From positions 23,313 to 87,312 of the IMG/VR virus record IMGVR_UViG_3300036668_000173: a DNA stretch of 64,000 nucleotides. One strand, 5' to 3'. Below are positions 1 to 64,000 of the stretch, piece by piece. Positions within the stretch are counted from its first letter, which is position 1. The number at the start of each line of letters is the position of its first letter. The DNA is from a virus. The translations under genes and the position numbers were made by a program. A model generated the notes under the pieces. That model was not told where the DNA came from, did no database searches, and saw nothing but the letters and a program-made list of their open reading frames with translations.

Positions 1-2
1 AC

Positions 3-1322
3 ACTGGTCTTTTTAAGTACCTCGAAGAGTTTGCTTACGCCAAGGGTAGAGACTACAAAATAGAGCTTGAGCACGACTCATATTATGGTTACCCAAATTC
101 TTGTGAAACCGAAATTGATATGGACTTTATTAATGGTCTTATCATTACATCAAACGGTGAAAAGATAGTTCCTAGAGACTATCAGTTACAAGCCGTACAG
201 CACGGTTTAATGAACCGCCAAGGGGTTCTTGTTTCACCTACAGGTTCGGGTAAGTCTCTCATCATTTACCTATTGATTCGTCATTACCTAAAGACTCACA
301 ATAAAAAGATTTTGATTGTCGTACCCTCTACCTCTTTGGTTCAACAGATGTATGGAGACTTTAAAGATTATTCATCATTGGATGAGTCTTTTGATGCCGA
401 CGAATCGTGTCACCTGATTTACGCTGGAAAAGAAAAACATAAAATAGATAAAAATATTGTCATCACTACATGGCAATCAATCTACCAGATGCAACCAAAA
501 TGGTTTTTACAGTTTGGTGCAGTGTTTGGGGACGAGTGCCACCTTTTCAAAGCTAAGTCACTAATCACTATTTTGACTAATCTAAAAGATGCCTCATATC
601 GATTTGGTACTACGGGTACGCTTTCTGGGGCGCTCACACATCAATTGGTTCTTGAAGGAATCTTTGGCCCTGCTCACTATGTCACGACAACAAAAAATTT
701 GATGGATTCAGGAGATCTTGCAAGCCTAAAAATTAATATTTTGTTACTCAAGTATGAACCAAAACATTGCATAGATATGAAGAAGGCAAAATATCAATCA
801 GAGATCAATTTCATCGTACAACACGAGCCCCGTAATAGGTTCATAACAAACCTTGCCCTAGACCTAGATGGGAATACATTAGTACTATTTCAGTATGTCG
901 AAAAACAGGGTAAGCCCTTGTTTAAACTTATATCGGAAAAGGCACATGAAAGAAGAAAAGTGTTTTATGTATCAGGCGAGACCCCTGTGGATGATAGAGA
1001 GGCGGTTAGGGGTATTGTTGAACAGGAGAAGAATTCTATTATCGTTGCATCATCGGGTGTGTTCTCGGCAGGTGTAAACATTAGGAATGTACACAACATT
1101 ATTTTTGCATCACCTTCAAAATCTCAAATCAAAGTTCTTCAATCTATTGGGCGTGGACTTCGAAAGTCAGACAACGGAAAAGAAACAGTACTATATGATA
1201 TAGCCGACGACCTACACCACTTATCCTACAAGAACCACACACTGAAACACTCTGGAGAAAGAATCAAAATATACTCTCGAGAAAAGTTTATATATAAGAT
1301 ATATGAGATAGAACTTAAATAG
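3..1322 (+). CDS. uvsW: UvsW-like DNA/RNA helicase, 5' end cut by window edge
   Basis: Superfamily 2 helicase that in T4 unwinds R-loops and remodels stalled forks and recombination intermediates. The frame stays open to the left edge, so the internal ATG at 120 is not the true start; the upstream codons match the small N-terminal domain of UvsW. Visible motifs: Walker A SPTGSGKS, DECH box (GDECHLF), motif III-like GTTGTL, motif VI QSIGRGLRK. Residues near the C terminus resemble the T4 protein (DIADDLHHL, LKHSGERIKIY). It precedes the gp55 and gp47/46 genes, the usual core neighbourhood. Identity is secure; the start lies outside the window. Confidence 0.95.
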   Translation, partial: TGLFKYLEEFAYAKGRDYKIELEHDSYYGYPNSCETEIDMDFINGLIITSNGEKIVPRDYQLQAVQHGLMNRQGVLVSPTGSGKSLIIYLLIRHYLKTHNKKILIVVPSTSLVQQMYGDFKDYSSLDESFDADESCHLIYAGKEKHKIDKNIVITTWQSIYQMQPKWFLQFGAVFGDECHLFKAKSLITILTNLKDASYRFGTTGTLSGALTHQLVLEGIFGPAHYVTTTKNLMDSGDLASLKINILLLKYEPKHCIDMKKAKYQSEINFIVQHEPRNRFITNLALDLDGNTLVLFQYVEKQGKPLFKLISEKAHERRKVFYVSGETPVDDREAVRGIVEQEKNSIIVASSGVFSAGVNIRNVHNIIFASPSKSQIKVLQSIGRGLRKSDNGKETVLYDIADDLHHLSYKNHTLKHSGERIKIYSREKFIYKIYEIELK

Positions 1323-1331
1323 GATATAAAA

Positions 1332-1733
1332 ATGGATGAATTAGATGATGTAGACATTAGACAATTTAAATTGTCTTCTGGAGATGAAATTGTTGGAATG
1401 GTAAAAGCAGATGACCCAACATCAGTTACGGTCATGCAACCCTTAAAGTTAAACTCTTCAAATGATGAAGATTTTACTTCGTATTCTTTTGTAGAATGGA
1501 TACCCCTTAGCAAAGAACCTATCTGTGCTATTTCAAAGCTACACATCATAACTTTTGTAGAGTGCAACAACTTTATAAAAGAAAAGTATGTACGTATGTT
1601 CACTGATGAAAATGGTCGCACTTCTGTAGAAGACTTTATTGATCTTGATGCTAAGTGCAGTGACTCTGACTTTGATGATGAATATGACTTTGACTCTATC
1701 GAACCACCCACTAGCAAAGCTAAGTTACATTAA
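1332..1733 (+). CDS. Sm-like small acidic phage protein
   Basis: 133-residue protein of unknown role. Its N-terminal part (FKLSSGDEIVGMV, then a two-strand pattern and VEWIPLS) resembles the Sm-like fold of the protein at 17351-17644 (LNSGEELIASI, VLIPT), so the two may be distant paralogues. The C-terminal third is very acidic (SDSDFDDEYDFDS). Start ATG follows AGGATATAAAA, 9 bp after UvsW. The similarity is read by eye; RNA binding is only a guess from fold. Confidence 0.7.
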   Translation: MDELDDVDIRQFKLSSGDEIVGMVKADDPTSVTVMQPLKLNSSNDEDFTSYSFVEWIPLSKEPICAISKLHIITFVECNNFIKEKYVRMFTDENGRTSVEDFIDLDAKCSDSDFDDEYDFDSIEPPTSKAKLH

Positions 1734-1738
1734 CTTGT

Positions 1739-1782
1739 GTCCTATACTCTACCCCCGGCCACCGTAGATAGAGTTTATAGTA
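1739..1782 (-). repeat. 44-bp dispersed element, copy 1 (inverted)
   Basis: Perfect reverse complement of 42742-42785. Read on the minus strand it starts TACTATAAACTCTATC, contains the GC-rich core GGTGGCCGGGGG, and ends GTATAGGAC. The core is flanked by CTCTA and TAGAG, which can pair as a hairpin. The -10 of a minus-strand promoter lies inside the element. It sits 5 bp after a stop codon. Confidence 0.95.
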
Positions 1783-1800
1783 AAAATGAGGAGTTGTCAA
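1774..1800 (-). promoter_or_regulatory. Leftward sigma70-like promoter fused to the 44-bp element
   Basis: On the minus strand TTGACA (1800-1795), 15 nt, TATAAA (1779-1774). The copy at 42724-42750 has the same hexamers and the same 15-nt spacing, although the spacer sequence differs. Transcription would run into the 44-bp hairpin and then antisense to the gene at 1332-1733 and UvsW. It is the only minus-strand promoter noticed here. A 15-nt spacer is short for sigma70. Confidence 0.6.
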
Positions 1801-1844
1801 TACTTATTTTAAATTTATTTGATATTTTAAAATTATCATATTTG

Positions 1845-1853
1845 TGTTATAAT
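1845..1853 (+). promoter_or_regulatory. Extended -10 early promoter before gp55
   Basis: TGTTATAAT, an extended -10 (TGnTATAAT), in a very AT-rich gap 33 bp before the gp55 start. No good -35 is visible. Confidence 0.55.
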
Positions 1854-1885
1854 TATGCAACATTTGAGGGGAAGAAAAATTTTAT

Positions 1886-2503
1886 ATGTCACACGAAGAA
1901 AAAACAAAAACAGAGTTAACTAAGGCAAAGGATAGCCCAAATTACGTCAACAATAAAGAGTTTGTTAGCGCAGTGGTGGAATATGTCGCCAAAGTCAATC
2001 AGGCAAAGAAAGACGAAAAGCCTATACCAATCGTTCCAGATTACCTAGCAATATGCTTTTTAAAGATCTCTGAGGGGCTATCCCACAAGCATAACTTCAT
2101 CAGGTATACCTATAGAGAAGAAATGGTAATGGATGGTGTAGAGACGTGTCTGAAGGGTATTACGATGTACGACATCAATGCTAAGACTCGAACAGGTTCG
2201 CCTAATGCCTTTGGCTATTTTACCCAGATTTGCTTCTGGTCGTTCCTTCGAAGAATCGCAAAAGAGAAGAAGCAACAAGACATCAAAATGAAGTTCATGT
2301 CCGAGTGTTTTATCGAAGACTTAGTTCAATTTGACGATCTGGACGATTTTGACTACAATGCCAACAAACCATTTTTAGATCACCTCTTAGAGCGCATTAA
2401 TCAAGTAAAAAATCATGACACTCAAATTAAAGAGTTTGGTAAAAAAATAAAAAAGAGTAAAAAGGAGATACCTCTTTCGATCCTTCAATTGTTTATGGAA
2501 TAA
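1886..2503 (+). CDS. 55: Late-transcription sigma factor gp55
   Basis: 205 residues (T4 gp55: 185). It replaces sigma70 on host RNA polymerase and reads TATAAATA late promoters, helped by the sliding clamp. Family features: NYVNNKEF near the start (T4 YNYVNNKEL), ISEGLSHKHNFIRYTYREEM (T4 IAEGLSKRFNFSGYT), DGVETCLKG, and NAFGYFTQICFWSFLRRI with KEKK, which match the T4 sigma-2-like region. The C terminus (LQLFME) is hydrophobic-acidic, as expected for a clamp-binding tail. The GAGGGG ribosome site is unusually far from the ATG (about 14 nt). Several TATAAATA sites in this window are its predicted targets. Confidence 0.92.
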   Translation: MSHEEKTKTELTKAKDSPNYVNNKEFVSAVVEYVAKVNQAKKDEKPIPIVPDYLAICFLKISEGLSHKHNFIRYTYREEMVMDGVETCLKGITMYDINAKTRTGSPNAFGYFTQICFWSFLRRIAKEKKQQDIKMKFMSECFIEDLVQFDDLDDFDYNANKPFLDHLLERINQVKNHDTQIKEFGKKIKKSKKEIPLSILQLFME

Positions 2504-2510
2504 TTATATT

Positions 2511-3578
2511 ATGAAAATAGCGATTCTCAACGACACCCATTGTGGTGTTCGTAAGTCTGCAGATACGTTTATTAAATATCAGGAAAGGTTCTACACCGAG
2601 ATCTTTTTTCCTTATTTAAAAAAATACAGGATCAAACATATCTTGCATCTTGGTGATTACTATGACGATAGAAAGTCTTTAAACATCAAAGCGACCCGAG
2701 AGAATCGCAAACATTTTCTGGACGTGTTGATAAAAGACAAAATCAAGATGGATGTCATTTTGGGTAATCATGACGTTTTTTACAAGAACACTAACGCAGT
2801 GAATTCTATTACTGAACTATTAAACTTTTATCCTGATAACATTAGAATCATTGAAGAGCCTACGGTAGTGGAATATGAATCTCTAAAGATGGCTCTTATA
2901 CCGTGGATAAACAATCAAAACTATCATGAGACTCTAAAATTCATTGACTCGTGTGGCACAGATTGGATGGCAGGACATTTTGAGTTTAGTGGCTTTGAAA
3001 TGTCAAAGGGAAACATGAACCATCATGGTATGGAAGTGACCCCGTCATTTTCTAGATTTGAGTCCATTCTTTCTGGGCACTTTCATACTAAGTCTTCGAA
3101 GGGGAACATTCACTACCTCGGTGCTCAAATGGAATTTACTCAGATCGATTGTAATGATCAAAAATACTTTCACATCTTAGACACCGAGACCCGAGAGTTG
3201 GAGGCTATAAAAAATCCTTTGACCATATTTCAAACCATCATGTATGATGATACAAAGATGAACTACTTAAAAGAGTTTTACGTTTCTACGGTAAAGCAAA
3301 AGTTTGTCAGATTGATTGTAGTCAATAAAACTGATCAATCTAAGCTAGACGCTTTTGTGACAAAACTTCAAGAGTCAGAGCTATACGAATTGAAGATCGA
3401 CGAAACCTTTAATGAGTTCCGTGGGGAGAACGTGAGTGATGAAAATATTATAATTGAAGATACGGGTACTCTATTAGACACCTATGTCGATTCGGTAGAA
3501 ACTGATCTTGATAAAGAGAAAATTAAAACTGTGATGCGAGAATTGTATGCACAAGCCTGTAATGAGGAATTGACGTGA
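2511..3578 (+). CDS. 47: Recombination nuclease subunit gp47 (SbcD/Mre11-like)
   Basis: 355 residues, close to T4 gp47 (339). Metallophosphoesterase nuclease that pairs with gp46 to resect DNA ends for recombination-dependent replication. Motifs in order: LNDTHCG (metal Asp/His), LHLGDYYDDRK, ILGNHD, AGHFEFSG and SGHFHTKS. The stop overlaps the gp46 start by 4 nt, so the subunits are translationally coupled. Confidence 0.95.
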   Translation: MKIAILNDTHCGVRKSADTFIKYQERFYTEIFFPYLKKYRIKHILHLGDYYDDRKSLNIKATRENRKHFLDVLIKDKIKMDVILGNHDVFYKNTNAVNSITELLNFYPDNIRIIEEPTVVEYESLKMALIPWINNQNYHETLKFIDSCGTDWMAGHFEFSGFEMSKGNMNHHGMEVTPSFSRFESILSGHFHTKSSKGNIHYLGAQMEFTQIDCNDQKYFHILDTETRELEAIKNPLTIFQTIMYDDTKMNYLKEFYVSTVKQKFVRLIVVNKTDQSKLDAFVTKLQESELYELKIDETFNEFRGENVSDENIIIEDTGTLLDTYVDSVETDLDKEKIKTVMRELYAQACNEELT

Positions 3579-5293
3579 TCATATTTAAGAAAATATCATG
3601 GATGAACTTTCTGTCTACAGGAAACAATCCTACAGAGATACAACTAGATCGTTCACCTACCACACTGATCGTAGGAAAAAATGGTACTGGTAAATCTACA
3701 CTATTAGACGCCCTCTCATTTGTTTTGTTTGGTAAGGCACACCGAAACGTCAATAAGAATCAATTGATTAACTCAATCAATGGTAAGGGTGCGCTCGTCA
3801 CAATAGATTTTACGATTGGCAACCAAGACTTTAAAATTGTCCGTGGAATTAAGCCAAACATTTTTGAGATCTACAGAAACGATAGTTTAGTCGATCAGAC
3901 TTCACAATCTAGAGACTACCAGAAACACCTAGAGCAAAATATTCTTAAATTAAATCACAAGTCCTTTCATCAGATCGTGGTCTTAGGCTCCTCTTCGTTT
4001 GTTCCCTTTATGCAGTTGCCCTTGGCGTCGAGACGTGAAATCATTGAAGACCTTTTGGACATTCAAATATTTTCTAAGATGAATGCAATCCTTAAAGAAA
4101 AAATGAGCATAGTGAAATCAGAGATTGTTGACATCAACCATACAATCTCTTTGGTAAAAGAGAAAATTGATATGCAGAAAAAGTATATCACCGACATAAC
4201 ACAAATGACTTCTGATCAGGTAGAGGTCAAGAAGAAAAAGATAACTGAGATCTCAGAAGAAATCGAAGAATTAAATATAGACATTAAAACCTACAAGGAA
4301 TCTTTGAGTGGTGAGGACTCGTCCTTATCAGAAAAGGTTAAGGATCTTGTTGGAACTAAAATTAAGTTGATTGGGTATGAAGGACAGTTTAAGCAACAGA
4401 TCAATAAGTTAGTAGCCGACACTAAATTCTATGAGACTAACGATAACTGTCCTACGTGCACTCAAGCAATTTCATTGGAGATTAAATCTGAGCAGTTGGA
4501 GAGCGCAAAATCAAATGCAAAAGAGTTGGCTTCGGCAATTGAAAAGAGTAAAGAAAAGACCATTAAGTTAGACGAACAAATCGCACGATTAAATGAACAA
4601 CTAGATATTTCAAAAAAGACACGCTCTGAGATATCTTTTACTCAGTCTACTATCACTAGACTTCAAAAACAGATTACAGATCTAAACACTGAAATCACTG
4701 AAATGACTGGCTCGACAAATGATTTGAGTAAGGCACGAAGCGACTACGACGATCTTATAGAAGAGAGTGGCGTTTTGGTTGACAGAAAGTCTTCGGTGAC
4801 CGATACGAAAAGCTATTATGAATTGTCTCAAGAAATGTTAAAGGATACAGGGATCAAAACTAAGATCATTAAGGAGTATATTCCTGTCATGAATCAGTTG
4901 ATAAATAGTTACTTGGGTATCCTTGACTTTTTTGTTTCGTTCAATCTTGACGAGAACTTTAATGAAGTGATCAGATCTAGGCATCGTGACGACTTCAATT
5001 ATGCTTCGTTCTCTGAAGGTGAAAAGCAAAGAATTAATTTGGCTTTGTTGTTCACATGGCGACAGGTGGCACGAATGAAAAATTCAACGTCAACTAATTT
5101 GCTTTTGTTAGACGAAGTATTTGATGCTTCGATTGACGAGGCTGGCGTCGAGAATCTTATGAAAATTTTAGACACTTTGGACTCTGACACAAACGTCTTT
5201 GTTATCTCACACAAGGGTGAAATATTAGACGATAAGTTTAGATCAAAGATAGAATTTGTGAAGCACCACAACTTTTCTGAAATGGTGGTATAA
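3575..5293 (+). CDS. 46: Recombination ATPase subunit gp46 (SbcC/Rad50-like)
   Basis: 572 residues (T4: 560). SMC-type ATPase. Walker A VGKNGTGKST near residue 33, long coiled coil interrupted by a CPTC zinc hook (NCPTCTQAI, about residue 295), ABC signature SFSEGEKQR, Walker B LLLLDEVFDAS. Start is GTG at 3575, inside the gp47 stop (GTGA), after a GAGGAA ribosome site. Forms the end-processing complex with gp47. Confidence 0.95.
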   Translation: MIIFKKISWMNFLSTGNNPTEIQLDRSPTTLIVGKNGTGKSTLLDALSFVLFGKAHRNVNKNQLINSINGKGALVTIDFTIGNQDFKIVRGIKPNIFEIYRNDSLVDQTSQSRDYQKHLEQNILKLNHKSFHQIVVLGSSSFVPFMQLPLASRREIIEDLLDIQIFSKMNAILKEKMSIVKSEIVDINHTISLVKEKIDMQKKYITDITQMTSDQVEVKKKKITEISEEIEELNIDIKTYKESLSGEDSSLSEKVKDLVGTKIKLIGYEGQFKQQINKLVADTKFYETNDNCPTCTQAISLEIKSEQLESAKSNAKELASAIEKSKEKTIKLDEQIARLNEQLDISKKTRSEISFTQSTITRLQKQITDLNTEITEMTGSTNDLSKARSDYDDLIEESGVLVDRKSSVTDTKSYYELSQEMLKDTGIKTKIIKEYIPVMNQLINSYLGILDFFVSFNLDENFNEVIRSRHRDDFNYASFSEGEKQRINLALLFTWRQVARMKNSTSTNLLLLDEVFDASIDEAGVENLMKILDTLDSDTNVFVISHKGEILDDKFRSKIEFVKHHNFSEMVV

Positions 5294-5319
5294 TTTTCAG
5301 AATTAAAAGGCGTACATAA

Positions 5320-7392
5320 ATGAAATCAAAATCTTTACTGGCTAAACTCCTATCCAAAGAAAATATAATTGTTCATCAAGGAAACTATGAAACCGCATTC
5401 TTTGATCTAGAACAAAGAATTCTAGGCTTGCCCCTATGGGAAGAGTTTACGAGCGACACGACAGATCTTCTTATTGGTCATGAGGTGGGTCACGCCCTTC
5501 ATACACCAATAGAAGGTCTTCATTCTTTCTTAGACGCAGAAAACAAGATCCCTAAGTCCTTTATGAATATCATCGAAGATATTCGAATCGAGAAGCTCAT
5601 ACAACGAGATTACATAGGATTGGTTCCGTGCTTTAAGCGTGGGTACAAGGCTCTACACGAAAGAGACTTTTTTAAGATTGCCGATAAAGACGTACAAAAA
5701 ATGTCTTTTATGAATCGTCTAAATCTTAAATCTAAATTAAGGGATGATATAGTAGTAGAGTTTTCTGAAGAAGAGCAACCTTACTTAAAAATGGCAATGG
5801 CAGTAGAAACGTGGGACGACGTGGTACGCGCATGCGAAGGTATTTATAATTACCTTAAGTCAAAGCAAGATGAAAATGAACGTCCAGAATCACCTAAAAC
5901 TAAAGGTGAAGAATTAGACTCTAAACCATTTAATGATACCCAAGAGTCTACTAGTGGAGAATATACGCTAGGCAATGATCAGTGCGACGACCTAGAATCA
6001 GACGGTTCATCTGGAACGGAGCTAGAAGAAGAGATAGGCTCAGACGACGAACTAGAAGACGAGATGGATACCTCAACAGACGAAAACTTTCGAGAAAGTG
6101 AAAGGGAGATGTCTGTCAAATCGCCCAATGATAATATTCCATTAGTGATTCATTCGCCCACAGATAAACAAGTTGATGAAATCATAGTTCGAAACGAAGC
6201 CGTAATTGCACAACGAAATTCTATTTTAAAAGAGTTGATTGAAAATAAAGAGTTCTCAGAGTACAGAACCTTTTTAGACGAAACTAATAAGATTGTTAAG
6301 GTTATGGTTCGAGAATTTGAAATGCGAAAATGTGCATACCAACACTCGAGAGCAAAGACTTCTAAAAGTGGTACATTAAATTTAAAGAAACTTCATGAGT
6401 ATAAATTTTCAGAAGACATCTTTAATTCTATTACCACATTAGCCAACGTCAAGAGTCATGGCATGATAATGTTGATGGATCGTTCGTATTCTATGCATGA
6501 AATTTTGCACGAAGTGGCAAGACAAACTATAACCTTGGCCATGTTTTGTAGAAAGGCGAATATCCCATTCGAGGTGTATACTTTTGCGTCTTTTGGTCGT
6601 TCGGCTATTCCAGAGCCGACCATTATTCCTTATCACCTTGATGTAAAAAATGTAGGAATAGTCGAAGTATTGTCGTCAAGATTTAACAAAAAAGAATTTG
6701 AGCTCGCCTGTAAAAGTCTTTTTCTTGTTACTAATGGCAATACAAAATTTGAAAAGTCAGATTTAGATTCTATGGGAGGTACTCCGTTAAACGAAGCGTT
6801 GTTGGCAGTTCCAAAAATTATTAAAGATTTTAAGAAAAAGTATAACACCCAAAAGTTGTCGTTCACTTTGCTAAGTGACGGAGAAGGATCTACATTTAAT
6901 TATTATGACAACCAAAAGGAATCGAAACATTTAGCGTCTGGCTTTTATAAAAATGACACGTATTTAAATTTTGATTCTGGAAATAAGCTAATTAAAATTG
7001 ATCCATCTAATAACTATAGTCAGTTCAAGTATCAAATTGTCAAAATAATTAAGGATATGGGAGTCAATACCATATGTTATTATTTGTCACAAGATTCAGT
7101 GGATTACTCGTCAAAGATAGGAGAGATAAACGATTCTTATGCTAGTAAAATATTCGATGACGCCAAAAAAATGATGGAATCTCAAAAATTTGTATCATAT
7201 GAAAATCTTAAGGGGTTTAATAAATTTTTTATACTTAAGTCGAGCATGAATATATTAGATACAAATGTTGGCGATTTTGATGTGTTGAAGGGATATTCGA
7301 CTAAGGGGATCAGCAACGCATTTAAAAAATATTCATCTAAGGTCAAATTGAATCGTCTTTTTGCTGTACAATACGTGAAAACAATTTCTTAA
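5320..7392 (+). CDS. CobT-like protein: HExxH-type N domain plus VWA domain
   Basis: 690 residues, of the kind annotated as CobT or peptidase beside CobS in aquatic T4-like phages. The N-terminal part carries HEVGHALH (about residues 53-60), a zincin-type HExxH. A long acidic low-complexity linker follows (about 190-270). A VWA domain with MIDAS motif DRSYS (MLMDRSYSM, about residue 389) and a later GGTP threonine makes up the C-terminal half. VWA proteins work with MoxR/CobS-type AAA ATPases, and such an ATPase is the next gene. No CobN is present, so cobalt insertion is doubtful; a chelatase-like or remodelling role on an unknown target is more plausible. Confidence 0.85.
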   Translation: MKSKSLLAKLLSKENIIVHQGNYETAFFDLEQRILGLPLWEEFTSDTTDLLIGHEVGHALHTPIEGLHSFLDAENKIPKSFMNIIEDIRIEKLIQRDYIGLVPCFKRGYKALHERDFFKIADKDVQKMSFMNRLNLKSKLRDDIVVEFSEEEQPYLKMAMAVETWDDVVRACEGIYNYLKSKQDENERPESPKTKGEELDSKPFNDTQESTSGEYTLGNDQCDDLESDGSSGTELEEEIGSDDELEDEMDTSTDENFRESEREMSVKSPNDNIPLVIHSPTDKQVDEIIVRNEAVIAQRNSILKELIENKEFSEYRTFLDETNKIVKVMVREFEMRKCAYQHSRAKTSKSGTLNLKKLHEYKFSEDIFNSITTLANVKSHGMIMLMDRSYSMHEILHEVARQTITLAMFCRKANIPFEVYTFASFGRSAIPEPTIIPYHLDVKNVGIVEVLSSRFNKKEFELACKSLFLVTNGNTKFEKSDLDSMGGTPLNEALLAVPKIIKDFKKKYNTQKLSFTLLSDGEGSTFNYYDNQKESKHLASGFYKNDTYLNFDSGNKLIKIDPSNNYSQFKYQIVKIIKDMGVNTICYYLSQDSVDYSSKIGEINDSYASKIFDDAKKMMESQKFVSYENLKGFNKFFILKSSMNILDTNVGDFDVLKGYSTKGISNAFKKYSSKVKLNRLFAVQYVKTIS

Positions 7393-7412
7393 TTTTTAGA
7401 GTAAACTACATC

Positions 7413-8321
7413 ATGAATTTAAATGAAGCTATCGCCACACCATATGTACCGATCAAAGATCCTTGTTTTATAAAATGGGGTCATTGTTTAGACGTCGAAA
7501 AAATTATCAAGTCCACATTGTTTTATCCGACCTTCATTACAGGACATTCGGGCAATGGTAAGACCATAATGGTCGAACAAAGTTGTGCTAACCTAGGTCG
7601 AGAATATATACGTATACAGGTCAGTCCAGAAACCGATGAAGACGATTTGATTGGTGGCTTTAGATTGATTGACGGTAATACCGTTTTCGTAAAGGGTCCA
7701 GTTGTCAATGCAATGGAGTTGGGCGCAATACTTTTGATTGATGAAATCGATCGTGGGTCAAATAAAATAATGTGCCTTCAAGGAATACTCGAAGGTAAGG
7801 GTGTTCTGATAAAAAAGACGGGAGAGTTGGTACATCCAAAAAAAGGGTTTAACATTATTGCCACGGCTAACACAAAAGGTCAGGGTTCTGATGATGGTAA
7901 GTTCATATCGGCAATCATCATGGACGAAGCATTCTTAGAACGCTTTGTGATAACATTTGAGCAACCATATCCTTCTATGGCAATAGAGAAGAAAATTCTA
8001 TTAACTCATATGGAAAAATATGGGGTGAAGGACGTTGCATTTTCGGAATCCCTAACACATTGGGCAGATACCATAAGAAAGACATTTGCAGACGGTGGAG
8101 TTGACGACATTATTACGACTAGACGCCTTTGCCATATCATACAAACCTATTCTCTTTTCGATGACCGCAATAAGGCAATTAAGCTGTGCGTGAATCGATT
8201 CGAAAGTGACGTAAAAGATGCATTCTTAGATCTTTATAAAAAGATAGATGACTCCATCAAACCTACCCAAACCAATAACACTATAGGAGATGAAATAGAT
8301 GCGCTTTTATCAGGAAGCTAA
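7413..8321 (+). CDS. CobS-like MoxR-type AAA+ ATPase
   Basis: 302 residues. Walker A GHSGNGKT (about residue 44), Walker B LLIDEID (about 109), sensor-like IATANT, Arg-rich ERFVITF. This is the CobS/MoxR ATPase layout. It lies 20 bp after the CobT-like gene, its expected partner. It overlaps the next gene by 23 bp. Confidence 0.88.
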   Translation: MNLNEAIATPYVPIKDPCFIKWGHCLDVEKIIKSTLFYPTFITGHSGNGKTIMVEQSCANLGREYIRIQVSPETDEDDLIGGFRLIDGNTVFVKGPVVNAMELGAILLIDEIDRGSNKIMCLQGILEGKGVLIKKTGELVHPKKGFNIIATANTKGQGSDDGKFISAIIMDEAFLERFVITFEQPYPSMAIEKKILLTHMEKYGVKDVAFSESLTHWADTIRKTFADGGVDDIITTRRLCHIIQTYSLFDDRNKAIKLCVNRFESDVKDAFLDLYKKIDDSIKPTQTNNTIGDEIDALLSGS

Positions 8322-8646
8322 AGAGCAACCTACTGAAGAGGTGCTTGGTGTAAAGCATGACCAAGATAAGCCAGACTACACCCTTGTTCCTTACAAGGCT
8401 TTAGATGAAGTCGTAAAGGTATTGACCTATGGATCAAAGAAGTATTCAAGAGATAACTGGAGGCATGTCGACCCTAAACGATATGAAGCCGCGATGATGC
8501 GACATTTTTCAAAGTACATGCAAGGAGAGCCTATAGACCCTGAGACTGGATACCATCATATTGCACACATGGCATGTTCGGTATTATTTTTATTAGAAAA
8601 TGAATTGAAAAAAGATGCACAAGAACCAAAAAGTGGTGTATACTAG
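8299..8646 (+). CDS. dATP/dGTP diphosphohydrolase-like protein (DUF5664 type)
   Basis: 115 residues, all-alpha. Matches the phage family with pattern KHDQDKPDY, VLTYGSKKYSRDNW, RYEAAMMRHF and the metal-type HHIAHMACSVLFLL. Related proteins hydrolyse dATP/dGTP or, in dZ-genome phages, dGTP. No PurZ-like gene is in this window, so base replacement is not supported here. GGAG precedes the ATG, which lies inside the CobS-like gene. Confidence 0.75.
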   Translation: MRFYQEAKEQPTEEVLGVKHDQDKPDYTLVPYKALDEVVKVLTYGSKKYSRDNWRHVDPKRYEAAMMRHFSKYMQGEPIDPETGYHHIAHMACSVLFLLENELKKDAQEPKSGVY

Positions 8647-8681
8647 TACACTTTATTTAAAAATGTGAAGGATATAATATT

Positions 8682-9362
8682 ATGAAGCTTTCCCCAAAAA
8701 CAGTAAACCTATTAAAAAACTTTGCTTCGATCCAACCTAACATGTTATTTGTTAAGGGTAACAGCCAACAGACGATGGCAGAGCTTGGCAACATCGTGTG
8801 TGAAGCCGAGATTGAAGAAGACTTTTCTCAAGAATTTGGCATTTCGGATTTATCAGAATTCCTGTCGGTGTTCGGTATGTTTCAGTCGCCCGAGTTGTCG
8901 TTTGATGATTCCATGACTTCTGTAAATTTTAAGGAAGGAAATCGATCAGTAAAATATTTTGTGTCTGATCCTAGTATCATTACTTCACCCAAAAAGAAGG
9001 TAAAAATTCCAGACGTGGCACTGAGCTTCACCCTCACGGCAGAAGACTTATTGACTTTAAGGAAAGCGTCCTCTGCACTAAAAGTGGAGCACATGGTAAT
9101 CACTAAAGCGACCGATAGCACAATTTCGGTAAAAATGACAGACATCGATGACGTCACATCAAATGCTTTTAATCTTGAGCTTTCAAGTGATAAAATGCCC
9201 GAAGAAGATTTTAAATTTATATATAGAATCTCTAACCTTAAAGTACTTTCGGGTGACTATGTAGTAGAAATCTCATCTAAGAGAGTAACAAAATTAACAG
9301 ATAGCACACAAAACCTTGTGTACTTTATTTCATTAGAAATTGAATCAACCTACGGAGAGTAA
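8682..9362 (+). CDS. 45: DNA polymerase sliding clamp gp45
   Basis: 226 residues (T4: 228). Trimeric clamp for gp43 and activator of gp55-dependent late transcription. N terminus MKLSPKTVNLLKNFASI closely follows T4 MKLSKDTTALLKNFATI. Ribosome site AAGGAT. Lies upstream of the clamp-loader gene gp44, as in T4. Confidence 0.93.
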   Translation: MKLSPKTVNLLKNFASIQPNMLFVKGNSQQTMAELGNIVCEAEIEEDFSQEFGISDLSEFLSVFGMFQSPELSFDDSMTSVNFKEGNRSVKYFVSDPSIITSPKKKVKIPDVALSFTLTAEDLLTLRKASSALKVEHMVITKATDSTISVKMTDIDDVTSNAFNLELSSDKMPEEDFKFIYRISNLKVLSGDYVVEISSKRVTKLTDSTQNLVYFISLEIESTYGE

Positions 9363-9366
9363 AACT

Positions 9367-9603
9367 ATGACAAACGAAACAACCCCAAACCCACAATTAA
9401 ACATCAACGATATTCAGGCAACCGTACAAGTCATTGACGTAGTCACCAAGCGTGGTGCCTTTGAAGGTGCAGAATTAGAAGCCGTAGGTAGCCTTCGTAA
9501 TCGCTTTGCGACATTTTTAAATGCCAATGCACCTGAAAAGCAAGAGCAAATTCCAGAGTCTGCTGGAGACACTGCACAACTCTTAAATGAATCAAAGGAC
9601 TAA
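9367..9603 (+). CDS. Small conserved protein next to the clamp
   Basis: 78 residues; function not recognised. Pattern INDIQATVQVIDVVTKRGAF and ELEAVGSLRNRF is of a kind found beside gp45 in other T4-like phages. The ATG at 9367 is chosen because GGAGAG lies 8 nt before it; an in-frame ATG at 9340 lies inside gp45 with no such site. Confidence 0.75.
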   Translation: MTNETTPNPQLNINDIQATVQVIDVVTKRGAFEGAELEAVGSLRNRFATFLNANAPEKQEQIPESAGDTAQLLNESKD

Positions 9604-9610
9604 TTAGATC

Positions 9611-9781
9611 ATGCAACTTCTTAAAAGAGTTATGCAAAAAAACGAAAAAGACGGAAGTTTTGAATTGCTTGTGGCTCTTGCGATTAACTCTGCAGAGTTG
9701 CAGAATCAGCTATCGACCGATAAAGATGCCTTTTATAATATCGGAAAAGAATTTGTTAATGTTATCACGGAGATAAAGTAA
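9611..9781 (+). CDS. Small hypothetical protein (56 aa)
   Basis: Short ORF MQLLKRVMQKNEKDGSFELL... ending TAATG, where the stop shares one base with the next start. Fills the gap between the clamp cluster and the DsbA-like gene. It sits near where T4 has gp33, but no gp33 features (such as a LDFLL tail) are visible. Confidence 0.6.
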   Translation: MQLLKRVMQKNEKDGSFELLVALAINSAELQNQLSTDKDAFYNIGKEFVNVITEIK

Positions 9782-10044
9782 TGTCTATAAATGTTGTTGT
9801 GCCCTCTTCGCCAGAAGATCGTGCTAGAATTCAATCAGCACTAAGTGAAATTTCTAATGCAATGACTCGCATTGAGTCAGAGCGAGCCTACATCAAAGAG
9901 TCCTTAGAAATGTTAGAAGAAAGTTTCGAGCTACCTAAAAAATATATGCGAAAGGTCGCGCTCGTGTATCATAAGCAAAATCTTAATGAAGTTCGAAATG
10001 AGTTTTCTGATGTAGAAGACATTTACAATGCAGTAACATCTTAA
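9781..10044 (+). CDS. dsbA: DsbA-like double-stranded DNA binding protein
   Basis: 87 residues. The C-terminal half (KKYMRKVALVYHKQN, EVRNEFSDVEDIYNAV) aligns by eye with T4 DsbA (GKMFNRLLALYHKDN, EVVELYDTVF), which binds dsDNA and helps late promoters. Moderate confidence because the family is small. Confidence 0.7.
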   Translation: MSINVVVPSSPEDRARIQSALSEISNAMTRIESERAYIKESLEMLEESFELPKKYMRKVALVYHKQNLNEVRNEFSDVEDIYNAVTS

Positions 10045-10058
10045 AGGAGTATTACCTC

Positions 10059-10262
10059 ATGGACAGTTTAGTTAAAAACAGTTTAATTATTATTTTTGCC
10101 CTAGGATTTTTAGTCTTTGCGCCAATCCTAACGATCATGTCATTAAATCAGCTATTTGATCTTGGTATCACAATTACCTTCTGGTCATGGGCTTCTGTGG
10201 TTTGGTTAAACATGACAGTTCTTGGTGGATTGTCTGCTTCAATAAAACACTTAAAAAAGTAG
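10059..10262 (+). CDS. Small two-helix membrane protein
   Basis: 67 residues with two hydrophobic segments (about 8-28 and 36-57), one containing ITFWSWASVVWLNM. Strong ribosome site AAAGGAG. Role unknown; similar small membrane proteins occur near gp44/45 in other T4-like phages. Confidence 0.75.
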   Translation: MDSLVKNSLIIIFALGFLVFAPILTIMSLNQLFDLGITITFWSWASVVWLNMTVLGGLSASIKHLKK

Positions 10263-10317
10263 TACAATAGTAAAATTATTTAATTGAAAACTTTATATCA
10301 TGGGGGGTATCTAATAT

Positions 10318-11259
10318 ATGTCTAATGAATTTTTATGGGTAGAAAAGTACAGACCTCAAACAGTTTCTGAGTGTATTTTACCTAAGTCAATAAAATCTAC
10401 TTTTTCTTCTATTCTTAAAAGTGGTGAGATACCCAACATGTTATTTACGGGTACTGCAGGAGTGGGTAAGACTACGATTGCTAGAGCCCTTTGTAATGAG
10501 CTTGGTCTTGATTACATCATAATCAATGGTTCCGAAGAGGGCAACATTGATACGCTTCGAGGCAAGATAAAACATTTTGCGTCTACCATATCTCTATCGG
10601 GTAGTGGGTACAAGGTTGTCATTCTGGATGAAGCCGACTATCTAAATGCAAACTCTTTTCAACCCGCGCTTCGTGGATTCATAGAAGAGTACTCAAAGAA
10701 CTGTAGGTTCATCCTTACCTGTAATTTTAAGAATCGTATCATTGAGCCATTGCATTCTCGTTGTTCTACCCACGAATTTAATATTCCAAATTCAGAAAAG
10801 CCTAAGTTAGCTTCAGAGTTTTTCAAGAGGTTAACAGGTATTTTAGAAAAGGAATCAGTACAGTTTGAACCAAGAGCTTTGGCAACACTGATCGAACGAT
10901 TCTTTCCTGATTGGCGTCGGGTTCTTAATGAGTGCCAACGGTATTCAATCAGTGGGTCGATTGATGCAGGAATTCTTGTAAACTTATCTGACACGAATGT
11001 TGATGTCCTAATGACTTCGTTAAAGGATAAAGACTTTAAGACAATGCGAAAATGGGTAGTCGACAATATCGATACAGACCCACAAATCATTTTTAGAAAA
11101 GTATATGATACGATGACCGATTTTGTTGCACCTGCTTCGGTTCCTCAGATGGTTTTAATCATTGCAGACTATCAATACAAAAATGCATTCGTTGCCGATC
11201 GAGAAATTAATACGGTCGCCTTTATGACAGAGTTGATGGCTAACATGGAGTGGAAATGA
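10318..11259 (+). CDS. 44: Clamp loader large subunit gp44
   Basis: 313 residues (T4: 319). AAA+ ATPase that loads gp45 with gp62. Walker A GTAGVGKTT (about residue 44), Walker B VVILDEADYL, SRC motif HSRCSTHEF. GGGGGG lies about 11 nt before the ATG. Confidence 0.96.
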   Translation: MSNEFLWVEKYRPQTVSECILPKSIKSTFSSILKSGEIPNMLFTGTAGVGKTTIARALCNELGLDYIIINGSEEGNIDTLRGKIKHFASTISLSGSGYKVVILDEADYLNANSFQPALRGFIEEYSKNCRFILTCNFKNRIIEPLHSRCSTHEFNIPNSEKPKLASEFFKRLTGILEKESVQFEPRALATLIERFFPDWRRVLNECQRYSISGSIDAGILVNLSDTNVDVLMTSLKDKDFKTMRKWVVDNIDTDPQIIFRKVYDTMTDFVAPASVPQMVLIIADYQYKNAFVADREINTVAFMTELMANMEWK

Positions 11260-11843
11260 AAACTAACCCTATAATTTTTGATTTTGAGACTCTAGGGACT
11301 GATGTCAATAAATGTGTAGTATTGTGTATGGGCATTCTTCAGTTTGACGACACACGGCTTAATTCTAATAACCCTTACACCTACGAAGAGTTATTGAATC
11401 TTGGTGTTCTAATTAAGTTTGACGTCTCTTTACAAGTCAATAAGTACGGAAGAAAAATAGATCCTCAAAGTGTCGATTGGTGGTCAGAACAATCTAAAGA
11501 GTCAAGGAAGATTCTTACCCCAACAAAGTCTGATGTGTCAATTGATACATTACATGGCATTCTCTGTGCTTACGATCAACCAAGGAAGATATATACTAGA
11601 GGTAGTAATTTTGATCCCCTTATTTTAGATTCTTTGATGCTCGACACCAAAAAAAGTAATCCGTTTGATTGGTGGAATTTTAGAGATACTCGTTCTCTAA
11701 TTGAAGGTTTGTCGTATGGATCTGGTTTGAAACATAATTATATACCCGAAGAATTGGAAGGTAAAATTGTGGCACATAACCCAATACACGATATCGCATT
11801 AGATGTCATAAGGATTCAACAACTAGCAAGACTTATGTTATAA
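11256..11843 (+). CDS. dexA: DexA-like 3'-5' exonuclease
   Basis: 195 residues, DEDD family. FDFETLG (catalytic DxE), SVDWWSEQSKESRK (T4 STIEWWKNQSPEARK), FRDTRSLIEGL, and C-terminal AHNPIHDIALDVI (T4 AHDSIHDCAKDIL). T4 DexA degrades DNA from 3' ends. ATG at 11256 overlaps the gp44 stop (ATGA) after ATGGAG; a GTG 6 nt upstream is less likely. Confidence 0.9.
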   Translation: MKTNPIIFDFETLGTDVNKCVVLCMGILQFDDTRLNSNNPYTYEELLNLGVLIKFDVSLQVNKYGRKIDPQSVDWWSEQSKESRKILTPTKSDVSIDTLHGILCAYDQPRKIYTRGSNFDPLILDSLMLDTKKSNPFDWWNFRDTRSLIEGLSYGSGLKHNYIPEELEGKIVAHNPIHDIALDVIRIQQLARLML

Positions 11844-11844
11844 T

Positions 11845-12138
11845 ATGCTAATTACTTCAATTAGACGTACCACAAACTGGATCAAATATGATTTTAGCTC
11901 TCATCCTATTCGTTTTCTCATTGAGTTGTGCGCTTGGGGCATATCAATTGCTTGTAGCATTACGATGGCAGTCACCGTCCCGAACCCGCCATTACTTATT
12001 TTATATCCTATCTGGATTATTGGTTGTTCAATGTATCTCTGGTCTGCTCATACTCGCAAATCTTTTGGAATGTTCGCGAACTACATGTTACTTGTCATTA
12101 TAGATTCGGTTGGTTTAATTAGAATGGTGGTCTTATGA
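11845..12138 (+). CDS. Conserved multi-helix membrane protein
   Basis: 97 residues, about three transmembrane segments. Pattern DFSSHPIRFLIELCAWGIS, MAVTVPNPPLLILYPIWIIG, SFGMFANYMLLVIIDSVGL is a recurrent small membrane protein of marine T4-like phages. Role unknown. ATGA overlap with gp62. Confidence 0.75.
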   Translation: MLITSIRRTTNWIKYDFSSHPIRFLIELCAWGISIACSITMAVTVPNPPLLILYPIWIIGCSMYLWSAHTRKSFGMFANYMLLVIIDSVGLIRMVVL

Positions 12139-12515
12139 ATCCTTATGAATATGTTAAATCTATCAATCAAACAAAAGAAAACATTATGGTCGATGACGAG
12201 TCCGAGAAAGGCTACAATTCGTATATTGTAAATCGAAGCCTGTCATATTTTAATGACACTGTTATGTTTGCCAATGAAATGAATGTAAATCATCAATTAG
12301 ACAATCGACTAAAGTATGAGTTTCTATTAGGGACTATTCGTAAGAAGGCTAGGTTCTCTAAATGGATAAAGCCCGACACCGAAGAGTCTCTAAACATAAT
12401 CAAAGAGTGTTACGGATATAGTAACGAAAAGGCTCTTCAAGTGTTAAATTTATTGTCTGTCGAACAAATAGGACAGATCAAAAGACGACTATCGAAGGGT
12501 GGTCGGACTCCTTAA
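12135..12515 (+). CDS. 62: Clamp loader small subunit gp62 (short form)
   Basis: 126 residues, much shorter than T4 gp62 (187) but like the short form of marine relatives (GYNSYIVNRSLSYF, LDNRLKYEFLLGTIRKK, RFSKWIKP). Partner of gp44. Start overlaps the previous stop. Position between gp44 and RegA agrees with T4 order. Confidence 0.8.
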   Translation: MNPYEYVKSINQTKENIMVDDESEKGYNSYIVNRSLSYFNDTVMFANEMNVNHQLDNRLKYEFLLGTIRKKARFSKWIKPDTEESLNIIKECYGYSNEKALQVLNLLSVEQIGQIKRRLSKGGRTP

Positions 12516-12595
12516 AGTTTTTAGATGTTGATCAGTTTACCCTCTACTGACCAACTGTTAAATGTGTAAGAGGGAATTCATGGAGTTATAATATA

Positions 12596-12781
12596 ATGTC
12601 TCATAAAGAAAAAATCGCAAAGTACTTAACAAAAAAAGAACAGACTATTCGTCAACTTAGTAGCTTGTTGAGTATCAAAGAAAATGCGGTTCGTTCGCGT
12701 GTAGCCGAGCTTCGACAAGACGGCATGAGTATCGAAACAATCACTACGAAGAGTGGCAAGACTGCATACAAGATGTCGTAA
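12596..12781 (+). CDS. Small winged-helix DNA-binding protein
   Basis: 61 residues: MSHKEKIAKYLTKKEQTIRQ, then LSIKENAVRSRVAELR as a recognition helix and a short wing (ETITTKSGKTAY). Likely binds DNA. It lies just before the terminator/late-promoter hairpin and has TATAATATAATG right before its start. Target unknown. Confidence 0.7.
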   Translation: MSHKEKIAKYLTKKEQTIRQLSSLLSIKENAVRSRVAELRQDGMSIETITTKSGKTAYKMS

Positions 12782-12800
12782 TACAAATCTTTGATGTCCT

Positions 12801-12856
12801 ATAACAAAGATAGTGCGTGAGTATAAATACTTTCATACTATCTTTGTTATTTTTTT
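12801..12856 (+). terminator. Intrinsic terminator with a late promoter in its loop
   Basis: Perfect 14-bp inverted repeat: ATAACAAAGATAGT (12801-12814) and its complement at 12837-12850, running into TTTTTTT. The 22-nt loop contains TATAAATA. Early transcripts should stop here; late transcripts start inside and keep only the 3' arm. Confidence 0.8.
12822..12829 (+). promoter_or_regulatory. gp55-type late promoter TATAAATA
   Basis: Exact T4 late consensus in the loop of the terminator hairpin, 39 bp before the start at 12869. Confidence 0.75.
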
Positions 12857-12868
12857 AAGTGAGGTTAT

Positions 12869-14479
12869 ATGAATTGTCCAGAATGCCAGAGTGAAAATGT
12901 TCACGGAAATGGTTTCAGAAATACCACGCAGGGTAGAACAAAACGATACCGATGTATGGGTTGTGGTAAAGGTTTTTCGCTACCTTCAGATCTTACAGGA
13001 GATAATGAAGATCTTGGTGCCTATGATGAGACCTATGTTCGAGAAAAAGAATGGTTAGAAGAAAAGATTAAGAACCATCGTAAATTCGTCATAACTTCGG
13101 CTCAGTCGAACACCGACACGAACGAGAAATTTTTAAAGTCTTTGCTTACTTTTTGCAAGCATAACAAGGCACAACTTTTAGTCATTCCGATTAAGTATAG
13201 AAATCCAACATCAGCAGAAGACGAAAGTAATTATACATGGAGCACTTCGCTTCAGGACTACATGATCGAAAACAATTTTAAATTGCATCCAAATCTTAAG
13301 GTCTTAGGCGCATTGAAAATAAATGCAACTGCAGAAAATCCTATGACGGGTCTAGATCCCATTTCAAAGGGAGACTCTGTAATCATTGGGCATAACCAAT
13401 TACAAATGAAAACGCTTGCGGTGCAACAAAGCGACTTCCCTGTCATCATGTCTTCGACAGGAACCGTGTCCGAAAAAGATTATTCAATTTCTAAAATGGG
13501 TTACAAGGCTCAGTTCAACCATTCATTTTCGGCTGTACTTGTCGAGCTACCACCACTAAATGCAAAAGATGATAATGACGTGTTTCATATTAGGCATTTA
13601 AATTTTGATGGTCGTGGGTTCTTTGACTTGTCGTATTACTATTTGCCTACTAAGGCAACCAAAGACGTCTCTAGTGTAGAAGCAATTGTTACGGGCGACG
13701 AACATGCATTGTTTACAGATCCAGTAGTTAAGTCGGTGACCTATATGTCACAGGACTCAATTGTAAAAACTTTGAAGCCTAAATTTATTGTTCGTCATGA
13801 TGTGCTTGATTGTTATACGGTAAGCCACCACCACAGACATTCGGTGTTTACTCAGTATGCAAAATATAAATGTGGTATGAATAAGATCGAAGACGAGTTG
13901 AATTTAACCATTCAGTACATAAAGGAAACAAGTCCAATATTGGCAACAAATTTAATTGTTCCTTCTAATCACAATGATCACTTGACGAGGTGGTTAAACG
14001 AGACGGATCCAAAGTATGAGCCATGGAATGCTGTGTTATACCACAAACTCATGTACCGTATGTTGGAACATACTAATATCGATTCGTCGGGTACGGTTCA
14101 TCCAAATCCGTTTGAGCTTTATTGTGGACACAGTTTTAAAAATTCGGGGAATAAGGTAGAGTTTTTGAGTCGAAACACTTCATACAAAATCAAAGAAATT
14201 GAAATTGGTTTACATGGTGATAAGGGCCAGAATGGGTCGCGTGGGTCTAGAAAACAGTTGTCTACGTTACCATCAAAGACGATTATAGGACACTCTCACA
14301 GCCCTGGGATCGAAAAAGGTTGCTACCAAGTAGGTACGTCCTCCTACCTTAAATTAGAGTACACGTCTGGGCCCTCCTCTTGGCTTCACACACATTGTCT
14401 GATCTACTCGAACGGTAAGAGACAACTTATCAATATTATTCGAGGAAAGTGGCGAGGGGATTCTAAGATTCACAAGTGA
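12869..14479 (+). CDS. Zinc-ribbon plus metallophosphoesterase, T5 A1-like nuclease candidate
   Basis: 536 residues. N terminus is a transposase-type zinc ribbon (CPEC ... CMGC, residues 3-33). The C-terminal domain has phosphoesterase motifs GDEH, SHHHRH, PSNHND, GLHGDKG and GHSHSPG. This order resembles T5 protein A1, an Mre11-like factor linked to host DNA degradation, and related HTH or zinc-ribbon phosphoesterases. A late promoter and terminator lie directly upstream, so it is probably expressed late. Nuclease activity is inferred, not shown. Confidence 0.75.
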   Translation: MNCPECQSENVHGNGFRNTTQGRTKRYRCMGCGKGFSLPSDLTGDNEDLGAYDETYVREKEWLEEKIKNHRKFVITSAQSNTDTNEKFLKSLLTFCKHNKAQLLVIPIKYRNPTSAEDESNYTWSTSLQDYMIENNFKLHPNLKVLGALKINATAENPMTGLDPISKGDSVIIGHNQLQMKTLAVQQSDFPVIMSSTGTVSEKDYSISKMGYKAQFNHSFSAVLVELPPLNAKDDNDVFHIRHLNFDGRGFFDLSYYYLPTKATKDVSSVEAIVTGDEHALFTDPVVKSVTYMSQDSIVKTLKPKFIVRHDVLDCYTVSHHHRHSVFTQYAKYKCGMNKIEDELNLTIQYIKETSPILATNLIVPSNHNDHLTRWLNETDPKYEPWNAVLYHKLMYRMLEHTNIDSSGTVHPNPFELYCGHSFKNSGNKVEFLSRNTSYKIKEIEIGLHGDKGQNGSRGSRKQLSTLPSKTIIGHSHSPGIEKGCYQVGTSSYLKLEYTSGPSSWLHTHCLIYSNGKRQLINIIRGKWRGDSKIHK

Positions 14480-14497
14480 CCTCTAAAATCATTCTTT

Positions 14498-14505
14498 TAT
14501 AAATA
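14498..14505 (+). promoter_or_regulatory. Late promoter motif TATAAATA before regA
   Basis: Exact late consensus 39 bp before the RegA start in a 65-bp gap. Late expression of RegA would be unusual, so this may be chance or a secondary promoter. Confidence 0.5.
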
Positions 14506-14544
14506 ACATATATTATTGTTATTGCATCATAAAGGAATATTAAA

Positions 14545-14973
14545 ATGAGTGAATTTGTAAATCAATCAGAGCCCGTTGTATGGGATCCCTCTATGATGTT
14601 AGAGGTGATCCTAAACGAACCCGATGACTTTTTAAAAGTCCGAGAAACCTTAACACGGATTGGGGTCGCATCAAGAAAAGATAATACTCTATTTCAGTCG
14701 TGTCATATACTACACAAGCAAGGTCGATACTTTATCGTACACTTCAAGGAAATGTTTTTACTTGATGGTAAACCTTCTAATTTAGTAAAAAATGATCTTC
14801 AGAGGCGAGACACCATTATAACGTTACTATCCGACTGGGGTTTGATAACTGTTTTAGAAAATGGTCGAGATCTAGATTGTGCCCCACTAAGACAAATCAA
14901 AGTACTTTCGTTTAAAGAAAAGGAAAACTGGTTGTTGTCCCCAAAATATAATATTGGGAATTCGGATCGATAG
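14545..14973 (+). CDS. regA: RegA translational repressor
   Basis: 142 residues (T4: 122). Binds early mRNAs at their start sites. Core nearly follows T4: PDDFLKVRETLTRIGVAS, QSCHILHKQGRYFIVHFKEM, LLSDWGLI, SFKEKENWLLSPKYNIGN. Compared with T4, which starts at the MIEITLKKPEDF position, it has about 17 extra N-terminal residues; the ATG at 14545 is kept because AAAGGA precedes it by 8 nt. Lies upstream of gp43 as in T4, but separated by about 2.7 kb of inserted genes. Confidence 0.93.
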   Translation: MSEFVNQSEPVVWDPSMMLEVILNEPDDFLKVRETLTRIGVASRKDNTLFQSCHILHKQGRYFIVHFKEMFLLDGKPSNLVKNDLQRRDTIITLLSDWGLITVLENGRDLDCAPLRQIKVLSFKEKENWLLSPKYNIGNSDR

Positions 14974-14979
14974 AATACA

Positions 14980-15834
14980 ATGACTCATATTCGTGGGATG
15001 TTGGGTCTTGGTGATAGCATATACCAAAGAGCCTTTATAAAAAAGATGGATCATGAAGTATATCTCGAAACACCATGGCCACAACTCTATGAAGACCTAT
15101 CTAATGTAAAATTTGTTTTACCCTCTAGAAGCCTAAGAACCCAAGATAAAAATGTAACGTCTTACTGGGTCGAATGGGAAGTTCCTCCAGAGATATGTAA
15201 CACGATACGAGTCAATTATAGAGATATCAGTAAATCAGAAAAAAGTATAATTCAGGCAATGTCTGAATGTTTCGATGTAGGAGTGCCAGAATCTTTTGAC
15301 CTACCCGACTTCACAGACGAATGTTCATGGGTTAAGACTCTAGGAGATTTTGCCTTAGTGCGACCAGTGACCGAAAGGAAAGAGTGGTACAACACGTCAC
15401 GAAATCCTAGACCCGAGTACGTAGAGCAGTCTGTTAACGCTCTAAGAGAAATGGGTGTGACCATTGTTTCTGTTGCAGATCTAAAGGATTCTGAAGAGTG
15501 GTTGGTAGGAAAAGATATAAACGCAGATTTTAAGTTTCATGCTGGACAACTGACCGTAAAGGAAATGATGGCTTTGACACAATCAGCATCCTATGTTATA
15601 GGTGGTGTTGGTTGGATAGTCCCAGCTTCGTTGGCATACAAAAGTAATGCATGGATTATTTTGGGTGGACAAGGTGGACTTAACTCCCCACAGAAGTTGG
15701 TAGATAAATTTTTGACTCCAGCCTTAAATTTTGTTGAGCCAGATAAATACTGTTTATGCTCTGGCATGACACACAATTGTAAAAAGGAAATTAGTAATTA
15801 TGAGCAAAAATTTACCAACTGGCTACGAAGATGA
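14980..15834 (+). CDS. GT9/heptosyltransferase-like glycosyltransferase
   Basis: 284 residues. Starts MTHIRGMLGLGDSIYQRAFI, a nucleotide-sugar glycosyltransferase B-type N terminus; near residues 205-230 YVIGGVGWIVPASLAYKSNA fits the nucleotide-sugar site of family 9. The C terminus has paired Cys. A related gene is at 35681-36535. Likely moves sugar groups onto an unknown acceptor. Confidence 0.65.
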   Translation: MTHIRGMLGLGDSIYQRAFIKKMDHEVYLETPWPQLYEDLSNVKFVLPSRSLRTQDKNVTSYWVEWEVPPEICNTIRVNYRDISKSEKSIIQAMSECFDVGVPESFDLPDFTDECSWVKTLGDFALVRPVTERKEWYNTSRNPRPEYVEQSVNALREMGVTIVSVADLKDSEEWLVGKDINADFKFHAGQLTVKEMMALTQSASYVIGGVGWIVPASLAYKSNAWIILGGQGGLNSPQKLVDKFLTPALNFVEPDKYCLCSGMTHNCKKEISNYEQKFTNWLRR

Positions 15835-16414
15835 ATTTATCTGGTACCCTGACCTACAGATGGGATATCACCCAAGAGATCCGATTGACTATGATGGCGA
15901 TTATTGGGACAAGTACCTTAAGTACGACAAATCAGATATGGGAGTCGAGCTTACACGAGCACGTTTAGATTTAGTTAAGCGACACAGTAAAAGTGCCGAT
16001 ATAATTGACATTGGTATCGGTGGTGGTTTATTTGTTAGTGAAATGAATTGCTATGGGTTTGACGTAAACGAACGCGCTAATCAATGGTTGCATTCCAATA
16101 ATAGATTTAAAAATCCGTACCAAGACCGAGCACATTCTATCACCTGTTGGGATTCGATTGAGCATGTTCCCGACCCTACCACACTATTGAAAAATGTTGA
16201 CAAGTGGTTCTTTGCCTCTATACCAATTTTTCAATCACCAGAGACAGTTAAAGATTCTAAACACTACCGACCTGGGGAACACATATGGTACTTCACCCAT
16301 GAAGGTTTCATTGCATGGGCAGGTCGTCATGGCTTTGAACTAGTCGAATGGAATGATCAAGAAACTTTACTGGGTCGCGAAGATATTCGCTCATACGCAT
16401 TCAAGAGAGTATAA
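15800..16414 (+). CDS. SAM-dependent methyltransferase-like protein
   Basis: 204 residues, class I methyltransferase pattern: motif I IIDIGIGGGLFV, then CWDSIEHVPDP and HIWYFTHEGF. Overlaps the glycosyltransferase by 35 bp with AAGGAA before its ATG, so the two are coupled and probably act in one modification pathway. Substrate unknown. Confidence 0.75.
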   Translation: MSKNLPTGYEDEFIWYPDLQMGYHPRDPIDYDGDYWDKYLKYDKSDMGVELTRARLDLVKRHSKSADIIDIGIGGGLFVSEMNCYGFDVNERANQWLHSNNRFKNPYQDRAHSITCWDSIEHVPDPTTLLKNVDKWFFASIPIFQSPETVKDSKHYRPGEHIWYFTHEGFIAWAGRHGFELVEWNDQETLLGREDIRSYAFKRV

Positions 16415-16417
16415 ATA
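16410..16417 (+). promoter_or_regulatory. Late promoter TATAAATA, 5 nt before an ATG
   Basis: Exact late consensus overlapping the preceding stop. With T4 spacing, transcription would begin at the A of the next ATG, giving a leaderless message. The same 5-nt spacing occurs at 25805. Confidence 0.6.
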
Positions 16418-16422
16418 AAAGT

Positions 16423-16635
16423 ATGTTATCATTCAAAGAATACGAAGAAATATTACAAGAGGCTTCATATGCTGGAAATATCGGCATCATGGAGTTGGTA
16501 AAATTTTATAAACAGGCAGACCCTAAGACTATTGCTAAGGTTAAAGATCTCATCGCATCAAAGAAGAACAAAGAGGCGTGGGACATAATCCAAAAAGTGA
16601 CTGGGGTAACTCTTCACAAGTCTGCTTTTGCATAG
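16423..16635 (+). CDS. Small protein with capsid-targeting-like leader
   Basis: 70 residues. N terminus MLSFKEYEEILQEA matches the head-targeting leader of T4 internal proteins, with a gp21-type site L-Q-E before Ala. The mature part would be about 57 residues with no recognised domain. A late promoter abuts the gene. Predicted head-packaged small protein. Confidence 0.7.
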   Translation: MLSFKEYEEILQEASYAGNIGIMELVKFYKQADPKTIAKVKDLIASKKNKEAWDIIQKVTGVTLHKSAFA

Positions 16636-16727
16636 GTTTCTACTACCTTAGGAACGTAAAGCCGACACTACGATAAGGTGTCCCTGTATTCGGTAAGCAG
16701 GAAACCCGATATGCCTAATGGATATCG
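16635..16727 (+). ncRNA. Structured leader upstream of hsp20 (candidate cis-regulatory RNA)
   Basis: In the 132-bp gap before hsp20, GGTTTC (16635-16640) pairs with GAAACC (16701-16706), closing a domain that contains GACAC/GTGTC (16664-16668/16678-16682), CCGA/TCGG (16662-16665/16690-16693) and a competing ACCTTA/TAAGGT pair (16645-16650/16674-16679). A second hairpin CGATAT/ATATCG follows directly. Alternative pairings suggest a switch. Riboswitch-like candidates such as manA or wcaG are known in marine phages, but I could not match one. Confidence 0.5.
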
Positions 16728-16767
16728 ATTATTTTAAATTAAAACTCGCTTAATAGGAGCATTCACA

Positions 16768-17283
16768 ATGCAAAACACTTTTAACAACTCAGTAAAAGAC
16801 TTCGAGAAATTCTTCATTGGTTATGATGGCTATGCCCATCACTTGACAAAACTTCATCAAGACTTAACCAAGAACGCACCAAACTATCCCCCATACAATA
16901 TCAAAAAGATTGGCGAAAACACTTATACCATTGAACTAGCCGTTGCAGGTTTTAACAAGCAACAACTAGAAATTCATATCGATGGCGATAAACTTTCGGT
17001 CAAGGGAAATATTGACAAGTCCGAATCTTCTGGTACTATGTTATATGAAGGTATCGCGAACCGAGCGTTCACTCGGGCATTTGCCTTAAATGATAATGTC
17101 GTTGTAAAAAACGCAGGGTTGTTTAATGGTATGTTAAAAATCATGCTTGAACAAATTATTCCAGAAAAGAATAAGTCATATAAAATTGACATTCAAGATG
17201 ACGAGCCTCAATCTGTTTCTGAGTTTGCTTCGGGTAACATTCATCGTACAGGTGAACAGGTATTCGGTCCAGGCTCTAATTAA
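16768..17283 (+). CDS. hsp20: Hsp20 (alpha-crystallin) small heat-shock protein
   Basis: 171 residues. Alpha-crystallin domain about residues 30-135: YNIKKIGENTYTIELAVAGF, LSVKGN, and the hallmark A-x-x-x-x-G-x-L (AGLFNGMLKI). Holds unfolding proteins; common in aquatic T4-like phages. Ribosome site TAGGAG. A possible structured leader lies upstream. A small ATGGCG/CGCCAT hairpin without a T-run follows (17302-17326). Confidence 0.93.
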   Translation: MQNTFNNSVKDFEKFFIGYDGYAHHLTKLHQDLTKNAPNYPPYNIKKIGENTYTIELAVAGFNKQQLEIHIDGDKLSVKGNIDKSESSGTMLYEGIANRAFTRAFALNDNVVVKNAGLFNGMLKIMLEQIIPEKNKSYKIDIQDDEPQSVSEFASGNIHRTGEQVFGPGSN

Positions 17284-17350
17284 TATACCGTATTGAAATG
17301 AATGGCGGGTCGCATTGGCTCGCCATGTTACACTTATAGGATTATAAATC

Positions 17351-17644
17351 ATGAGCAATATTAAATTACTACGACTTAACTCGGGCGAAGAACTGATTGC
17401 CTCGATCACAGAAAATGAAAGCGGCGACTACCTTGCAAAAGATATCACGGTGCTGATCCCAACACAATCAAATACTCTAGGGCTTGCCCCATTCATGCCT
17501 TACTCGATCATTCCAGAAGTTGGCATCACATTCAAAGAAAAGGACATCATGTTCTTTACCAAGCCAATCGATGACCTTTTGACAAAATATAATGAAATGT
17601 TTAAAAAGATTGTTACGCCACCCGAGAAAAGGATAATCCTTTAA
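17351..17644 (+). CDS. Sm-like small protein
   Basis: 97 residues. IKLLRLNSGEELIASITENE, then DITVLIPT and TFKEKDIMFFT form an Sm/LSm-like beta pattern. Similar in outline to 1332-1733. It lies directly before the DNA polymerase. RNA binding is possible but unproven. Confidence 0.65.
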   Translation: MSNIKLLRLNSGEELIASITENESGDYLAKDITVLIPTQSNTLGLAPFMPYSIIPEVGITFKEKDIMFFTKPIDDLLTKYNEMFKKIVTPPEKRIIL

Positions 17645-17662
17645 GGTTGTTTTTGTGGTAAA

Positions 17663-20224
17663 ATGATTGACAATTTTTATGATGGGGAGTTAGACTTGAA
17701 AGAATTTTACACGAGCGTTAATAGATTTGGTAATAGTATTTTGTATCGGGGTTACGATTCTAGTGGTCTACCTGTTACACGAAAGGATAAATTTTCACCA
17801 ACACTATACCTTCGTTCAGATGTCGAAACTCCCCATCGAACTTTAGAAGGGCACTTTGTCAAGCCTAAGAAATTTGAGACCATGAAGGACGCTAAAAACT
17901 TCATAGAGACTTATGGCGAAGTTGATAACATTACGGTGTACGGAAATACAAACTACATCACCCAATACATACACTCAAAATTTCCAGACGATATCGGGCA
18001 CTTCGACCGAAGTCTTGTGAATGTGGGTACGTTAGATTTAGAAATGTACTCGGGTGAAGGGTTTCCATATCCTGACCAAGCCAAACATCCTATATTGTCT
18101 ATGGGGTTGAAGTTGAGTAAAACCGATACCTACTATGTGTGGGGTATGCAAGATTATGATGTGTCTGATCCAGAGATTGCTCAATGTAATATAGTCTACA
18201 CAAAATGCGAAGACGAAGTGAAAATGTTATTGAACTTCCTCGACTTCTGGAATTCACCAGAAAATACTCCAGATATTCTTACTGGCTGGCACACAAAACT
18301 ATTTGATATCACATACCTAGTTAATAGGGTGTTTGGACTTCTTGGCGAAGACGCAGTAAAGAAGTTGTCGCCATTCGGTATTGTGAGCGAGCGCAAGGTC
18401 AAGACACAACACGGAACTTCTGAAGCCTACGAATTGTATGGAATACAACAACTAGACTACATGGAATTGTTTCAGAAGTTTGGCGTTCTTGAGTACGGCC
18501 CACAAGAGAACTTTAAGCTTGATAACATATCCAACGTGGTTCTGGGAGCAAACAAGTTATCATTTGATGAAGTGTCATCCCTTCACGAACTGTATGAAAG
18601 TAATTTTCAGAAATTTATAACCTATATGATACGAGACGTAGAGCTTGTCGATCGTATGGAAAAACAATTAGGATATATTACGTTAGCAATGACAATGGGG
18701 TTTCGTGGTGGCGTAAACTTTGTTGACGTGTTTGGCACGACTGCAATCTGGGAATCTATTATTTTTAGAAACCTTGCAAGCAAAAATATCGTTACTCCAC
18801 CAAGCAATAATAATGTAAAGGTACCATATGCAGGAGGATACGTAAAGGATCCTAAGGTCGGTCTGCATCGGTGGGTTGTTTCTTTTGACTTGAACTCACT
18901 ATATCCAAATATTATTGCCCAGTGGAACATTTCACCCGAAACAATAAGTGACTCTCTAGGGGGCGGATCCTTTGGGGTAGAGGCTTGCTTAAATGGCATG
19001 ATGGAAGAACAAGACCCTAATTTTGCCATAGCCATTAATGGAGTCAGATTCTCTAGAGACAAGCAGGGATTCATGCCCGAGATCATTGTAAATTATTATA
19101 ATGACCGAGTTAGCATTCGTGGCAAAATGATAACCCTAAAGAAAGAGTTAGAGTTAGTAGAATCAACTGATACACAAAAGAGGTCTCAGTTAGATCAAGA
19201 GATTAAGAGTCTGAACACCCAACAGTTGTCCATCAAGTTGTTATTGAACTCTCTTTATGGTGCATGTGGAACCCCATACTTTAAATACTTTGATCTCAGA
19301 ATTGCCGAGGCGATTACTCTTACTGGTCAATTGGTCATTCAATGGACTGAAAAAGAAATCAATAAGGCTATCAATAAAATTCTTGAGACTAATAATATAG
19401 ACTATGTGGTTGCCATGGACACGGACTCGATATACCTTAACATGGGCCCGATCGTAGACAAATTTAACCCACAAAACCCAGTAGACTTTTTAGACAAGAT
19501 TTGTGGAACTACCTTTCAGAAAATTCTCGACAATACCTACAAGGACATTTTTAAAAAGTTTAATTGCTTTGATTCGAGAATGAAAATGAAGCGGGAGTCC
19601 ATAGCCGATACAGGAATCTGGACAGCAAAGAAGAGATACATTTTAAATGTGTTGGACAACGAAGGCGTTCGGTACGCAGAGCCACAATTAAAGATTATGG
19701 GCATCGAGGCAATCAAGTCTTCGACTCCTGCAGAATGTAGAAGGGCTCTAAAAGAACTATTCAAGGTCATCATTCAGGGCTCAGAGTTGAATAGTCAAAA
19801 ATTCATACAAAACTTCAAGACAGAATTTATGGCATTGAGTCCCGAAGAGGTTTCTTTTCCAAGAGGCGTGAACGAACTAAAAAAGTATAAGGACAAGACT
19901 ACCATATTTAAGAAGGGAACTCCGATCAACTCGAGAGGGTCTCTGTTATACAATCATCACATCAAGAAAAACTCTTTGGATAAAAAGTACAATGAAATTC
20001 AGGTCGGAGAAAAGATAAAATTTTGTTATCTTAAAACTCCTAACCCTATAAAGCAAAACGTCATTGCCTACCCTGATTTTTTACCACCCGAACTAAATTT
20101 GCATAAGTACGTAGACTATGAAACACAATTTCAAAAGACTTTTGTTAAACCCATACAACCAATATTTGATGCCATTGGTTGGAAGGTTAAGAGGACAGTA
20201 TCTCTAGAGGATTTTTTCGAGTAG
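17663..20224 (+). CDS. 43: Replicative DNA polymerase gp43 (family B)
   Basis: 853 residues (T4: 898). Exonuclease motif I TLDLEM; polymerase motif A DLNSLYPNI; motif B KLLLNSLYGACGTPYF; motif C AMDTDSIY. C terminus VSLEDFFE is a likely clamp-binding tail. Complete and uninterrupted, with no intron or homing gene. Confidence 0.97.
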   Translation: MIDNFYDGELDLKEFYTSVNRFGNSILYRGYDSSGLPVTRKDKFSPTLYLRSDVETPHRTLEGHFVKPKKFETMKDAKNFIETYGEVDNITVYGNTNYITQYIHSKFPDDIGHFDRSLVNVGTLDLEMYSGEGFPYPDQAKHPILSMGLKLSKTDTYYVWGMQDYDVSDPEIAQCNIVYTKCEDEVKMLLNFLDFWNSPENTPDILTGWHTKLFDITYLVNRVFGLLGEDAVKKLSPFGIVSERKVKTQHGTSEAYELYGIQQLDYMELFQKFGVLEYGPQENFKLDNISNVVLGANKLSFDEVSSLHELYESNFQKFITYMIRDVELVDRMEKQLGYITLAMTMGFRGGVNFVDVFGTTAIWESIIFRNLASKNIVTPPSNNNVKVPYAGGYVKDPKVGLHRWVVSFDLNSLYPNIIAQWNISPETISDSLGGGSFGVEACLNGMMEEQDPNFAIAINGVRFSRDKQGFMPEIIVNYYNDRVSIRGKMITLKKELELVESTDTQKRSQLDQEIKSLNTQQLSIKLLLNSLYGACGTPYFKYFDLRIAEAITLTGQLVIQWTEKEINKAINKILETNNIDYVVAMDTDSIYLNMGPIVDKFNPQNPVDFLDKICGTTFQKILDNTYKDIFKKFNCFDSRMKMKRESIADTGIWTAKKRYILNVLDNEGVRYAEPQLKIMGIEAIKSSTPAECRRALKELFKVIIQGSELNSQKFIQNFKTEFMALSPEEVSFPRGVNELKKYKDKTTIFKKGTPINSRGSLLYNHHIKKNSLDKKYNEIQVGEKIKFCYLKTPNPIKQNVIAYPDFLPPELNLHKYVDYETQFQKTFVKPIQPIFDAIGWKVKRTVSLEDFFE

Positions 20225-20233
20225 TGTTATAAT
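20225..20233 (+). promoter_or_regulatory. Extended -10 promoter before primase-like gene
   Basis: TGTTATAAT directly after the polymerase stop, the same extended -10 as at 1845. No clear -35. Confidence 0.45.
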
Positions 20234-20268
20234 AGTTTAAATTTAAATTTTGATAGGCACTCTACATT

Positions 20269-21225
20269 ATGATTCAATTGACAATATTTAAAAATCTTTA
20301 TGATAACAAAACAGAAAAGGGAATGACTCTAAAGTCTTTTGATGATTTTGAGAACCTATTAATTTCTTTGTCTTCAGAAAAAAAGAAAAGCAAAAAGGAT
20401 TCTAACCTAATCTCACCAGCCTGTTATCTCGAAGGCACAGACAAAAGGCGTAATGACAACGTAACCTATTGGGGTGGTTGGGGCGCTATGGACGTAGACG
20501 ACCATGATTTTGACCCAAACAATTTAGAAGAACAACTAAAGGATCGATATGGTAAATATCGTTATGTTGTTTATTCTACGGCATCCAGCACACTTGAAAA
20601 ACCAAAGTTTAGGCTAATATTTGCTTTGACCGAAAATGTTTTAGTAAATGACATTAAACCATTTTGGTATGCCCTCAATCAAAAGATTGAAAAGATTGGT
20701 GACGAGCAGACAAAGGACTTGTCTCGAATGTATTACATACCCGCGCAATATGAGGGGGCAAACAATTTCATTTTTAGTAATCAAGGGGACTACCTAGACC
20801 CAAAAACTTTAATAAAAGAATTCCCTTATCCATTTGATGTCGTAGATCCAAAGAAAGGTTTTGTCGACCGACTACCCGAATCTATAAAAGAACGAGTGTA
20901 CGAGTACAAGAAGAACACCCTGACAAAAAAGGATGATGTTGTATGGAGCAGTTATAGAAACTGTCCTTTTGTCAATCAGAAACTTATTGAGAATTATAGG
21001 AATATATCTGGCGTGGATAATTCTGGTCGATACGCTATGATCTATAAAATTATTGTTTCGATTGCATTGAGTGCCATAAAAAATCAATATGCCATAGACT
21101 CTTATCAGATTATTGACCTTATCCGAGAGCTTGATGCCGAGACAGGGAATAGGTATAAGAAAAGAAAATTAGAGGTTGAAGTGGATCGTGCCCTAGAGTA
21201 TGCCTACAAGAATATAGGAAATTGA
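20269..21225 (+). CDS. Primase-like protein of archaeo-eukaryotic type (tentative)
   Basis: 318 residues between polymerase and UvsX. It has GAMDVDDHDF, which fits the metal-binding DxD of AEP-type primases, followed by YSTASSTLEKPKFRLIFAL, which fits the S-x-H strand region of phage and plasmid primases, although the expected His is not present. The C-terminal half is helical, as in PriCT domains. T4's DnaG-type gp61 is not in this window. It could serve as primase or be an inactive derivative. Confidence 0.5.
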   Translation: MIQLTIFKNLYDNKTEKGMTLKSFDDFENLLISLSSEKKKSKKDSNLISPACYLEGTDKRRNDNVTYWGGWGAMDVDDHDFDPNNLEEQLKDRYGKYRYVVYSTASSTLEKPKFRLIFALTENVLVNDIKPFWYALNQKIEKIGDEQTKDLSRMYYIPAQYEGANNFIFSNQGDYLDPKTLIKEFPYPFDVVDPKKGFVDRLPESIKERVYEYKKNTLTKKDDVVWSSYRNCPFVNQKLIENYRNISGVDNSGRYAMIYKIIVSIALSAIKNQYAIDSYQIIDLIRELDAETGNRYKKRKLEVEVDRALEYAYKNIGN

Positions 21226-21228
21226 ACA

Positions 21229-21687
21229 ATGGGAAAATTTACAGATCAAAAATGGATCGATCGTTACCTAGGGTTAGCCCGAGAAGTGTCTACGTGGTCA
21301 AAGGATCCGTCGCGTAAGATTGGTGCAGTCGCGGTGTCGGCTACAGGCCAGGTGTTGTCTACTGGTTACAATGGGTTCCCTAAGGGCATCATAGATTTAA
21401 AAGAAAGGTACGATGATAGACCAACTAAGTATAGGTATGTTGTTCATGCCGAAATGAATTGTATCTATAATGCAACCTATAACGGAACGTCTCTTTATGG
21501 TTCTTCTATGTTTGTGTGGGGTCTTCCAATTTGCTCAGAGTGTGCAAAGGGATTGATACAAGTAGGCATTAAAAACCTCTATTGGAAAAGTGGTGAAGAA
21601 AGTGTACCAGTTTCGTGGGTAGAGTCTTTTGAATTCACAAAAGAACTTTTAGACGAAGCAGGTATTTTTATAGATCAAGTGGTATAA
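21229..21687 (+). CDS. cd: dCMP deaminase
   Basis: 152 residues. Zinc motifs HAEMN and PICSEC; KDPSRKIGAVAV and TGYNGFP fit the deoxycytidylate deaminase family. Makes dUMP for thymidylate synthesis by ThyX (25038). Starts 4 bp after the previous stop. Confidence 0.93.
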   Translation: MGKFTDQKWIDRYLGLAREVSTWSKDPSRKIGAVAVSATGQVLSTGYNGFPKGIIDLKERYDDRPTKYRYVVHAEMNCIYNATYNGTSLYGSSMFVWGLPICSECAKGLIQVGIKNLYWKSGEESVPVSWVESFEFTKELLDEAGIFIDQVV

Positions 21688-21720
21688 TGTACCACCTCAA
21701 TTATTATGGAGAAACAAATT

Positions 21721-22824
21721 ATGTCGTTGATGGATAAACTTAAAAAGAACTCTACTATCAAAGACGCTTCGATTTTGTCGACGTCTAAGTTTTTTACAAA
21801 AAAGGATATGATAAGCACATCAATTCCTGCCCTGAACGTTGCGCTTTCGGGTAGGCTTGATGGTGGCTACGTCCCTGGGGTTACCCTCTTCTGTGGGCCC
21901 TCAAAACATTTCAAATCCATGTTCTCGCTCATAATGGCAAAGTCCTACATGGACAAATACCCAGACTCGGTTATGCTTTTTTATGACTGTGAGTTCGGAA
22001 CCCCTTTAGCCTATTTTGAATCTTTGCAGATCGATACATCAAGGATTATTCACGTTCCTATTATGAACATGGAAGAATTCAAATTTGATGTCATCAAGCA
22101 GTTAGAGAACATTGCTCGCGGTGACAAGGTGGTCATTGTTGTAGACTCACTTGGTAATATGTCTAGCAAAAAAGAAATGGACGATGCGATTGACGGAAAA
22201 TCTGTTATTGACATGTCACGAGCCAAGCAGATGAAATCAATTTTCCGTATGATTACTCCATACTTAACACGGTTAGACATTCCTTTGATTGCAGTAAATC
22301 ACATTTATATGGAACAGGGTTTATATCCAAAGGCAATCATTTCGGGTGGCACAGGAATTTATTTAAGCTCAGACAATATTTTTATTCTGGGTCGACAACA
22401 GGAAAAGGAAGGAACCGAAGTCGCGGGGTATAACTTTATCATCAATGTAGAAAAATCAAGACACGTTCGTGAAAAGTCTAAGATTCCAATTACGGTCATG
22501 TTCGAAGGTGGTCTTTCACGTTGGTCTGGTCTCATTGAAATGGCTCTAGAATCTGGTCATGTTATCAAGCCATCCAATGGTTGGTACTCAAAGGTCAACG
22601 TCGAAACAGGAGAAGTAGAAGAGAAGAAGTACCGATTAAAAGATACAGACACAAAAGATTTTTGGATGTCTATTCTTATGACAAAGTCTTTTCAAGAGTG
22701 GGTCAAAACGAACTATCAGATATCTGGTGCTCAGATGATGAAAGATGACGACATCGATAAACACCTAGCAGAAATTGAGGACGATGAGGATGAAGATATT
22801 TTAAGAGAGGAAACAGAGGCATGA
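21721..22824 (+). CDS. uvsX: UvsX RecA-like recombinase
   Basis: 367 residues from the ATG at 21721, chosen because GGAG lies just upstream and MSLMDKLKK aligns with the T4 start; an in-frame ATG at 21706 has no such site. Walker A GPSKHFKS, FYDCEFGTPLAYF, VVDSLGNMSSKKE. Very acidic C-terminal tail as in T4. GTGGTATAATGTACCAC upstream combines a -10-like TATAAT with a short palindrome. Confidence 0.96.
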   Translation: MSLMDKLKKNSTIKDASILSTSKFFTKKDMISTSIPALNVALSGRLDGGYVPGVTLFCGPSKHFKSMFSLIMAKSYMDKYPDSVMLFYDCEFGTPLAYFESLQIDTSRIIHVPIMNMEEFKFDVIKQLENIARGDKVVIVVDSLGNMSSKKEMDDAIDGKSVIDMSRAKQMKSIFRMITPYLTRLDIPLIAVNHIYMEQGLYPKAIISGGTGIYLSSDNIFILGRQQEKEGTEVAGYNFIINVEKSRHVREKSKIPITVMFEGGLSRWSGLIEMALESGHVIKPSNGWYSKVNVETGEVEEKKYRLKDTDTKDFWMSILMTKSFQEWVKTNYQISGAQMMKDDDIDKHLAEIEDDEDEDILREETEA

Positions 22825-23189
22825 TCACCAACGCAGACTATATTTTTGTTGAACGAAATCCTGATGAGACGAGCTATGTTAAGTTAACAGGTGAGTCCCC
22901 ATGGAATGGTACTGTTTTTCAGTACGGTAAATTAGCTTTGCACGAAAACATTGAAGCAGATTTTATGGAATTGAGTTTCACGTATAATGTTATAGAATCA
23001 CCTCTTCGAAAAGAAATGTTAGAAGAAGACGTTAACTTTAAAAATTATATCGGTGAAGTTCTAGGGCATATTATCGATGATGCAGTAAACACAGGAGAGT
23101 ATCAGATTGGAACACGAGACAACAAATCAACAAGCCCAACACGCGACACAACTTCAGGAGCTAATCTTAAAGAATCTGATAACGAATGA
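22821..23189 (+). CDS. Small protein at the gp40 position, between uvsX and gp41
   Basis: 122 residues, MITNADYIFVERNPDETSYV... Position equals T4 gene 40 (head vertex chaperone), but I see no convincing sequence match. Starts in an ATGA overlap with uvsX. Its last 83 bp overlap gp41 in another frame. Confidence 0.65.
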   Translation: MITNADYIFVERNPDETSYVKLTGESPWNGTVFQYGKLALHENIEADFMELSFTYNVIESPLRKEMLEEDVNFKNYIGEVLGHIIDDAVNTGEYQIGTRDNKSTSPTRDTTSGANLKESDNE

Positions 23190-24501
23190 AACCTTCACCC
23201 GAAGAGTTATTCCGTTTTTGAATCGTGAATACTTTGATTCGTCATACGGAGAAGTATTTAAAGAGGTTGTTAAGTTTGTAGACAAGTACAATAAACTACC
23301 TACACCCGAATCATTAACAGTAGAGCTTTCGGAGTCTGCTTCAAATGAAGTAATGAGTTTGGTTAAATTAATATCTCAGCCACAAGAGGTTGCCTGTGAT
23401 ACCGAATGGTTGATTGACTCCACAGAAAAGTGGTGTCAAGACAAGGCGATTTATTTAGCCATCATGGAATCTATCTCTATCATTGATGGAACACACAAGA
23501 CTTTAGCCAAGACCGCTTTACCAGATCTTCTGAGCAATGCTCTTGGCGTTTCCTTTGATTCAAATATCGGACATGACTACATTAAGGACTCGAGCGCTCG
23601 GTATGACTACTATCACCGAACCGAGTCGAGAGTTCCATTTGATCTAGATTACTTCAATAAAATTACAAAGGGTGGTTTGCCTAACAAGACATTGAATATT
23701 ATATTAGCGTCGACAGGCGTAGGTAAGAGTTTGTTCATGACCCATACATCTGCTTCGGCTCTTATGGATGGTCGAAACGTTTTGTACCTTACCATGGAAA
23801 TGTCCGAAGAGAAAATTGCCGAACGCATTGACGCAAACCTTATGAACGTGCCACTAGATTCGTTAGAGGGCATGACACGTGACACCTTCAAAACCAAGAT
23901 TGATAAAATTGCTCAGAGAAATATCGGTAAGCTAATCATCAAAGAGTACCCTACAGGATCTGCTCATGTAGGACACTTTCGGGCATTGCTCAATGAACTC
24001 AAGATGAAGAAAAAGTTTGTGCCCCATATAATCATGATCGACTATTTAAATATTTGCTCGTCTTCAAGGATGAAGGGCATGGGTGGTGCCATTAATTCAT
24101 ATGCATACATCAAATCAATCTCAGAAGAAATACGAGGGCTTGCAGTAGAGTTTGATGTCCCTATCCTTACCGCGACCCAATCCAATCGAGACGGTTTGTC
24201 TAATACTGATGTCGATCTGAGCAATACCAGCGATAGTTTTGGAACCCCTATGTCAGCAGATTTAATGTTTGCTCTCATTTCAACCGAAGAGCTAGAAGGT
24301 ATGGGTCAAATCATGGTCAAGCAATTAAAGAATCGATACAATGACCTATCAAAGCATAAGCGTTTCGTGATCGGTGTGGATCGTGCCAAGATGAAACTGT
24401 ATGACGTAGAGACTTCTGCTCAAACTCTTGTACAAGATACACCGAGTTATGATAACTCCCCGAAGTCCTCAAACGATAAATTTTCAGGATTCAAAGTATG
24501 A
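23107..24501 (+). CDS. 41: Replicative DNA helicase gp41 (DnaB-like)
   Basis: 464 residues (T4: 475). Hexameric 5'-3' helicase. Walker A ASTGVGKS, LYLTMEMSEEKIAERIDANL (T4 LYISMEMAEEV), IIMIDYLNIC, ATQSNRDG. The start is TTG at 23107, selected because GGAGAG sits 6 nt upstream; it lies 83 bp inside the previous gene. Confidence 0.95.
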   Translation: MEHETTNQQAQHATQLQELILKNLITNETFTRRVIPFLNREYFDSSYGEVFKEVVKFVDKYNKLPTPESLTVELSESASNEVMSLVKLISQPQEVACDTEWLIDSTEKWCQDKAIYLAIMESISIIDGTHKTLAKTALPDLLSNALGVSFDSNIGHDYIKDSSARYDYYHRTESRVPFDLDYFNKITKGGLPNKTLNIILASTGVGKSLFMTHTSASALMDGRNVLYLTMEMSEEKIAERIDANLMNVPLDSLEGMTRDTFKTKIDKIAQRNIGKLIIKEYPTGSAHVGHFRALLNELKMKKKFVPHIIMIDYLNICSSSRMKGMGGAINSYAYIKSISEEIRGLAVEFDVPILTATQSNRDGLSNTDVDLSNTSDSFGTPMSADLMFALISTEELEGMGQIMVKQLKNRYNDLSKHKRFVIGVDRAKMKLYDVETSAQTLVQDTPSYDNSPKSSNDKFSGFKV

Positions 24502-24884
24502 ACAAGACCTATACTCGAACTATAAGTAAGGATGGTAGCATCTCTTTGCCTAAAAAGGTAGTCAAGCTATTAAGAGTAAAACCTAATGATCAAATTAAGT
24601 TTGTGGATAACATGGATGGTAGTCTTATGCTTATGAGTGATTTTTTGATGGAAGATGGATATGTAGAAATATCTAAATTGGAAAGTGGGGACATGAAAAG
24701 ATATGCAAGACTCTATATTTGCAAATCAAAAGATCACTATATTGTAGATATGTACGAAAATAGTAGGCTAACATATTCTAGAAAGATTTCTGGTACGCAC
24801 ACTCAAAACTATGTAGAAGACTGTGCTGAAAATTGGATTTTAAAATGTGGAGAATTTAAAAATGAAAGTAATGATACAAAATAA
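24498..24884 (+). CDS. AbrB/SpoVT-like DNA-binding N domain protein
   Basis: 128 residues. N-terminal TISKDGSISLPKKVVKLLRV and KPNDQIKFV match the swapped-hairpin AbrB fold, used in antitoxins and transition-state regulators. The C-terminal half is unrecognised. ATGA overlap with gp41. Likely a small regulator. Confidence 0.65.
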   Translation: MNKTYTRTISKDGSISLPKKVVKLLRVKPNDQIKFVDNMDGSLMLMSDFLMEDGYVEISKLESGDMKRYARLYICKSKDHYIVDMYENSRLTYSRKISGTHTQNYVEDCAENWILKCGEFKNESNDTK

Positions 24885-25041
24885 TTCAGGATACAGTTTA
24901 AGCGTGTCTAAAGAAAAGACTAAAGTCGATATGTTTGAAATTGTTTTTCATCGAACCGTGTTGGGAGAAGACCCAAGAACCAATACTTTTTATTTTACCG
25001 AAAATCAATTGAAAACCCTTTCCGAGGTACTGATGAAATGA
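24862..25041 (+). CDS. Small hypothetical protein (59 aa)
   Basis: MKVMIQNNSGYSLSVSKEK... with C-terminal FTENQLKTLSEVLMK. ATG at 24862 is preceded by GGAG with 9-nt spacing, better than the upstream GTG. Overlaps both neighbours; ends ATGA into thyX. Confidence 0.6.
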   Translation: MKVMIQNNSGYSLSVSKEKTKVDMFEIVFHRTVLGEDPRTNTFYFTENQLKTLSEVLMK

Positions 25042-25709
25042 AAGTAAAACTTGTATCGTACTCACAACCAACAGAAGATTTTATCGGCGATGGGCTAACC
25101 AACTTACAAGACTTAGTTGCATATTGTGCAAGGGTGTCTAATCCCTCTAATCAACTGAACAAGGACACCAATGAAAAATTGATCAAGTATCTTATTAAGA
25201 ATAAGCATTGGAGCCCACTCGAGATGGTTTCTGTTTGCATGGAAGTCGAAACAACTCGAGATATTGCCAGACAGTTTTTGCGGCATAGATCCTTCTCTTT
25301 TCAGGAATTTAGCCAAAGATATGCAGATCCTACCAAAGACTTGGATTTTGTGATTCGAGAAGTTCGATTACAGGATACTACGAATAGACAAAACTCTATT
25401 GGTATAGATCTTCAAACTGACGACGGTAGAAGGCTTTCATGGATGTTCGAGGCTCAACAACTAAAGGTTATTGAAGCCGCGAAAACTGCCTACGCTTGGG
25501 CGATCGAAAACGGCATTGCCAAGGAACAGGCTCGAGCAGTTTTACCAGAAGGCTTGACCGTTTCGCGCATGTACGTGAATGGTACCCTTAGGTCTTGGAT
25601 CCACTACTGTGAGCTTAGGTCTGCTAATGGTACACAGTTAGAACACATCGAGATCGCCAAGGCATGTAGTGAGGTCATCGCCAAGGTGTTTCCCCTGATC
25701 AACGAATAA
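25038..25709 (+). CDS. thyX: Flavin-dependent thymidylate synthase ThyX
   Basis: 223 residues. ThyX signature RHRSFSFQEFSQRY (RHRxxSxxxxSxR), then LPEGL and GTLRSWIHY. Methylates dUMP with FAD/NADPH; replaces the ThyA (td) type of T4. Works with the dCMP deaminase at 21229. Confidence 0.96.
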   Translation: MKVKLVSYSQPTEDFIGDGLTNLQDLVAYCARVSNPSNQLNKDTNEKLIKYLIKNKHWSPLEMVSVCMEVETTRDIARQFLRHRSFSFQEFSQRYADPTKDLDFVIREVRLQDTTNRQNSIGIDLQTDDGRRLSWMFEAQQLKVIEAAKTAYAWAIENGIAKEQARAVLPEGLTVSRMYVNGTLRSWIHYCELRSANGTQLEHIEIAKACSEVIAKVFPLINE

Positions 25710-25728
25710 GGACAAACGCCCGTTGTTC

Positions 25729-25772
25729 ATCTACACACAAGGTATAAAAAATAGTATACCTTGTGTGTAGAT
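25729..25772. other. Perfect 18-bp hairpin, 8-nt A-rich loop
   Basis: Arms 25729-25746 and 25755-25772 are perfectly complementary (core CTACACACAAGGTATA), loop AAAAATAG. No T-run follows on either strand, so it is not a standard terminator. Candidates: processing site, mRNA end protector, or protein binding site between early thyX and the late cargo region. Confidence 0.85.
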
Positions 25773-25804
25773 TCGTGTACAATTAACGTATAGATAACCA
25801 AACA

Positions 25805-25812
25805 TATAAATA
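25805..25812 (+). promoter_or_regulatory. Late promoter TATAAATA, 5 nt before an ATG
   Basis: Exact late consensus. Predicted transcription start coincides with the ATG at 25818. There is no purine-rich ribosome site in the preceding 40 bp, so a leaderless message is predicted. Confidence 0.65.
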
Positions 25813-25817
25813 TACAC

Positions 25818-26831
25818 ATGAAAACCTTTAAATCCTTCCTAGCCGAGCAAGTCAAAATTTCTACCAGAGAACAGGTAGAATCAATCATTGCTTCGTATAA
25901 AAACGCCAGCGAGATATTGAATCCTGACTATCAGAATTTAGCTCAGAGAGCAAATAACATATTGTCAAGATATTCGGAATTGGCTAAAAAACCTGTATGG
26001 GATTATTTCAGAGATCTACGTCAATATGACGAGGTCACTGATTTAGACTATGGATGGGGTATTGGTTTATCTTTAAATGGTTTGTCGACCTTCGAGAAAA
26101 AATTAGATAAAATTAAAAAGACGAAATACCCAGCCGAAGTAAGTGGCGTTGTAAAAAAAATTGTTTCTGTTGCCGATAATATCTTGAGCGATTGGAAACA
26201 AATCTCTATTGACATGAAAGCCTTAAAGCTCAAAGTCGTAAAGGTTACTGTAAAGCGTCAACAAGAAAAAGAAGTCAAGACAGAAATACTTAAAGGTAAG
26301 TTTCGTGATTCTTCTTCCTTGATAAAAGTACTCGAGAGTCATTTAGAAGAGTATAAGGAAAGGGCTAGAACAGAGTCTACGAAATTTGTTAAATCTAAGC
26401 TCGATGCGCTGGCCGCAAAAAATTGGGATTTAAGTGTCGTGGCACCTCGACCAAATAGTAATAATTCGAGAGAAGAATATATGAGAGCAATTGCTCGTAG
26501 ATCTATCTATGAGTTATTGACTGATTCAAAAGATAAAACGCCACGATCCACATCAGATGTTCGTGTAGTTCGCGAATTGGGTGTTGCTAAATATATCAAA
26601 GATAGCGTAGACGGAGCCGAGCAAAGCTATCGGGAGTTTATGCAAAAGATGATCGAGAAAATTGGCAAGCCAGTTGTAACTGCGAAGTTTTTGGGTAACA
26701 TCTGGACAGGTTCAGTTCTTGATGTCGTAACAAACGATGGCGAAAGTCAGCGCTGGAACACTAAGATGATCATTAACTTTTCAAAGTATCAGAAGATGTT
26801 TAATCAGTTTCCTACAACCAGAAAAAAATAA
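25818..26831 (+). CDS. Large putative head-packaged protein
   Basis: 337 residues. Starts MKTFKSFLAEQ, close to T4 internal-protein leaders (MKTYQEFIAEA in IPIII), with a gp21-type site L-A-E. The body is lysine-rich with no recognised domain; the C-terminal end (WTGSVLDVV, RWNTKMIINFSKYQKMFNQF) resembles a tail seen in other phage proteins. First gene of the late cargo cluster. Ejected-protein role is inferred. Confidence 0.7.
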   Translation: MKTFKSFLAEQVKISTREQVESIIASYKNASEILNPDYQNLAQRANNILSRYSELAKKPVWDYFRDLRQYDEVTDLDYGWGIGLSLNGLSTFEKKLDKIKKTKYPAEVSGVVKKIVSVADNILSDWKQISIDMKALKLKVVKVTVKRQQEKEVKTEILKGKFRDSSSLIKVLESHLEEYKERARTESTKFVKSKLDALAAKNWDLSVVAPRPNSNNSREEYMRAIARRSIYELLTDSKDKTPRSTSDVRVVRELGVAKYIKDSVDGAEQSYREFMQKMIEKIGKPVVTAKFLGNIWTGSVLDVVTNDGESQRWNTKMIINFSKYQKMFNQFPTTRKK

Positions 26832-26849
26832 TAAAATAAGGGTTTTAAC

Positions 26850-27581
26850 ATGTTAGATATAATTTCGTTTTCTTCTTTTGTGGCATTGCAGGAGGGTGTA
26901 GTAAACCCTGCAATGCTTGGCGATAAAGATATACAAAAATTAGATAAAATGTTAAAGAACCCTAGGGCAAGTGAAATAGAAAAAAGAGACTCCTTGGCTA
27001 GTATACATGCCAAATATTTGCCCCTGATTACAAGTGTGATGAATAAGTTCCAATCTCAGGTCAAACGAGAAATGGGAAACCTACCAAAGGTAAAGTTTTT
27101 AGCAGGAACCAAGCCCTTCGAGTCTCTTATATCTAAAGTGATTTCCCGAGGAAAGAAAATATCAGAGATAAACGACCTAGTTCGTGGGGCAGTTCTATTT
27201 GACACCAAGGAACAAGCAGACGCCTTTGTTAAGAATTTCACTAGGAGAAACTCCTCTAATGTGGTAGAATATGAAGTGAAGGATAAGGGTTCAGACACTA
27301 CGTATGGTTATTTTGGTTCTCACCATATAGGGCTCAATATTGATGGTATAATTGTTGAGCTACAAGTGATGACCCGAAAGCTTTGGAATTACAAAGGCTC
27401 GGCACACGTTATTTACAACAATACCCGAGAAAAAAAGGGAGGCCCTAATAAGTTTGACATTTCTCAGTCTAAGAAAATCTTTGCTTTAGGGAATCGTCCC
27501 GGCTATGTAAAAGATGATTGGGATTTAAGTGAGCTAGAAGTTATTCTGGAAACTAACGATGAAGCACCGTTTCGATATTGA
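26850..27581 (+). CDS. RelA/SpoT-fold protein with capsid-targeting-like leader
   Basis: 243 residues. Leader SFSSFVALQEG has a possible L-Q-E cleavage site. Residues 85-190 resemble the RelA/SpoT synthetase fold: GTKPFESLISKV, INDLVRGAVLFDT (D109), YGYFGSHHIGLNIDG, IIVELQVMTRKLW (E170), AHVIYNNTR. The basic G-loop is not obvious, so the product could be alarmone synthesis, pyrophosphoryl transfer to tRNA as in toxSAS enzymes, or an inactive fold. An HD hydrolase follows three genes later. Confidence 0.65.
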   Translation: MLDIISFSSFVALQEGVVNPAMLGDKDIQKLDKMLKNPRASEIEKRDSLASIHAKYLPLITSVMNKFQSQVKREMGNLPKVKFLAGTKPFESLISKVISRGKKISEINDLVRGAVLFDTKEQADAFVKNFTRRNSSNVVEYEVKDKGSDTTYGYFGSHHIGLNIDGIIVELQVMTRKLWNYKGSAHVIYNNTREKKGGPNKFDISQSKKIFALGNRPGYVKDDWDLSELEVILETNDEAPFRY

Positions 27582-27942
27582 TAAATTAAGTTATGTTGCC
27601 GAATTTGTCGGTGATCATGAGTTCATATTTTATGTAGATGTGGTTGAGTCAAAAATAAACCCCTATGTTATGTCTAAGGAGTGTTTAAGTTTTGGAGATG
27701 TGTCTCCCTTAAAGATTTTTAGTAAGATTGACTCTAAGGATGTCTTTAAGATTAAAAGTCACTTGGCTAAATTTATAGATAGCGTCTTAAGTCGATATGA
27801 TCCTTATTACTTCTTCTATCGAGCAAACGAGGATCATAAGCGCTCGGTGTACTACAAATTCGGTCTTTACATTGCAAAAAAATACGGCTATAATATGTAT
27901 GTAGATGACGTATTGGGTAAATTTAGTTTTTATAAGAGTTAA
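27559..27942 (+). CDS. Hypothetical protein after the RelA/SpoT-like gene
   Basis: 127 residues, overlapping the upstream gene by 23 bp. C-terminal pattern YYFFYRANEDHKRSVYYKFG, LYIAKKYGYNMYVDD recurs in large phages without known function. Tight coupling to the RelA/SpoT-like gene makes an accessory or immunity role possible. No leader peptide. Confidence 0.65.
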   Translation: MKHRFDIDKLSYVAEFVGDHEFIFYVDVVESKINPYVMSKECLSFGDVSPLKIFSKIDSKDVFKIKSHLAKFIDSVLSRYDPYYFFYRANEDHKRSVYYKFGLYIAKKYGYNMYVDDVLGKFSFYKS

Positions 27943-27944
27943 AT

Positions 27945-28388
27945 ATGAATGTTCATGTGACTGGTGGGAACAAACTTCAAAAAGAAATTGCTCGTCAATT
28001 ATGCGAATTCTTCAAGGCTAAGTACCTCAGTAAGTTCAAAACAATACGGATAGACATTTCTATTGAAAAAAATCTAGCCGAAGATTGTGGCTGTGATGGA
28101 GCTTGTACGCCCATTGGTGGAAATCGTGGTCGAGAGTTTGAAATAGAAATTGATCGTGATTTGTCTTTGATTCAGTTTATGAAAACATTAACGCATGAGC
28201 TTACTCATGTTCGTCAATATGTGACAGGCGATATGGTAGAGGTCAAAGGTAAAGAGCCGAAGACGTTATGGAAAGGAAAGGACTACTCTAAGGTTTCGTA
28301 TTCAAAGCAACCATGGGAGCGTCAGGCGTTTCGACTTCAAGAAAGTTTGTACCTAGAATTTTTAGCGAGTACTCCGTCAATCAAATAA
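27945..28388 (+). CDS. SprT-like zinc metallopeptidase domain protein
   Basis: 147 residues. THELTHVRQY gives the zincin HExxH plus a downstream Glu-rich helix (ERQAFRLQESLY) that could supply the third ligand. An unusual Cys-rich loop CGCDGACTP lies before it. Substrate unknown; could process cargo or host proteins. Confidence 0.7.
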   Translation: MNVHVTGGNKLQKEIARQLCEFFKAKYLSKFKTIRIDISIEKNLAEDCGCDGACTPIGGNRGREFEIEIDRDLSLIQFMKTLTHELTHVRQYVTGDMVEVKGKEPKTLWKGKDYSKVSYSKQPWERQAFRLQESLYLEFLASTPSIK

Positions 28389-28451
28389 AATTTCACTAAG
28401 AGACTAAGGTCAAAAGTGATAACTTTGTTTTTATAAGGAATAATTTTTGTT

Positions 28452-28931
28452 ATGAATATACCCCACCTTGAGAACGTCGCCAAAGAAATAGCGAAGTCTC
28501 GTCATTCTGGAATGGTTGACTTGTTAGGCGTAGACTATTTCTCTGGTCATCTAACATCAGTTGCCAATGGCGTTTTAGGTGACTCAATTCTTGTGGCAAT
28601 CGCATATCTTCACGATGTAATAGAAGACACTGATATTTCACCCGCCAACCTCTCTAATGTATTAATAGCCTCATCCGATAATATGTATGACGCATCTATC
28701 GTCAAGGATGTTGTCGATGCTGTCGTGGCTATGTCTAAGGTTTCAGGTGAGACCTATAACGAATACTTAGCGCGTGTCGCCTCTAATCCTTTATCAGTAA
28801 AAGTTAAGATAGCAGATATTATGAATAACATGGACGAATCACGTGGAATTATTTCTGATCACAAATTCGTTAGCAGAAGAGTTAAGTACTCGGACGCATT
28901 AGTCTATCTACGTGGAATCGACTCGCAATAG
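28452..28931 (+). CDS. HD-domain hydrolase of Mesh1/SpoT type
   Basis: 159 residues. HD layout: H18 (SRHSGM), H33 (YFSGH), H54-D55 followed by E58-D59 (YLHDVIEDT), D122 (VKIADIMNNM). This order matches the small alarmone hydrolases, where ED after HD is typical of (p)ppGpp hydrolysis. Placed three genes after the RelA/SpoT-fold protein. Activity is inferred. Confidence 0.75.
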   Translation: MNIPHLENVAKEIAKSRHSGMVDLLGVDYFSGHLTSVANGVLGDSILVAIAYLHDVIEDTDISPANLSNVLIASSDNMYDASIVKDVVDAVVAMSKVSGETYNEYLARVASNPLSVKVKIADIMNNMDESRGIISDHKFVSRRVKYSDALVYLRGIDSQ

Positions 28932-28940
28932 GATTTAAAT

Positions 28941-29510
28941 ATGTTATTAAAACTGAGAATTTTATATAATTTATCTTTCATGTTGGTCTTGTTTGTGTTT
29001 TTATCGGTGGCAACTTACTCTATGATAAGACCAACTCCTCCTCAGGTTTTCAATGTTTCTAGTATTCAAACCTTTGATGCCCTTCCCTTGGTCACTGAAG
29101 TTATATACTATAAAAGGGATCCAATAAAAATCACAAAAAAAGACCTTGATTGCCTCGAAAAGAACATATACTACGAGGCAGGTGTAGAGAATAGAAATGG
29201 TAAGATCGCAGTTGCTCAGGTGACCTATAATCGCCTAAAGTCTGGGAAATGGGGGGACACCTTTTGTAAGGTGATATATGCGCCACATCAATTTTCTTGG
29301 ACTAAACAGCGTAAAAAGGAAAAGCCCAAAGGTGCGTTATGGGAAGAAAGTAAATCAGTCGCGAAAGAGTTCGTGAACGGAATCCGTATACAATCCCTTA
29401 AAAACTCCATACACTATCATGCCACATGGATAGATGAGCCTCACTGGGCAGATGAAGAAAGAATAGTTAAGACCATTGGTCAACACGTCTTTTACAGTCA
29501 AATACGTTAG
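28941..29510 (+). CDS. SleB-like cell wall hydrolase with N-terminal membrane anchor
   Basis: 189 residues. Hydrophobic segment about 7-28 (LSFMLVLFVFLSVATYSMI), then a Hydrolase_2/SleB domain: NIYYEAGVENRNGKIAVAQV, TYNRLKSGKWGDTFCKVIY, PHQFSW. Could be the endolysin, of signal-anchor type, or a muralytic entry/exit factor. Late promoter-like sites lie downstream rather than upstream. Confidence 0.8.
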   Translation: MLLKLRILYNLSFMLVLFVFLSVATYSMIRPTPPQVFNVSSIQTFDALPLVTEVIYYKRDPIKITKKDLDCLEKNIYYEAGVENRNGKIAVAQVTYNRLKSGKWGDTFCKVIYAPHQFSWTKQRKKEKPKGALWEESKSVAKEFVNGIRIQSLKNSIHYHATWIDEPHWADEERIVKTIGQHVFYSQIR

Positions 29511-29549
29511 TACTAGTCGAAATAAATACTACTCAAAAGTTTATTTTAT

Positions 29550-29557
29550 ATAAATAT
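29550..29557 (+). promoter_or_regulatory. Late promoter TATAAATA
   Basis: Exact consensus 79 bp before the basic cargo gene at 29637. The weaker AATAAATA (29522-29529) and TATAAATT (29594-29601) flank it. Confidence 0.65.
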
Positions 29558-29587
29558 AAGTAATTGAATATAAACTTGTAACAGGCC

Positions 29588-29609
29588 GAGGCATATAAAT
29601 TTTCGCCTC
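29588..29609 (+). other. Small hairpin with late-promoter-like loop
   Basis: GAGGC (29588-29592) pairs with GCCTC (29605-29609); the loop contains TATAAATT. It echoes the larger hairpins at 12801 and 34493 that hold late promoters in the loop. Confidence 0.5.
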
Positions 29610-29636
29610 ACTCCTAATGGGAAAGTATAAACTAGT

Positions 29637-30020
29637 ATGAAAACATTTAAAGAATTTTCGTTGGACGAACAACTATCAACCCAATCAAGGTTGAAGAAAA
29701 AGCAGTCGTTACGAAGAAATAAAGCTAAAATAAAACTAGGAAAACTAAGAGCATCAAGGAAGCTTGCATCTCAGGACGTGATCGCAAAACGCGCCAGACG
29801 TGCCGCGAGAGCCTTTATGTTCAAGAGACTAGTAAAAGGTAAAACAAAAAACGAGTTGCCTTACTCATCACGTCAGACATATGAGAAAATCATAGATCGT
29901 CGCAAGGGCGCCGTAGATAAATTAGCAAAACGCCTTATCCCTAAAATTAGAAAAGCCGAGATGCAACGTAAGTTAAATCGTCGTCAGGCTCAAAGTGGGA
30001 GCGTCGCCAAAAATGATTAA
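29637..30020 (+). CDS. Highly basic head-packaged protein candidate
   Basis: 127 residues, strongly Lys/Arg-rich. Leader MKTFKEFSLDEQ with L-D-E site. Body KRARRAARAFMFKRLVKGK, QTYEKIIDRRKGAVDKLAKR, LIPKIRKAEMQRK is a family found in many myoviruses and fits a DNA-associated internal head protein. Late promoters upstream. Confidence 0.75.
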   Translation: MKTFKEFSLDEQLSTQSRLKKKQSLRRNKAKIKLGKLRASRKLASQDVIAKRARRAARAFMFKRLVKGKTKNELPYSSRQTYEKIIDRRKGAVDKLAKRLIPKIRKAEMQRKLNRRQAQSGSVAKND

Positions 30021-31212
30021 ATCCTTTTCGGACTACCTACAAGAATCATCACGTGAAATTACGATCGTGCGTGGCGCATTTAATCCACCCATAGAAGATC
30101 ATGAAAAACTTTTCGAAGCCGCCTCTAAGCTATCGGGTGGTGGAAAGTATCGCATACATGCAACAAAACTATCAGGAACCCCTAAGGCTCCTTTGGTGTA
30201 TGAAAATAAAATAAAGTACATGAGGAAAATGTTCCCACGACATGCCAGAGCTATCGTGTTAGATTCGCATACCTCGGTTCAATCCATTCTGTCTGATTTG
30301 TATAGTGAAGGTTATACGAAAGTTAACATTGTCACAGAGTCAAAAGATTCTAGGTCATACGAAGCGATGATCTCTAATTCAAATAGAAAAGAGACAAGAC
30401 ACGGGTTCTATAGTTTTTTACCTTCGGACATTCAGATCGTTTCTGTTCAGATGAACGAATCAAAAATTAAAAATATAACCGAATCTGTTGAGACCGAAAG
30501 CTTTCAAGATTTCTGTTCACTTCTACCTTCAACATTCAAAGAATCAAAAGACCTATACAATGACGTTCGTGTAGGCATGGGACTTTTACCCATGAAAGAT
30601 TTTAGAACTCACCTACGACTAGAAACTGTTTCGGATGTACGCGAATCGTATATCATGGGAAATTTATTTAATATCGGTGATGAAGTGGTGATCAAAGAGT
30701 CTAATAAAATCGGTAAGGTTGCGCTCTTAGGATCAAATTATGTTTTGATCGAAATGTCAGACGGTTCTAAGGTTCGTAAGTGGTTGGAGTCCATAGAACG
30801 AGTCGGAGAGTATGACGAATACGAAGAGATCAACGAGGCTTGGTTTAAAGATCTTTTAGATAAAGTGTCTAAGGTCACCAACCGTGGTGGGTATCGAGAA
30901 GCATCAAAAATTCTAAAGATGGTTGTTGACAAAAAGAAAAAAGATGGAACTTTAAAACATCCGACTGGTTATTATGCAATGAGAATTGCAAAACAGTTCA
31001 AGGGTAACATAAACCCACAAGAATTGTTAAAGATGATCAGCGAAGAAGAAGAGCGTCCTGTGGGAACTACAGGAGTATTGAAAACTGCAGACTACAAAAT
31101 TTCACCTACTACGGGTCGAAAGGTTCGCGCACACACCATCAATTTGAATAGAAAAGTAATTAAACCATCGACGAAGATAGAATCATTTTCTTCGTTCAAC
31201 ACAAAACAATAA
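30013..31212 (+). CDS. Nucleotidyltransferase-like protein with targeting leader and KOW-like domain
   Basis: 399 residues. Start ATG 30013 is chosen because MIKSFSDYLQES then fits the targeting leader with an L-Q-E site; a GTG at 29995 adds six unrelated residues. Domain 1: VRGAFNPPIEDHEKLFEAA, a cytidylyltransferase-type G-x-FNPP-x-x-x-H motif. About residues 215-265: FNIGDEVVIKES, IGKVALLG, VRKWLESIERV, a KOW-like barrel. Further gp21-type sites (INEA) occur later. Substrate unknown; NMN or phospholipid-type transfer are family options. Confidence 0.75.
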   Translation: MIKSFSDYLQESSREITIVRGAFNPPIEDHEKLFEAASKLSGGGKYRIHATKLSGTPKAPLVYENKIKYMRKMFPRHARAIVLDSHTSVQSILSDLYSEGYTKVNIVTESKDSRSYEAMISNSNRKETRHGFYSFLPSDIQIVSVQMNESKIKNITESVETESFQDFCSLLPSTFKESKDLYNDVRVGMGLLPMKDFRTHLRLETVSDVRESYIMGNLFNIGDEVVIKESNKIGKVALLGSNYVLIEMSDGSKVRKWLESIERVGEYDEYEEINEAWFKDLLDKVSKVTNRGGYREASKILKMVVDKKKKDGTLKHPTGYYAMRIAKQFKGNINPQELLKMISEEEERPVGTTGVLKTADYKISPTTGRKVRAHTINLNRKVIKPSTKIESFSSFNTKQ

Positions 31213-31230
31213 AAATAAGGAAGTTAAGTA

Positions 31231-32196
31231 ATGGACTTTTTCAAACTTAGAAACGAAGAACTCGGAAAGCATAACGAGGTCGGTACTCCAGAGGTGGTGG
31301 CAAAATTTAAGCGTGGTACCCCAGGGCAACTCTCTTCTCCCCCTGCTCGTCAACCCGCGCGTCGTGGTGACAAGCTCAATACAAAAATGGGTAACTATAC
31401 TAAAATTACACAAAAAGAAATTGGCGTAAAGAATAGTTTCTCTGAAGAGAAGAAGGATCCTTGTTGGAAAGGCTACAAGGCAATTGGCATGAAGAAGAAG
31501 GGTGGTAAGTCTGTTCCTAACTGTGTTCCTGTCAAAGAGTATGTCGACGCAGATCTGAGTGAATCTATCATTCAAGAAATGCAGGGTGCCAACATGGATA
31601 CTCGACAAGTTCATTCGCATTTAAAAAAGGGTGGCTGGTCTCTTACTCGAACTAGTGGTGGACATGACGTTTTTACACACCCAGATTCTGAGAATCATAT
31701 TTCGGTGCCCCGTCACAAGCAACTAAAGGCTCCTTTGATTTTAGGAATTTTAAAGACAGCAAAAACCGCCAAACCGTCTAAGCCCACCAAACCCATTGAA
31801 GAGGCTAAAAAGGCGCCTAGTTATAATTTATACCATAAAGATTTTTCGGGCGCCATGCAACATGCATATGATCATGCAAAAACAAAGTACGGCATAACAA
31901 TTCATCCAGATGAGATTGATAACAAAGTTGCCATAGGCCCAAAAAAACCATCAAGTGGAAAAACAAATTCATATAGATTAAAGGGCGACAAGGGGACTAT
32001 ACAAGTTCAGGTGGCAAACCTCGATAATAAAAGATATGAACTAAACATGTACAAAGAATCATTGGACAAGAAAGCGAATGTCGGAGATTATGTTTCGGAC
32101 TTCAAAAAATCAGATGCTCCACAGTTCAAGGGAAAGACTAAGAAAGAACGTCAGAAAATGGCAGTCGCGGCATTTTACTCTTCTAAGAAAGGGTAA
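31231..32196 (+). CDS. Multidomain late protein with embedded HicA toxin domain
   Basis: 321 residues. N part carries DPCWKGYKAIGMKKKGGK then SVPNCVPV, a motif of marine phage head proteins. Middle (about 125-180): HSHLKKGGWSLTRTSGGHD, VPRHKQLKAPLILGILKTA matches HicA mRNA interferase, with its catalytic-type His in GGHDVF. C part (YNLYHKDFSGAMQHAYDHAK ... RYELNMYKES) is another recurrent phage module. Possible protease sites IIQE and PIEE flank the HicA part. No HicB partner is seen. Confidence 0.7.
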   Translation: MDFFKLRNEELGKHNEVGTPEVVAKFKRGTPGQLSSPPARQPARRGDKLNTKMGNYTKITQKEIGVKNSFSEEKKDPCWKGYKAIGMKKKGGKSVPNCVPVKEYVDADLSESIIQEMQGANMDTRQVHSHLKKGGWSLTRTSGGHDVFTHPDSENHISVPRHKQLKAPLILGILKTAKTAKPSKPTKPIEEAKKAPSYNLYHKDFSGAMQHAYDHAKTKYGITIHPDEIDNKVAIGPKKPSSGKTNSYRLKGDKGTIQVQVANLDNKRYELNMYKESLDKKANVGDYVSDFKKSDAPQFKGKTKKERQKMAVAAFYSSKKG

Positions 32197-32260
32197 TACC
32201 ATATTATGGCTCAGTATAATAAATATATACAGAATATATTCAACAATAAGGAATGCAATA

Positions 32261-32629
32261 ATGCCGTCAATATCAAATACCACAACTAGAACACAGTTGC
32301 AGGACTTGGAAAGAAAAATGGATCAACATATGACTCAAGCAAAAAACTCTGAGGGACGTATGCATCGTATTGAGGATAAGTTGGATCAGTTAGCCGAGGC
32401 GGTTATTTCTATTGCGCGAGCAGAAGAGAAAATTGCAATCCTAATGCAAGATACTAAAGATATAAAATTTTCATTGGCAGATACATCACACAGGATACAA
32501 CAAGTCGAGTTAGCCGCTCGTTCTAATGAATCAGATCTAAAGATACTAAACAAGTTCTTCTGGCTAATAGCAACAACATCAATAACACTGGCTGGGACTG
32601 CGATCCTCATGGCCGTAGAAATTTTTTAA
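32261..32629 (+). CDS. Coiled-coil protein with C-terminal membrane segment
   Basis: 122 residues from the ATG after AAGGAATGC; the longer frame upstream overlaps the previous gene and lacks a ribosome site. Coiled coil about 10-90, then hydrophobic FFWLIATTSITLAGTAILMA. The layout is like XhlA-type holin accessory proteins. AATAAATA at 32218-32225 may be a late promoter. Lysis role is a guess. Confidence 0.65.
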   Translation: MPSISNTTTRTQLQDLERKMDQHMTQAKNSEGRMHRIEDKLDQLAEAVISIARAEEKIAILMQDTKDIKFSLADTSHRIQQVELAARSNESDLKILNKFFWLIATTSITLAGTAILMAVEIF

Positions 32630-32644
32630 AGGAATAAATTCAAA

Positions 32645-34468
32645 ATGATGCAAGACGAAAAAACAAAAACCATAGCCGAAGCATACAAAACCATGAAGGA
32701 AGCCATCGAGATTGTTGCTCCTACTAAGTCTAAGGCTTCTTCGACCATGAAGAAAGACGACGGTGATGAAGACGACTATCGCGACGGTGACGAAGACTGC
32801 GAAGGCAACACCAAAGACCTAAAAGTAAAACAAAAGGGTAAAAAAGTTGTCAATGAGTTGTCAAAAAAGACTCTTGGTAATTATTCAAAAAGTGCTACAT
32901 ATGATTTAGTATCAAGATCAATTGCTCTTGGAAGTGCCTCTAGAGGTGACTCAGAAAAAGAGAAAGCCGATGCAAAACGTTTTGCAAATAAAATCCCTAA
33001 ACGATATAAAGGTATCAACAAGGTAACTGATCGTCTAACCAAAGAAGCATTTGATAAAGTTAAACCTGAAATGAAAACGAAAGATTTAGGGTATGTAAAT
33101 ATAGGTGGTGCTAGAGTCAAAGACACTCCAGAAGATAGATTAAAACATCATCAAAAAACGTTTCCGAATGCCAAAACATTACCTAAAGCTAATGAAGAAT
33201 TAACAGGCGGTCAGAAAAAGATCGACAAGAACAAGAATGGCAAACTTGACGCTCAGGATTTTAAGATGCTTCGTAAAGAAGATACTGTAAACGAATTGTC
33301 AAAAAAGACTCTTGGATCTTACATTAAGAAGGCATCAGACTCTTCTGCCTATGATGCAAACATGCAAGGATACAAGTCAGGGCTGAATCATTCAAAATTT
33401 AACAATTCAGAAGTTGGTAAGGTCGAGAAGAAACGCTCTAGTGGTATTTCAAAAGCAATTGGTCGTTTAACCCAAGAAGATACCGAACAGTTAGACGAGT
33501 TATCTAAAGACACTTTGAAGTCGTATATTAAAAAAGGCACTAGGTCTGCAAATAGCCTCAGCAAGAGAGCAGACAAGTCATACGACAAATCGCGTTACGC
33601 CTTTGCTCCTTCGTCTATTGACAAGCATGCAGAGAATTCGGCAAAATATGATGCAGATTCCAACAAGCGAAGAGTCGGGGTAGATAAAGCAAAGGGTCGT
33701 TTAACCCAAGAAGATACCGAGCAGTTAGATGAGTTGTCGAAAAAGACTCTTGTATCTTTTATTAAAGCTCGTGATAATGATTCAACTAAAATTAACGATT
33801 ATGATAAAAGAAACAAAAGAAACAAAGGTGTTCAGACAGCTATAAATAAGTATTTGCAAAAAGATAAAAACAAAGCGATGATGACCAAAGAAGATACCGA
33901 GCAGTACGATCACGTAGAAGAGTCTTTGTCTGGGCCACAGGATCGTGAATGGATAGAAAAGATGGAAAGACACGAACGTCTACACGCCTATCACAAGCGT
34001 ATGGGCAACCACGACGAAGCCGCGAAACACAAAGCGGAAGTCACTAAGCTCGAACGACACAAGGAAGAGTCTAATATGAAAGAATGGACAAATGAATATC
34101 AATGGAATTGGGATGCAATCTCAGAAGCTTCTGAGAACGAAATTGACGATTTGATTGAGCAAATGAATGACGAAGAGTACGAGTCTTTTGTTGCAGAGTT
34201 TGATGAGTTGCAAGAAGGTAATAATATGTATCAGGCGTCGACTAATAGTAGACAACCTATGGACGCGAATGGTCGAGAGAAATTAAAGCCACGCGCTCAG
34301 GCAGATGCCGCGTTCTATGACGAGCACGAAAGAAATAAGACCGTGGTAGATTACCCAGGCAAGGTGAAGCCTACAAACAAGGTTCAAAGACAAGCAAAAG
34401 TTCGTGGTGGTGAAAACCGTAATCCCGAGCCCATGAAAACTTTGTCGGACTTCCGAAAGGGCGTATAA
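32645..34468 (+). CDS. Repeat-containing head/core-type protein with EF-hand
   Basis: 607 residues, acidic and lysine-rich. Four copies of an ELSKKTL-x-SYIKKA-like motif near residues 69, 215, 283 and 361, the later ones preceded by EDTEQLDE. A single EF-hand-like loop DKNKNGKLDAQDF lies at 194-206. Possible gp21-type sites: TIAEA near the start, AISEA and LQEG in the last quarter. The neighbourhood suggests a head-core or packaged protein; the motif is also seen in other phages without known function. Confidence 0.65.
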   Translation: MMQDEKTKTIAEAYKTMKEAIEIVAPTKSKASSTMKKDDGDEDDYRDGDEDCEGNTKDLKVKQKGKKVVNELSKKTLGNYSKSATYDLVSRSIALGSASRGDSEKEKADAKRFANKIPKRYKGINKVTDRLTKEAFDKVKPEMKTKDLGYVNIGGARVKDTPEDRLKHHQKTFPNAKTLPKANEELTGGQKKIDKNKNGKLDAQDFKMLRKEDTVNELSKKTLGSYIKKASDSSAYDANMQGYKSGLNHSKFNNSEVGKVEKKRSSGISKAIGRLTQEDTEQLDELSKDTLKSYIKKGTRSANSLSKRADKSYDKSRYAFAPSSIDKHAENSAKYDADSNKRRVGVDKAKGRLTQEDTEQLDELSKKTLVSFIKARDNDSTKINDYDKRNKRNKGVQTAINKYLQKDKNKAMMTKEDTEQYDHVEESLSGPQDREWIEKMERHERLHAYHKRMGNHDEAAKHKAEVTKLERHKEESNMKEWTNEYQWNWDAISEASENEIDDLIEQMNDEEYESFVAEFDELQEGNNMYQASTNSRQPMDANGREKLKPRAQADAAFYDEHERNKTVVDYPGKVKPTNKVQRQAKVRGGENRNPEPMKTLSDFRKGV

Positions 34469-34492
34469 GACAGTAATCTGATTGTGTAGATC

Positions 34493-34558
34493 TTAATCCT
34501 CTACCTTGGTCGTAATAAATAAAGCTATAACGACTAATACTTTAAGGTAGAGGATTAA
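34493..34558 (+). promoter_or_regulatory. RBS-sequestering hairpin with late promoter in the loop
   Basis: TTAATCCTCTACCTT (34493-34507) pairs perfectly with 34544-34558, which contains the ribosome site AGAGG of the gene at 34562. An inner stem GTCGT/ACGAC (34509-34513/34530-34534) presents AATAAATA in the apical loop. Read-through transcripts would hide the ribosome site; late transcripts starting at about 34527 would lack the 5' arm. T4 genes e, soc and 49 use this logic. Confidence 0.8.
34514..34521 (+). promoter_or_regulatory. Late promoter variant AATAAATA in hairpin loop
   Basis: One mismatch to TATAAATA; predicted start about 34527, 35 nt before the ATG at 34562. Confidence 0.6.
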
Positions 34559-34561
34559 TTT

Positions 34562-34930
34562 ATGCATTTGTTTGATGAATTGAATGAAGAGAATTTTTTA
34601 TTGTTCGCTTCTAAAAACTATAAGAACCCACAGTGTACAAACATACAAGAATTTTATGATGACGTGTATCGATTTAAGTACATCAAAAAACTATTAAGAC
34701 GATACGAAAAGAACGGTGATCTACAAGAAAGGCTAATTCTAAATCATATGTTAATTTTGTATAACGTCTTTGATATAGAAAGCGCCAACAAGATGATGTT
34801 CTATAAGATCAACTCTGAACACTGGCCAGCTCTAAAAACGTTTTTAATTTATTTGAACTTTATCAAAGAGAACGAATATGTTGAAATTCCTCTCGAAAAC
34901 CAAGTTGTTGATGCCCTAAGGAAATTGTAA
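34562..34930 (+). CDS. Conserved T4-like late protein, function unknown
   Basis: 122 residues: ELNEENFLLFASKNYKNPQC, EFYDDVYRFKYIKKLLRRY, LQERLILNHMLILYNVF. A well conserved protein of T4-like phages, usually in the late structural neighbourhood; role not known to me. Translation is probably controlled by the hairpin upstream. Confidence 0.75.
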   Translation: MHLFDELNEENFLLFASKNYKNPQCTNIQEFYDDVYRFKYIKKLLRRYEKNGDLQERLILNHMLILYNVFDIESANKMMFYKINSEHWPALKTFLIYLNFIKENEYVEIPLENQVVDALRKL

Positions 34931-35511
34931 TGGGAATTCTCACCCAAGCCGCAGACACCTACTACGCCTACAGATTTTTACGCCTTCTCACCACGCCATG
35001 GAAAGAGACGGATGCATTCGAGCAAGGGGTCATAGATGATAATGGTAAGCTATTGATCAAGCCATCTAAGTTTACGACAAAGGAACAAAAAAATTCGTAC
35101 ACCTACTTTAATCGATTGGTGTTTAACATTAAGAGGTTATTGGAAAAAGCGCCTGGGTCTAATAAACTAGGCTCCTACATCGCCGCCCTATACCTGATCA
35201 GAGAAGAACTTGGCTTATCAGATTCTCACGTCCAAAGTATAGCCAAAAAAATGAACCTAGAACTTTCTGAAAACCTTACAGAATCATGGTACGTTTCCAA
35301 AGACTCCCGTCTTGAGGTAGGAACCTATACACTAACCACGGACATCGCCTCTTCACTAACAGGTGATATCGTAGGGACTTCGGGTAGTCGAGTAGTCGTC
35401 AAAGAATCAGTTCTACCAATCGACTACATTTTAGATCGTCCGATATACCCTGTCACGCACGGAATAACAAAACAAATTTTATACATAACACCTACGGATT
35501 TAATGAGATGA
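34930..35511 (+). CDS. Conserved T4-like protein, function unknown
   Basis: 193 residues: MGILTQAADTYYAYRFLRLL, TPWKETDAFEQGVID, FNRLVFNIKRLL, SYIAALYLIREELG. A recurrent partner of the preceding protein in T4-like phages. TAATG overlap upstream, ATGA overlap downstream. Confidence 0.7.
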   Translation: MGILTQAADTYYAYRFLRLLTTPWKETDAFEQGVIDDNGKLLIKPSKFTTKEQKNSYTYFNRLVFNIKRLLEKAPGSNKLGSYIAALYLIREELGLSDSHVQSIAKKMNLELSENLTESWYVSKDSRLEVGTYTLTTDIASSLTGDIVGTSGSRVVVKESVLPIDYILDRPIYPVTHGITKQILYITPTDLMR

Positions 35512-35681
35512 AAATAAAAAGCTACAAAGAATTTCAAAAAGAAGAAGCGCCTGTAAATTCAACGGGTGGAGCAATCGACATGAATCCTACAGGGAAAAAG
35601 TCTAGACTCTTTAACAAAATGGATCGTCGGTCAAGGTGGGATGTTAAGAATTTGTATAATCGAGCCCGAGGGTTAAAGTGA
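35508..35681 (+). CDS. Small basic protein with targeting-like N terminus
   Basis: 57 residues. MKIKSYKEFQKEEAPVN resembles the head-targeting leaders, though the E-x-E site lacks Leu. The C-terminal half is very basic (RLFNKMDRRSRWDVKNLYNR). Overlaps both neighbours by 4 and 1 bp. Confidence 0.6.
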   Translation: MKIKSYKEFQKEEAPVNSTGGAIDMNPTGKKSRLFNKMDRRSRWDVKNLYNRARGLK

Positions 35682-36535
35682 TGCGCGTGTTGACCGTCCC
35701 AGGCATTGGGGATATTCATTGGGTTATGCTCAAGATGCAATCGTGGATCGAAAAAAATTGTCCAAACGAAAAACCCGAAATATGGATATGGAACTTCGAC
35801 GGTCGACCAAGATCCGAAGAATTCGTTAGGCGCATACCCTTTGTTAAATTTGGTGGCTATTTAAATGAATCCGTAGAAATAGATAAAAGAAAACTCCATC
35901 AATCCTATCACAAGGGAAGTTGGTCAGAAGCCTTTAACTTTCACGGATTCGACTGTTACCTTTGTGTAAACGGTGAACTACGTGTTGGGCAAAAGATGGA
36001 TAACATTTTGTCTAAGTATAAAACAAATTGGGACTATCCCATAAATCTTAAGGGCATACCTAGTAGTAAAATAAAAGAACCCTACATCATATTTTATTTT
36101 TCGGATCACGGTATGTTCAGAAAATGGGTCGAGCACATGCCTGTAGAGACCATACAACATTTTCTATCGACCATAAAGGGGTACAGACTCATCCTAACAG
36201 GATCAGAATGGGACTTTCCCTTTAACGAAAAAATAAAGGGCGACAACATAGAGAATATGTGTGGAGAGACTTCCCTTGATGATCTGTTGTCCCTGATTGT
36301 ACATGCAAATGCATTTGTTGGTTGGTGTGGGGGAAACACGATCATATCACCACACCTAGGAACACCTACACTAATGTTGTGGTCAAATCACTTTAACCAC
36401 AAAAGGTTTCAGACTAATTGGGTCAAGCCAGAAAATATTGGTACGCTGTACAGACTTATGAACGTCGAAGATATAACCGAAAAAAGATTCACTCAAAATT
36501 TAAACAAGTTATTAGAAGTTAAGGCTAAGAAGTAA
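35681..36535 (+). CDS. GT9-like glycosyltransferase
   Basis: 284 residues, related in layout to 14980-15834. MRVLTVPGIGDIHWVMLKMQ at the start; near the C terminus FVGWCGGNTIISPHLGTPTL fits the nucleotide-sugar site of heptosyltransferase-like family 9. ATG at 35681 is preferred over GTG 35678 because of GAGGG spacing. Acceptor unknown. Confidence 0.65.
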   Translation: MRVLTVPGIGDIHWVMLKMQSWIEKNCPNEKPEIWIWNFDGRPRSEEFVRRIPFVKFGGYLNESVEIDKRKLHQSYHKGSWSEAFNFHGFDCYLCVNGELRVGQKMDNILSKYKTNWDYPINLKGIPSSKIKEPYIIFYFSDHGMFRKWVEHMPVETIQHFLSTIKGYRLILTGSEWDFPFNEKIKGDNIENMCGETSLDDLLSLIVHANAFVGWCGGNTIISPHLGTPTLMLWSNHFNHKRFQTNWVKPENIGTLYRLMNVEDITEKRFTQNLNKLLEVKAKK

Positions 36536-36620
36536 AAATACTGGATGCTATATAAGTTATAATACGAGATTAGCGTAAACGATTTTTGTCATTTTAAAAG
36601 AAATAATTGGAGAGTGAATT

Positions 36621-38921
36621 TTGAACATCAATATTACCAAGCGAGACGGTCGTCTAGAACCTTTCAATCTAGACAAAATTCATAAGGTGTTAGAGTGGGC
36701 GACCGAAGGGATTGCCAACGTTTCGATTTCGGAGATCGAACTAAAGGCTAACATCCAGTTGTTTGATAGCATTCCTGCATATGACATTCATGAGTTGTTG
36801 ATCAAATCTTCTGCAGAGTTAATCTCAGAACACACGCCGAACTACCAGTACGTAGCCTCGAGACTAGTCAACTACAAACTCCGAAAAGAGGTATACGGAA
36901 AATACGAACCCGACACATTACTAGACGTTGTTCGCGCAAACGTCAAGCGTGGCGTATATGATTCAGCCATCGTTAATAAGTTTAGTATGACCGAATGGAT
37001 TGCCCTAAATGGCATGATCAAACACGAACGTGACGATACCTTTACATATGTTGGTATGGAACAACTTCGTGGGAAATATTTGGTTCAGGATCGCTTGACC
37101 AAGACCCCATATGAAACGCCTCAAATTTTGTATGCCATGGTTGCTACGACTCTCTTTGCAGATTATCCAGTTGACACTAGGATGAAGTGGATTAAAGATT
37201 ACTATGATGCCATTTCACAATTCTATATCTCTTTACCTACACCTGTTATGGCTGGAGTTCGGACACCTACTAGACAATTCTCTTCGTGTGTGTTAATTGA
37301 GTCGGGAGATTCTCTAGACTCTATCAATTCTACTTCAACGTCAATTGTTCGATATGTATCAAAGAAGGCTGGTATCGGAATTGGTGTCGGTGCCATCCGA
37401 GCCTTGGGTTCACGCATTGGAGACGGGTCAGTTGTTCATACTGGTTTGGTTCCATTCTTAAAACATTTCCAATCTGCGGTGTCGAGTTGTTCACAGGGTG
37501 GCGTGAGAAATGGCGCCGCGACAATCTATATACCAATTTGGCACCTCGAGTTTGAAGACTTAGTTGTATTAAAAAACAACAAGGGAACCGAAGAGAATCG
37601 AGTTCGCCAAATGGACTATGCATTCCAATTTAACAAATTGATGTATGAACGTTTGTTGACGGGTGGAGACATCACACTATTTTCACCTAGTGATGTTCCT
37701 AATCTATTTGAGTCGTTTTATTCTGATCAGAATAAATTTAGACACTTGTATGAAAAATACGAAAATGATCCGAGCATACGAAAAAAGACTATGAGCGCCA
37801 TCGATGTGTTTAGTAAATTTTTAACCGAAAGAAAAGAGACGGGTCGAATCTACTTAATGAATGTCGATCACGCAAATGATCATGGTGCATTTATTCCTGA
37901 ACTTGCGCCTATTAGACAATCTAATTTGTGTACCGAAATTAATCTTCCCACCAAGCCATTGAATTCTGCAGACGATCCTGATGGTGAAATTGCCTTGTGT
38001 ACCCTTTCGGCTATCAATTGGGGTTTGATCAATCAGCCAACAGATTTTGAAAAATACTGTACTCTATCAGTTCGAGCCCTTGATGCGTTGTTAGATTACC
38101 AAGATTATCCAGTACTTGCGGCTAAGACCTCGACAATGAACCGAAGACCACTAGGGATTGGGATTATTAATCTAGCCTATTTCTTAGCCAAGCGCGGGTT
38201 GAAGTACGACAAAAATTCTTTAGAAACCATTAATAGTTTTGCCGAAGCATGGTCGTACTATTTAATCAAAGCCTCTGCAGACCTAGCAGAAGAGTTTGGA
38301 GCAATACCTCTAAATGGAGAAACCAAATACGGTTCAGGAATTTTACCCATTGATACATACAAAAAGGATGTGGACGGATTAATTCCCCATGTAGAAAATA
38401 TGCCATGGCAATCTCTAAGGGATCAATTGAAGAGAACAGGTATTAGAAATTCGACGCTAATGGCGCTTATGCCGGCCGAGACTTCTGCCCAATTGTCGAA
38501 CTCTACAAATGGCATAGAACCACCTAGGGCTCTGGTTTCGTATAAGCAATCTAAGGATGGTGTCATGCCTCAGGTTGTCCCGGGGTATCATCATTTGAAA
38601 AATAAATACGACTTGTTATGGGATCAAAAAACACCCGAAGGGTATTTACAAATTTGTGCAGTATTACAAAAGTACATTGATCAAGGAATTTCAGTCAACA
38701 CCTCATACAACCCAGAGCATTTCGAAGACTCAAAAATTCCTATGTCTCAGTTGATCAAAGATGTTGTCACCTTCTATAAATATGGTGGGAAGCAATTGTA
38801 CTATTCTAATACTCATGACGAGTCTGGAGAAATTAAGATTTATGGAAATAAACTCGATAAAGTAATATACGACGAAATAGGAAACAGTGGTGAAAATGAT
38901 TGTGACAGTTGCAAAATTTAA
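36621..38921 (+). CDS. nrdA: Ribonucleotide reductase class Ia alpha subunit
   Basis: 766 residues. Reduces ribonucleotides to deoxyribonucleotides. N-terminal ATP-cone (KRDGRLEPFNLDKIHKVL); SSCVLIESGDSL, NLCTEINLPT (active-site cysteines), C-terminal CDSC redox pair. Start is TTG at 36621 with GGAGAG 6-7 nt upstream. TATAAT at 36558-36563 may be its promoter. Forms an operon with nrdB and nrdC. Confidence 0.97.
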   Translation: MNINITKRDGRLEPFNLDKIHKVLEWATEGIANVSISEIELKANIQLFDSIPAYDIHELLIKSSAELISEHTPNYQYVASRLVNYKLRKEVYGKYEPDTLLDVVRANVKRGVYDSAIVNKFSMTEWIALNGMIKHERDDTFTYVGMEQLRGKYLVQDRLTKTPYETPQILYAMVATTLFADYPVDTRMKWIKDYYDAISQFYISLPTPVMAGVRTPTRQFSSCVLIESGDSLDSINSTSTSIVRYVSKKAGIGIGVGAIRALGSRIGDGSVVHTGLVPFLKHFQSAVSSCSQGGVRNGAATIYIPIWHLEFEDLVVLKNNKGTEENRVRQMDYAFQFNKLMYERLLTGGDITLFSPSDVPNLFESFYSDQNKFRHLYEKYENDPSIRKKTMSAIDVFSKFLTERKETGRIYLMNVDHANDHGAFIPELAPIRQSNLCTEINLPTKPLNSADDPDGEIALCTLSAINWGLINQPTDFEKYCTLSVRALDALLDYQDYPVLAAKTSTMNRRPLGIGIINLAYFLAKRGLKYDKNSLETINSFAEAWSYYLIKASADLAEEFGAIPLNGETKYGSGILPIDTYKKDVDGLIPHVENMPWQSLRDQLKRTGIRNSTLMALMPAETSAQLSNSTNGIEPPRALVSYKQSKDGVMPQVVPGYHHLKNKYDLLWDQKTPEGYLQICAVLQKYIDQGISVNTSYNPEHFEDSKIPMSQLIKDVVTFYKYGGKQLYYSNTHDESGEIKIYGNKLDKVIYDEIGNSGENDCDSCKI

Positions 38922-38933
38922 GGGTTAAGAATA

Positions 38934-40061
38934 ATGTCTAGTTCAGTTTTTAAAAAGAAGAAAAAGAGTCATCTTGAATCGAAAATGTTTTTCGATGGCT
39001 CTGTCGACGTTGCTCGATATGATGTAGTCAAGTATCCGATATTTGACAAACTTACCGACAAGTCTTTGGGTTTCTTTTGGAGACCCGAAGAGGTTGATAT
39101 CACAAAAGACAAATCTGATTTTCATCGGATGACTCCACATGAACAACACATTTTTACTTCTAATTTAAAGAGACAAATTCTGTTGGATTCGGTTCAGGGA
39201 AGAGGGCCCACCGAAGCCCTACTTCCTGTTATATCAATTCCCGAATTAGAACCTTTGATCACGACATGGGCATTTATGGAAACGATACACTCGCGTTCCT
39301 ATACTCATATCATACGAAATCTTTATGCAGATCCTTCGGTTGTCTTTGATAATATGTTAGACGTCAAGGAGATTTTAGATTGTGCTAAGGACATTTCAAA
39401 ATACTATGACGACTTTATTTCTTACTCAAAATGGTATGATTTGCTTGGAGTCGGAACGCATACGGTCAACGGTGATACGGTGACAGTGTCGATGAAGGAG
39501 TTGAAGAAAAAGCTTTGGTTGATGATGAATTCTATAAATGTGTTAGAAGGCGTTAGGTTCTATATCTCTTTTGCGTGTTCATGGGCATATGCCGAACTAA
39601 AGAAAATGGAAGGCAACGCTAAAATTATTAAATTTATTGCTCGTGATGAAAATATTCACCTTGCAACAAGTCAAACTATACTCAAGACTTTGCCCAAGGA
39701 TGATGCAGATTACGAGAAAATACGAATCGAGTGTGAGCCTGAAGTACTAGAGATGTTTGTTAACGCAGTCGAGCAAGAAAAGCAATGGGCAGAATACCTA
39801 TTCAAAGACGGTTCGATGATTGGTTTAAATAAGAAATTATTGTCTGACTATATAGAATGGATTGCAACAAAACGAATGAAGTCTTTAGGCATCACGTCGC
39901 CTTATGTTGTTTCACAATCAAACCCTTTACCATGGACTGATAAATGGATTGGTGGTGGATCGGTTCAGGTGGCACCCCAAGAAACACAAATTTCTTCTTA
40001 TGTTTTGGGTGGCGTGAAACAAGACGTTTCTTCTGACACAATGAAAGGACTATCCCTATGA
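38934..40061 (+). CDS. nrdB: Ribonucleotide reductase beta subunit
   Basis: 375 residues (T4: 388). Di-iron helices: WAFMETIHSRSYTHI and ARDENIHLATSQ each give an ExxH. The radical Tyr lies in the helix between. The C-terminal tail for alpha binding is present. ATGA overlap with nrdC. Confidence 0.96.
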   Translation: MSSSVFKKKKKSHLESKMFFDGSVDVARYDVVKYPIFDKLTDKSLGFFWRPEEVDITKDKSDFHRMTPHEQHIFTSNLKRQILLDSVQGRGPTEALLPVISIPELEPLITTWAFMETIHSRSYTHIIRNLYADPSVVFDNMLDVKEILDCAKDISKYYDDFISYSKWYDLLGVGTHTVNGDTVTVSMKELKKKLWLMMNSINVLEGVRFYISFACSWAYAELKKMEGNAKIIKFIARDENIHLATSQTILKTLPKDDADYEKIRIECEPEVLEMFVNAVEQEKQWAEYLFKDGSMIGLNKKLLSDYIEWIATKRMKSLGITSPYVVSQSNPLPWTDKWIGGGSVQVAPQETQISSYVLGGVKQDVSSDTMKGLSL

Positions 40062-40336
40062 GCGTTACGGTTTATACGTTAGACAATTGTGGCTACTGCA
40101 AAGTCGCCAAAGAGTTATTAAAATTTAAAGATGTAGTGTATACCGAAGTACATGTACCACAAGATTTTTCGACAAGAGATTTTATGACTAAATTTCCTAA
40201 AATCAAAACCTTTCCCTTAATTATAGAAAATGAGGGAGAGGTTATTATCGGAGGATTTACGGATTTACAAGAGTGGTTACTTAAAAAAGAAAAAACAAAA
40301 ACTTTAACCGATGAAATAAAAGGACTAACCCTATGA
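40058..40336 (+). CDS. nrdC: Glutaredoxin (NrdC-like)
   Basis: 92 residues with redox motif CGYC at 11-14 and FPLIIENEGEVIIGGF (cis-Pro and glutathione-binding strand). Reducing partner for NrdA. Coupled to nrdB. Confidence 0.9.
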   Translation: MSVTVYTLDNCGYCKVAKELLKFKDVVYTEVHVPQDFSTRDFMTKFPKIKTFPLIIENEGEVIIGGFTDLQEWLLKKEKTKTLTDEIKGLTL

Positions 40337-40503
40337 TAGAATGTTTTGCATGTGGTACGAACTTTGAAATTAAATTCGAAGACGAAGACACAAAATTAAA
40401 TTATTGCCCCCACTGTGGTGAAGAGTCGGTTGACGAGATCATCATAGAAGATATTCAGGACATCGACGAATATTTTTATGAGGACGAAGACATTGATAAA
40501 TAA
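40333..40503 (+). CDS. Small zinc-ribbon acidic protein
   Basis: 56 residues: CFAC then CPHC make a four-Cys ribbon, followed by a strongly acidic tail. ATGA overlap with nrdC. Such ribbons are common in phages next to nucleotide metabolism genes; role unknown. Confidence 0.7.
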   Translation: MIECFACGTNFEIKFEDEDTKLNYCPHCGEESVDEIIIEDIQDIDEYFYEDEDIDK

Positions 40504-40535
40504 TTCCATGAAGATCAATATGGAGTTATTTGGAA

Positions 40536-40961
40536 ATGTGGCTATACGAAAATAAAGAATACAACCCTACCGAGCTAGACCCCAAAGTAGTGTATGGGTT
40601 TGTGTACTTGATTGAGAACACACAAACCCATAAAAAATACATAGGTAAGAAGTTCCTATTTTCTTCTAAGACAAAACAGGTCAAGGGAAAAAAGAAGCGG
40701 GTCAAGGTTGAATCGGATTGGAGAACCTATTACGGGTCTTCTGAATCTCTTTGTGAGGATGTAAAATTGTTTGGGGTCGAGAACTTTAAGAGAACAATAC
40801 TTCATCTTTGCGTTACCAAGGCCGAATGTGGTTACCTAGAAGCCAAAGAGCAATTTGATCGAAATGTATTATTGTCCGAAGACTATTACAACTCTTGGAT
40901 CATGGTCAGAGTTAGAAAGGCACACATTAAAAGATTACACATGCCCACAAATGAAGTATAA
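40536..40961 (+). CDS. SegE-like GIY-YIG nuclease-type protein
   Basis: 141 residues. GFVYLIENTQTHKKYIGKKF is a GIY-YIG variant of the SegE-like type, with a Tyr pair and downstream DWRTYYGSS (Arg, Tyr). T4 SegE-like proteins include homing and repair nucleases. ATG 40536 is chosen; TTG 40530 is too close to GGAG. It lies between nrdC and rnh, so a homing origin is possible. Confidence 0.7.
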   Translation: MWLYENKEYNPTELDPKVVYGFVYLIENTQTHKKYIGKKFLFSSKTKQVKGKKKRVKVESDWRTYYGSSESLCEDVKLFGVENFKRTILHLCVTKAECGYLEAKEQFDRNVLLSEDYYNSWIMVRVRKAHIKRLHMPTNEV

Positions 40962-40991
40962 TAATATATTAATGAAAAGGTGAAATGAAAA

Positions 40992-41858
40992 ATGTTTATT
41001 ATTGATTATAGTGCCATATCGGTATCGGCTGTGTTAAGTCAAAAACTCGACGTCGACGAAAAGCTTATACGTCATGCGATCCTAAATTCTGTTAGATCGT
41101 ACCACAAGATGTTTCATCGTGAATATGGTGAATTGGTTATTGCATGCGATTCAAAGTCCGAGTCATGGAGACGTGAGCAATTCCCTGAGTACAAATACAA
41201 AAGACGTGAGAAGAAAAAAGAGTCTTCTACAATTGATTGGGGTGAATTGTATCGAATCACTACCCAAGTAAAAGAAGAGTTGCGGGAAACTTTTAAACAC
41301 TATAAAGTTATTCAAGTAGAAGGCGCCGAGGCGGATGACATTATCGGAACCCTAGTGTATGGTACTCAGGAATTTGGGCACCATGAACCTGTTATGATTG
41401 TTTCGGCTGATAAGGACTTCATTCAACTTCATCGGTTTAAAAACGTCAAGCAATATTCTACGAACACCAAAAAACTAGTCATAGAAAAGGATCCCGTAAG
41501 ATTTTTACAGGAACAAATCTTTAGAGGCGACTCAGGGGACGGAGTTCCGAGCATCCTTTCGCCCGATGATATTTTTGTAAAAGGTACTCGTCAATCCCCT
41601 ATTACTCAAAAAAAGATAGACTCATGGTTAGAGAACCGTCACGACCTAAAGAATCATTTGGGAGAAGAGATATATAAGAACTACTGCCGTAATGAGTCTA
41701 TGATTGACCTATCAAAAATTCCCGAAGTAGTAAAACAGAAAATTATAAATACGTATAGTAGTACACCTACACTTGAAGCGAATGCGAACCAGATACTAAC
41801 ATATCTTGTAAAAAATCGTTGTAAATTATTAACTGAATGTATTGGAGATTTTTACTAA
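40992..41858 (+). CDS. rnh: RNase H / 5'-3' exonuclease (FEN-like)
   Basis: 288 residues (T4 Rnh: 305). FIIDYSAI, VIACDSKSESWRREQFPEYK, EGAEADDIIGTL, VSADKDFIQL, GDSGDGVPSI: the full set of FEN acidic motifs. Removes RNA primers on the lagging strand. Confidence 0.95.
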   Translation: MFIIDYSAISVSAVLSQKLDVDEKLIRHAILNSVRSYHKMFHREYGELVIACDSKSESWRREQFPEYKYKRREKKKESSTIDWGELYRITTQVKEELRETFKHYKVIQVEGAEADDIIGTLVYGTQEFGHHEPVMIVSADKDFIQLHRFKNVKQYSTNTKKLVIEKDPVRFLQEQIFRGDSGDGVPSILSPDDIFVKGTRQSPITQKKIDSWLENRHDLKNHLGEEIYKNYCRNESMIDLSKIPEVVKQKIINTYSSTPTLEANANQILTYLVKNRCKLLTECIGDFY

Positions 41859-42301
41859 TGGCTATAAACAAAGTGAGCAGTTATAACATTGATGAAATTC
41901 TACATAAAGTAGAATCACAAAAAACAAAAGAAGACAAGGTCAAGGCGTTACGCGCCTACAATACTTTGGCTCTAAGAAATATCCTTAAGGGTGCCCTAGA
42001 CGACGAAATTGTTTTTACCCTACCCGAGGGAGAGCCCCCTTTTCGTAAAGCAAATCAGCATACCCCTTATTCAAATCTGAAAAAGCAGTCGATTAAGTTT
42101 AAGTATTTTGTTGTGGGTGGCGCTGGAGAGAAGCTTTCAAAGCTAAAGGTCGAGTCCATGTTTATCAAGGTACTTGAGGCCATACCACCCTCAGAGGCTC
42201 GGGTGGCGATCCTGATGAAGGACAAGCAGTTACATACAGAGTACCCTTCAATCACTAAGGAGATCGTCGTAGAGGCGTTCCCAGGGTTGATTGAGGGGTA
42301 G
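41858..42301 (+). CDS. DUF6433-type conserved T4-like protein
   Basis: 147 residues: SSYNIDEILHKVESQ, LRNILKGALDDEIVFTLPEG, FVVGGAGEKLSKLKVESMFI. A usual neighbour of rnh in T4-like phages. ATG shares its A with the rnh stop. Function unknown. Confidence 0.75.
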   Translation: MAINKVSSYNIDEILHKVESQKTKEDKVKALRAYNTLALRNILKGALDDEIVFTLPEGEPPFRKANQHTPYSNLKKQSIKFKYFVVGGAGEKLSKLKVESMFIKVLEAIPPSEARVAILMKDKQLHTEYPSITKEIVVEAFPGLIEG

Positions 42302-42394
42302 TCCCCACTAACAATAACAATAAGGCGTTGTCCAATCGTGTCAACCCAACGTAGTATGAGTATTATAATAATAACAGCCTCATACAATTATGAA

Positions 42395-42450
42395 CCCCTT
42401 ACCTACCTAGCCACTTCAAAAGAGTGGTTGGGCTTGTGAGGGGCTTTTTT
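42395..42450 (+). terminator. Strong intrinsic terminator
   Basis: CCCCTTAC (42395-42402) pairs with GTGAGGGG (42436-42443), with an inner AGCCACTT/GAGTGGTT stem, then CTTTTTT. It ends the nrd-rnh block. A weaker GTATGAG/CTCATAC hairpin lies just upstream. The rest of the 237-bp gap holds no gene. Confidence 0.85.
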
Positions 42451-42538
42451 ATGCCCTAGGAGACCCCATAGAATAGCTTATATACCCATTATATGATGAT
42501 AGTCCTATCTCAAACTTACTAAATACGGAGCAACACAA

Positions 42539-42712
42539 ATGTATGGTTCAGACATAGAAAGACTCAAAAGAGACTCAAACGAAATTAGAAATCACGTTAA
42601 GAGAGTCGAAAAAAATGGAAATATGACCCTATCCTATAAGTTAAGACGAAAATATGAGTATCTAAATAGCTATATAGAAGAGTTGTCTAAAACCAACTTT
42701 TCTCAAAATTAA
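42539..42712 (+). CDS. Small coiled-coil-like protein (57 aa)
   Basis: MYGSDIERLKRDSNEIRNHV ... SYIEELSKTNF. Good ribosome site CGGAG. ACTAAATA upstream (42518-42525) resembles a weak late promoter. Charged helical protein, role unknown. Confidence 0.6.
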   Translation: MYGSDIERLKRDSNEIRNHVKRVEKNGNMTLSYKLRRKYEYLNSYIEELSKTNFSQN

Positions 42713-42723
42713 TCAAATATATG

Positions 42724-42750
42724 TTGACAGTCCTATACAAATACTATAAA
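42724..42750 (+). promoter_or_regulatory. Rightward promoter fused to the 44-bp element
   Basis: TTGACA (42724-42729), 15 nt, TATAAA (42745-42750). Same layout as the leftward copy near 1.8 kb. Drives the phosphoesterase gene at 42823 through a hairpin leader. Here the outer arms ACAGTCCTATAC (42727-42738) and GTATAGGACTGT (42777-42788) are perfectly complementary. Confidence 0.65.
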
Positions 42751-42785
42751 CTCTATCTACGGTGGCCGGGGGTAGAGTATAGGAC
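42742..42785 (+). repeat. 44-bp dispersed element, copy 2
   Basis: Identical to the reverse complement of 1739-1782. The GC-rich core GGTGGCCGGGGG is exceptional in this AT-rich genome. CTCTA/TAGAG can close a small hairpin that competes with the 12-bp outer hairpin. Confidence 0.95.
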
Positions 42786-42822
42786 TGTCCCCATTACATT
42801 ATAAAAACATTAGGGAATTGAA

Positions 42823-43665
42823 ATGAAAATAGCAATATGTAGTGACGTTCACTTAGAGTTTGGACAACTTGAATTGAAGAACACAGAGAATGCCGAGGTT
42901 CTGATTTTGTCGGGTGATATTTGTGTTGCATCAGACCTGATGTACAATGATATGGACTCGCCTTTAAGAAGCAGTAAGTCTAATACCTATCATGAATTCT
43001 TTCAGTCGGTCTGCTCAGAATTTCCTAAAGTTATTTATATCATGGGTAATCACGAGCACTATCACGGTGACTTTGCCTATTCGTGTGACATCTTAAGGGA
43101 TCGTCTAGATTATATAGAAAACTTACACATTCTTGACGAAGACACTTTACGGATCGGTGACGTTACGTTCATTGGTGGTACTCTATGGACAGACATGAAT
43201 GGGGAAGATTTTACTACAGCCTGTTATGTTGCTCGTATGATGAATGATTTTAGGGTTGTCAAAAATTCTAATAATTTGGTGACTACTCAATACTCTTCAG
43301 AATTAGTTTCATCTAGGTTTACCCCTAATGACGCAGTCATTTCACACAAGAGCATGTTAAAGTTAATTGATTCGACTATTAAGAAAAATCCTGAAAATAA
43401 GTTTGTGGTGGTAGGGCATCATGCGCCTAGTAAATTATCAACCCATCCTAGATACAAAGAAGATGTCGAAATGAATGGCGGTTATTCTTCGGATCTTGAT
43501 TTTTTTATCGAAGACCATCCCCAAATTTTATGTTGGACTCATGGTCATACTCATGAGCCCTTTGACTATTTCATAGGTTCTACTAGAATTGTTTGTAATC
43601 CACGTGGATATATAAATCATGAAGAGAGAGCAGATTTCTTCGAATTGAAGTTCATTGACGTATAA
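42823..43665 (+). CDS. Calcineurin-like phosphoesterase
   Basis: 280 residues. CSDVHLEFG, LSGDICVA, MGNHEHYHG, VGHHAPS and THGHTHEPFD give all metal-binding motifs. Substrate unknown; the family includes nucleotide phosphodiesterases. Driven by the repeat-associated promoter. Confidence 0.88.
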   Translation: MKIAICSDVHLEFGQLELKNTENAEVLILSGDICVASDLMYNDMDSPLRSSKSNTYHEFFQSVCSEFPKVIYIMGNHEHYHGDFAYSCDILRDRLDYIENLHILDEDTLRIGDVTFIGGTLWTDMNGEDFTTACYVARMMNDFRVVKNSNNLVTTQYSSELVSSRFTPNDAVISHKSMLKLIDSTIKKNPENKFVVVGHHAPSKLSTHPRYKEDVEMNGGYSSDLDFFIEDHPQILCWTHGHTHEPFDYFIGSTRIVCNPRGYINHEERADFFELKFIDV

Positions 43666-43673
43666 GGAATACA

Positions 43674-43907
43674 ATGCCTACCTATAGATTTAAAGACACT
43701 AACACGAGCGAAGAATTTGATTTGTTTATGAGCATATCAAAAAGAGAACAATACGTGTTAGATAATCCTACGCATGAGGCGGTTATCACGAGTTCGATAC
43801 CCCTTGTCTATGACCCTGGCACGAACCTAAAAATCGACGACGGGTTCCGTGAGGTTCTTTCTCACATCAAACACCGCTACAAAATCAACTCCATCAAGTC
43901 ATACTGA
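43674..43907 (+). CDS. FmdB-like small protein lacking the zinc Cys
   Basis: 77 residues. MPTYRFKDTNTSEEFDLFMS matches the start of FmdB-type regulatory proteins, but the paired Cys of the family are absent. Recurrent in T4-like phages. Role unknown. Confidence 0.65.
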   Translation: MPTYRFKDTNTSEEFDLFMSISKREQYVLDNPTHEAVITSSIPLVYDPGTNLKIDDGFREVLSHIKHRYKINSIKSY

Positions 43908-43913
43908 GGTCAG

Positions 43914-44636
43914 ATGAAAACGACACCCACATTCAAAGCCACCCCTAAGGTTAGCCCAAATAGTAAGGTCAGGCTCGAATCTCTATCAAAATTCGAACCC
44001 ATATCAGACAAACAAAGAGATGTGGTCAAAGAGTACAAGAAGGGAAACAACCTTGTTCTTTCGGGTTCGGCGGGGACAGGGAAAACATTTCTGGCAATTT
44101 CTATGGCGCTCGAAGATGTCCTAGACAAAAACACAAACTATGATAAATTGATCATCATTAGGTCTATTGTACCGACTCGAGACATTGGCTTTTTGCCTGG
44201 GGATGAAGAGGAGAAGAAAGAAGTCTACACCGCCCCCTATCGCGCAATCATCCGAGAAATCTGCTCTAATGATTCTGGCGCATGGGCAAAACTAATTTCT
44301 ACCGAAGAACTACAATTCATGTCAACTTCGTTCATTCGTGGTATTACTATTTCAAATGCGGTAATTGTAGTAGACGAAGCACAGAACTGTAATTCGCACG
44401 AGTTAGATTCTATCATTACTCGTATGGGTAGAAATTGTAAAATTATATTTTCGGGTGATTACTATCAATCCGACTTCACAAAGGAAAATGAGAAGAAAGG
44501 TGTGTTACAATTCTTTGAGATTCTAAAACAACTGAATCGATTTAGTTACATCGAATTCACTTGGCGAGACATCATTCGTTCTGACATAGTCCGAGACTAT
44601 ATTATGTCAAAAGAAATGATGAAAATTAACTTTTAA
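43914..44636 (+). CDS. phoH: PhoH-like ATPase
   Basis: 240 residues. Walker A GSAGTGKTF, PGDEEEKKEVYTAPYR, VVDEAQN (Walker B), FSGDYYQSDF. Common in marine phages; an RNA helicase/ATPase fold of uncertain role. Ribosome site GAGG. Confidence 0.93.
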   Translation: MKTTPTFKATPKVSPNSKVRLESLSKFEPISDKQRDVVKEYKKGNNLVLSGSAGTGKTFLAISMALEDVLDKNTNYDKLIIIRSIVPTRDIGFLPGDEEEKKEVYTAPYRAIIREICSNDSGAWAKLISTEELQFMSTSFIRGITISNAVIVVDEAQNCNSHELDSIITRMGRNCKIIFSGDYYQSDFTKENEKKGVLQFFEILKQLNRFSYIEFTWRDIIRSDIVRDYIMSKEMMKINF

Positions 44637-44652
44637 CTTAACATAAAATATC

Positions 44653-44817
44653 ATGGCAAAATTCAAACGATTCGACCCACAAAACAAAAAAGCGCGTCAA
44701 GACAAATACTTTGGTGCATCCAAGGAAAAGAAGTCAGACAAGCTAACACATCATGCAATGACTGAAATTAAACGTCGACAACAAGAGGTCAACGAAAGCC
44801 TCTTGACTTTTAATTGA
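44653..44817 (+). CDS. Small basic protein (54 aa)
   Basis: MAKFKRFDPQNKKARQDKYF ... TEIKRRQQEV. Lys/Arg-rich; next start shares one base with its stop (TGATG). Unknown role. Confidence 0.6.
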   Translation: MAKFKRFDPQNKKARQDKYFGASKEKKSDKLTHHAMTEIKRRQQEVNESLLTFN

Positions 44818-44966
44818 TGACAGAGGCAAGTCAAAAATATCTGTGTGATAGAAATTTAGAGGTGTGTTGCGAATCTGCATGCACCAAAGAACACATAGTA
44901 TCTTACATAAAATACTTAGAAGATGAGGTCAAAAGTCTCAGAGAACTTCTGGGAGATCGTAATTGA
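44817..44966 (+). CDS. Small Cys-containing protein (49 aa)
   Basis: MTEASQKYLCDRNLEVCCES then ACTKEHIVSYIKYLEDEVKS: Cys-rich first half, helical second half. Overlapping start suggests coupling. Unknown role. Confidence 0.55.
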   Translation: MTEASQKYLCDRNLEVCCESACTKEHIVSYIKYLEDEVKSLRELLGDRN

Positions 44967-44974
44967 TATAAATA
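44967..44974 (+). promoter_or_regulatory. Late promoter TATAAATA
   Basis: Exact consensus overlapping the preceding stop region; predicted start about 44980, with AAAGGA then correctly placed for the ATG at 45006. Confidence 0.7.
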
Positions 44975-45005
44975 GAATAAAGTATATTCTAAAGGAACTA
45001 ACAAG

Positions 45006-45896
45006 ATGTTATCATTTTCCGATTACCTAATGACCGAAGAGAAAATTCCTCTTCGAGAAGATTATTTGTCTGAGCAACACGACATACTCCTAGAGAAACT
45101 AATTACTCTAGGTGGAAAGGCATACCCGAAGTACGGTAACATCGTCATCATGGCGGGTGGCGCAGGGTCGGGTAAGGGGTTCGTTAAGAACAAATTACTA
45201 GGTATGGAAGGATACAGTTTTGACGTAGACGAATTGAAAAAGTTGGCGGTGGCAACCCCAATGATTCAACAAAAAATTGCCAAAGAGTTAGGCGTCGATA
45301 TTAAGGCTTTGGGCGCAAACATGAGAGACTCTAAAAATGTTGCAAAGCTACACGAAATCATCAACGACTACCTAAAGTTAGATGAAAAACGTTTGGCAAC
45401 ACTTTACACCTCTATCCTTACTGCACCCGAGGATCGTAAACCAAATATAATTTTTGATGTAACCCTTAAGAGTTTTTCTAAACTAATGTCGATCACTCGT
45501 CAGGTAAAGAACTTAGGATATGATAATAAAAACATTCATATCGTATGGGTAGTTAATGATGTCGAGGTTGCTATGTCTCAAAATAAAAATCGGGATCGTT
45601 TAGTGGCTACGGACATCTTTATTACCACACATGAGGGCGCAAGTCAAACAATGAACTATATTGTTAGTCTAGGTAAAAAACTGACCGAGTACATGGATGG
45701 TGATATTGTCTTTGCCTTCAACAAAGCAAAGGTCGATTCTACTATTGCCAAGTCAGATTCTGGTGGCATGTATGTCAAGGATGCAAATTTCTTTTATGTC
45801 AAAAAGTCTGGACAACAAGTCATGAGCCCGTCGAACATTTCAAAAGACCTAATCGCAAAAATTAAATCTTATGTACCCAAAACAAGAACTTGGTAA
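45006..45896 (+). CDS. Zeta-toxin-like P-loop kinase with capsid-targeting-like leader
   Basis: 296 residues. Leader MLSFSDYLMTEEKIPLRED, then YLSEQ as a possible cleavage site. P-loop AGGAGSGKG at about residue 50, FDVDELKK, NIIFDVTLKS, VWVVNDVEVAMSQNKNR and RLVATD fit the zeta/AAA_33 kinase fold; zeta toxins phosphorylate UDP-sugars. Late promoter upstream. Likely carried in the head, with substrate unknown. Confidence 0.75.
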   Translation: MLSFSDYLMTEEKIPLREDYLSEQHDILLEKLITLGGKAYPKYGNIVIMAGGAGSGKGFVKNKLLGMEGYSFDVDELKKLAVATPMIQQKIAKELGVDIKALGANMRDSKNVAKLHEIINDYLKLDEKRLATLYTSILTAPEDRKPNIIFDVTLKSFSKLMSITRQVKNLGYDNKNIHIVWVVNDVEVAMSQNKNRDRLVATDIFITTHEGASQTMNYIVSLGKKLTEYMDGDIVFAFNKAKVDSTIAKSDSGGMYVKDANFFYVKKSGQQVMSPSNISKDLIAKIKSYVPKTRTW

Positions 45897-45958
45897 TTTT
45901 TGTGCACAAACATTAAAAGTAGTGTATACTTAATAATTCTCTTTATGATGGAAATCAA

Positions 45959-46315
45959 ATGAAAAGCAACCAAAGACGTAATAAAGAAACCATGTTAGGG
46001 GTTTATGAGTACTTGAATTTTATTAAACAGAACTATGCTGATTGGGCTAAGAGTAGAAATGAGGATCCAGAGATCTATGAAAGTATGGTTAAGGACTTTA
46101 ATTCTTCTTTGGCTACGTATCGAGCACCTCAAGTAGTTAGAATTATTTCACGTGGCGCGGTTCACTCTATGGTCGTAATGAAAGAAGCTAGTAAGGTAAA
46201 GCGAGGTGATATTGTTGCTCCAATAAATTCAACAACACCACACATGGGATTCTCACACGGAAATGTGTTAATCAACAAATACAACTCTAATATTACGTGG
46301 GCAGGTCTACAATGA
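45959..46315 (+). CDS. Hypothetical protein, first of the early accessory run
   Basis: 118 residues, LGVYEYLNFIKQNYADWAKS ... RIISRGAVHSMVVMKEASKV. Not recognised. TATACT (45925-45930) upstream is a likely -10. ATGA overlap with next gene. Confidence 0.65.
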   Translation: MKSNQRRNKETMLGVYEYLNFIKQNYADWAKSRNEDPEIYESMVKDFNSSLATYRAPQVVRIISRGAVHSMVVMKEASKVKRGDIVAPINSTTPHMGFSHGNVLINKYNSNITWAGLQ

Positions 46316-46830
46316 AAATAGATGTTAGCGATTATCGAGAATTAAGGGTTTCTACCTTTTCTCATAAATTTACAAGAGCTCCTAATTGGGTCTTTGTCGC
46401 ATCTCTAAAGATTGAGAGCGCATTAGATCATGTATACGGAACCTACTACTTTGTTATGGATTTTCTGGTTCCTAGACGTAAAGTCTCTGTTGTCGTAGAA
46501 GATCATGACGTATACAACACAACAGAAACCTTAGCGATTATTATTGTTCCTACTCTTATTAAGTCTCTCGAAAACTACGATAATTATCGTTCGGTTGATA
46601 ATGTAGATTTACCCGAGGAGTTACGCTCAAAGGGTCAACGTGTTACAGAATTTACATCAGATGGTTTAGAGAATCCTTTATTTAGAAAGCGTTGGGAATG
46701 GGTTATTTCTGAGATTACTTCGGCATTCTCTGCTTTCGATGATGACTCATTGAGTCGAGATAAACCAAATAGTCCTAGAGTTAAAAATGGTCTTCGATTA
46801 TTTTCAAAGTACTTTTCAAGAATGACCTAA
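46312..46830 (+). CDS. Conserved hypothetical phage protein
   Basis: 172 residues. C-terminal FRKRWEWVISEITSAFSAFD, SPRVKNGLRLFSKYF recurs in many myoviruses without assigned function. ATG 46312 preferred over GTG 46297. Confidence 0.7.
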   Translation: MKIDVSDYRELRVSTFSHKFTRAPNWVFVASLKIESALDHVYGTYYFVMDFLVPRRKVSVVVEDHDVYNTTETLAIIIVPTLIKSLENYDNYRSVDNVDLPEELRSKGQRVTEFTSDGLENPLFRKRWEWVISEITSAFSAFDDDSLSRDKPNSPRVKNGLRLFSKYFSRMT

Positions 46831-46839
46831 GGGGTTTGT

Positions 46840-47130
46840 ATGACAAAAGATGATTTTGTTTTTTACATTTCGGCTTATGCCTATGAATATGATATTAAGT
46901 ACACCCAAATAGATTTTGGGTATTTAGAACAAGATGAGAAATCAGTATTTCGTACTGTGGCTCAAAGAGTAGTTGATCATTTAGGAAAAACTCTCACATC
47001 CGAAGATATGGAAAATATGATAAACGGTGATGATTATAAACGTTTATATGATTTTGTAAAGGCTACCATCATACTCGTAAAAGTTTATGTCGAGACAAAA
47101 TTAAAACTTGTAAAAGAATGTGGAAACTAA
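46840..47130 (+). CDS. Hypothetical protein
   Basis: 96 residues, acidic, helical; AAGGGG before the ATG. MTKDDFVFYISAYAYEYDIK is not recognised. Confidence 0.6.
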   Translation: MTKDDFVFYISAYAYEYDIKYTQIDFGYLEQDEKSVFRTVAQRVVDHLGKTLTSEDMENMINGDDYKRLYDFVKATIILVKVYVETKLKLVKECGN

Positions 47131-47144
47131 CGGAGAATTAAATT

Positions 47145-47234
47145 ATGATTTTATTTAAGGCGATTTGGGTTTTACTTTCTATAGCCTTCGGGTTGACCTT
47201 TTTGGTTTTAATGTTGAACTTTATCACATCATGA
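47145..47234 (+). CDS. 29-aa single-helix membrane peptide
   Basis: MILFKAIWVLLSIAFGLTFL then VLMLNFITS: one transmembrane helix. GGAG well placed. ATGA overlap with the next gene supports translation. Confidence 0.55.
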   Translation: MILFKAIWVLLSIAFGLTFLVLMLNFITS

Positions 47235-47404
47235 AAAAGGGCTTAATCGACATTTTATCGGATTCTGAAGTAGAGTCCCAGAAGTTTATTGAGTCTTTGT
47301 CTGTTCAAGAAATTGACACCTATACCCTAAGAAAAGCTTTTGCGACAGGTTACCTTTATGCCAAACTACAAGATATTCCTGAATTGAAATCACTATACGA
47401 TTAA
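47231..47404 (+). CDS. Small hypothetical protein (57 aa)
   Basis: MKKGLIDILSDSEVESQKFI ... LRKAFATGYLYAKLQDIPEL. ATG 47231 chosen because it overlaps the preceding stop; the upstream part of the frame duplicates the membrane peptide region. Confidence 0.6.
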   Translation: MKKGLIDILSDSEVESQKFIESLSVQEIDTYTLRKAFATGYLYAKLQDIPELKSLYD

Positions 47405-47454
47405 ACAAAAGCGTGGTACAATTAGATTTAGTCAACATTAATAGGAGCATTAAG

Positions 47455-47619
47455 ATGGAAGATTATTATTATGACTTCGCCGCTCAAGAAGAATCTGAAC
47501 GCGATATGGAAAAATTCTTAGAGTGGAAATTGTCTGGTAAGGTTGGTGGTAGTATTCCTGTTCTATCTGCCTCTACAAAAGAAGCCTTAGACGCTATGAA
47601 CGCACCACCAAGTCCTTAA
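47455..47619 (+). CDS. Small acidic protein (54 aa)
   Basis: MEDYYYDFAAQEESERDMEK with LSASTKEALDAMNA. Start fixed by TAGGAG. TACAAT at about 47417 may be a -10. Unknown role. Confidence 0.6.
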   Translation: MEDYYYDFAAQEESERDMEKFLEWKLSGKVGGSIPVLSASTKEALDAMNAPPSP

Positions 47620-47634
47620 TTTTGAATCACTAAT

Positions 47635-47668
47635 AAAGACCCCAATCTAACACGTTGGGGTCTTTTTT
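47635..47668 (+). terminator. Intrinsic terminator
   Basis: GACCCCAA (47638-47645) pairs with TTGGGGTC (47655-47662), extended by AAA/TTT, then TTTTTT. TATAAT follows at 47673-47678, restarting transcription. Confidence 0.9.
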
Positions 47669-47715
47669 CGTGTATAATATATATGTAGTATGTTGATGTG
47701 GTTGTCGGAGAAATT

Positions 47716-48207
47716 ATGGTTTATTATTTTGATATGGATGGTGTTCTTGCTGATTGGGTAGGTGGTTTTGAATCTATGTTCCCTAAGGTTAGTTATGCGG
47801 ATTTTGGTTCTTTACCTGATATACACCGTGATGATTTTCGCTCTTGGATTGATAGCGATCCTAATTTTTATGCTGACTTGGTACCATTTGATCATGTCTT
47901 AGATGTAGTTCGTAAATTGGTCAGTGATGGTCATCGGGTCGAGATTCTTTCTTCGGTCGGTGAAGAGTTTCCTGATCTAATCATTGCAAAAAAACTAGAT
48001 TGGGTTGCTCGTCACTTGGGTTCGGATATGGTTTGTAACTTTGTAAATAAGAGCAGTGAGAAGGCTCGATATGCTCATCCTGATGCAATACTGTTCGATG
48101 ATCGAGTTAAGAGTATTGATCCATTCTCTAAGGCTGGTGGAATTGGTGTCTTGTATGATGGTCGTAGCGACGTAGATCTTAGTAGTGTAATCGACTCGAT
48201 TTTGTGA
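47716..48207 (+). CDS. 5'(3')-deoxyribonucleotidase-like HAD phosphatase
   Basis: 163 residues. FDMDGVLADW (HAD motif I), VEILSSVGE (motif II), AILFDDRVKSIDPFSKAGG (motif IV). Likely dephosphorylates nucleotides or similar small substrates. ATG 47716 after CGGAG. Confidence 0.8.
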   Translation: MVYYFDMDGVLADWVGGFESMFPKVSYADFGSLPDIHRDDFRSWIDSDPNFYADLVPFDHVLDVVRKLVSDGHRVEILSSVGEEFPDLIIAKKLDWVARHLGSDMVCNFVNKSSEKARYAHPDAILFDDRVKSIDPFSKAGGIGVLYDGRSDVDLSSVIDSIL

Positions 48208-48232
48208 TATAATAAATCATAGGAGACAGGAA

Positions 48233-48484
48233 ATGAGCAAAATTACCAAAACACACAAAGTAGCCAAGGCAATTCGAGTCGGACAAAACATCATTTTCAA
48301 TGAGAAATTAGCCGATGGTCGTAGGTCTCTGAAAGTATATGGCTGGAAAACCAAAGAGTACGACTTGGCTAAACGTCTTCTTGAGTCTATGGGTTGTGAT
48401 GTTAAGATGGTAAAAAGTAGAAAGTTCGACCCACATGCATGTCGAGTTGTCAACAACATTCGCTTGTATGTGTCCGAGAATTAA
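48233..48484 (+). CDS. Small basic hypothetical protein
   Basis: 83 residues: KAIRVGQNIIFNEKLADGRR, LKVYGWKTKEYDLAKRLLES. Good AGGAGACAGG ribosome site. Not recognised. Confidence 0.65.
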   Translation: MSKITKTHKVAKAIRVGQNIIFNEKLADGRRSLKVYGWKTKEYDLAKRLLESMGCDVKMVKSRKFDPHACRVVNNIRLYVSEN

Positions 48485-48501
48485 AATGGAGGATTAAAGT
48501 T

Positions 48502-49806
48502 GTGGGTTATTATCTAGATTTAGCGCAAGGGGCATACGAACAGTATGCCCATTTTACACAGTCAAACCAGTTCCTAGGAGCCGCGGTAGCGGCTTTTGTC
48601 TTAGGCATCGTGGGTTACCTTGCCCGAGATGTTCCTAGGAGCATATACGCATGGGTGAAGCGTCAGGTGACCGTTAGTTTCGAGTTGCCCTTTGATGGAC
48701 AATGGCAGAACCAACAAATGTTCACTCAGTTAACGAATTGGTTTCATACCCATTCTAATGACTGGTTTTCTCGTTCCTTTTCCATTACTCAGTTCGAAGA
48801 AGACGATAGAATGTTTTTTGAAACAGGTAGCGAATCGGACGTATCCCACAAAATCATTTCGGGATCTGGTACCCATTGGGTTAGGTATGAAGGAAAATTT
48901 TACTGGTACTCTATTGAAATAGAGAAGGTTGGTTCTTCTTCGGCTAGTAACATTACCAAAAAGTCTTTGTCTGTCAAGACCTTAGGTATATCCACAAAAA
49001 AGCTACAAGCCCTCATCAAGATGATCGTTGGTGAAATTTCTCTAAAAGAATTTAAGCTGTACAGGTACCGTAATAATTATTGGGAAAGTACCTATGCATT
49101 CCCAAGACCTTTGGAATCGGTTATCACGAACCATACGATAAAGGAAGACGTAGTAGGGCATATCCAAAAGTTTATGGACTCTAGAAGTCGTTATATAGAG
49201 CTTGGTATAAATTATAAGTTATCCTTTCTCTTCTCTGGCGACCCTGGGACTGGAAAAACCAGCCTCGTGAAAGCCATTGCCTCTCACTATTGTATGAATC
49301 TATGTGTTCTGAACGTATCGGGTAGAGACGACGACGCCATTCAAAGTGCAATAGATAATATACCCAAAAGAGCTATTTTATTACTCGAAGACATTGATTG
49401 TGCCTCTGATTCGTTTTTGAGTCGAGAAGATAAGGAAGGAACCGTAAAGGAATCTAAAGAGACCACAGCGTTAAAGCCAAGGTCATCTACCTTATCAGGT
49501 ATTTTAAATTTGTTGGATGGCGTGAATACTCCTGACTCTTTAATCATAATGATGACGACAAACTATCCTGATAGGATCGACTCGGCAATTTTACGTAAAG
49601 GTCGTACTGATCATCATGTGGTATTAACGTCTTTGGATGATAAATCTATTCGAAAGTATGCTAGTCATGCATATGGTGGGAAGAGAATAGGGTACGATGG
49701 GAATTTGAAAGATATTAAGGGTTGTGATTTACAAGGTTTGATTTTTGAAAATGAAAACATTAAAGACTTTGAGTTAGCACTAATAGAAGCTCAAAAACTT
49801 AACTAG
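48502..49806 (+). CDS. BCS1-like membrane-anchored AAA ATPase
   Basis: 434 residues from GTG 48502, chosen for GGAGG upstream. N-terminal membrane helix (FLGAAVAAFVLGIVGYLA), BCS1_N-like beta region, AAA domain with GDPGTGKTS, LLLEDIDCAS and MMTTNYPDRIDSAIL, ending RKGRTDHHV. Mitochondrial BCS1 moves folded proteins across a membrane; phage and bacterial forms are poorly known and some sit in defence loci. Confidence 0.85.
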   Translation: MGYYLDLAQGAYEQYAHFTQSNQFLGAAVAAFVLGIVGYLARDVPRSIYAWVKRQVTVSFELPFDGQWQNQQMFTQLTNWFHTHSNDWFSRSFSITQFEEDDRMFFETGSESDVSHKIISGSGTHWVRYEGKFYWYSIEIEKVGSSSASNITKKSLSVKTLGISTKKLQALIKMIVGEISLKEFKLYRYRNNYWESTYAFPRPLESVITNHTIKEDVVGHIQKFMDSRSRYIELGINYKLSFLFSGDPGTGKTSLVKAIASHYCMNLCVLNVSGRDDDAIQSAIDNIPKRAILLLEDIDCASDSFLSREDKEGTVKESKETTALKPRSSTLSGILNLLDGVNTPDSLIIMMTTNYPDRIDSAILRKGRTDHHVVLTSLDDKSIRKYASHAYGGKRIGYDGNLKDIKGCDLQGLIFENENIKDFELALIEAQKLN

Positions 49807-49829
49807 AATATATACGATGGAGAACTGTT

Positions 49830-50855
49830 ATGCGTAAACTTGCAAGTATTAGAACAATTGAAGCCATTCTTCCAATTGAAGGGGCAGACGCCATTGAGGT
49901 GGCTAAGATCGGTGGCTGGAAAGTTGTCACCCAGAAAGGCATTTATAAAGAAGGCGACGTAGCAATTTTTTGTGAGATCGATTCTTGGATTCCTCATGAA
50001 CTTGCCCCATTTTTATCAAAGGGTAAAGAGCCCCGTGAATTCAATGGCGTAAAAGGCGAACGTCTGCGTACCATTAGATTACGTGGTCAATTATCTCAGG
50101 GTCTTTTGTTATCGTTGTCGTCCCTTGAAAATATTTTGTCAGAAACATGGGAAGATGGTACTGATGTTACCGAGTTTTTAGGTATTCAGAAATGGGAAAT
50201 GCCAGTCAATGCCCAACTTCAAGGCGAGGCAAAAGGAAACTTTCCTTCTCAAATTCCCAAGACAGACTCTGAGAGAGTACAGAATTTATCAGCCTCGCTC
50301 ATTACAGGTTTATACAAGAATAAAGAACGTTTTGAAGTTACTGAAAAGTTAGAAGGTTCGTCAATGACCTGTTATTTACTTGATGGCGTATTTGGTGTAT
50401 GTTCGCGTAATATAGACTTGAAAGAAACAGAAGGTAATACGTTTTGGAAAGTTGCACGTCGTGAAAAGATTGAAGAAAAAATGCGAGTTGAGTTTGAACA
50501 CTTCGAAGGTGTTGCTATTCAAGGGGAATTAATCGGGCCTGGGATTCAAGGCAATTATTATAACTTACCTGATCACGAGTTCTATGTTTTTGATATTTTT
50601 GACTGTGACGAACAAGAATATTTAAAATCTTCTGAAAGAGAATGTATTATAGAAGCCATTGATTTAAAGCACGTACCTGTTATAAAACATAGTTTTGCTT
50701 TGCCATTTCCATCGGTAGATCATTTATTAGAGATGGCAGAAGGCTCCTCTGAATTAAATGATAAGATTACTCGAGAAGGCATTGTTTTTAAATTAGTCAA
50801 TGGGTCATTTAGTTTCAAGGCTGTATCTAACAAATATTTAATGGGTGAAAAGTAA
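49830..50855 (+). CDS. Rnl5/DraRnl-like RNA ligase with N-terminal OB fold
   Basis: 341 residues. N-terminal OB part (IEGADAIEVAKIGGWKVVTQ, EGDVAIFCEIDSWIP), then ligase motifs: EKLEGSS (nucleotidyl Lys), EFYVFDIFD, REGIVFK and KAVSNKYL. Seals RNA nicks; with the kinase at 52108 it could repair host-cleaved tRNA. Confidence 0.85.
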   Translation: MRKLASIRTIEAILPIEGADAIEVAKIGGWKVVTQKGIYKEGDVAIFCEIDSWIPHELAPFLSKGKEPREFNGVKGERLRTIRLRGQLSQGLLLSLSSLENILSETWEDGTDVTEFLGIQKWEMPVNAQLQGEAKGNFPSQIPKTDSERVQNLSASLITGLYKNKERFEVTEKLEGSSMTCYLLDGVFGVCSRNIDLKETEGNTFWKVARREKIEEKMRVEFEHFEGVAIQGELIGPGIQGNYYNLPDHEFYVFDIFDCDEQEYLKSSERECIIEAIDLKHVPVIKHSFALPFPSVDHLLEMAEGSSELNDKITREGIVFKLVNGSFSFKAVSNKYLMGEK

Positions 50856-51163
50856 TGACTAAAAAAGAAACTTTATTCAGGCTCTTGTATCAGTCAAAGC
50901 TAGACCGAGAAATATACTCGGATTCAATACCTTCTGATTTATCTGATGTGTTCTTAAATGGGTATACAGATTCCCTTCATAAGGATTACTCTGAATTACT
51001 CAACGCATTCTTTGGTCCTCATACACAATCTATAGAATGGTTTCTTTATGAATGGGAGCCTGGATACGAAGTAGGAATTGGTGGTGGTGTTGTTACTAAG
51101 ATACATAACATTGATGAGTATGTATCTTTTCTTAACACATTTGAAAACTTTGGAGTTGAATAA
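50855..51163 (+). CDS. Duplicated small protein A, copy 1
   Basis: 102 residues. About 80% identical to 53436-53741 by eye (shared TQSIEWFLYEW, KIHNIDEYVSFL, TFENFGVE). Acidic, aromatic-rich. TAATG overlap with the ligase. Unknown role. Confidence 0.75.
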   Translation: MTKKETLFRLLYQSKLDREIYSDSIPSDLSDVFLNGYTDSLHKDYSELLNAFFGPHTQSIEWFLYEWEPGYEVGIGGGVVTKIHNIDEYVSFLNTFENFGVE

Positions 51164-51169
51164 ACTTAC

Positions 51170-51724
51170 ATGGATGAACAAAAGTACAGAGCGTTGGTTT
51201 GTGGTGGAAGAGAGTATTCCAATCAAGCTAAGATGTTTAGACTCTTAGATGTACTCAAAGAGTGTGAGCCAAACTTATTAATCATTCATGGGGGAGCAAA
51301 GGGTGCCGACTCATTGGGTGGTCAGTGGGCGTTAGATCGTGGCGTAGAGGTTCTTGTATTCCCTGCGGATTGGGATCAATACGGAAGAGGGGCAGGGTTT
51401 ATACGAAATGCACAAATGTTAAAAGAAGGGAAGCCCAATTTAGTTGTTGCCTTTTCTGGTGGAAGAGGGACAGAACATATGATTCAGTCCTCGGAGAAGG
51501 CAGGTGTAGAAGTAGTTGTTGTTCGAGAAATAAATTATCAACCTGTTGAAATAAAACTATGGTGTGATGAGGTACTTGAAAAATGCTTTGGATTGCCAAA
51601 GGCTGAAGCATGGTGGGACTCGAATAACAAGGCATTCAACAACCGACCACCGATCGAGGCTTTTAAAAAGGATCTAGAGGGTGTAGTGACGTATCTACAG
51701 AAACACATTGGTGGGTTGTGGTAA
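51170..51724 (+). CDS. SLOG (DUF2493) domain fused to an Xre/MbcA/ParS-like tail
   Basis: 184 residues. N part: VCGGREYSNQAKMFRLLD, IHGGAKGADSLGGQWA, VFPADWDQYGRGAGFIRN, the DUF2493 SLOG fold for small nucleotide-like ligands. C part (about 130-184): DEVLEKCFGLPKAEAWWDSN, NNRPPIEAF, VVTYLQKHI resembles the toxin-binding C domain of Xre/MbcA/ParS antitoxins. Such a fusion is unusual. Confidence 0.7.
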   Translation: MDEQKYRALVCGGREYSNQAKMFRLLDVLKECEPNLLIIHGGAKGADSLGGQWALDRGVEVLVFPADWDQYGRGAGFIRNAQMLKEGKPNLVVAFSGGRGTEHMIQSSEKAGVEVVVVREINYQPVEIKLWCDEVLEKCFGLPKAEAWWDSNNKAFNNRPPIEAFKKDLEGVVTYLQKHIGGLW

Positions 51725-51778
51725 TAAAACGGTTGGTGTATAATTGGTGTATGTCCTAATTTTTTATTGGAAACCATT

Positions 51779-52084
51779 ATGTCCTTTGCTCCTGATAATG
51801 TCTGCTTTGTCACTGGTGACAGTTCGATACTTGGATCGTTTCATGAAGTAGAATTTGGAAATTTCTTTGAGTTCTCTAAGAACAAAGATGAAGGAATTCC
51901 TCACTTAAGTGAGTATCCTCATAGAGTTTGGGTTACTACTCCTCGTGAAGGAATCGATCACGGATTTCGCTATGCGATCGTGAAAAAGACAGTCGCCTAC
52001 ATTGTAGTAGACGAAGACGATTACGGTGTTCCAGTTGTAGAGAAATGGAAATTGAAAAATAAGAATGATTATATTGCACCATAA
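51779..52084 (+). CDS. Duplicated small protein B, copy 1
   Basis: 101 residues, nearly identical to 54424-54729. FVTGDSSILGSF, GFRYAIVKKTVAYIVVDED, EKWKLKNKNDYIAP. Beta-rich. TTGTGG, 16 nt, TATAAT (51739-51744) upstream. Unknown role. Confidence 0.75.
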   Translation: MSFAPDNVCFVTGDSSILGSFHEVEFGNFFEFSKNKDEGIPHLSEYPHRVWVTTPREGIDHGFRYAIVKKTVAYIVVDEDDYGVPVVEKWKLKNKNDYIAP

Positions 52085-52107
52085 TCATTTTAACTTTGAG
52101 GAGATGT

Positions 52108-52608
52108 ATGGAAACGCCTAAGATAAAGCCCAAGTGTTATCAGTTGATCGGTCTGCCTGGGGTAGGTAAAACCACTTGGGTCAAGAACTATCGAAAGAAA
52201 GTCGGCTCAACTTTTGCATACATATCCACCGACAAATATATTGAGTCATATGCAAGGAAATTTAAGAGCACTTACAACACAGTGTTTGAAGATGTCATCG
52301 GGGATGCGCTTCGTGTGATGGTAGAAGAAGTCGTCGAAGCTCGTAGAAAAAATAAAGATATCGTATGGGATCAGACAAGTACCACAGTACAATCAAGAAA
52401 AAAGAAATTCGAAATGTTACCAGACTATGAGCACATCGCCGTGTGCATATTAAAGCCTGATGACGAAGAACATCAAAGAAGATTGAACAGTAGGGAGGGA
52501 AAAATTATACCACCACGCATAATTAGTGACATGTCCGAAGGTTTTGTTTTTCCGTCTGAAAACGAAGGGTTCACCAAAATATGGGTCGTTGCGCCATTCC
52601 ATGAATAA
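52108..52608 (+). CDS. P-loop kinase (AAA_33, Pnk N-domain-like)
   Basis: 166 residues. IGLPGVGKTTW, YISTDKYIE, IVWDQTSTTVQSRKKKFEML, then ICILK-like VCILKPDDEEHQRRLNSREG. Resembles the kinase part of T4 Pnk. May supply 5'-phosphates for the RNA ligase at 49830. GAGGAG decides the ATG. Confidence 0.75.
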   Translation: METPKIKPKCYQLIGLPGVGKTTWVKNYRKKVGSTFAYISTDKYIESYARKFKSTYNTVFEDVIGDALRVMVEEVVEARRKNKDIVWDQTSTTVQSRKKKFEMLPDYEHIAVCILKPDDEEHQRRLNSREGKIIPPRIISDMSEGFVFPSENEGFTKIWVVAPFHE

Positions 52609-52801
52609 GAATACCCCCATAAAACTAACTGTCGCCATTGGCGATAAACGCCTTGATGCTTTCATGGAAAATACAGACGAAGAAAGCATAAAGGAACTCA
52701 TCGATCTATTGTGCCTAGAGATTCTAGAAAAAGATCAGGGCTCACAAGAAAGTGATAATTTACAACATCAATCAAAAAACATTGACCAAAAGGGTACCTA
52801 G
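52601..52801 (+). CDS. Small acidic hypothetical protein (66 aa)
   Basis: MNKNTPIKLTVAIGDKRLDA ... KELIDLLCLEILEK. Overlaps the kinase by 8 bp. Unknown. Confidence 0.55.
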   Translation: MNKNTPIKLTVAIGDKRLDAFMENTDEESIKELIDLLCLEILEKDQGSQESDNLQHQSKNIDQKGT

Positions 52802-52862
52802 GTTCACTGTTTTGGGTTATAATTAATTGTAGTTAATTCATATAACTTTAAAGGAAGTATAA

Positions 52863-53135
52863 ATGAATAAGTCGATTAAGCTAAATTTTTACTCGGATCC
52901 CGGTCACGGTTGGGTCAAAATCTTAAAATCTCGTCTTGTTGAATTAGGTATCGCTGATTCGATCTCTTCATATTCATATGAGCGCGGTGATTGGGCTTAT
53001 CTCGAAGAAGACTGCGACTACTCACGATTACATAATGCATTTTTAAAGGTCGGTGTTGCGATGGAGTTACGTCACTTCAACGCCAATAAATATTCAAAAA
53101 TTCGTAGCTACAACAGCTACAAAAAACCAGTTTAA
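52863..53135 (+). CDS. Conserved small phage protein (90 aa)
   Basis: KLNFYSDPGHGWVKILKSRL, SYSYERGDWAYLEEDCDYSR, LRHFNANKYSKIRSY: a recurrent phage family without known function. TATAAT at 52818-52823 upstream. Confidence 0.75.
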   Translation: MNKSIKLNFYSDPGHGWVKILKSRLVELGIADSISSYSYERGDWAYLEEDCDYSRLHNAFLKVGVAMELRHFNANKYSKIRSYNSYKKPV

Positions 53136-53146
53136 GGAAAACTAAA

Positions 53147-53443
53147 ATGGATAACTTCAAAAAATTAATTTCGGATATTCAGAACGGTACATTGTTCAAT
53201 GAGTCCTTAGACTCAAATAAATTAATCGATCTTGGTCTTGCGATTAAGTTTCGTCAAAAAATGATTGACGAGGCTAAGGACGATAGCTTAGGCATTGGCG
53301 ATAATGTTAATTGGTACTCCAAAAAAGACGATAAGAATCGTACTGGTTTTGTTGTGTCTAAGACTGCGAAAGTTGCGACAGTTCGAACCATACAGGGTGT
53401 TGTCAAAGTGTCAATTTCTTTGTTGACAAAAATCGATGACTGA
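53147..53443 (+). CDS. Hypothetical protein with KOW/SH3-like C part
   Basis: 98 residues. SLGIGDNVNWYSKKDDKNRT, GFVVSKTAKVATVRTIQGVV gives a small beta-barrel pattern. AAGGAA before the ATG. Overlaps the next gene by 8 bp. Confidence 0.65.
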   Translation: MDNFKKLISDIQNGTLFNESLDSNKLIDLGLAIKFRQKMIDEAKDDSLGIGDNVNWYSKKDDKNRTGFVVSKTAKVATVRTIQGVVKVSISLLTKIDD

Positions 53444-53741
53444 AAAAGAAACTCTCTTTAGGCTCTTATATGAGTCTAAAGTTGCCAGAAACAAATACTC
53501 AGATTCAATACCCTATGATTTATCTGGGGTATTCTTAAATGAGTATACAGATTCCCTTCATAGTGATTACTCTGCCTTACTCAAGGCATTCTTCGGTTCT
53601 CATACACAATCTATAGAATGGTTTCTTTATGAGTGGAAGTCTGGTTACGAAGTAGGAATTGATGGCGTTAACACCAAAATACATAACATTGATGAGTATG
53701 TATCTTTTCTTAAAACATTTGAAAACTTTGGAGTTGAATAA
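53436..53741 (+). CDS. Duplicated small protein A, copy 2
   Basis: 101 residues, paralogue of 50855-51163. DNA similarity extends through the coding region. A 9-codon ORF (53744-53773, MIDKFGIPS) follows with GGAG upstream and may couple to the next gene. Confidence 0.75.
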   Translation: MTEKETLFRLLYESKVARNKYSDSIPYDLSGVFLNEYTDSLHSDYSALLKAFFGSHTQSIEWFLYEWKSGYEVGIDGVNTKIHNIDEYVSFLKTFENFGVE

Positions 53742-53769
53742 ACATGATTGATAAATTTGGAATACCATC

Positions 53770-53913
53770 ATGAAATGGTTAGCGTTAATTAGCTCAATAT
53801 TATTAGCAGTCACCTTCATAACAACTGACATGAGCGTCAACCCACAATTATCCTTCTCGTCATTGTCTGGTGCGATATGGGCTTTACTATATGCATTTAA
53901 GGAATCGAAATGA
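53770..53913 (+). CDS. Small two-helix membrane protein (47 aa)
   Basis: MKWLALISSILLAVTFITTD, then LSSLSGAIWALLYAF-like second hydrophobic segment. Ends ATGA into the exonuclease gene. Confidence 0.6.
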   Translation: MKWLALISSILLAVTFITTDMSVNPQLSFSSLSGAIWALLYAFKESK

Positions 53914-54341
53914 AATTATACATCGATACCGAGTTCAATGATTTTAGAGGAGAGTTAATCTCCATGGCATTAGTTGCAGATGATGGTACTGAGTTCTATG
54001 AAGTACTTGAATGCAAAGAGCCTACTGAATGGGTCGCAACAAATGTCATGCCAATTCTTGAAAAAAGTCCACTCGGAAAACTTGAATTTCAATTAAAGTT
54101 ACAAAACTTCCTAAGTGAGTTTGACTCTGTTCATATCATCGCAGACTGGCCAGAAGATCTTAAACATTTTTGCGAATCCTTGATACTTGGTCCAGGAATG
54201 AAGATGAGTCATCCTACCATCACTATGGCTATTTGTCCATGGTTATCATCTAATGGAAGTCTAGCACCACATAACGCTCTTTATGATGCTCGTGCCATAA
54301 TGATGGACGACCTTGAAAATACTTATCGTCATATGAAATAA
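53910..54341 (+). CDS. DEDD 3'-5' exoribonuclease-like protein
   Basis: 143 residues. YIDTEFNDFRGELISMAL (DxE), ADWPEDLKHF (second Asp), APHNALYDARAIM (third and fourth acidic with His). Close in pattern to the phage and Rv2179c-type exoribonucleases. Confidence 0.8.
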   Translation: MKLYIDTEFNDFRGELISMALVADDGTEFYEVLECKEPTEWVATNVMPILEKSPLGKLEFQLKLQNFLSEFDSVHIIADWPEDLKHFCESLILGPGMKMSHPTITMAICPWLSSNGSLAPHNALYDARAIMMDDLENTYRHMK

Positions 54342-54353
54342 ATTCACCAATTA

Positions 54354-54382
54354 TTTACTTTTCTGAAAAAATAGGTTATAAT
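54354..54382 (+). promoter_or_regulatory. Early promoter TTTACT-17-TATAAT
   Basis: TTTACT (54354-54359), 17 nt, TATAAT (54377-54382), then TACTGTATT. The promoter at 62114-62142 has the same hexamers, spacing and downstream TACTGTATT, so this looks like the phage early consensus. Confidence 0.75.
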
Positions 54383-54423
54383 TACTGTATTACCTTTATA
54401 ATAACCTTTCTCTGGAATTTATT

Positions 54424-54729
54424 ATGTCCTTTGCTCCTGAAAATGTTTACTTTGTTACTGGCGACAGTTCGATACTTGGATCGTTTAATGAAGTAGAATG
54501 CGGCAATTTCTTTGAGTTCTCAAAGAACAAAGATGAAGGAATTCCTCACTTCTCTGACTATCCTCATAGAGTTTGGGTCACTACTCCACGCAAAGGAATT
54601 GATCACGGGTTTCGTTATGCGATCGTGAAAAAGACCGTTGCCTATATCGTAGTAGATGAAGACGAGAACGGTCTTCCAGTTGTAGAGAAATGGAAATTGA
54701 AAAATAAGAATGATTATATTGCACCATGA
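54424..54729 (+). CDS. Duplicated small protein B, copy 2
   Basis: 101 residues; over 85% identical by eye to 51779-52084. ATGA overlap with the lipoprotein gene. Unknown role. Confidence 0.75.
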   Translation: MSFAPENVYFVTGDSSILGSFNEVECGNFFEFSKNKDEGIPHFSDYPHRVWVTTPRKGIDHGFRYAIVKKTVAYIVVDEDENGLPVVEKWKLKNKNDYIAP

Positions 54730-55271
54730 AAAATACCATTGCTTCTATTCTGATTCTGATTAGCGCAACAGGTTGTGCTGCGAACTCCAAGACATTCTTT
54801 ATCACTCCTGTTATTACCTCATCTATCAACTCTACGATAATTTCAGGAGTCGTGGTAGATGTTATTCCTATACCAGAAACACTGTATACGCCTGTACGAA
54901 ATAAGACGTGTATCAATACTCAAGTTCCTGTATATGGCAATACTTCTGCTTCAAATGGAATTATCGCAGTGACGGCTTTCATTACCAATATTGTTTCACC
55001 TGGCAATACCGCTGTCGCAGTTTCTAATGGTTCGGCAATTACAGAACGTGTTACGGGTTATACCGTGACCGAGTTGACTAATCAGAATAATATCGTAGGA
55101 TATCGCACTGTACCTGAGTGTCGAATAGTCGAAAGCGTTATTCAGTCTACGGTCATAAATTCATATAGAGTAGTAATAAGGGTTGGAGAACAAGATCTAA
55201 TGTTCATAACAACTAAGCAATATTATATTAGCCAAGATGTATCGATTGACGTTAACAGGAATTTATTATGA
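54726..55271 (+). CDS. Lipoprotein C, copy 1
   Basis: 181 residues. Signal peptide ending in lipobox SATGC (Cys17). Exported domain: YTPVRNKTCINTQVPVYG, ERVTGYTVTEL, NIVGYRTVPECRI, with paired Cys. Paralogue of 58617-59177. Phage lipoproteins often block receptors or alter the envelope; role here unknown. Confidence 0.75.
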   Translation: MKNTIASILILISATGCAANSKTFFITPVITSSINSTIISGVVVDVIPIPETLYTPVRNKTCINTQVPVYGNTSASNGIIAVTAFITNIVSPGNTAVAVSNGSAITERVTGYTVTELTNQNNIVGYRTVPECRIVESVIQSTVINSYRVVIRVGEQDLMFITTKQYYISQDVSIDVNRNLL

Positions 55272-55483
55272 GATTAAAGGCAAAAACAAGTGACTTGGCA
55301 GGGTACACAATACCATCATCAGTTGCCGAAGGTATTACTCGAGAAGTGCTTGCAGAGCATAGATTTATGCTAACTGAGAAGTTGATGAGATCGGAAGAAG
55401 GAGAATGGATGCATCAGTCAGATGTTGAACTATATAAAAGAATCATAAACTCAATCGATACACTTCTTAATGAATACATGTAA
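55268..55483 (+). CDS. Small hypothetical protein (71 aa)
   Basis: MRLKAKTSDLAGYTIPSSVA ... YKRIINSIDTLLNEYM. AGGA before ATG; overlaps the lipoprotein stop. Not recognised. Confidence 0.6.
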   Translation: MRLKAKTSDLAGYTIPSSVAEGITREVLAEHRFMLTEKLMRSEEGEWMHQSDVELYKRIINSIDTLLNEYM

Positions 55484-55517
55484 TAACCAAAAAAACAACT
55501 AAGGAATCTTTTTAAAC

Positions 55518-55955
55518 ATGAATAATAAATTTACTCTCGACCAAGAACTCGTAAAACAATCGGCCACTGATCTGGTCGGTCAATGTCATATGTTGGCAAA
55601 GTCTTCTGGTTGGTGGAATGGTCTTAATAGTGGTATGGATTTAACCTTTGACTATGAGGCAACTCGACAGGGATTGATTGAGCCATCTAAGAATATCGGG
55701 GAACTCCTTTGCTTGGTTCATTCGGAAGTATCCGAAGCCATGGAAGGTGCGCGTAAAAAGATGATGGACGATAAGTTACCACACCGTTCGATGTTAGAGG
55801 TAGAGTTAGCCGACGCACTTATTCGTATCTTTGACATGGCAGGCGGATTAAATCTCGACGTCGCTGGGGCGATTGCCGAAAAACTAGTGTACAATGCAAG
55901 TCGTGCAGATCACAAACCTTCTAACCGCTCTAAGGCGGGTGGTAAGGCATTCTAA
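55518..55955 (+). CDS. MazG-like NTP pyrophosphohydrolase
   Basis: 145 residues. LCLVHSEVSEAMEGARKKMM (ExxE) and LEVELADALIRIFDMAGG (ExxD) give the metal site of all-alpha NTP-PPases. May clear modified nucleotides or alarmones. Confidence 0.82.
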   Translation: MNNKFTLDQELVKQSATDLVGQCHMLAKSSGWWNGLNSGMDLTFDYEATRQGLIEPSKNIGELLCLVHSEVSEAMEGARKKMMDDKLPHRSMLEVELADALIRIFDMAGGLNLDVAGAIAEKLVYNASRADHKPSNRSKAGGKAF

Positions 55956-55976
55956 TTTAATAGGAAACAATATATT

Positions 55977-56399
55977 ATGGAAAATACATATAGCCGATTC
56001 GATTTTGAACAACAGATTCTGAGGTGTTGGGGCATCATTGACGACCTTAGAGAAATTAAAAGTAGTGTAGAAGGCGATAAAGGATCAGAGAACTTTGTAT
56101 CCTATCTAGATAGTCTTTGCGTATTGTATGAGTTGAAGTTTAGCGAATTATTCAGGCAGTTTGAGTTATCAATAGAAAAACCTTTTGCCCATACCATTTT
56201 CATCTGCGCTGGTAATATCATACAATATGATGCCTATGTTAAACAGTTTCGAGACGTTTCGCCATTTAGATTTTTGAATTGGCCTGATCAAATCAGAGGT
56301 ACGGTCAATCCTATTGTTCATTACATTGGAACGTATGAACATAGAAAGGACATTGCAGAAATAAGAGATATGGTTAAAACTTCAACTAGAACATCTTGA
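55977..56399 (+). CDS. Hypothetical protein
   Basis: 140 residues: RFDFEQQILRCWGIIDDLRE, helical. Pattern with CWGIIDDL occurs in other T4-like phage hypotheticals. No domain seen. Confidence 0.65.
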   Translation: MENTYSRFDFEQQILRCWGIIDDLREIKSSVEGDKGSENFVSYLDSLCVLYELKFSELFRQFELSIEKPFAHTIFICAGNIIQYDAYVKQFRDVSPFRFLNWPDQIRGTVNPIVHYIGTYEHRKDIAEIRDMVKTSTRTS

Positions 56400-56400
56400 T

Positions 56401-56613
56401 ATGAGATACTATACCCATGAAGAGTTTGATAGCATCAAGTCTCATATCATTACTCAATCAGAGGAAGATATTCGTAACGATTATTATCCATACTGGTATG
56501 GGAAGATGTGCGGTAAGTTCGGCAAGGAATGTGTAGACACCAACTACACATTCGAAGACTGCCTAGATGACTATAAAATTGTTACGTTTGCATTGGAGAT
56601 AAAAAATGTTTGA
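56401..56613 (+). CDS. Hypothetical protein (70 aa)
   Basis: MRYYTHEEFDSIKSHIITQS, acidic, aromatic. Overlaps the next gene by 8 bp. Not recognised. Confidence 0.55.
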   Translation: MRYYTHEEFDSIKSHIITQSEEDIRNDYYPYWYGKMCGKFGKECVDTNYTFEDCLDDYKIVTFALEIKNV

Positions 56614-56788
56614 AATAGTGATTGTAATTTGTTTAGTATTAGCTCTAATTATTTGGGTATACGGTGGTTTCTTTCTACTAGAACACATATACAAGGACTG
56701 GCAAATATTTGGCACTGCAGCGTTATTTGTATTTAGTACTGGTGCGATATTTGCTGTTTTAGTATCTTACGCAATTAATCTATTTTAG
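56606..56788 (+). CDS. Small two-helix membrane protein (60 aa)
   Basis: Two hydrophobic segments: IVIVICLVLALIIWVYGGFF and IFGTAALFVFSTGAIFAVLV. GGAG before the ATG. Confidence 0.65.
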   Translation: MFEIVIVICLVLALIIWVYGGFFLLEHIYKDWQIFGTAALFVFSTGAIFAVLVSYAINLF

Positions 56789-56798
56789 GGATTATATT

Positions 56799-57122
56799 AT
56801 GACATCATCAAAAGACGATACTATGAATAAACTGTTTGAAGAAGGTCAAAAGATTTCAAAAATGATGGAAGAGGTTAAGAACGAATATGAAGCCAAGAAC
56901 GAAGACTGGTGGAAGAATCTTTCATATGAAGATAGATGTCATGCTTTCTATGCAGTCACTAAGCGTATATTTCAAGGTGAAATTATAGAAGAGGCATCAT
57001 ACCGAAAAGTGTTGTATGACATTTTTGGCTTTGGACCAGAAATGTATCTTGCTGGTATGGATTCTGGTTACATGGAAATTCATAATTCAATCGTATCACG
57101 TTATGCCAAAGTAAAGGACTAA
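56799..57122 (+). CDS. Hypothetical protein (107 aa)
   Basis: Helical, charged; EDWWKNLSYEDRCHAFYAVT. Not recognised. A second in-frame ATG at 56823 is possible. Confidence 0.6.
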   Translation: MTSSKDDTMNKLFEEGQKISKMMEEVKNEYEAKNEDWWKNLSYEDRCHAFYAVTKRIFQGEIIEEASYRKVLYDIFGFGPEMYLAGMDSGYMEIHNSIVSRYAKVKD

Positions 57123-57126
57123 TGAG

Positions 57127-57849
57127 ATGGAATACACATACCTGATTCAAAAGAATTTTATGCGAAAAGAGCAACGTGCTATTGAGCAAGGAACAGAGTA
57201 TGATGTAATCAAGATGGAAGTAAATTATCCAGAGTTAGAAAGAATACTGAGCAAAAAGTTTGTAGTCCCTGTTGGAACAGTTGAATTTACTCAACGGTAC
57301 TGCGAATTAAATGGGTTTGAGTTACCAGACAACATCAGTTATCCCGACTCCTTAAATAAGTACTTAGATCGGTATGTTTGGAAGATACCCTTCAATCTCG
57401 CTCGGAGTAACGAATTTGTAAAACCTGTCAAGACAAAACAGTTCACGGGTTGTATCAAATCTCAACTCACCGAACAAGTAGATGCAGAAGAAATGGTATG
57501 GGTATCCGAACCAGTTGAATTTCTTTGTGAGTATAGGTACTATATCATTGATGGTAAGGTAGTGGGGTATTCTCAATATGATGATGGAGAGCATCCTAAT
57601 GAGCCTGATATCCAAGTAGTAAAAGATATGGTATCAGACTATGTTGACGCTCCAATAGGTTATACTATTGACGTTGGTATAGATTCTAGTGGCAGAACTA
57701 TTTTGGTCGAAGTAAATGATGGTTGGGCTCTTGGGCTGTATCCTTGGGGTAATATGAGTAATCGCGATTATGTCGAGCTGATAACTCGTCGTTGGATGCA
57801 GATTATACAAAATGAAAAGTGGTCAAAAGAAAAATTTGAAAAGGAATAA
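57127..57849 (+). CDS. ATP-grasp domain protein (DUF4343 type)
   Basis: 240 residues. FVKPVKTKQFTGCIKSQL (nucleotide-binding region), EYRYYIIDGKVVGYSQYD, YTIDVGIDSSGRTILVEVND (metal-binding D, E, N), then GWALGLYPWGNMSNRDYVEL. ATP-grasp ligases join carboxyl groups to amines; substrate unknown. Confidence 0.78.
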   Translation: MEYTYLIQKNFMRKEQRAIEQGTEYDVIKMEVNYPELERILSKKFVVPVGTVEFTQRYCELNGFELPDNISYPDSLNKYLDRYVWKIPFNLARSNEFVKPVKTKQFTGCIKSQLTEQVDAEEMVWVSEPVEFLCEYRYYIIDGKVVGYSQYDDGEHPNEPDIQVVKDMVSDYVDAPIGYTIDVGIDSSGRTILVEVNDGWALGLYPWGNMSNRDYVELITRRWMQIIQNEKWSKEKFEKE

Positions 57850-57850
57850 T

Positions 57851-58036
57851 ATGAAAGCATTTTTATCTACAACTTCGAGCGGTTCTGAATTCATTGAGAT
57901 ACAGTATCATTCTCCCTTTTCAGGCCAACCCCGTACCATCGTATTGGCATACGACAAGGATGAAAACGGAGATAACGTTTTTGTTTTGAACAATGAAGTC
58001 TTAGGCGACTTACTCGATATTATGAACGATTGCTAA
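57851..58036 (+). CDS. Small hypothetical protein (61 aa)
   Basis: MKAFLSTTSSGSEFIEIQYH, beta-rich then acidic helix. AAGGAA before ATG, one base after the ATP-grasp stop. Unknown. Confidence 0.6.
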   Translation: MKAFLSTTSSGSEFIEIQYHSPFSGQPRTIVLAYDKDENGDNVFVLNNEVLGDLLDIMNDC

Positions 58037-58040
58037 TAAT

Positions 58041-58136
58041 ATGAATACTTATTTAGATGGCGAAGATGCAAATCAGTTTATAATTGCTCCAATGAAGAAT
58101 GGTGAAGAAAGTGTTATTAAAAAGGTTACTATATGA
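58041..58136 (+). CDS. Very small ORF (31 aa)
   Basis: MNTYLDGEDANQFIIAPMKN; no clear ribosome site, but it ends ATGA into the next gene, which suggests coupling. Low confidence. Confidence 0.35.
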   Translation: MNTYLDGEDANQFIIAPMKNGEESVIKKVTI

Positions 58137-58420
58137 ACGATAGACTAAAAGAGCTTGCAATACAGTCAGGCTTGTTATATAGAATTAATGCCAAAAGTAA
58201 GAAGACGAAAAGGAAAAAGCGGTCACTAAAATTGTTTGCTAAATTAATTGTATCAGAATGTTTTATAGCTTCAATGAAAACGTCTAATGGGTTCATTGAT
58301 CCATCTAGATTAGTTTCTATGATTGAATCGAGAATTGGAATTAAACCTTCACCTACATCGAATGATGGAGTTGACGAAAGAAGATATCAAAACACTTCGG
58401 TGTTGAGTGATAAATGTTAA
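58133..58420 (+). CDS. Basic hypothetical protein (95 aa)
   Basis: KSKKTKRKKRSLKLFAKLIV, then helical; possibly nucleic acid binding. Overlaps the broken gene that follows. Confidence 0.6.
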   Translation: MNDRLKELAIQSGLLYRINAKSKKTKRKKRSLKLFAKLIVSECFIASMKTSNGFIDPSRLVSMIESRIGIKPSPTSNDGVDERRYQNTSVLSDKC

Positions 58421-58597
58421 AGAAGATTTGGCATGTTTGGGCAAAGGCTCTTGGTGAAAAGACGGGTAAGACAAACACCGAAGCCGATCTTGTTGCCCTT
58501 ATAAGAACTGTTATAATACTGTTATAATACTGTTATAATACTGTTATATCTAATAACAAATGCGTTCATAGTATCTGGCGTCATACGGCATTGGTAA
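58414..58597 (+). pseudogene. Small membrane-protein gene broken by 11-bp repeat expansion
   Basis: Frame begins MLKKIWHVWAKALGEKTGKT and reads ALIRTVIILL before a stop at 58525-58527. The rest, LLYLITNAFIVSGVIRHW, follows in another frame and ends at 58597. The whole fits a recurrent phage family (ADLVALIRT ... ITN ... IRHW). The tract holds three full ACTGTTATAAT units plus a partial; deleting two units (22 bp) restores one open frame. Broken, or a switchable gene. Confidence 0.7.
58507..58548 (+). repeat. 11-bp tandem repeat ACTGTTATAAT, three and a partial copy
   Basis: Full units 58507-58517, 58518-58528, 58529-58539, then partial ACTGTTATA (58540-58548). Each unit carries TGTTATAAT, an extended -10, so the tract is also a stack of possible promoters about 75-100 bp upstream of the lipoprotein start at 58617. 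Confidence 0.95.
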
Positions 58598-58616
58598 TTT
58601 TAAAGGAAAAAGTAAA

Positions 58617-59177
58617 ATGAAAAAGGCATTGTTTATTCTATGTGCTACCGTTTTGGTTAGTGGTTGTTCTTCTGCACCTAAGGCAATGAACGTCATTAAC
58701 GTGGTGAACAATCAAACCTACATTAGCTCCAACTCTAGTTTAATTGGGGGAGTAGTAGTGGGCGTTCAAGGAGTCTATACCACAAAATATACTCCTGTTA
58801 GAACAAAGACGTGTGTAGATCGCGAAGTTCCTATCTATGGGGCGTCTAGGGCGTCTAATGTCATTATAGGGGTAGGGGCAGTGTTGGGTACGCTTGTTGC
58901 CCCAGGGTCGTCCTCGGTCTTAGTCTACAGTGGTTCTACTATTGTCGAGCGAGTATCGGGCGAAACCGTTACCGAAATCATTAACCCTAATCAAAACATT
59001 GTGGGCTACAAAAAAGTACCCGAGTGTCGTATTGAGGAAACCGTAGTTCAGGAACAGGTCATTGGATCCTACACCGTCGTAGTTCGACTTGGTGGGCAAG
59101 ATCTAGTATTTTCGACACCAAGAAAATATGTTGTGGGTCAACAAGTTGTCATTGACGTGAATCGAAATCTGTTATAA
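58617..59177 (+). CDS. Lipoprotein C, copy 2
   Basis: 186 residues. Classic lipobox LVSGC at Cys17. Same domain as 54726-55271 (YTPVRTKTCVDREVPIYG, ERVSGETVTEI, NIVGYKKVPECRIEE), about half identical. Gly-rich IIGVGAVLGTLVAPG could insert in a membrane. Predicted inner or outer membrane lipoprotein, perhaps for exclusion. AAAGGAAAAAG precedes the ATG. Confidence 0.78.
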   Translation: MKKALFILCATVLVSGCSSAPKAMNVINVVNNQTYISSNSSLIGGVVVGVQGVYTTKYTPVRTKTCVDREVPIYGASRASNVIIGVGAVLGTLVAPGSSSVLVYSGSTIVERVSGETVTEIINPNQNIVGYKKVPECRIEETVVQEQVIGSYTVVVRLGGQDLVFSTPRKYVVGQQVVIDVNRNLL

Positions 59178-59203
59178 AATGCTTAAAATTTTAGGAGAAC
59201 ATT

Positions 59204-59383
59204 TTGAAAATTTACCTCAATCGTGAGCAATTAACTACTTTGAATCGGATAGTCGAACACTTTACCGAAGTCAATGAATTTTTAATAGAGGCGCCTACTA
59301 ACCCAACACCTAAAATAGGTCAGGGGTTAACGGTCAGTTTTAATTTGTATAATACAATTACGTCAACCATTGAATTAAATTAA
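59204..59383 (+). CDS. Small hypothetical protein, TTG start (59 aa)
   Basis: TTG at 59204 after TAGGAG with 6-nt spacing; MKIYLNREQLTTLNRIVEHF ... TVSFNLYNTITSTIELN. No ATG alternative. Fills the gap exactly up to the phosphoesterase. Confidence 0.55.
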   Translation: MKIYLNREQLTTLNRIVEHFTEVNEFLIEAPTNPTPKIGQGLTVSFNLYNTITSTIELN

Positions 59384-59388
59384 AAATC

Positions 59389-59952
59389 ATGAAAACTTAT
59401 TTAACAAGTGATCTACACTTTGGTCATAAAAACATTTTTAACTTTTGTCCTGATACCCGCTCTCGATACAAAAATGATGGGGTAGAAGATCTTGACTATA
59501 TGGCCGAGTCGATGATATCCGAATGGAATGATACCGTAGAACAAAATGACCTAGTCTACATTCTAGGTGATATTGCATTTTTACCTTCACAGTCTGCAAT
59601 AAAAATCATGAGGCGATTGAATGGCAAAAAGATTCTTATTGCAGGTAATCATGATAAGAAGACAATCAAAGATCCTGTCTTTCGTTCCTGCTTTGAGTCT
59701 ATCCATGACTATTTAGAAGTCAACTACGACGGCACAAAAATCGTAATGTGTCACTATCCTATCTATGATCACAATGGGGCGGGTAGGGGCTCCCTGATGC
59801 TCCATGGGCACCGTCACGGAAAGCCACATAACATTGAGGGTAAGATTATGGACGTGGGCTATGATGCCACAGGCGAGATCGTGATGGACATAGAGCGCAT
59901 CATTAATAAACTGAGTCATGTCCCCCACATGTACCATAATGATCCAAGATGA
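59389..59952 (+). CDS. Calcineurin-like phosphoesterase, small form
   Basis: 187 residues. TSDLHFGHKNIF, YILGDIAF, LIAGNHDKK, MCHYPIYDHNG, LHGHRHGKP: complete metal site. Typical T4-like phage phosphoesterase; substrate unknown. Confidence 0.88.
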   Translation: MKTYLTSDLHFGHKNIFNFCPDTRSRYKNDGVEDLDYMAESMISEWNDTVEQNDLVYILGDIAFLPSQSAIKIMRRLNGKKILIAGNHDKKTIKDPVFRSCFESIHDYLEVNYDGTKIVMCHYPIYDHNGAGRGSLMLHGHRHGKPHNIEGKIMDVGYDATGEIVMDIERIINKLSHVPHMYHNDPR

Positions 59953-60139
59953 GTCTCACTTACCTGTATCTGAGCAGTCTCTGGTCTTTAGGTTAAAGAG
60001 GCGAGCAGAGATCAGGAGACAAATATCAACACGTAAAAGTGTTCAAGAGGGCATCAGGGATCGCTTGGCAGATTTGTTGGACGAAGCCGCATCCGAAATA
60101 ATCAGACTACAAAAGGACGAAGCAGATGACCGAAAGTGA
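59939..60139 (+). CDS. Conserved small phage protein (66 aa)
   Basis: RLKRRAEIRRQISTRKSVQE, GIRDRLADLLDEAASEIIRL: a recurrent short phage family. Overlaps the phosphoesterase stop; ATG at 59939 or 59918, with no clear ribosome site. Confidence 0.65.
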   Translation: MIQDESHLPVSEQSLVFRLKRRAEIRRQISTRKSVQEGIRDRLADLLDEAASEIIRLQKDEADDRK

Positions 60140-60365
60140 AATTAAAGTGCTTATTGAATGGGATCAAATTCGAAAAATCATATTGTCTGAGCTTAGTGTC
60201 GATCGAGACTTTTTGATGAGTGATCTTAGACGACATCAAAAAAAGGATAGCGCCAATCAGCCAGAGGTCTTTTTTCCCGATAAAGAAAAGGACGTCAAAG
60301 AAATCAAAAAATACATAAAGGCTTTCTCTAGGGTTATCAAGTATTATGACGAGAATCCACCGTGA
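60126..60365 (+). CDS. Hypothetical protein (79 aa)
   Basis: Charged helical protein, MTESEIKVLIEWDQIRKIIL. AAGGAC before ATG; overlaps both neighbours. Confidence 0.6.
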   Translation: MTESEIKVLIEWDQIRKIILSELSVDRDFLMSDLRRHQKKDSANQPEVFFPDKEKDVKEIKKYIKAFSRVIKYYDENPP

Positions 60366-60475
60366 TGAGCGGCGAAGACTTAGTCAAGTTTTTGGTTTTG
60401 TTGCGTGAGACAGGCGGTCTTGATTTGTATTGGAAGAACCGCATCACCGAGGTGATAAAAAAACTAGGAGGGTGA
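60365..60475 (+). CDS. Small ORF (36 aa)
   Basis: MSGEDLVKFLVLLRETGGLD, one-base TGATG coupling to the gene before and AGGAGG near its end for the next. Unknown. Confidence 0.5.
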   Translation: MSGEDLVKFLVLLRETGGLDLYWKNRITEVIKKLGG

Positions 60476-60481
60476 CTTACT

Positions 60482-60586
60482 ATGTTTCTAATTTACGTGT
60501 TTGTGTTTTCGGTTGCATCAATGGTGATTTGTATAATATCTTCTATCATTTACAATGGCGGTGTTGTTTTTAAACAAAACCCTTAA
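60482..60586 (+). CDS. 34-aa membrane peptide
   Basis: MFLIYVFVFSVASMVICIIS then SIIYNGG: one membrane helix. GGAGG well placed inside the preceding gene. Confidence 0.55.
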   Translation: MFLIYVFVFSVASMVICIISSIIYNGGVVFKQNP

Positions 60587-60664
60587 TTATTACTTTTCTC
60601 CTATAAAAATTGTGATATACTATTTTTGTTGAGTTGTTAAACAGTAAAAAAAGGAAGACACATC

Positions 60665-61030
60665 ATGAAAGTATCTACTCGCTCCATGCCTTATCTTACT
60701 CAAGAAAACATTAATCTAATGATTGATCAAGCAAAATCCGCGGCAAGTATCGCGGCGACAGATTATCTGAACAATAATCTAGGTGGTCGTGACACAGGAT
60801 CTTGTGGCTTTGCTTGGGTTAATTTGCCTAATATTCACGGAAACTCAAAGCTTGCTAAGATGTTAAAGAATGCAGGTCTTCGTCGTGACTATAGGGGTTC
60901 ATTTCAAATTTGGAATCCTGCTCAGGTCGGGGCTCAAAACATAGACGTATTGTTTTCGGGTGCTCTAGCGGCAGAAGCTGTTTTGTGCTCATATGGCTTT
61001 GAAGCCTATGCAGGTAGTCGCGTAGATTAA
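60665..61030 (+). CDS. Conserved phage protein (121 aa)
   Basis: GSCGFAWVNLPNIHGNSKLA, FQIWNPAQVGAQNIDVLFSG, YGFEAYAGSRVD: a widespread phage family of unknown function. TGATATACT (about 60611-60619) upstream is an extended -10. Confidence 0.8.
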   Translation: MKVSTRSMPYLTQENINLMIDQAKSAASIAATDYLNNNLGGRDTGSCGFAWVNLPNIHGNSKLAKMLKNAGLRRDYRGSFQIWNPAQVGAQNIDVLFSGALAAEAVLCSYGFEAYAGSRVD

Positions 61031-61069
61031 AATTGTGTGGTATACTTGATTTTTATAGGGAAACACAAA

Positions 61070-61288
61070 ATGTTTACAGTAACAGAGTTCGTTAGTTATG
61101 TTGAGAGTTTTTACGGTGAAAATGGAATTTATCCCTTCACCAACTTAAAAACACGTGATATCACAATAGCCGTTAATGGCTACATCGGGTCATTGGGTGA
61201 AGAAGAGTTCTGCGCCGATAGCGTGGATCGTGAGCGTGTTCGTGATATCTTATTAAAAACTTTTTACTGTGAGTCGTTTAGTAATTAA
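61070..61288 (+). CDS. Hypothetical protein (72 aa)
   Basis: MFTVTEFVSYVESFYGENGI ... VRDILLKTFYCES. ATG fixed by AGGGAA. TATACT at 61041-61046 upstream. A recurrent small phage protein. Confidence 0.65.
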   Translation: MFTVTEFVSYVESFYGENGIYPFTNLKTRDITIAVNGYIGSLGEEEFCADSVDRERVRDILLKTFYCESFSN

Positions 61289-61329
61289 GTTCTTCACCAG
61301 ATGATATGTGCCAACAACTAGGACGTAAA

Positions 61330-61521
61330 ATGAAACCTCAAACAAGTATTAGTTCTTTAGTTAAGGTTCTTCTTGAAAAAAAAAGAGATCCTTTCTATAT
61401 TTTGGGCTATGTTGAAGCTCTATATGAGCGAAGAATTTGTAGATTGTCGCCAAAGCAACAGGCGGAATTGTCTCAAGACATAGAAGAAACAATTGATTAT
61501 ATAAACAAGGGAGTTGTATAA
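61330..61521 (+). CDS. Hypothetical protein (63 aa)
   Basis: MKPQTSISSLVKVLLEKKRD, YILGYVEALYERRI, helical. ATG after AGGACGTAA preferred to 61306. Confidence 0.6.
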   Translation: MKPQTSISSLVKVLLEKKRDPFYILGYVEALYERRICRLSPKQQAELSQDIEETIDYINKGVV

Positions 61522-61522
61522 C

Positions 61523-61990
61523 ATGGCAACACGATCAACTATTGCATTAGAATTAGCCGACGGTTCAATTAAGCAAGTGTACTGTCATTGGGATGGCTAT
61601 ATTTCTAATAACGGTGTTATCTTATTTAATCATTACTCGGATCCAAAAAAATTAGAGACCTTACTTGATATGAGTGATATTAGCTCTTTGGGTAAAGATA
61701 TTGGGGTCAAGCATCCATTTTCGTTTGTTGAAGCTGGAGTCTCTGTAGATAGTTTCCACAAATTATATGACGATATGACTACATTTTATGGTCGTGATCG
61801 TGAAGAAAAAAATATTCGTCCTGTTCGAGTCTTTGAGAACTTTAAAGATTATCTTGCAAAAAACGATAGTGAAGAGTATAACTATATTTTACGCTCGGAT
61901 GGTGAGTGGTACGTAGACTCTGGTCGTGGTCATGTGTCATTGTGGGCACAAATAAAATTAATAGAAGTGTTCGAAACCGCTTCGGCATAA
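61523..61990 (+). CDS. Conserved phage protein with MATRSTIALEL start
   Basis: 155 residues: MATRSTIALELADGSIKQVY, CHWDGYISNNGVILFNHYSD, SSLGKDIG. Widespread in T4-like phages; function unknown. GGGAG upstream. Confidence 0.82.
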   Translation: MATRSTIALELADGSIKQVYCHWDGYISNNGVILFNHYSDPKKLETLLDMSDISSLGKDIGVKHPFSFVEAGVSVDSFHKLYDDMTTFYGRDREEKNIRPVRVFENFKDYLAKNDSEEYNYILRSDGEWYVDSGRGHVSLWAQIKLIEVFETASA

Positions 61991-61993
61991 ACT

Positions 61994-62045
61994 AGAACGG
62001 TGATCCGATGAATAAACTGTTACTTGGGATCACCGTTCTTTTTTT
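61994..62045 (+). terminator. Strong intrinsic terminator
   Basis: AGAACGGTGATCC (61994-62006) pairs perfectly with 62027-62039, followed by a run of T to 62045. Closes the early accessory operon. Confidence 0.9.
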
Positions 62046-62091
62046 CATTGGGTTCATTTGGACTGTAACCCTTGTCATGATCATAGGTTGA
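62008..62091 (+). CDS. Possible 27-aa membrane peptide inside the terminator
   Basis: MNKLLLGITVLFFIGFIWTV then TLVMIIG, one membrane helix. It starts in the hairpin loop, so it is made only on read-through. Weak support. Confidence 0.3.
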   Translation: MNKLLLGITVLFFIGFIWTVTLVMIIG

Positions 62092-62113
62092 GGTATGACC
62101 CCCATAAAATAAC

Positions 62114-62142
62114 TTTACTCTTTTCATAGAAGGCACTATAAT
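62114..62142 (+). promoter_or_regulatory. Early promoter TTTACT-17-TATAAT
   Basis: TTTACT (62114-62119), 17 nt, TATAAT (62137-62142), then TACTGTATT, as at 54354-54382. Drives the gene at 62179. Confidence 0.78.
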
Positions 62143-62178
62143 TACTGTATTGAAGTTAATTGATACTAGGAAAACGAA

Positions 62179-62964
62179 ATGGAAATGAAAGCACTCTATG
62201 GGTTTATCTCTACTGGCGACAAAGTGGCTTTGTATACATTAAGAATTATGTATGAAGTTCCCGTTAGAACTGAGTTCGGTATTAGTTGGATCATGGAAGA
62301 GCATTATATTCGAAACTTATCGAACGACAAAGATAAGGCTCTCGAGAAGGCTAACTTGTTGTTATCTGATATGGGTTTATCATTAAAGGGTGATCCATCA
62401 TTTGACTTGAACGAAATTAAGCGTCGAAGCTCAGAGGCTCTTGAGAGCGAGCGCGACGCGCTCGCTAAGAAAACTGCCGAGATTAAGGCAGAAGCCGAAA
62501 AAGTCTTTGTCGAGGCTTGTGGTAAGAACGTTTTTTTAGTCGGTAAGCATATCGGCTTTACGCCAGAAGATGTCTACTCAAAAGATCCCAGCTATATACT
62601 TTGGTTAAACGGTATGGAAATAGAGTCAGAGATTTTAAATAAGTTTGACGTCAATGTTAAAATCGCCAAAGATTTTGTCGTGAAAAACGATATAAAAGGT
62701 CCAACCTTTGTTGGCGAGGTCGGTGAGAAAATAACATTAAATTTGACCTTGATTAAATCATACGCTCTTATTGGTTATTTTCGTTCTATTGTATTTACAT
62801 GTAAGACACCAGAAAACAATATTGTTAAGTTCTTTAGTACAGCTAAAGGATTTCTTGCATTAGAGGATGGCGATTCTTTTAGTGTAGTTGGTACAGTAAA
62901 AAGTCACAATGACTACAGTGGTAGAAAATCTACATCAATTAATCGCCCTAAGATGGCAAAATAA
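62179..62964 (+). CDS. Conserved phage protein with exonuclease-associated C part
   Basis: 261 residues. Coiled region about 85-115. Then FLVGKHIGFTPEDVYSKDPS, YILWL, an ExoX-C-like strand-helix pattern, and VGEVGEKITLNLTL ... GTVKSHNDYSGRKST, a small OB-like end. Possibly nucleic acid binding. AGGA well placed. Confidence 0.65.
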   Translation: MEMKALYGFISTGDKVALYTLRIMYEVPVRTEFGISWIMEEHYIRNLSNDKDKALEKANLLLSDMGLSLKGDPSFDLNEIKRRSSEALESERDALAKKTAEIKAEAEKVFVEACGKNVFLVGKHIGFTPEDVYSKDPSYILWLNGMEIESEILNKFDVNVKIAKDFVVKNDIKGPTFVGEVGEKITLNLTLIKSYALIGYFRSIVFTCKTPENNIVKFFSTAKGFLALEDGDSFSVVGTVKSHNDYSGRKSTSINRPKMAK

Positions 62965-63090
62965 AGGGTCGCAAAGGCTATGACCGATATATCCCTATTC
63001 GGTTATCCTCAAACAGGCGAGTACGGCGAAATTCCGTATCATAAAAATTTGTTTACACTTAGTCGAGTAAACAAAGCTCAATCAAGACTT
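62964..63090 (+). repeat. 127-bp direct repeat, copy 1
   Basis: Identical to 63874-64000; offset 910 bp. Begins AAGGGTCGCAAAGGCTATGA and covers the first 37 codons of the gene at 62980. Confidence 0.97.
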
Positions 63091-63168
63091 GAGGACAGTC
63101 GTCCAATAACCAGAAGACAATATGGGGCTTGTTTAGGGACAGGCACTATATTTGAGATGGATACATGA
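62980..63168 (+). CDS. Hypothetical protein (62 aa), start duplicated at window end
   Basis: MTDISLFGYPQTGEYGEIPY ... GTGTIFEMDT. Not recognised. AAAGG is very close to the ATG. The first 111 bp recur at 63890-64000. Confidence 0.55.
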   Translation: MTDISLFGYPQTGEYGEIPYHKNLFTLSRVNKAQSRLEDSRPITRRQYGACLGTGTIFEMDT

Positions 63169-63227
63169 GTCGCGTTGCGATAAACTTTAAGTAGAGATGT
63201 ATTCTTCTCAAATATAGTAAATAGCTG

Positions 63228-63256
63228 TTGACAAATAGTAAAAAGTAAGTTATAAT
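63228..63256 (+). promoter_or_regulatory. Perfect consensus sigma70 promoter
   Basis: TTGACA (63228-63233), exactly 17 nt, TATAAT (63251-63256). The strongest promoter seen in the window; it drives tRNA-Glu and the RNA modules behind it. Confidence 0.9.
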
Positions 63257-63292
63257 GGTTGTATAGTAAGAAATCGTTCTTTAAAAATTTAT

Positions 63293-63367
63293 GTCCCTAT
63301 AGATTATCGGTTAGATCATCACCCTTTCACGGTGGAGAGCCCAGTTCGATTCTGGGTGGGGACGCCA
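63293..63367 (+). tRNA. tRNA-Glu (anticodon TTC)
   Basis: 75 nt including encoded CCA. Acceptor GTCCCTA/TGGGGAC, D arm GATT...GATC, anticodon arm TCACC-CTTTCAC-GGTGG, T arm CCCAG-TTCGATT-CTGGG. All stems pair. Reads GAA (and GAG by wobble). Confidence 0.95.
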
Positions 63368-63372
63368 TATTT

Positions 63373-63473
63373 AAGTACATTCGTTGATCGGTGAGCAACA
63401 CAAATTGCAGATCCGCAAATGTCGATGAGTTTGGTACTCGCAGTTTAAGACGGTTCGATTCCGTAGTGTACTT
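63373..63473 (+). ncRNA. tRNA-like RNA module 1
   Basis: AAGTACA/TGTACTT acceptor-like stem encloses a D-arm-like GTTG...CAAC hairpin with GG in the loop, a TTGC/GCAA hairpin, GAG-TTTGGTA-CTC, and a T-arm-like ACGG-TTCGATT-CCGT. It has one hairpin too many for a tRNA and no convincing anticodon stem. Degenerate tRNA or new tRNA-like RNA. Confidence 0.6.
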
Positions 63474-63474
63474 T

Positions 63475-63580
63475 AATATGGTTTCTGATTGCCAATACAT
63501 GAAAGGCGTTCAACGCTGAGTACTTGTGGAGGATAGTGTCTGAGACATTGGCCCGAAGGACGGGAACAAGGTACCATATT
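63475..63580 (+). ncRNA. Stem-closed RNA module 2
   Basis: AATATGGT pairs perfectly with ACCATATT. Inside: CCAAT/ATTGG (about 63492/63547) enclosing GCG-TTCAA-CGC and TGTC-TGA-GACA hairpins, then CCCG-AAGGA-CGGG. tRNA-sized but without a T-loop. Unknown structured RNA. Confidence 0.5.
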
Positions 63581-63680
63581 GAAGTGCATTACATGACGCC
63601 TCGGCGAAGGGATTCTAGAAGCCCAGTAGCGATTAATAATTAAACATGTAGATGGGTTCGCATGGTGTAGTGTGCTTCAA
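63579..63680 (+). ncRNA. Stem-closed RNA module 3
   Basis: TTGAAGTGCA pairs with TGTGCTTCAA (10 pairs with two wobbles). Inside: CGC-CTCG-GCG, GGG...TTC-TA-GAA...CCC, and ACATG/CATGT. It abuts modules 2 and 4. Unknown RNA. Confidence 0.5.
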
Positions 63681-63734
63681 TATGGTATCAACGAAGACGA
63701 CAGGTCAGCATTATCAAATTCGATGAGGTATAAC

Positions 63735-63869
63735 ATGATTGTAAATTCTTATAACCACCCACGGGGCACCATTTGCATTGCACTAATGTACATAGGATGG
63801 CAACGAGCTTTTAAAATAGACAATCAGCACCACTATAAAGAGTTTACAGGGTGCTTTAGTATCATATAG
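63735..63869 (+). CDS. Possible small ORF (44 aa)
   Basis: MIVNSYNHPRGTICIALMYI ... EFTGCFSII after GAGGT. It lies inside a 188-nt span whose ends pair (ATATGGTAT 63680 / GTATCATAT 63859), so the segment may be RNA instead. Low confidence. Confidence 0.3.
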   Translation: MIVNSYNHPRGTICIALMYIGWQRAFKIDNQHHYKEFTGCFSII

Positions 63870-63873
63870 AATT

Positions 63874-64000
63874 AAGGGTCGCAAAGGCTATGACCGATAT
63901 ATCCCTATTCGGTTATCCTCAAACAGGCGAGTACGGCGAAATTCCGTATCATAAAAATTTGTTTACACTTAGTCGAGTAAACAAAGCTCAATCAAGACTT
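63874..64000 (+). repeat. 127-bp direct repeat, copy 2, with truncated second copy of the 62980 gene
   Basis: Exact copy of 62964-63090, ending on the last base of the window. Contains ATG 63890 and 37 codons of the duplicated gene. The match length may be set by the end of the sequence rather than by biology. Confidence 0.97.

What the first reader, a model, noticed from the sequence alone, without database searches (positions are those of the whole stretch)
26850..28931. RelA/SpoT-fold protein and Mesh1-like HD hydrolase as a split pair in the late cargo cluster
26850-27581 looks like a RelA/SpoT synthetase fold with a targeting leader; 28452-28931 has the HD...ED pattern of small alarmone hydrolases and no leader. 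If real, the virion could deliver a nucleotide-pyrophosphate enzyme at infection while the hydrolase is made inside the cell, letting the phage push and then release a starvation signal, or act as toxin and antidote.
Basis: partly seen in the sequence, partly recalled or inferred. Interest (0 to 1): 0.85.

Follow-up and report, generated by a model that had tools for sequence, protein, structure and literature searches.

The report
Capsid-targeted RelA-fold enzyme with antidotes
A T4-like virus of bacteria carries a RelA/SpoT-type enzyme tagged for loading into its head, next to a small linked protein and a hydrolase that could undo the enzyme's product; this looks like the known MuF-Apk2 toxin and immunity set rebuilt on a different head-packaging system.

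Summary
Both genes are real. ORF 26850-27581 has the RelA/SpoT synthetase fold (AlphaFold2 model; best PDB match CapRel, E 1.9e-6) with the catalytic Asp109/Glu170 and phosphate-binding Lys/Ser/Lys/Arg kept. It has a T4-type capsid-targeting leader ending in a prohead-protease-like site (LQE|G), conserved across a phage-only family. ORF 28452-28931 is an HD small alarmone hydrolase whose closest relatives are the Aph1 (p)ppApp hydrolases of MuF-Apk2 modules in temperate phages. All three genes probably lie in one late operon (TATAAATA at 25805), which argues against 'synthetase delivered, hydrolase made afterwards'. Best reading: a T4-superfamily counterpart of Apk2-IapK-Aph1, a head-packaged nucleotide 3'-pyrophosphokinase with a bound inhibitor and a product-reversing hydrolase. 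Fold, leader and linkage are shown here; activity, packaging and neutralisation are inferred. The product (ppApp, ppGpp or tRNA-CCA-PP) cannot be decided: the donor site resembles Apk2, the acceptor loop resembles ppGpp and tRNA enzymes.

The parts
25805..25812 (+). T4-type late promoter octamer TATAAATA, 13 bp before the first ORF of the cluster
   Evidence: 5 octamers in upstream intergenic stretches against 0.72 expected, P=0.001
25818..26831 (+). 337-aa protein with canonical leader MKTFKSFLAE; first gene of the late operon, function unknown (phrog_4687)
26850..26894 (+). capsid-targeting leader MLDIISFSSFVALQE, predicted cut after E15 (LQE|G)
   Evidence: disordered in the model
26850..27581 (+). 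RelA/SpoT-fold nucleotide 3'-pyrophosphokinase-like protein, predicted head cargo
27559..27942 (+). 127-aa conserved partner (phrog_24699, distant DUF6934 similarity), overlaps the synthetase gene by 23 bp; predicted inhibitor or immunity protein
27945..28388 (+). 147-aa HELTH metalloprotease-like protein between partner and hydrolase; part of the operon, role unclear
28452..28931 (+). HD small alarmone hydrolase (Aph1/Mesh1 type), no leader
29549..29556 (+). next late promoter octamer, upstream of another leader gene (29637-30020)

Best explanation
The locus encodes a three-part late module of a T4-superfamily phage: (1) a RelA/SpoT-fold 3'-pyrophosphokinase made with a capsid-targeting leader, taken into the prohead core, trimmed by the T4-type prohead protease after LQE, and ejected into the next cell with the DNA; (2) a small leaderless partner (27559-27942) that binds and silences the enzyme in the producing cell; (3) an HD hydrolase (28452-28931), also leaderless, that removes the 3'-pyrophosphate from whatever escapes. 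It works like the MuF-Apk2 / IapK / Aph1 set of temperate phages, but is delivered by the T4 internal-protein route. In the new host the enzyme would change nucleotide (or tRNA-CCA) pools at the start of infection. Shown here: fold, conserved catalytic residues, leader and site conservation, prohead protease in the same genome, linkage of synthetase and partner, genome-level co-occurrence with the hydrolase, late-promoter placement. Inferred: catalysis, packaging, neutralisation by the partner, product hydrolysis, effect on the host.
For: Fold and active site; residue roles in the FaRel2 donor site from PMC11782079. Leader plus protease-like site 11/16 against 17/461; strict leader 9/17 against 11/493 ORFs and 0.4% of shuffles. 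The same contig carries a T4-type portal and head maturation protease. Partner linked to the synthetase in 14 of 16 informative lineages, on either strand or upstream; partner never has a leader (0/11). Hydrolase in 10 of 11 records of at least 50 kb that carry the synthetase, against 1 of 16 T4-like controls (Fisher 1.4e-5). The hydrolase matches 39% over 146 aa the HD protein of a pneumococcal MuF phage, in gene order portal - MuF - small ORF - HD (same order), the order described for apk2-iapK-aph1 (PMC12226406). Synthetase family and the MuF C-terminal domain align (hhalign E 2e-5) and share D-x-x-R and E-x-Q-x-x-T. L013 and L015 hold synthetase-partner-hydrolase contiguously.
Against: No virion proteome of any carrier was available, so packaging is unproven. 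Two arginines that clamp the donor adenine in FaRel2/CapRel are missing (position 114 never R; position 86 R in only two members), which could mean weak or altered ATP use, although Apk2 also has R at D+3 and not at D+5. The partner has no fold match and no similarity to the small ORF of a MuF phage; in Vibrio phages KVP40 and D479 its fold occurs with capsid leaders of its own, so it could be a cargo or scaffold domain and not an inhibitor. Most hydrolase genes in carriers lie far from the synthetase. Controls for co-occurrence were chosen by hand and are not matched by phylogeny. Two carriers (L014, L026) lack the partner.
Confidence: 0.5

Rival explanations
1. Push-and-release of a starvation signal: the virion delivers a (p)ppGpp synthetase at entry to slow the host, and the hydrolase is made in the infected cell to switch the signal off.
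For: Synthetase fold and leader; leaderless hydrolase; hydrolase present in nearly all large carriers. The acceptor loop GYxGSHH keeps the Tyr/His seen in (p)ppGpp enzymes.
Against: The hydrolase is downstream of a late promoter in the same apparent operon, so it is probably made late in the producing cell and not early in the new one; no early promoter evidence was obtained. It does not explain the partner, the most conserved linked gene.
Confidence: 0.12
2. Leader aside, the synthetase and partner act inside the infected cell as a toxin-antitoxin or superinfection-exclusion pair (toxSAS type), not as virion cargo; the hydrolase is a safety valve or a separate anti-defence enzyme.
For: toxSAS pairs in temperate phages exclude other phages (PMC9712102); overlapping genes and strong linkage; best fold match is CapRel.
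Against: A conserved capsid leader with a protease-like site and late-operon placement with other leader genes are not needed for that; family not found in 84,980 bacterial and archaeal species genomes.
Confidence: 0.13
3. The synthetase-like protein is a non-catalytic cargo: a decoy or binder of nucleotides, tRNA or host toxSAS, derived from the synthetase fold; the hydrolase independently counters host alarmone or toxSAS defences.
For: Loss of both donor-adenine arginines in most members; phage hydrolases without synthetases are common (473 phage records with a match) and a phage hydrolase (PaSpo of SSU5) removes FaRel2's tRNA modification (PMC11559606).
Against: Catalytic D109, E170 and the K/S/K/R phosphate-binding set stay nearly invariant across members 29-46% identical to the window protein; a protein kept only for binding would be expected to lose them. 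Co-occurrence of hydrolase and synthetase is far above the controls.
Confidence: 0.15
4. The 127-aa partner is itself capsid cargo or a packaging adaptor that rides with the synthetase, and not its inhibitor.
For: The same domain carries capsid-type leaders in KVP40 and D479.
Against: In 11 of 11 linked cases tested the partner has no leader.
Confidence: 0.25

Closest known systems
MuF-Apk2 / IapK / Aph1 module of temperate phages (S. pneumoniae, M. haemolytica, P. multocida; PMC12226406)
   Same: Phage-head associated RelA/SpoT-fold enzyme, a small linked protein, and an HD hydrolase; hydrolase 39% identical to the one in a pneumococcal MuF phage; donor-site D-x-x-R shared.
   Different: Delivery by a T4-type cleavable leader and not a MuF domain; T4-superfamily phages, not temperate siphoviruses; partner unrelated to the MuF-phage small ORF by sequence; acceptor loop with Tyr and His, which Apk2 lacks; hydrolase often far from the synthetase.
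toxSAS toxins (FaRel2, CapRel, PhRel; Tas1)
   Same: Synthetase fold; K/S/K/R, Asp, Glu, Gln and acceptor Tyr positions kept; best structural match is CapRel.
   Different: Lacks the two adenine-clamping arginines; carries a capsid leader; partner is not a pseudo-zinc-finger, Panacea or Tis1 protein as far as sequence and fold searches show.
T4 internal head proteins Alt, IPI-III
   Same: N-terminal capsid-targeting leader cut by the prohead protease; late expression; predicted ejection with DNA.
   Different: Cargo is a RelA/SpoT-fold enzyme; T4 itself has no homologue.
Polyvalent injected proteins with RelA/SpoT domains (PMC5512222)
   Same: RelA/SpoT domain predicted to enter with phage DNA, sometimes beside ParB-like domains (here fused in L013).
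   Different: There a domain of a long multi-domain protein; here a separate small protein with a partner and a hydrolase.
Phage small alarmone hydrolases (PaSpo of SSU5; jumbo-phage HD-alarmone enzymes)
   Same: 28452-28931 has all HD-hydrolase residues and is in that class.
   Different: Found together with a synthetase-fold cargo gene.

Membership tests
RelA/SpoT synthetase fold superfamily | Fold and sequence similarity to SAS/RSH synthetase domains | tested here: met
RelA/SpoT synthetase fold superfamily | Catalytic Mg-binding Asp and the Glu of the E-x-Q-x-x-T motif | tested here: met
   D109 and E170 invariant in 12 homologues
RelA/SpoT synthetase fold superfamily | Pyrophosphate transfer activity | not testable with these tools
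   needs enzyme assay
toxSAS / (p)ppGpp synthetases with two donor-adenine arginines | Arg at R64 and R95 equivalents (FaRel2 numbering) | tested here: not met
   position 86 is R only in L005 and L011; position 114 never R; R112 (D+3) instead in most
Apk2 (MuF adenosine 3'-pyrophosphokinase) | N-terminal MuF domain | tested here: not met
   243-aa protein with leader; no MuF region
Apk2 (MuF adenosine 3'-pyrophosphokinase) | Catalytic-domain relationship including D-x-x-R | tested here: met
   hhalign E 2e-5, probability 77%; motif shared by three MuF-type proteins
Apk2 (MuF adenosine 3'-pyrophosphokinase) | Exclusive (p)ppApp production | not testable with these tools
   acceptor loop differs from Apk2
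Small alarmone hydrolase (Aph1/Mesh1) | HD metal ligands and ED catalytic pair | tested here: met
   H33, H54, D55, E58, D59, D122, N126
Small alarmone hydrolase (Aph1/Mesh1) | Hydrolysis of (p)ppApp or (p)ppGpp | not testable with these tools
   closest solved relative is named (p)ppApp hydrolase
T4-type internal head proteins | Cleavable N-terminal capsid-targeting sequence | tested here: met
   sequence pattern and site only: 11/16 homologues against 17/461 ORFs
T4-type internal head proteins | Presence in the virion in cleaved form | not testable with these tools
   no virion proteome held
IapK/Tis1 immunity proteins | Sequence or fold similarity of the partner | tested here: not met
   no fold match at E<1e-3, no profile match to the MuF-phage small ORF

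The most novel reading that the evidence does not exclude
A T4-superfamily phage loads a RelA/SpoT-type pyrophosphokinase into its head through a cleavable leader and ejects it at infection, where it makes an unusual product with a donor site of Apk2 type and an acceptor site of ppGpp/tRNA type; the producing cell is guarded by a new inhibitor family (ORF 27559-27942) and a hydrolase. This would be a delivery route for alarmone-type enzymes independent of MuF and polyvalent proteins, and a new antitoxin family.
Probability: 0.35. Interest if true: 0.8.

Novelty: new variant of a known kind. Interest (0 to 1): 0.62.

Why it matters
If true, tailed phages have at least twice built the same weapon or takeover tool, a head-delivered 3'-pyrophosphokinase with a bound inhibitor and a product-reversing hydrolase, once on MuF and once on the T4 internal-protein route. 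It makes testable what an alarmone-type enzyme does in the first minute of infection by a T4-like phage, helps explain why some phages carry alarmone hydrolases, and supplies a candidate new inhibitor family. The cultured Sinorhizobium phages phiM12 and phiN3 carry the synthetase-partner pair and a hydrolase and make it testable now.

Tried and rejected
Search for relatives in 84,980 bacterial and archaeal genomes: none. Single-sequence viral scan with the window protein: none; a homologue or alignments were needed. Fold of the partner: no significant match. Partner as a relative of the small ORF in a MuF phage: rejected. Partner in plasmids: none. DUF6934 in the literature: no paper. PADLOC and NCBIfam gave nothing useful for synthetase or partner of the window. 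Virion proteomics for phiM12 or KVP40 in the held papers: not found. The (p)ppApp hydrolase paper PMC10083569 is not held. The weak hit in HTVC008M is a 100-aa ORF that covers only the helical N-terminal part, rejected. The idea that HD and synthetase are one split RelA was rejected: the hydrolase is nearest to stand-alone Aph1-type enzymes and usually lies elsewhere in the genome.

Full report
The observation. ORFs 26850-27581 (243 aa) and 28452-28931 (159 aa) are intact and on the + strand. The first gives Pfam RelA_SpoT at E 1.2e-5, one bit under the curated cut-off, and phrog_37685 at 4e-45. Relatives occur in the Sinorhizobium phages phiM12, phiN3, phiM19 and phiM7, Desulfovibrio phage 7757 and Variovorax phage V45v66, where the deposited annotation of several already reads 'RelA/SpoT family protein', and in 13 further IMG/VR contigs. 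A profile of 12 members hits solved alarmone synthetases (3l9d, 1.5e-6). The AlphaFold2 model is confident for residues 16-218, with residues 1-15 disordered; its best PDB match is CapRel (1.9e-6), then Rel, RelP, RelQ, Tas1 and FaRel2, 52 matches below 1e-3. The family was not found in any of 84,980 bacterial and archaeal species genomes, so in these collections it is phage-only.

Active site. With FaRel2 as guide (PMC11782079: R64, K66, S70, K74 and R77 hold the triphosphate, R64 and R95 stack the donor adenine, D90 holds Mg, Y128 the acceptor base, E145 and Q147 the donor), K88, K96, R100, D109, Y154, H159, E170, Q172 and T175 are invariant and S92 nearly so. The equivalents of R64 (position 86) and R95 (position 114) are mostly lost; ten of twelve members have an Arg two residues earlier (R112, D-x-x-R), and the two that lack it (L005, L011) keep the R64-type Arg. 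Three MuF-phage proteins of the Apk2 type show the same D-x-x-R with no Arg at D+5, and the family aligns with the C-terminal domain of the pneumococcal one (hhalign E 2e-5, probability 77%). Apk2 enzymes are active (p)ppApp synthetases (PMC12226406), so the shift need not mean inactivity. The acceptor loop (GYxGSHH), however, has the Tyr and His of (p)ppGpp and tRNA-modifying enzymes, which Apk2 lacks. The product cannot be read from sequence.

Leader and packaging. The genome is T4-like: terminase, portal, tail sheath and tube, and a head maturation protease lie upstream of the window, a major capsid protein-like ORF follows them, and DNA polymerase, UvsX-like recombinase and ribonucleotide reductase lie in the window. 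T4 internal proteins carry a leader of about 10 residues, and gp21 cuts short N-terminal peptides off them (PMC9958956). That T4 gp21 cuts after L/I-x-E is my own knowledge. The window protein starts MLDIISFSSFVALQE|G. Across 16 dereplicated homologues, 11 have an F-x-x-F/Y type leader plus an [LIVM]-x-E site, against 17 of 461 other ORFs in the same loci, and several of those 17 look like genuine cargo; the strict leader alone occurs in 9 of 17 against 0.4% of shuffled N-termini. The window's own leader passes only the looser pattern, because of a short N-terminal extension. The late-promoter octamer TATAAATA stands 13 bp before the leader gene 25818, which starts a tight run of same-strand genes through 28931; octamers also precede the leader genes 16423, 29637 and 45006. 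The hydrolase gene follows a 63-bp gap, so its own promoter cannot be excluded.

ORF 27559-27942 overlaps the synthetase gene by 23 bp. A homologue lies next to the synthetase in 13 lineages and one gene away in a fourteenth (V45v66), out of 16 where it could be seen: same strand, opposite strand (L005, L007, L013) or upstream (L027). Linkage that survives inversion points to function. The partner never has a leader (0 of 11). It folds confidently as a small alpha/beta protein with no significant PDB match; one member matches DUF6934 (7.8e-8). In KVP40 and Vibrio phage D479 the same domain occurs in several copies, most with capsid-type leaders, and no synthetase, which leaves open that the partner is cargo or an adaptor.

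The hydrolase. All metal and catalytic residues are present. Its top-ranked phage relatives are HD proteins of streptococcal, Aggregatibacter and Pasteurella phages. In the three loci with enough flank the gene order is MuF-type or minor head protein, small ORF, HD protein, the order described for apk2-iapK-aph1; identity to the pneumococcal one is 39% over 146 aa. Across whole records carrying the synthetase, an HD homologue is found in 10 of 11 records of at least 50 kb, against 1 of 16 T4-like phages without it (Fisher 1.4e-5, or 0.004 for three genus-level complete isolates). Controls were chosen by hand and two of the ten hits are weak (2-3e-4). The gene is adjacent to the synthetase-partner pair only in L013 and L015, within 1 kb here, and 4.3 kb away in L016. 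Two hydrolases (L015, L041) carry leader-like N-termini of their own.

Mechanism. The parts list, enzyme with head address, small linked protein and product-reversing hydrolase, is that of MuF-Apk2/IapK/Aph1 with a different delivery tag. I take the partner as inhibitor and the hydrolase as second safeguard in the producing cell, because all three are probably late and two lack the head address. The hydrolase might act on ppApp, ppGpp or tRNA-PP; a phage hydrolase is known to remove FaRel2's tRNA modification (PMC11559606). Expression and enzyme tests are needed for every step beyond anatomy.

Known and new. RelA/SpoT domains in injected phage proteins (polyvalent and MuF) are known (PMC5512222). 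I found no paper in the held library on a leader-tagged RelA/SpoT protein in T4-like phages, but the library is incomplete. I class it as a new variant of a known kind.

Noticed in passing
L030 3076-4991; L071 789-1670; L072 670-1554: DUF6934-like domain proteins in several copies, most with capsid-type leaders, in Vibrio phages D479 and KVP40: a likely unrecognised class of head cargo.
   Followed up: partly
L013 9515-10549; L016 7135-7878; L027 6510-7337: A ParB/Srx-like domain (DGHHT/DGHHR motif) is fused to the synthetase behind a leader in L013, and is a separate neighbouring gene in L016 and L027; similar to polyvalent proteins.
   Followed up: no
L004 9133-10206; L005 6823-7851: Related proteins with a DnaJ-like domain next to the synthetase-partner pair, with a capsid-type leader in L004.
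   Followed up: no
L003 7861-8612: In Sinorhizobium phage phiM7 the synthetase gene is split into two overlapping ORFs by a frame change; intact copies exist in phiM12 and phiN3. It may be a broken gene or a sequencing error.
   Followed up: no
L001 3217-4452 and 9527-9997: phiM12 encodes a tRNA nucleotidyltransferase (CCA-adding type) and a peptidyl-tRNA hydrolase within about 4 kb of the synthetase; suggestive if the target is the tRNA 3' end.
   Followed up: no
window 29995-31212: Cytidyltransferase-like protein (phrog_395) with an internal start MIKSFSDYLQESS, a capsid-type leader: another candidate nucleotide enzyme as cargo.
   Followed up: no
window 31231-32196: Protein with a HicA toxin-like domain (Pfam 3.4e-10) in the same cargo region.
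   Followed up: no
L016 6678-11721: In this contig several neighbouring proteins share a different N-terminal pattern (MTLARRLL.., MTITRKLMGVNE, MSTKKLMGVVE), perhaps another class of head-targeting leader.
   Followed up: no
window 28941-29510: SleB-type cell wall hydrolase (Pfam Hydrolase_2, 9e-24) with an N-terminal hydrophobic segment, directly downstream of the alarmone hydrolase.
   Followed up: no

What the first reader, a model, noticed from the sequence alone, without database searches (positions are those of the whole stretch)
31600..31770. HicA toxin domain embedded in a late structural-type protein without HicB
Residues about 125-180 match HicA including the glycine-histidine segment, set between a CWKGYK...VPNCVP head-protein motif and another phage module, with possible protease sites on both sides. 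Cutting during head maturation could free a small RNase.
Basis: partly seen in the sequence, partly recalled or inferred. Interest (0 to 1): 0.7.

Follow-up and report, generated by a model that had tools for sequence, protein, structure and literature searches.

The report
Phage-packaged orphan HicA toxin module
A T4-like virus appears to carry a small RNA-cutting toxin, with no antidote gene, inside a head-cargo protein; the virus's own head-maturation protease would probably cut the toxin free, so that it could be injected into the host with the DNA.

Summary
ORF 31231-32196 (+, 321 aa) carries a true HicA domain: Pfam 40.3 bits, residues 125-177; a predicted fold whose six best structural matches are all HicA-family proteins; and the residues needed for HicA toxicity, G143 and H145. 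The 87-kb record has no HicB. The ORF's only three L/I-X-E motifs, the motif cut by T4 prohead protease gp21, lie at the HicA borders (E111, E116, E191), and the record encodes gp21. Cutting would free a 75-aa, 8.3-kDa, pI 10 fragment, similar to T4 IPI. The module recurs in 38 other distinct uncultured viral proteins, always fused to other modules; an L/I-X-E motif lies just before it in 37 of 38 cases and 23 of 24 unrelated contexts. One relative is simply a head-targeting signal, a site, HicA and a tail module. The gene follows a T4 late promoter and a virion-type cytidyltransferase; a cultured relative's protein from the matching locus, with the same module types, was found in virions by mass spectrometry. 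Cleavage, packaging, injection and RNase activity are inferred, not shown. I found no description of a HicA delivered this way: a new variant of the T4 internal-protein theme.

The parts
29549..29556 (+). T4-type late promoter TATAAATA heading the gene cluster
   Evidence: 88 nt before ORF 29637; the same octamer precedes other CTS-like and head/tail genes
29637..30020 (+). first gene of the cluster, CTS-like start MKTFKEFSLDE
29995..31212 (+). cytidyltransferase/NMNAT-like protein with CTS-like start (M)IKSFSDYLQES; class found in cyanophage virions
   Evidence: phrog_395 2.1e-34; PMC10665884 and PMC9602691
31217..31223 (+). Shine-Dalgarno-like AAGGAAG before the ORF
   Evidence: sequence
31231..32196 (+). 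321-aa mosaic protein carrying HicA
31351..31380 (+). QPARRGDKLN segment, resembling the phage's own gp22 scaffold (suggestive only)
   Evidence: blastp E 0.016 against the own proteome
31462..31530 (+). CWKGYK...VPNCVP module (residues 78-100)
   Evidence: shared with many viral proteins; a CW-GY module also in S-CREM2 virion protein gp160
31555..31563 (+). predicted gp21 site LSE (after E111)
31570..31578 (+). predicted gp21 site IQE (after E116), at the conserved module junction
   Evidence: 37 of 38 proteins and 23 of 24 contexts have L/I-X-E here
31579..31803 (+). predicted released fragment, residues 117-191, 75 aa, 8.3 kDa, pI 10.1
31603..31761 (+). HicA domain, residues 125-177
   Evidence: Pfam 40.3 bits; fold
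31657..31665 (+). G143-G144-H145, equivalent to Gly22-Ser23-His24 of B. pseudomallei HicA
   Evidence: G143 and H145 invariant in 38 modules
31714..31716 (+). H162, probable equivalent of the second conserved His of HicA
   Evidence: invariant in 38 modules; PMC3969222
31795..31803 (+). predicted gp21 site IEE (after E191), start of the next module
   Evidence: 33 of 45 distinct homologous junctions have [LI]xE
31804..32061 (+). C-terminal module of unknown function, widespread in aquatic phage proteins
   Evidence: no clear fold match
32107..32193 (+). KSDAPQFKGK... C-terminal tail shared with other mosaic proteins

Best explanation
The ORF encodes a cargo protein of a T4-like head. It is made late and enters the prohead core together with similar mosaic proteins. 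When the head matures, gp21 cuts at the L/I-X-E junctions and frees a 75-residue basic HicA RNase. That fragment stays with the DNA and is injected at the next infection, where it cleaves host RNA early, without an antitoxin. Shown here: the HicA domain, its fold and key residues, the absence of HicB, the recurring module junctions with L/I-X-E motifs, gp21 and gp23 in the same genome, a late promoter, and synteny with a locus whose products are virion proteins in a cultured relative. Inferred: cleavage, packaging, injection and RNase activity.
For: HicA domain and fold. G143 and H145 invariant, median dN/dS 0.18. No HicB in 31 records. L/I-X-E within 8 aa before HicA in 37 of 38 proteins against 13.6% background, 23 of 24 contexts. 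gp21 motif L/I-X-E (PMC9026906); own gp21, gp22, gp23; gp23 site YLSE|A matching T4 LTE|A65. L124: MKSFTQFINEEVEILDE then HicA; L155: HicA then LLSFSQFIAE|A. All six other HicA records over 130 kb have S77 protease and gp23. Late promoter and operon. Cytidyltransferase synteny. S-CREM2 gp154, gp155, gp156 and gp160 in virions and gp160 shares module types. T4 IPI is about 8 kDa, basic and injected, and nucleases were delivered by CTS fusion.
Against: No proteomics for any HicA-bearing phage. The window ORF has no clear N-terminal targeting peptide. Number of sites in this ORF is not above chance. P1' is Met at the upstream site, whereas Ala follows the T4 gp23 site. L127 lacks the junction motif. 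How the producing cell tolerates the toxin is unknown.
Confidence: 0.6

Rival explanations
1. The fused protein is not packaged; it works inside the producing cell late in infection as an RNase or RNA-binding protein, for example in mRNA turnover.
For: Late promoter context; no direct packaging evidence; no clear targeting peptide on the window ORF.
Against: Module junction motifs, CTS-HicA proteins L124 and L155, synteny with virion cargo.
Confidence: 0.15
2. The domain is packaged and cut, but acts as a binder, not an RNase: for example it binds host HicB and so frees the host's own HicA, or it binds RNA or DNA in the head.
For: HicA has a dsRBD-like fold (PMC3969222); the fragment is basic, like T4 internal proteins.
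Against: Residues tied to toxicity (Gly22, His24) are kept in 38 of 38 modules, which binding alone would not obviously require.
Confidence: 0.15
3. The domain is a decaying or purely structural remnant without function.
For: Only that toxin activity is untested.
Against: Purifying selection and invariant key residues in 38 distinct sequences.
Confidence: 0.05
4. HicA is made free by an internal translation start at the Met after the junction, not by proteolysis.
For: Met follows the junction in almost all modules; T4 gene 21 is known to use an internal start.
Against: No recurrent strong Shine-Dalgarno sequence before this ATG; the upstream bases mostly encode EEVEQLDE. The product would still run on into downstream modules unless cut.
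Confidence: 0.05

Closest known systems
HicA toxin of HicAB toxin-antitoxin systems (PF07927; B. pseudomallei HicA 4c26/6g26, T. thermophilus TTHA1913 1whz, S. pneumoniae 5yrz)
   Same: Sequence family, fold, Gly-X-His motif, size of the domain.
   Different: Fused inside a larger protein, no HicB, late-expressed phage cargo context.
T4 internal head proteins IPI, IPII, IPIII and Alt, cut by gp21 and injected
   Same: Small basic mature fragment, L/I-X-E sites, CTS-like peptides in relatives, gp21 in the genome.
   Different: T4 proteins carry one mature domain; here several modules with cut sites between them, one of them a toxin-family RNase domain. Packaging not shown.
Polyvalent proteins of phages and conjugative elements (Iyer et al. 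2017, PMC5512222)
   Same: Mosaic proteins with conflict-type effector domains thought to enter the cell with DNA.
   Different: HicA, cyanophages and Synechococcus are not mentioned in that paper's main text; here the modules are small and separated by prohead-protease-type motifs.
Free-standing phage HicA genes (for example Aeribacillus AP45, Bacillus phi105, Haemophilus HP1)
   Same: HicA in a phage genome.
   Different: Those hits, in other phage groups, are mostly annotated as single HicA toxin genes; identity to this module is at most 41%.

Membership tests
HicA toxin family (PF07927) | Score above the curated Pfam cut-off | tested here: met
   40.3 bits against 27
HicA toxin family (PF07927) | dsRBD-like helix-strand-strand-strand-helix fold | tested here: met
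   pLDDT 84.1; best Z 10.1 to 6g26
HicA toxin family (PF07927) | Gly and His needed for toxicity in the first strand turn | tested here: met
   G143, H145 align with Gly22, His24
HicA toxin family (PF07927) | mRNA cleavage and growth arrest | not testable with these tools
   needs expression
HicAB toxin-antitoxin system | Cognate HicB encoded next to HicA | tested here: not met
   no PF15919 or PF05534 match in the own record
T4-type internal head protein / gp21 substrate | L/I-X-E cut site between propeptide and mature part | tested here: met
   motifs end at E111, E116, E191; conserved at the junction. The motif is met, cutting is not shown
T4-type internal head protein / gp21 substrate | N-terminal capsid targeting sequence | tested here: inconclusive
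   not evident in the window ORF (MDFFKLRNEELG); clear in relatives L124 and L155
T4-type internal head protein / gp21 substrate | gp21-type protease encoded by the same phage | tested here: met
   Peptidase_S77 3.5e-39
T4-type internal head protein / gp21 substrate | Late expression | tested here: inconclusive
   TATAAATA heads the cluster; no expression data
T4-type internal head protein / gp21 substrate | Present in virions and injected | not testable with these tools
   only indirect: a protein with the same module types, S-CREM2 gp160, was found in virions
Polyvalent proteins | Multi-domain protein delivered with DNA, with conflict-effector domains | tested here: inconclusive
   multi-domain and carrying an effector domain: yes; delivery not shown

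The most novel reading that the evidence does not exclude
A broad group of aquatic T4-like phages uses prohead-protease processing of mosaic polyproteins as a general delivery system for orphan toxin-antitoxin-type effectors. HicA is one exchangeable module; the zeta-toxin-like and RelA/SpoT-like proteins of the same phage, which also carry head-targeting-like N-termini, would be others. All would be injected without antitoxins.
Probability: 0.45. Interest if true: 0.82.

Novelty: new variant of a known kind. Interest (0 to 1): 0.66.

Why it matters
If true, the T4 head-maturation protease does more than clear scaffold: it also cuts ready-made injected effectors out of polyproteins, so the effector set can evolve by swapping cassettes. 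It would give orphan HicA genes in phages a role as injected RNases for early host takeover. It would also offer a simple sequence rule (L/I-X-E junctions after a targeting peptide) for finding injected effectors among the large unknown protein families of aquatic phages.

Tried and rejected
Chance match: rejected. Hidden HicB: searched with two HicB families in the own record and relatives, none; the common immediate downstream neighbour in relatives (MSLWGNLDASNNAPNF...) reads like a structural protein and is absent beside the window gene. Site density in the window protein alone: not significant, so not used as evidence. A full-length alignment of fragments (A3) misaligned modules and was not used for modelling. 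Internal translation start: no recurrent Shine-Dalgarno sequence. Fold of the C-terminal module: model pLDDT 73.5, best Z only 4.7, to PAS domains, not interpretable. Bacterial genomes: the scan gave only free-standing or distant HicA at 33-50% identity, no mosaic version. Literature: ten searches found no HicA in a prohead-protease-processed or virion protein; most subscription journals and all bioRxiv preprints are not covered.

Full report
What is there. ORF 31231-32196 (+) encodes 321 aa. Residues 125-177 match Pfam HicA_toxin at 3.4e-10, 40.3 bits against a cut-off of 27, and PHROG_353 'toxin' at 7.5e-12. Upstream in the same protein lies the CWKGYK...VPNCVP module (residues 78-100), and downstream another module (about 192-277) and a KSDAPQF tail. 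The window is positions 23313-87312 of an 87,312-bp virus record. The rest of that record holds T4-type portal, S77 prohead protease (gp21), scaffold (gp22) and major capsid (gp23) genes.

Is it really HicA? An AlphaFold2 model of the module (23-row alignment, pLDDT 84.1) has the order helix-strand-strand-strand-helix. The six best VIA-align matches are all HicA-family proteins (6g26 Z 10.1; 1whz 9.4; 5yrz 9.4; 4p78 8.3; 4c26 7.1; 6hpb 7.0) and the next is 4.7; Foldseek puts the same proteins at ranks 1-7. In the profile alignment to 4c26, whose protein was solved as the H24A mutant, the mutated position lies at our GGH histidine. Gly22 and His24 are the two residues shown to be needed for toxicity, and many HicAs have a second His near residue 40 (PMC3969222). 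The equivalents here, G143, H145 and probably H162, are invariant in 38 distinct modules, and median dN/dS among them is 0.18. This looks like a maintained, potentially active domain, not a relic. Activity itself was not tested.

No antitoxin. HicB families PF15919 and PF05534 give no match in the own record, none for PF15919 in 30 further records that carry this HicA, and none for PF05534 in 20 of those. Each of 25 records searched holds exactly one HicA. Many records are fragments, but six exceed 130 kb.

The module is a cassette. Searching for the HicA segment alone gave 38 further distinct viral proteins of 155-1431 aa, all fusions. The sequence before HicA falls into 24 contexts. In 37 of 38 proteins with upstream sequence, an L/I-X-E motif lies within the last 8 residues before the domain (QLDE, ILDE, QIEE, ITE, and IQE in the window). 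The background is 13.6% at other positions of the same proteins and 6.4% after shuffling. By context, 23 of 24 have it. After HicA, 30 of 39 have the motif within 25 aa, against a background of 32%. The same linker type precedes 24 clusters of different following sequences in these proteins. The window's own C-terminal module is preceded by [LI]xE in 33 of 45 distinct homologous junctions.

Why L/I-X-E matters. T4 gp21 cuts after Glu in the motif L/I-X-E (PMC9026906). The window phage's gp23 has YLSE|AAPT, resembling LTE|A in T4 gp23, which is cut after residue 65. In the window ORF the only three such motifs end at E111, E116 and E191, just outside HicA. Cutting at E116 and E191 would give 75 aa, 8.3 kDa, pI 10.1. 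T4 IPI is about 8 kDa, basic, present at about 360 copies and injected; foreign proteins including nucleases have been packaged and delivered by fusing them to the T4 capsid-targeting sequence (PMC9026906). In relative L124 the whole protein is MKSFTQFINEEVEILDE, then HicA, then a C-terminal module. In L155 HicA is followed by LLSFSQFIAE|A, which looks like a T4 targeting peptide. All six other HicA-bearing records over 130 kb encode both S77 protease and gp23.

Expression and place. TATAAATA, the T4 late promoter, lies 88 nt before the first gene of the cluster 29637 / 29995 / 31231, whose spacings are -26 and +18 nt. The same octamer precedes three other genes with CTS-like starts (16423, 25818, 45006) and several head and tail genes. 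As a bare count in the window the octamer is only modestly enriched (11 against 6.3 expected). The gene just upstream is a cytidyltransferase/NMNAT-like protein, a class repeatedly found in cyanophage virions. A cytidyltransferase lies upstream of HicA in 21 of 28 relatives with enough sequence, and a homologue of window gene 34562 is nearby in 33 of 38. In the cultured phage S-CREM2 a gene very like 34562 is gp159 (my reading). The nearby gp154 (cytidyltransferase), gp155, gp156 and gp160 were detected in virions by mass spectrometry (PMC10665884), and gp160 carries a CW-GY module and other module types seen in the HicA proteins. So the HicA gene occupies a locus of virion cargo proteins.

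Mechanism, with status. Shown: domain, fold, key residues, no HicB, conserved junction motifs, gp21 in the genome, late-promoter context, syntenic virion cargo in a relative. Inferred: entry into the prohead core, cutting, retention, injection, RNA cleavage in the new host. The likely advantage is early clearing of host mRNA. How the producing cell copes is open: late synthesis, masking by fusion, and sequestration in the prohead are all possible.

Weak points. The window ORF lacks an obvious N-terminal targeting peptide, although a short gp22-like segment is present (E 0.016). The number of sites in this one protein is not above chance. P1' would be Met at the upstream cut. L127 breaks the junction rule. 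No cultured phage in the collection searched carries this module in such a protein.

Known or new. HicA, T4 internal proteins and polyvalent proteins are each known. Iyer et al. 2017 do not mention HicA or cyanophages in the main text, and no paper found links HicA to prohead processing. I rate it a new variant of a known kind.

Noticed in passing
45006-45896 (+): Zeta-toxin domain (Pfam PF06414, 29.7 bits, above its cut-off of 22.3) in a protein with a CTS-like start MLSFSDYLMTE, 39 nt after a TATAAATA: perhaps another packaged toxin-type effector.
   Followed up: partly
26850-27581 (+): RelA/SpoT-like protein (26.0 bits, just under the Pfam cut-off of 27) with a CTS-like start MLDIISFSSFVALQE, directly after CTS gene 25818.
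   Followed up: partly
35508-35681 (+); L113 14343-15236 (S-CREM2 gp160): Cargo-type proteins that seem to copy the N-terminal arm of their own major capsid protein: EEAPVNSTGGAI against SEAAPTNSTGGAI in the window phage; S-CREM2 gp160 hits the major head protein family phrog_696 at 4.8e-10.
   Followed up: partly
L114 5453-9748: A 1431-aa mosaic protein with HicA in which the KFDVYPSAYANGWA module appears split by an intein-like insert.
   Followed up: no
L082 10442-12000 (upstream part of the window's own record): The terminase large subunit seems to hold a mini-intein (CVTGDTIVTV...ISHNCEFQ).
   Followed up: no
32645-34468 (+): 607-aa protein with repeated units EDTEQLDELSKKTL...SYIKK, an L-D-E linker, and a weak EF-hand-like stretch: another mosaic cargo candidate, with relatives near HicA in 20 loci.
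   Followed up: partly
16423-16635 (+): 70-aa ORF MLSFKEYEEILQEASYAGNIGIMELVKFY..., 13 nt after a TATAAATA: a CTS-like start joined to a module that also occurs inside long polyproteins of relatives.
   Followed up: no

What the first reader, a model, noticed from the sequence alone, without database searches (positions are those of the whole stretch)
63373..63870. Row of tRNA-sized stem-closed RNA modules behind tRNA-Glu
Four consecutive spans are closed by complementary ends (AAGTACA/TGTACTT, AATATGGT/ACCATATT, TTGAAGTGCA/TGTGCTTCAA, ATATGGTAT/GTATCATAT), packed head to tail under the strongest promoter seen. Module 1 has D- and T-arm signs but no usable anticodon arm; the others lack T-loops. 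They may be decoys for tRNA enzymes or anticodon nucleases, unusual tRNAs, or a new small-RNA family like T4 RNA C and D.
Basis: partly seen in the sequence, partly recalled or inferred. Interest (0 to 1): 0.8.

Follow-up and report, generated by a model that had tools for sequence, protein, structure and literature searches.

The report
Small RNA modules behind phage tRNAs
Many uncultured T4-like phages carry small folded RNAs welded directly onto the 3' CCA end of their tRNA genes, with a long stem around a swappable core; the window holds two such RNAs and a related third hairpin, and they look like an undescribed class of phage RNA.

Summary
Modules 1 and 3 are long hairpins: 63365-63481 (CCATATT...AATATGG, starting on the CCA of tRNA-Glu) and 63574-63685 (about 21 pairs). 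'Module 2' is the spacer between them. 'Module 4' is a conserved 44-aa gene. A third hairpin (63145-63218) lies just before a perfect sigma-70 promoter. The closing-stem pattern occurs in more than 200 viral loci, almost all in tRNA clusters, and in only 3 bacterial contigs. Wherever a tRNA adjoins, the module starts exactly on its CCA, which pairs with a terminal UGG. G.U pairs far outnumber A.C mismatches on the tRNA strand, so RNA is what is selected. About 215 core classes by BLAST share the stem; cores recur behind different tRNAs with different complementary arms. The 63145-63218 core also sits between the CCA end and the 5' end of permuted tmRNAs. Tested modules match no Rfam family; searched cores have no match in isolated phages. 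Best reading: accessory small RNAs expressed with phage tRNAs and freed by tRNA-end processing, like T4 RNA C/D but with a CCA-anchored stem. The decoy role is inference; no expression data exist.

The parts
63365..63481 (+). Module 1: CCA-anchored stem-closed RNA (CCATATT...AATATGG, 117 nt) with a T-arm-like hairpin next to the closing stem. Its CCA is the 3' end of tRNA-Glu.
   Evidence: core has no relative among held loci
63574..63685 (+). Module 3: CCATATT...AATATGG closing stem of about 21 pairs around a conserved three-hairpin core.
   Evidence: alignment of 8 sequences, 13 of 34 pairs with changes on both sides (shuffled mean 4.9, 0/500)
63145..63218 (+). Further stem-closed hairpin with core GATAAACTTTAAGTAGAGAT, closed by ACTATATTTGAGATGGATACAT/ATGTATTCTTCTCAAATATAGT; not CCA-anchored here.
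   Evidence: the same core is found in tRNA-cluster modules and in permuted tmRNA
63228..63256 (+). Sigma-70-type promoter TTGACA-17-TATAAT of the tRNA-Glu/module unit
   Evidence: 12/12 match; conserved leader in other loci
63276..63292 (+). boxA-like leader GTTCTTTAAAAATTTAT directly before tRNA-Glu
   Evidence: such sequences are 8-fold enriched upstream of tRNA clusters in carrier loci
63293..63367 (+). tRNA-Glu(TTC), encoded CCA shared with module 1
   Evidence: 55.5 bits
63482..63573 (+).
63735..63869 (+).

Best explanation
The modules are accessory small RNAs that T4-like phages of uncultured bacteria carry inside their tRNA transcripts. Each sits on the seam between a finished tRNA 3' end (CCA) and whatever follows, often the 5' GG of the next tRNA. 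Shown by comparison: the CCA is the first three bases of a 15-22 bp closing helix ending in UGG; the helix is selected as RNA; the core inside is a conserved structured unit that can be exchanged between tRNAs, between closing stems and with the intervening segment of permuted tmRNA. Inferred: the array is transcribed like a stable-RNA operon (sigma-70 promoter, boxA-like leader); the normal enzymes that mature tRNA 5' and 3' ends cut the module out; the blunt terminal helix protects it; the freed RNA acts in trans. The diversity and reassortment of cores fit RNA antagonists or decoys of host proteins that act on tRNAs, but no target was identified.
For: Exact 3-nt overlap with the upstream tRNA's CCA in 172 of 312 modules; no other offset up to 12 nt. 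For stems found on nt 4-18 alone, 216 of 250 end in UGG opposite the CCA. Stems of at least 15/16 pairs follow 223 of 2495 tRNAs, against 8 at a shifted control position. G.U about 367 against A.C about 7 in stem columns 9-16, read from the table. Last GG shared with the next tRNA in about 60 cases. Covariation in the module-3 class and the hairpin class, and in 70 of 256 core pairs over 16 classes. The same core behind different tRNAs and with different arms, with another 22-bp stem and no tRNA in L273, and between CCA and 5' GGGG of permuted tmRNA as an insertion outside the Rfam consensus. No terminator-like tail in most (32 of 371). Virus-restricted: 3 hits in genome contigs. Module-bearing Glu/Lys/Gln/Leu tRNAs are mostly single copy in their loci (172 against 10), so they must be released to serve.
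Against: No expression data. Without the arms, cores fold only slightly better than shuffles (mean z -0.44), so core structure rests on covariation in the better-populated classes. No partner gene is common to carriers. The bias for Glu, Lys, Gln and Leu tRNAs is not explained. How a tRNA end with a base-paired CCA is processed is unknown.
Confidence: 0.55

Rival explanations
1. The modules are only processing spacers: hairpins that present the tRNA 3' end and the next 5' end to nucleases, and are then destroyed.
For: Always on the CCA seam where a tRNA adjoins; also in the permuted-tmRNA intervening segment, which has to be removed; the stem is the strongest feature.
Against: Many unrelated cores (about 215 BLAST classes), several with covarying structure and long invariant loops, would not be needed for a spacer; a module-3 core also occurs with a different stem and no tRNA on its 12-kb contig.
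Confidence: 0.25
2. The modules work as DNA: attC-like or MITE-like hairpin sites through which tRNA cassettes are shuffled.
For: Imperfect palindromes of 63-156 bp with constant ends and variable centres; cores reassort among tRNAs.
Against: Strong strand asymmetry of G.U over A.C points to RNA; cores are conserved and covary; no recombinase or other gene family was common to carriers, the widest being in 42 of 202 loci.
Confidence: 0.1
3. The modules are degenerate tRNAs or tRNA mimics retaining an elongated acceptor stem.
For: T-arm-like motifs in 33 of 373, including module 1.
Against: Most carry no T-arm, and those scanned score no tRNA model.
Confidence: 0.1

Closest known systems
Phage T4 stable RNAs C and D (species 1 and 2)
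   Same: Small RNAs in the tRNA transcript; rnaD begins 1 nt after tRNA-Arg; rnaC ends with a T-arm-like hairpin; function unknown to me.
   Different: No CCA:UGG closing stem (T4 tRNAs); the module pattern is absent from T4.
GOLLD and ROOL RNAs (Rfam)
   Same: Phage and prophage noncoding RNAs encoded near tRNA islands, function unknown (PMC12286853).
   Different: GOLLD members often exceed 800 nt; modules are 63-156 nt. The window and the loci scanned match neither Rfam model.
Permuted tmRNA intervening segment (RF04321, RF01850)
   Same: Element lying between a tRNA-like CCA end and a 5' GGGG; in at least 14 contigs it carries the same core as window 63145-63218.
   Different: The core is an insertion outside the Rfam consensus and also occurs in tRNA clusters away from tmRNA.
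Inter-tRNA segments of Vibrio phages KVP40 and nt-1
   Same: Segments of about 100-220 nt between tRNAs, conserved between the two phages, some with closing stems.
   Different: Shorter stems that do not include the CCA; only one of three ~100-130-nt segments with a closing stem folds clearly better than chance.

Membership tests
T4 RNA C/D | Encoded inside a tRNA transcript directly next to a tRNA | tested here: met
   Exact CCA overlap in 172/312 modules; T4 rnaD 1 nt behind tRNA-Arg
T4 RNA C/D | Sequence or stem homology with rnaC/rnaD | tested here: not met
   Module pattern absent from T4; no CCA-anchored stem in T4
T4 RNA C/D | Accumulates as a stable RNA | not testable with these tools
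   No RNA data held
GOLLD/ROOL | Match to the Rfam covariance model | tested here: not met
tRNA | Match to RF00005 or ARAGORN | tested here: not met
   Only tRNA-Glu called in the window; module 1 23 bits to tRNA-Sec, cut-off 47
Permuted tmRNA | tmRNA body flanking the element | tested here: not met
   Window has no tmRNA, although one core is shared with tmRNA intervening segments
Integron attC sites | Function as folded single-stranded DNA without RNA constraint | tested here: inconclusive
   G.U/A.C asymmetry and covariation argue for RNA; recombination not tested

The most novel reading that the evidence does not exclude
A hidden layer of phage biology: a superfamily of small RNAs with exchangeable cores, expressed by welding them to tRNA and tmRNA ends, many of them serving as RNA-based counter-defence or host-takeover factors.
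Probability: 0.35. Interest if true: 0.93.

Novelty: new variant of a known kind. Interest (0 to 1): 0.8.

Why it matters
The T4 stable RNAs C and D have, to my knowledge, stood without a function for decades. This finding gives a rule for spotting such RNAs (a long stem that begins on the CCA of a tRNA and ends in UGG), finds them in hundreds of environmental phage loci, and shows that their cores are conserved modules that move between tRNAs and permuted tmRNA. That makes expression, processing and anti-defence roles testable.

Tried and rejected
Close protein relatives of the 261-aa neighbour: none. The small ORF 62980-63168 was the useful probe. Recalled Rfam 'skipping-rope' motif: no Rfam hit to it in the regions scanned. 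Isolate phages: no match to arms or to 38 cores. Weak Gordonia hits lie in portal genes and are chance. CCATATT clusters in the first 20 kb of the contig lie in a repetitive surface-protein gene. Terminator reading: rejected, few T-rich tails. Pairing of N73 with the base after UGG: mostly A-T and G-T, no clear covariation, not claimed. Duplicate-tRNA decoy idea: rejected, bearing tRNAs are mostly single copy in their loci. Literature searches in the open-licence library found no description. In one search the tRNA counts printed as zero are an input error of the script; one search replaces them.

Full report
WHERE IT LIES. The window is the last 64 kb of an 87,312-bp viral record. The contig stops at window position 64000, 131 nt inside a direct repeat (62960-63090 against 63870-64000, 99%). 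The phage carries T4-type replication genes; its DNA polymerase is closest to Phage C48C1 and Synechococcus phages.

CHECK OF THE OBSERVATION. Two of the four modules are real and larger than described: 63365-63481 and 63574-63685. Both start with CCATATT and end with AATATGG. The first CCA is the 3' end of tRNA-Glu. The second reported module is the spacer between them. The fourth holds a conserved 44-aa gene. The promoter is a perfect TTGACA-17-TATAAT, followed by a leader resembling the rrn boxA element. I recalled the boxA resemblance from general knowledge; the leader is conserved in other carriers, and boxA-like words are 8-fold enriched upstream of tRNA clusters.

IT IS A WIDESPREAD ELEMENT. 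A relative (L005) has the same tRNA-Glu followed by several more such units between tRNAs. Among 318 modules in 221 loci, all but 6 have tRNAs in the same locus. The upstream tRNA's CCA is the module's CCA in 172 of 312, and no other offset up to 12 nt occurs. Of 30 large carriers, 21 encode the T4-type capsid protein Gp23, some on contigs of 345-400 kb. In one search, 18 of the 30 matched the pattern with the 40-70 gap and the reversed pattern matched none. Nine isolate phages lack the pattern and eight of them lack CCA-anchored stems.

IT IS SELECTED AS RNA. The search pattern allowed G.U and A.C equally at its purine/pyrimidine columns. On the tRNA strand, columns 9-16 hold about 367 G.U cells against about 7 A.C cells (my sum from the table). 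When stems are sought only on nt 4-18 behind the CCA, 216 of 250 are followed by UGG, so pairing of the CCA itself is conserved. Other arm sequences occur, and they keep CCA...UGG.

THE CORES. Interiors fall into about 215 classes by BLAST. This is an upper bound: distant relatives may be split, and a few entries are composites that contain a whole tRNA. The same core is found behind different tRNAs and with different complementary arms. Over 16 classes, 70 of 256 core pairs show changes on both sides. For the module-3 class (8 sequences) 13 of 34 pairs change on both sides against 4.9 in shuffles, 0/500. In L273 the module-3 core is closed by an unrelated 22-bp stem, on a 12-kb contig with no tRNA. 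Without arms, cores fold only weakly better than shuffles (mean z -0.44), so the covariation is the evidence.

LINK TO PERMUTED tmRNA. The hairpin at 63145-63218 has the core GATAAACTTTAAGTAGAGAT. It recurs in 37 viral contigs: in tRNA clusters (L081, L355, L363 with ATATT-type arms) and, in at least 14 contigs, between the 3' CCA part and the 5' GGGG part of permuted tmRNA. ARAGORN calls these tmRNAs, Rfam does so for the six scanned, and the core is an insertion relative to the Rfam consensus. Its closing stem is 100% paired with wholesale covariation while the loop is invariant. So modules occupy the seam between a CCA end and a following 5' G in two RNA systems.

MECHANISM. Shown by comparison: position, RNA-level selection, core conservation and reassortment. 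Inferred: co-transcription with tRNAs, release by tRNA-end maturation, protection by the terminal helix, action in trans. Bearing tRNAs of the four main isotypes are mostly the only copy in their locus, which argues that the module is cut off rather than left in place. Modules prefer Glu (59/143), Lys-UUU (43/101), Gln (26/94) and Leu-UAG (26/117) tRNAs; none follows Asp, Ala, Trp or Met (0 of 133, 111, 109, 236). The loci were gathered by module patterns, so absolute rates are inflated, but the isotype contrast stands. Phage tRNAs are known targets and tools in tRNA-cleaving defence (PMC11555353; PMC13096335), which makes an antagonist role plausible, not shown.

NOVELTY. In the regions scanned no module matches an Rfam family, and no description was found in the open-licence library. 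That library excludes most subscription papers and preprints, so an earlier description elsewhere cannot be ruled out. T4 RNA C and D are the nearest kind by position; the CCA-anchored stem and the exchangeable cores are new relative to them.

Noticed in passing
window 62960-63090 and 63870-64000: 131-nt direct repeat (99%) flanks the tRNA-Glu/module unit and the contig ends inside it; possibly a tandem amplification of a tRNA locus, as reported for T6 (PMC13096335), or an assembly break.
   Followed up: partly
carrier loci: Modules follow Glu, Lys, Gln and Leu tRNAs far more often than other isotypes, in dozens of independent core classes; unexplained.
   Followed up: partly
L337 and L338 (KVP40 and nt-1 tRNA arrays): Conserved inter-tRNA segments of about 100-220 nt in two isolated Vibrio phages, some with closing stems or a T-arm; an accessible model system.
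   Followed up: partly
L003 10919-11273; L345-L348, L351-L354, L356, L357, L359, L363, L366, L375, L377: Permuted tmRNA genes on phage contigs, most with a shared conserved core in the intervening segment.
   Followed up: partly
L005 6528-6588; L003 6939-7037: tRNA-like genes without an anticodon arm or with an extra insertion inside the carrier arrays.
   Followed up: no
window 59389-59952: A metallophosphoesterase family (phrog_547 in the window) is the commonest protein neighbour of modules, in 42 of 202 loci; I take the window gene to be of the same family by its similar N-terminus.
   Followed up: no
window 62980-63168 and 63735-63869: Two small ORFs of unknown function (62 and 44 aa) travel with the module cluster in relatives.
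   Followed up: partly
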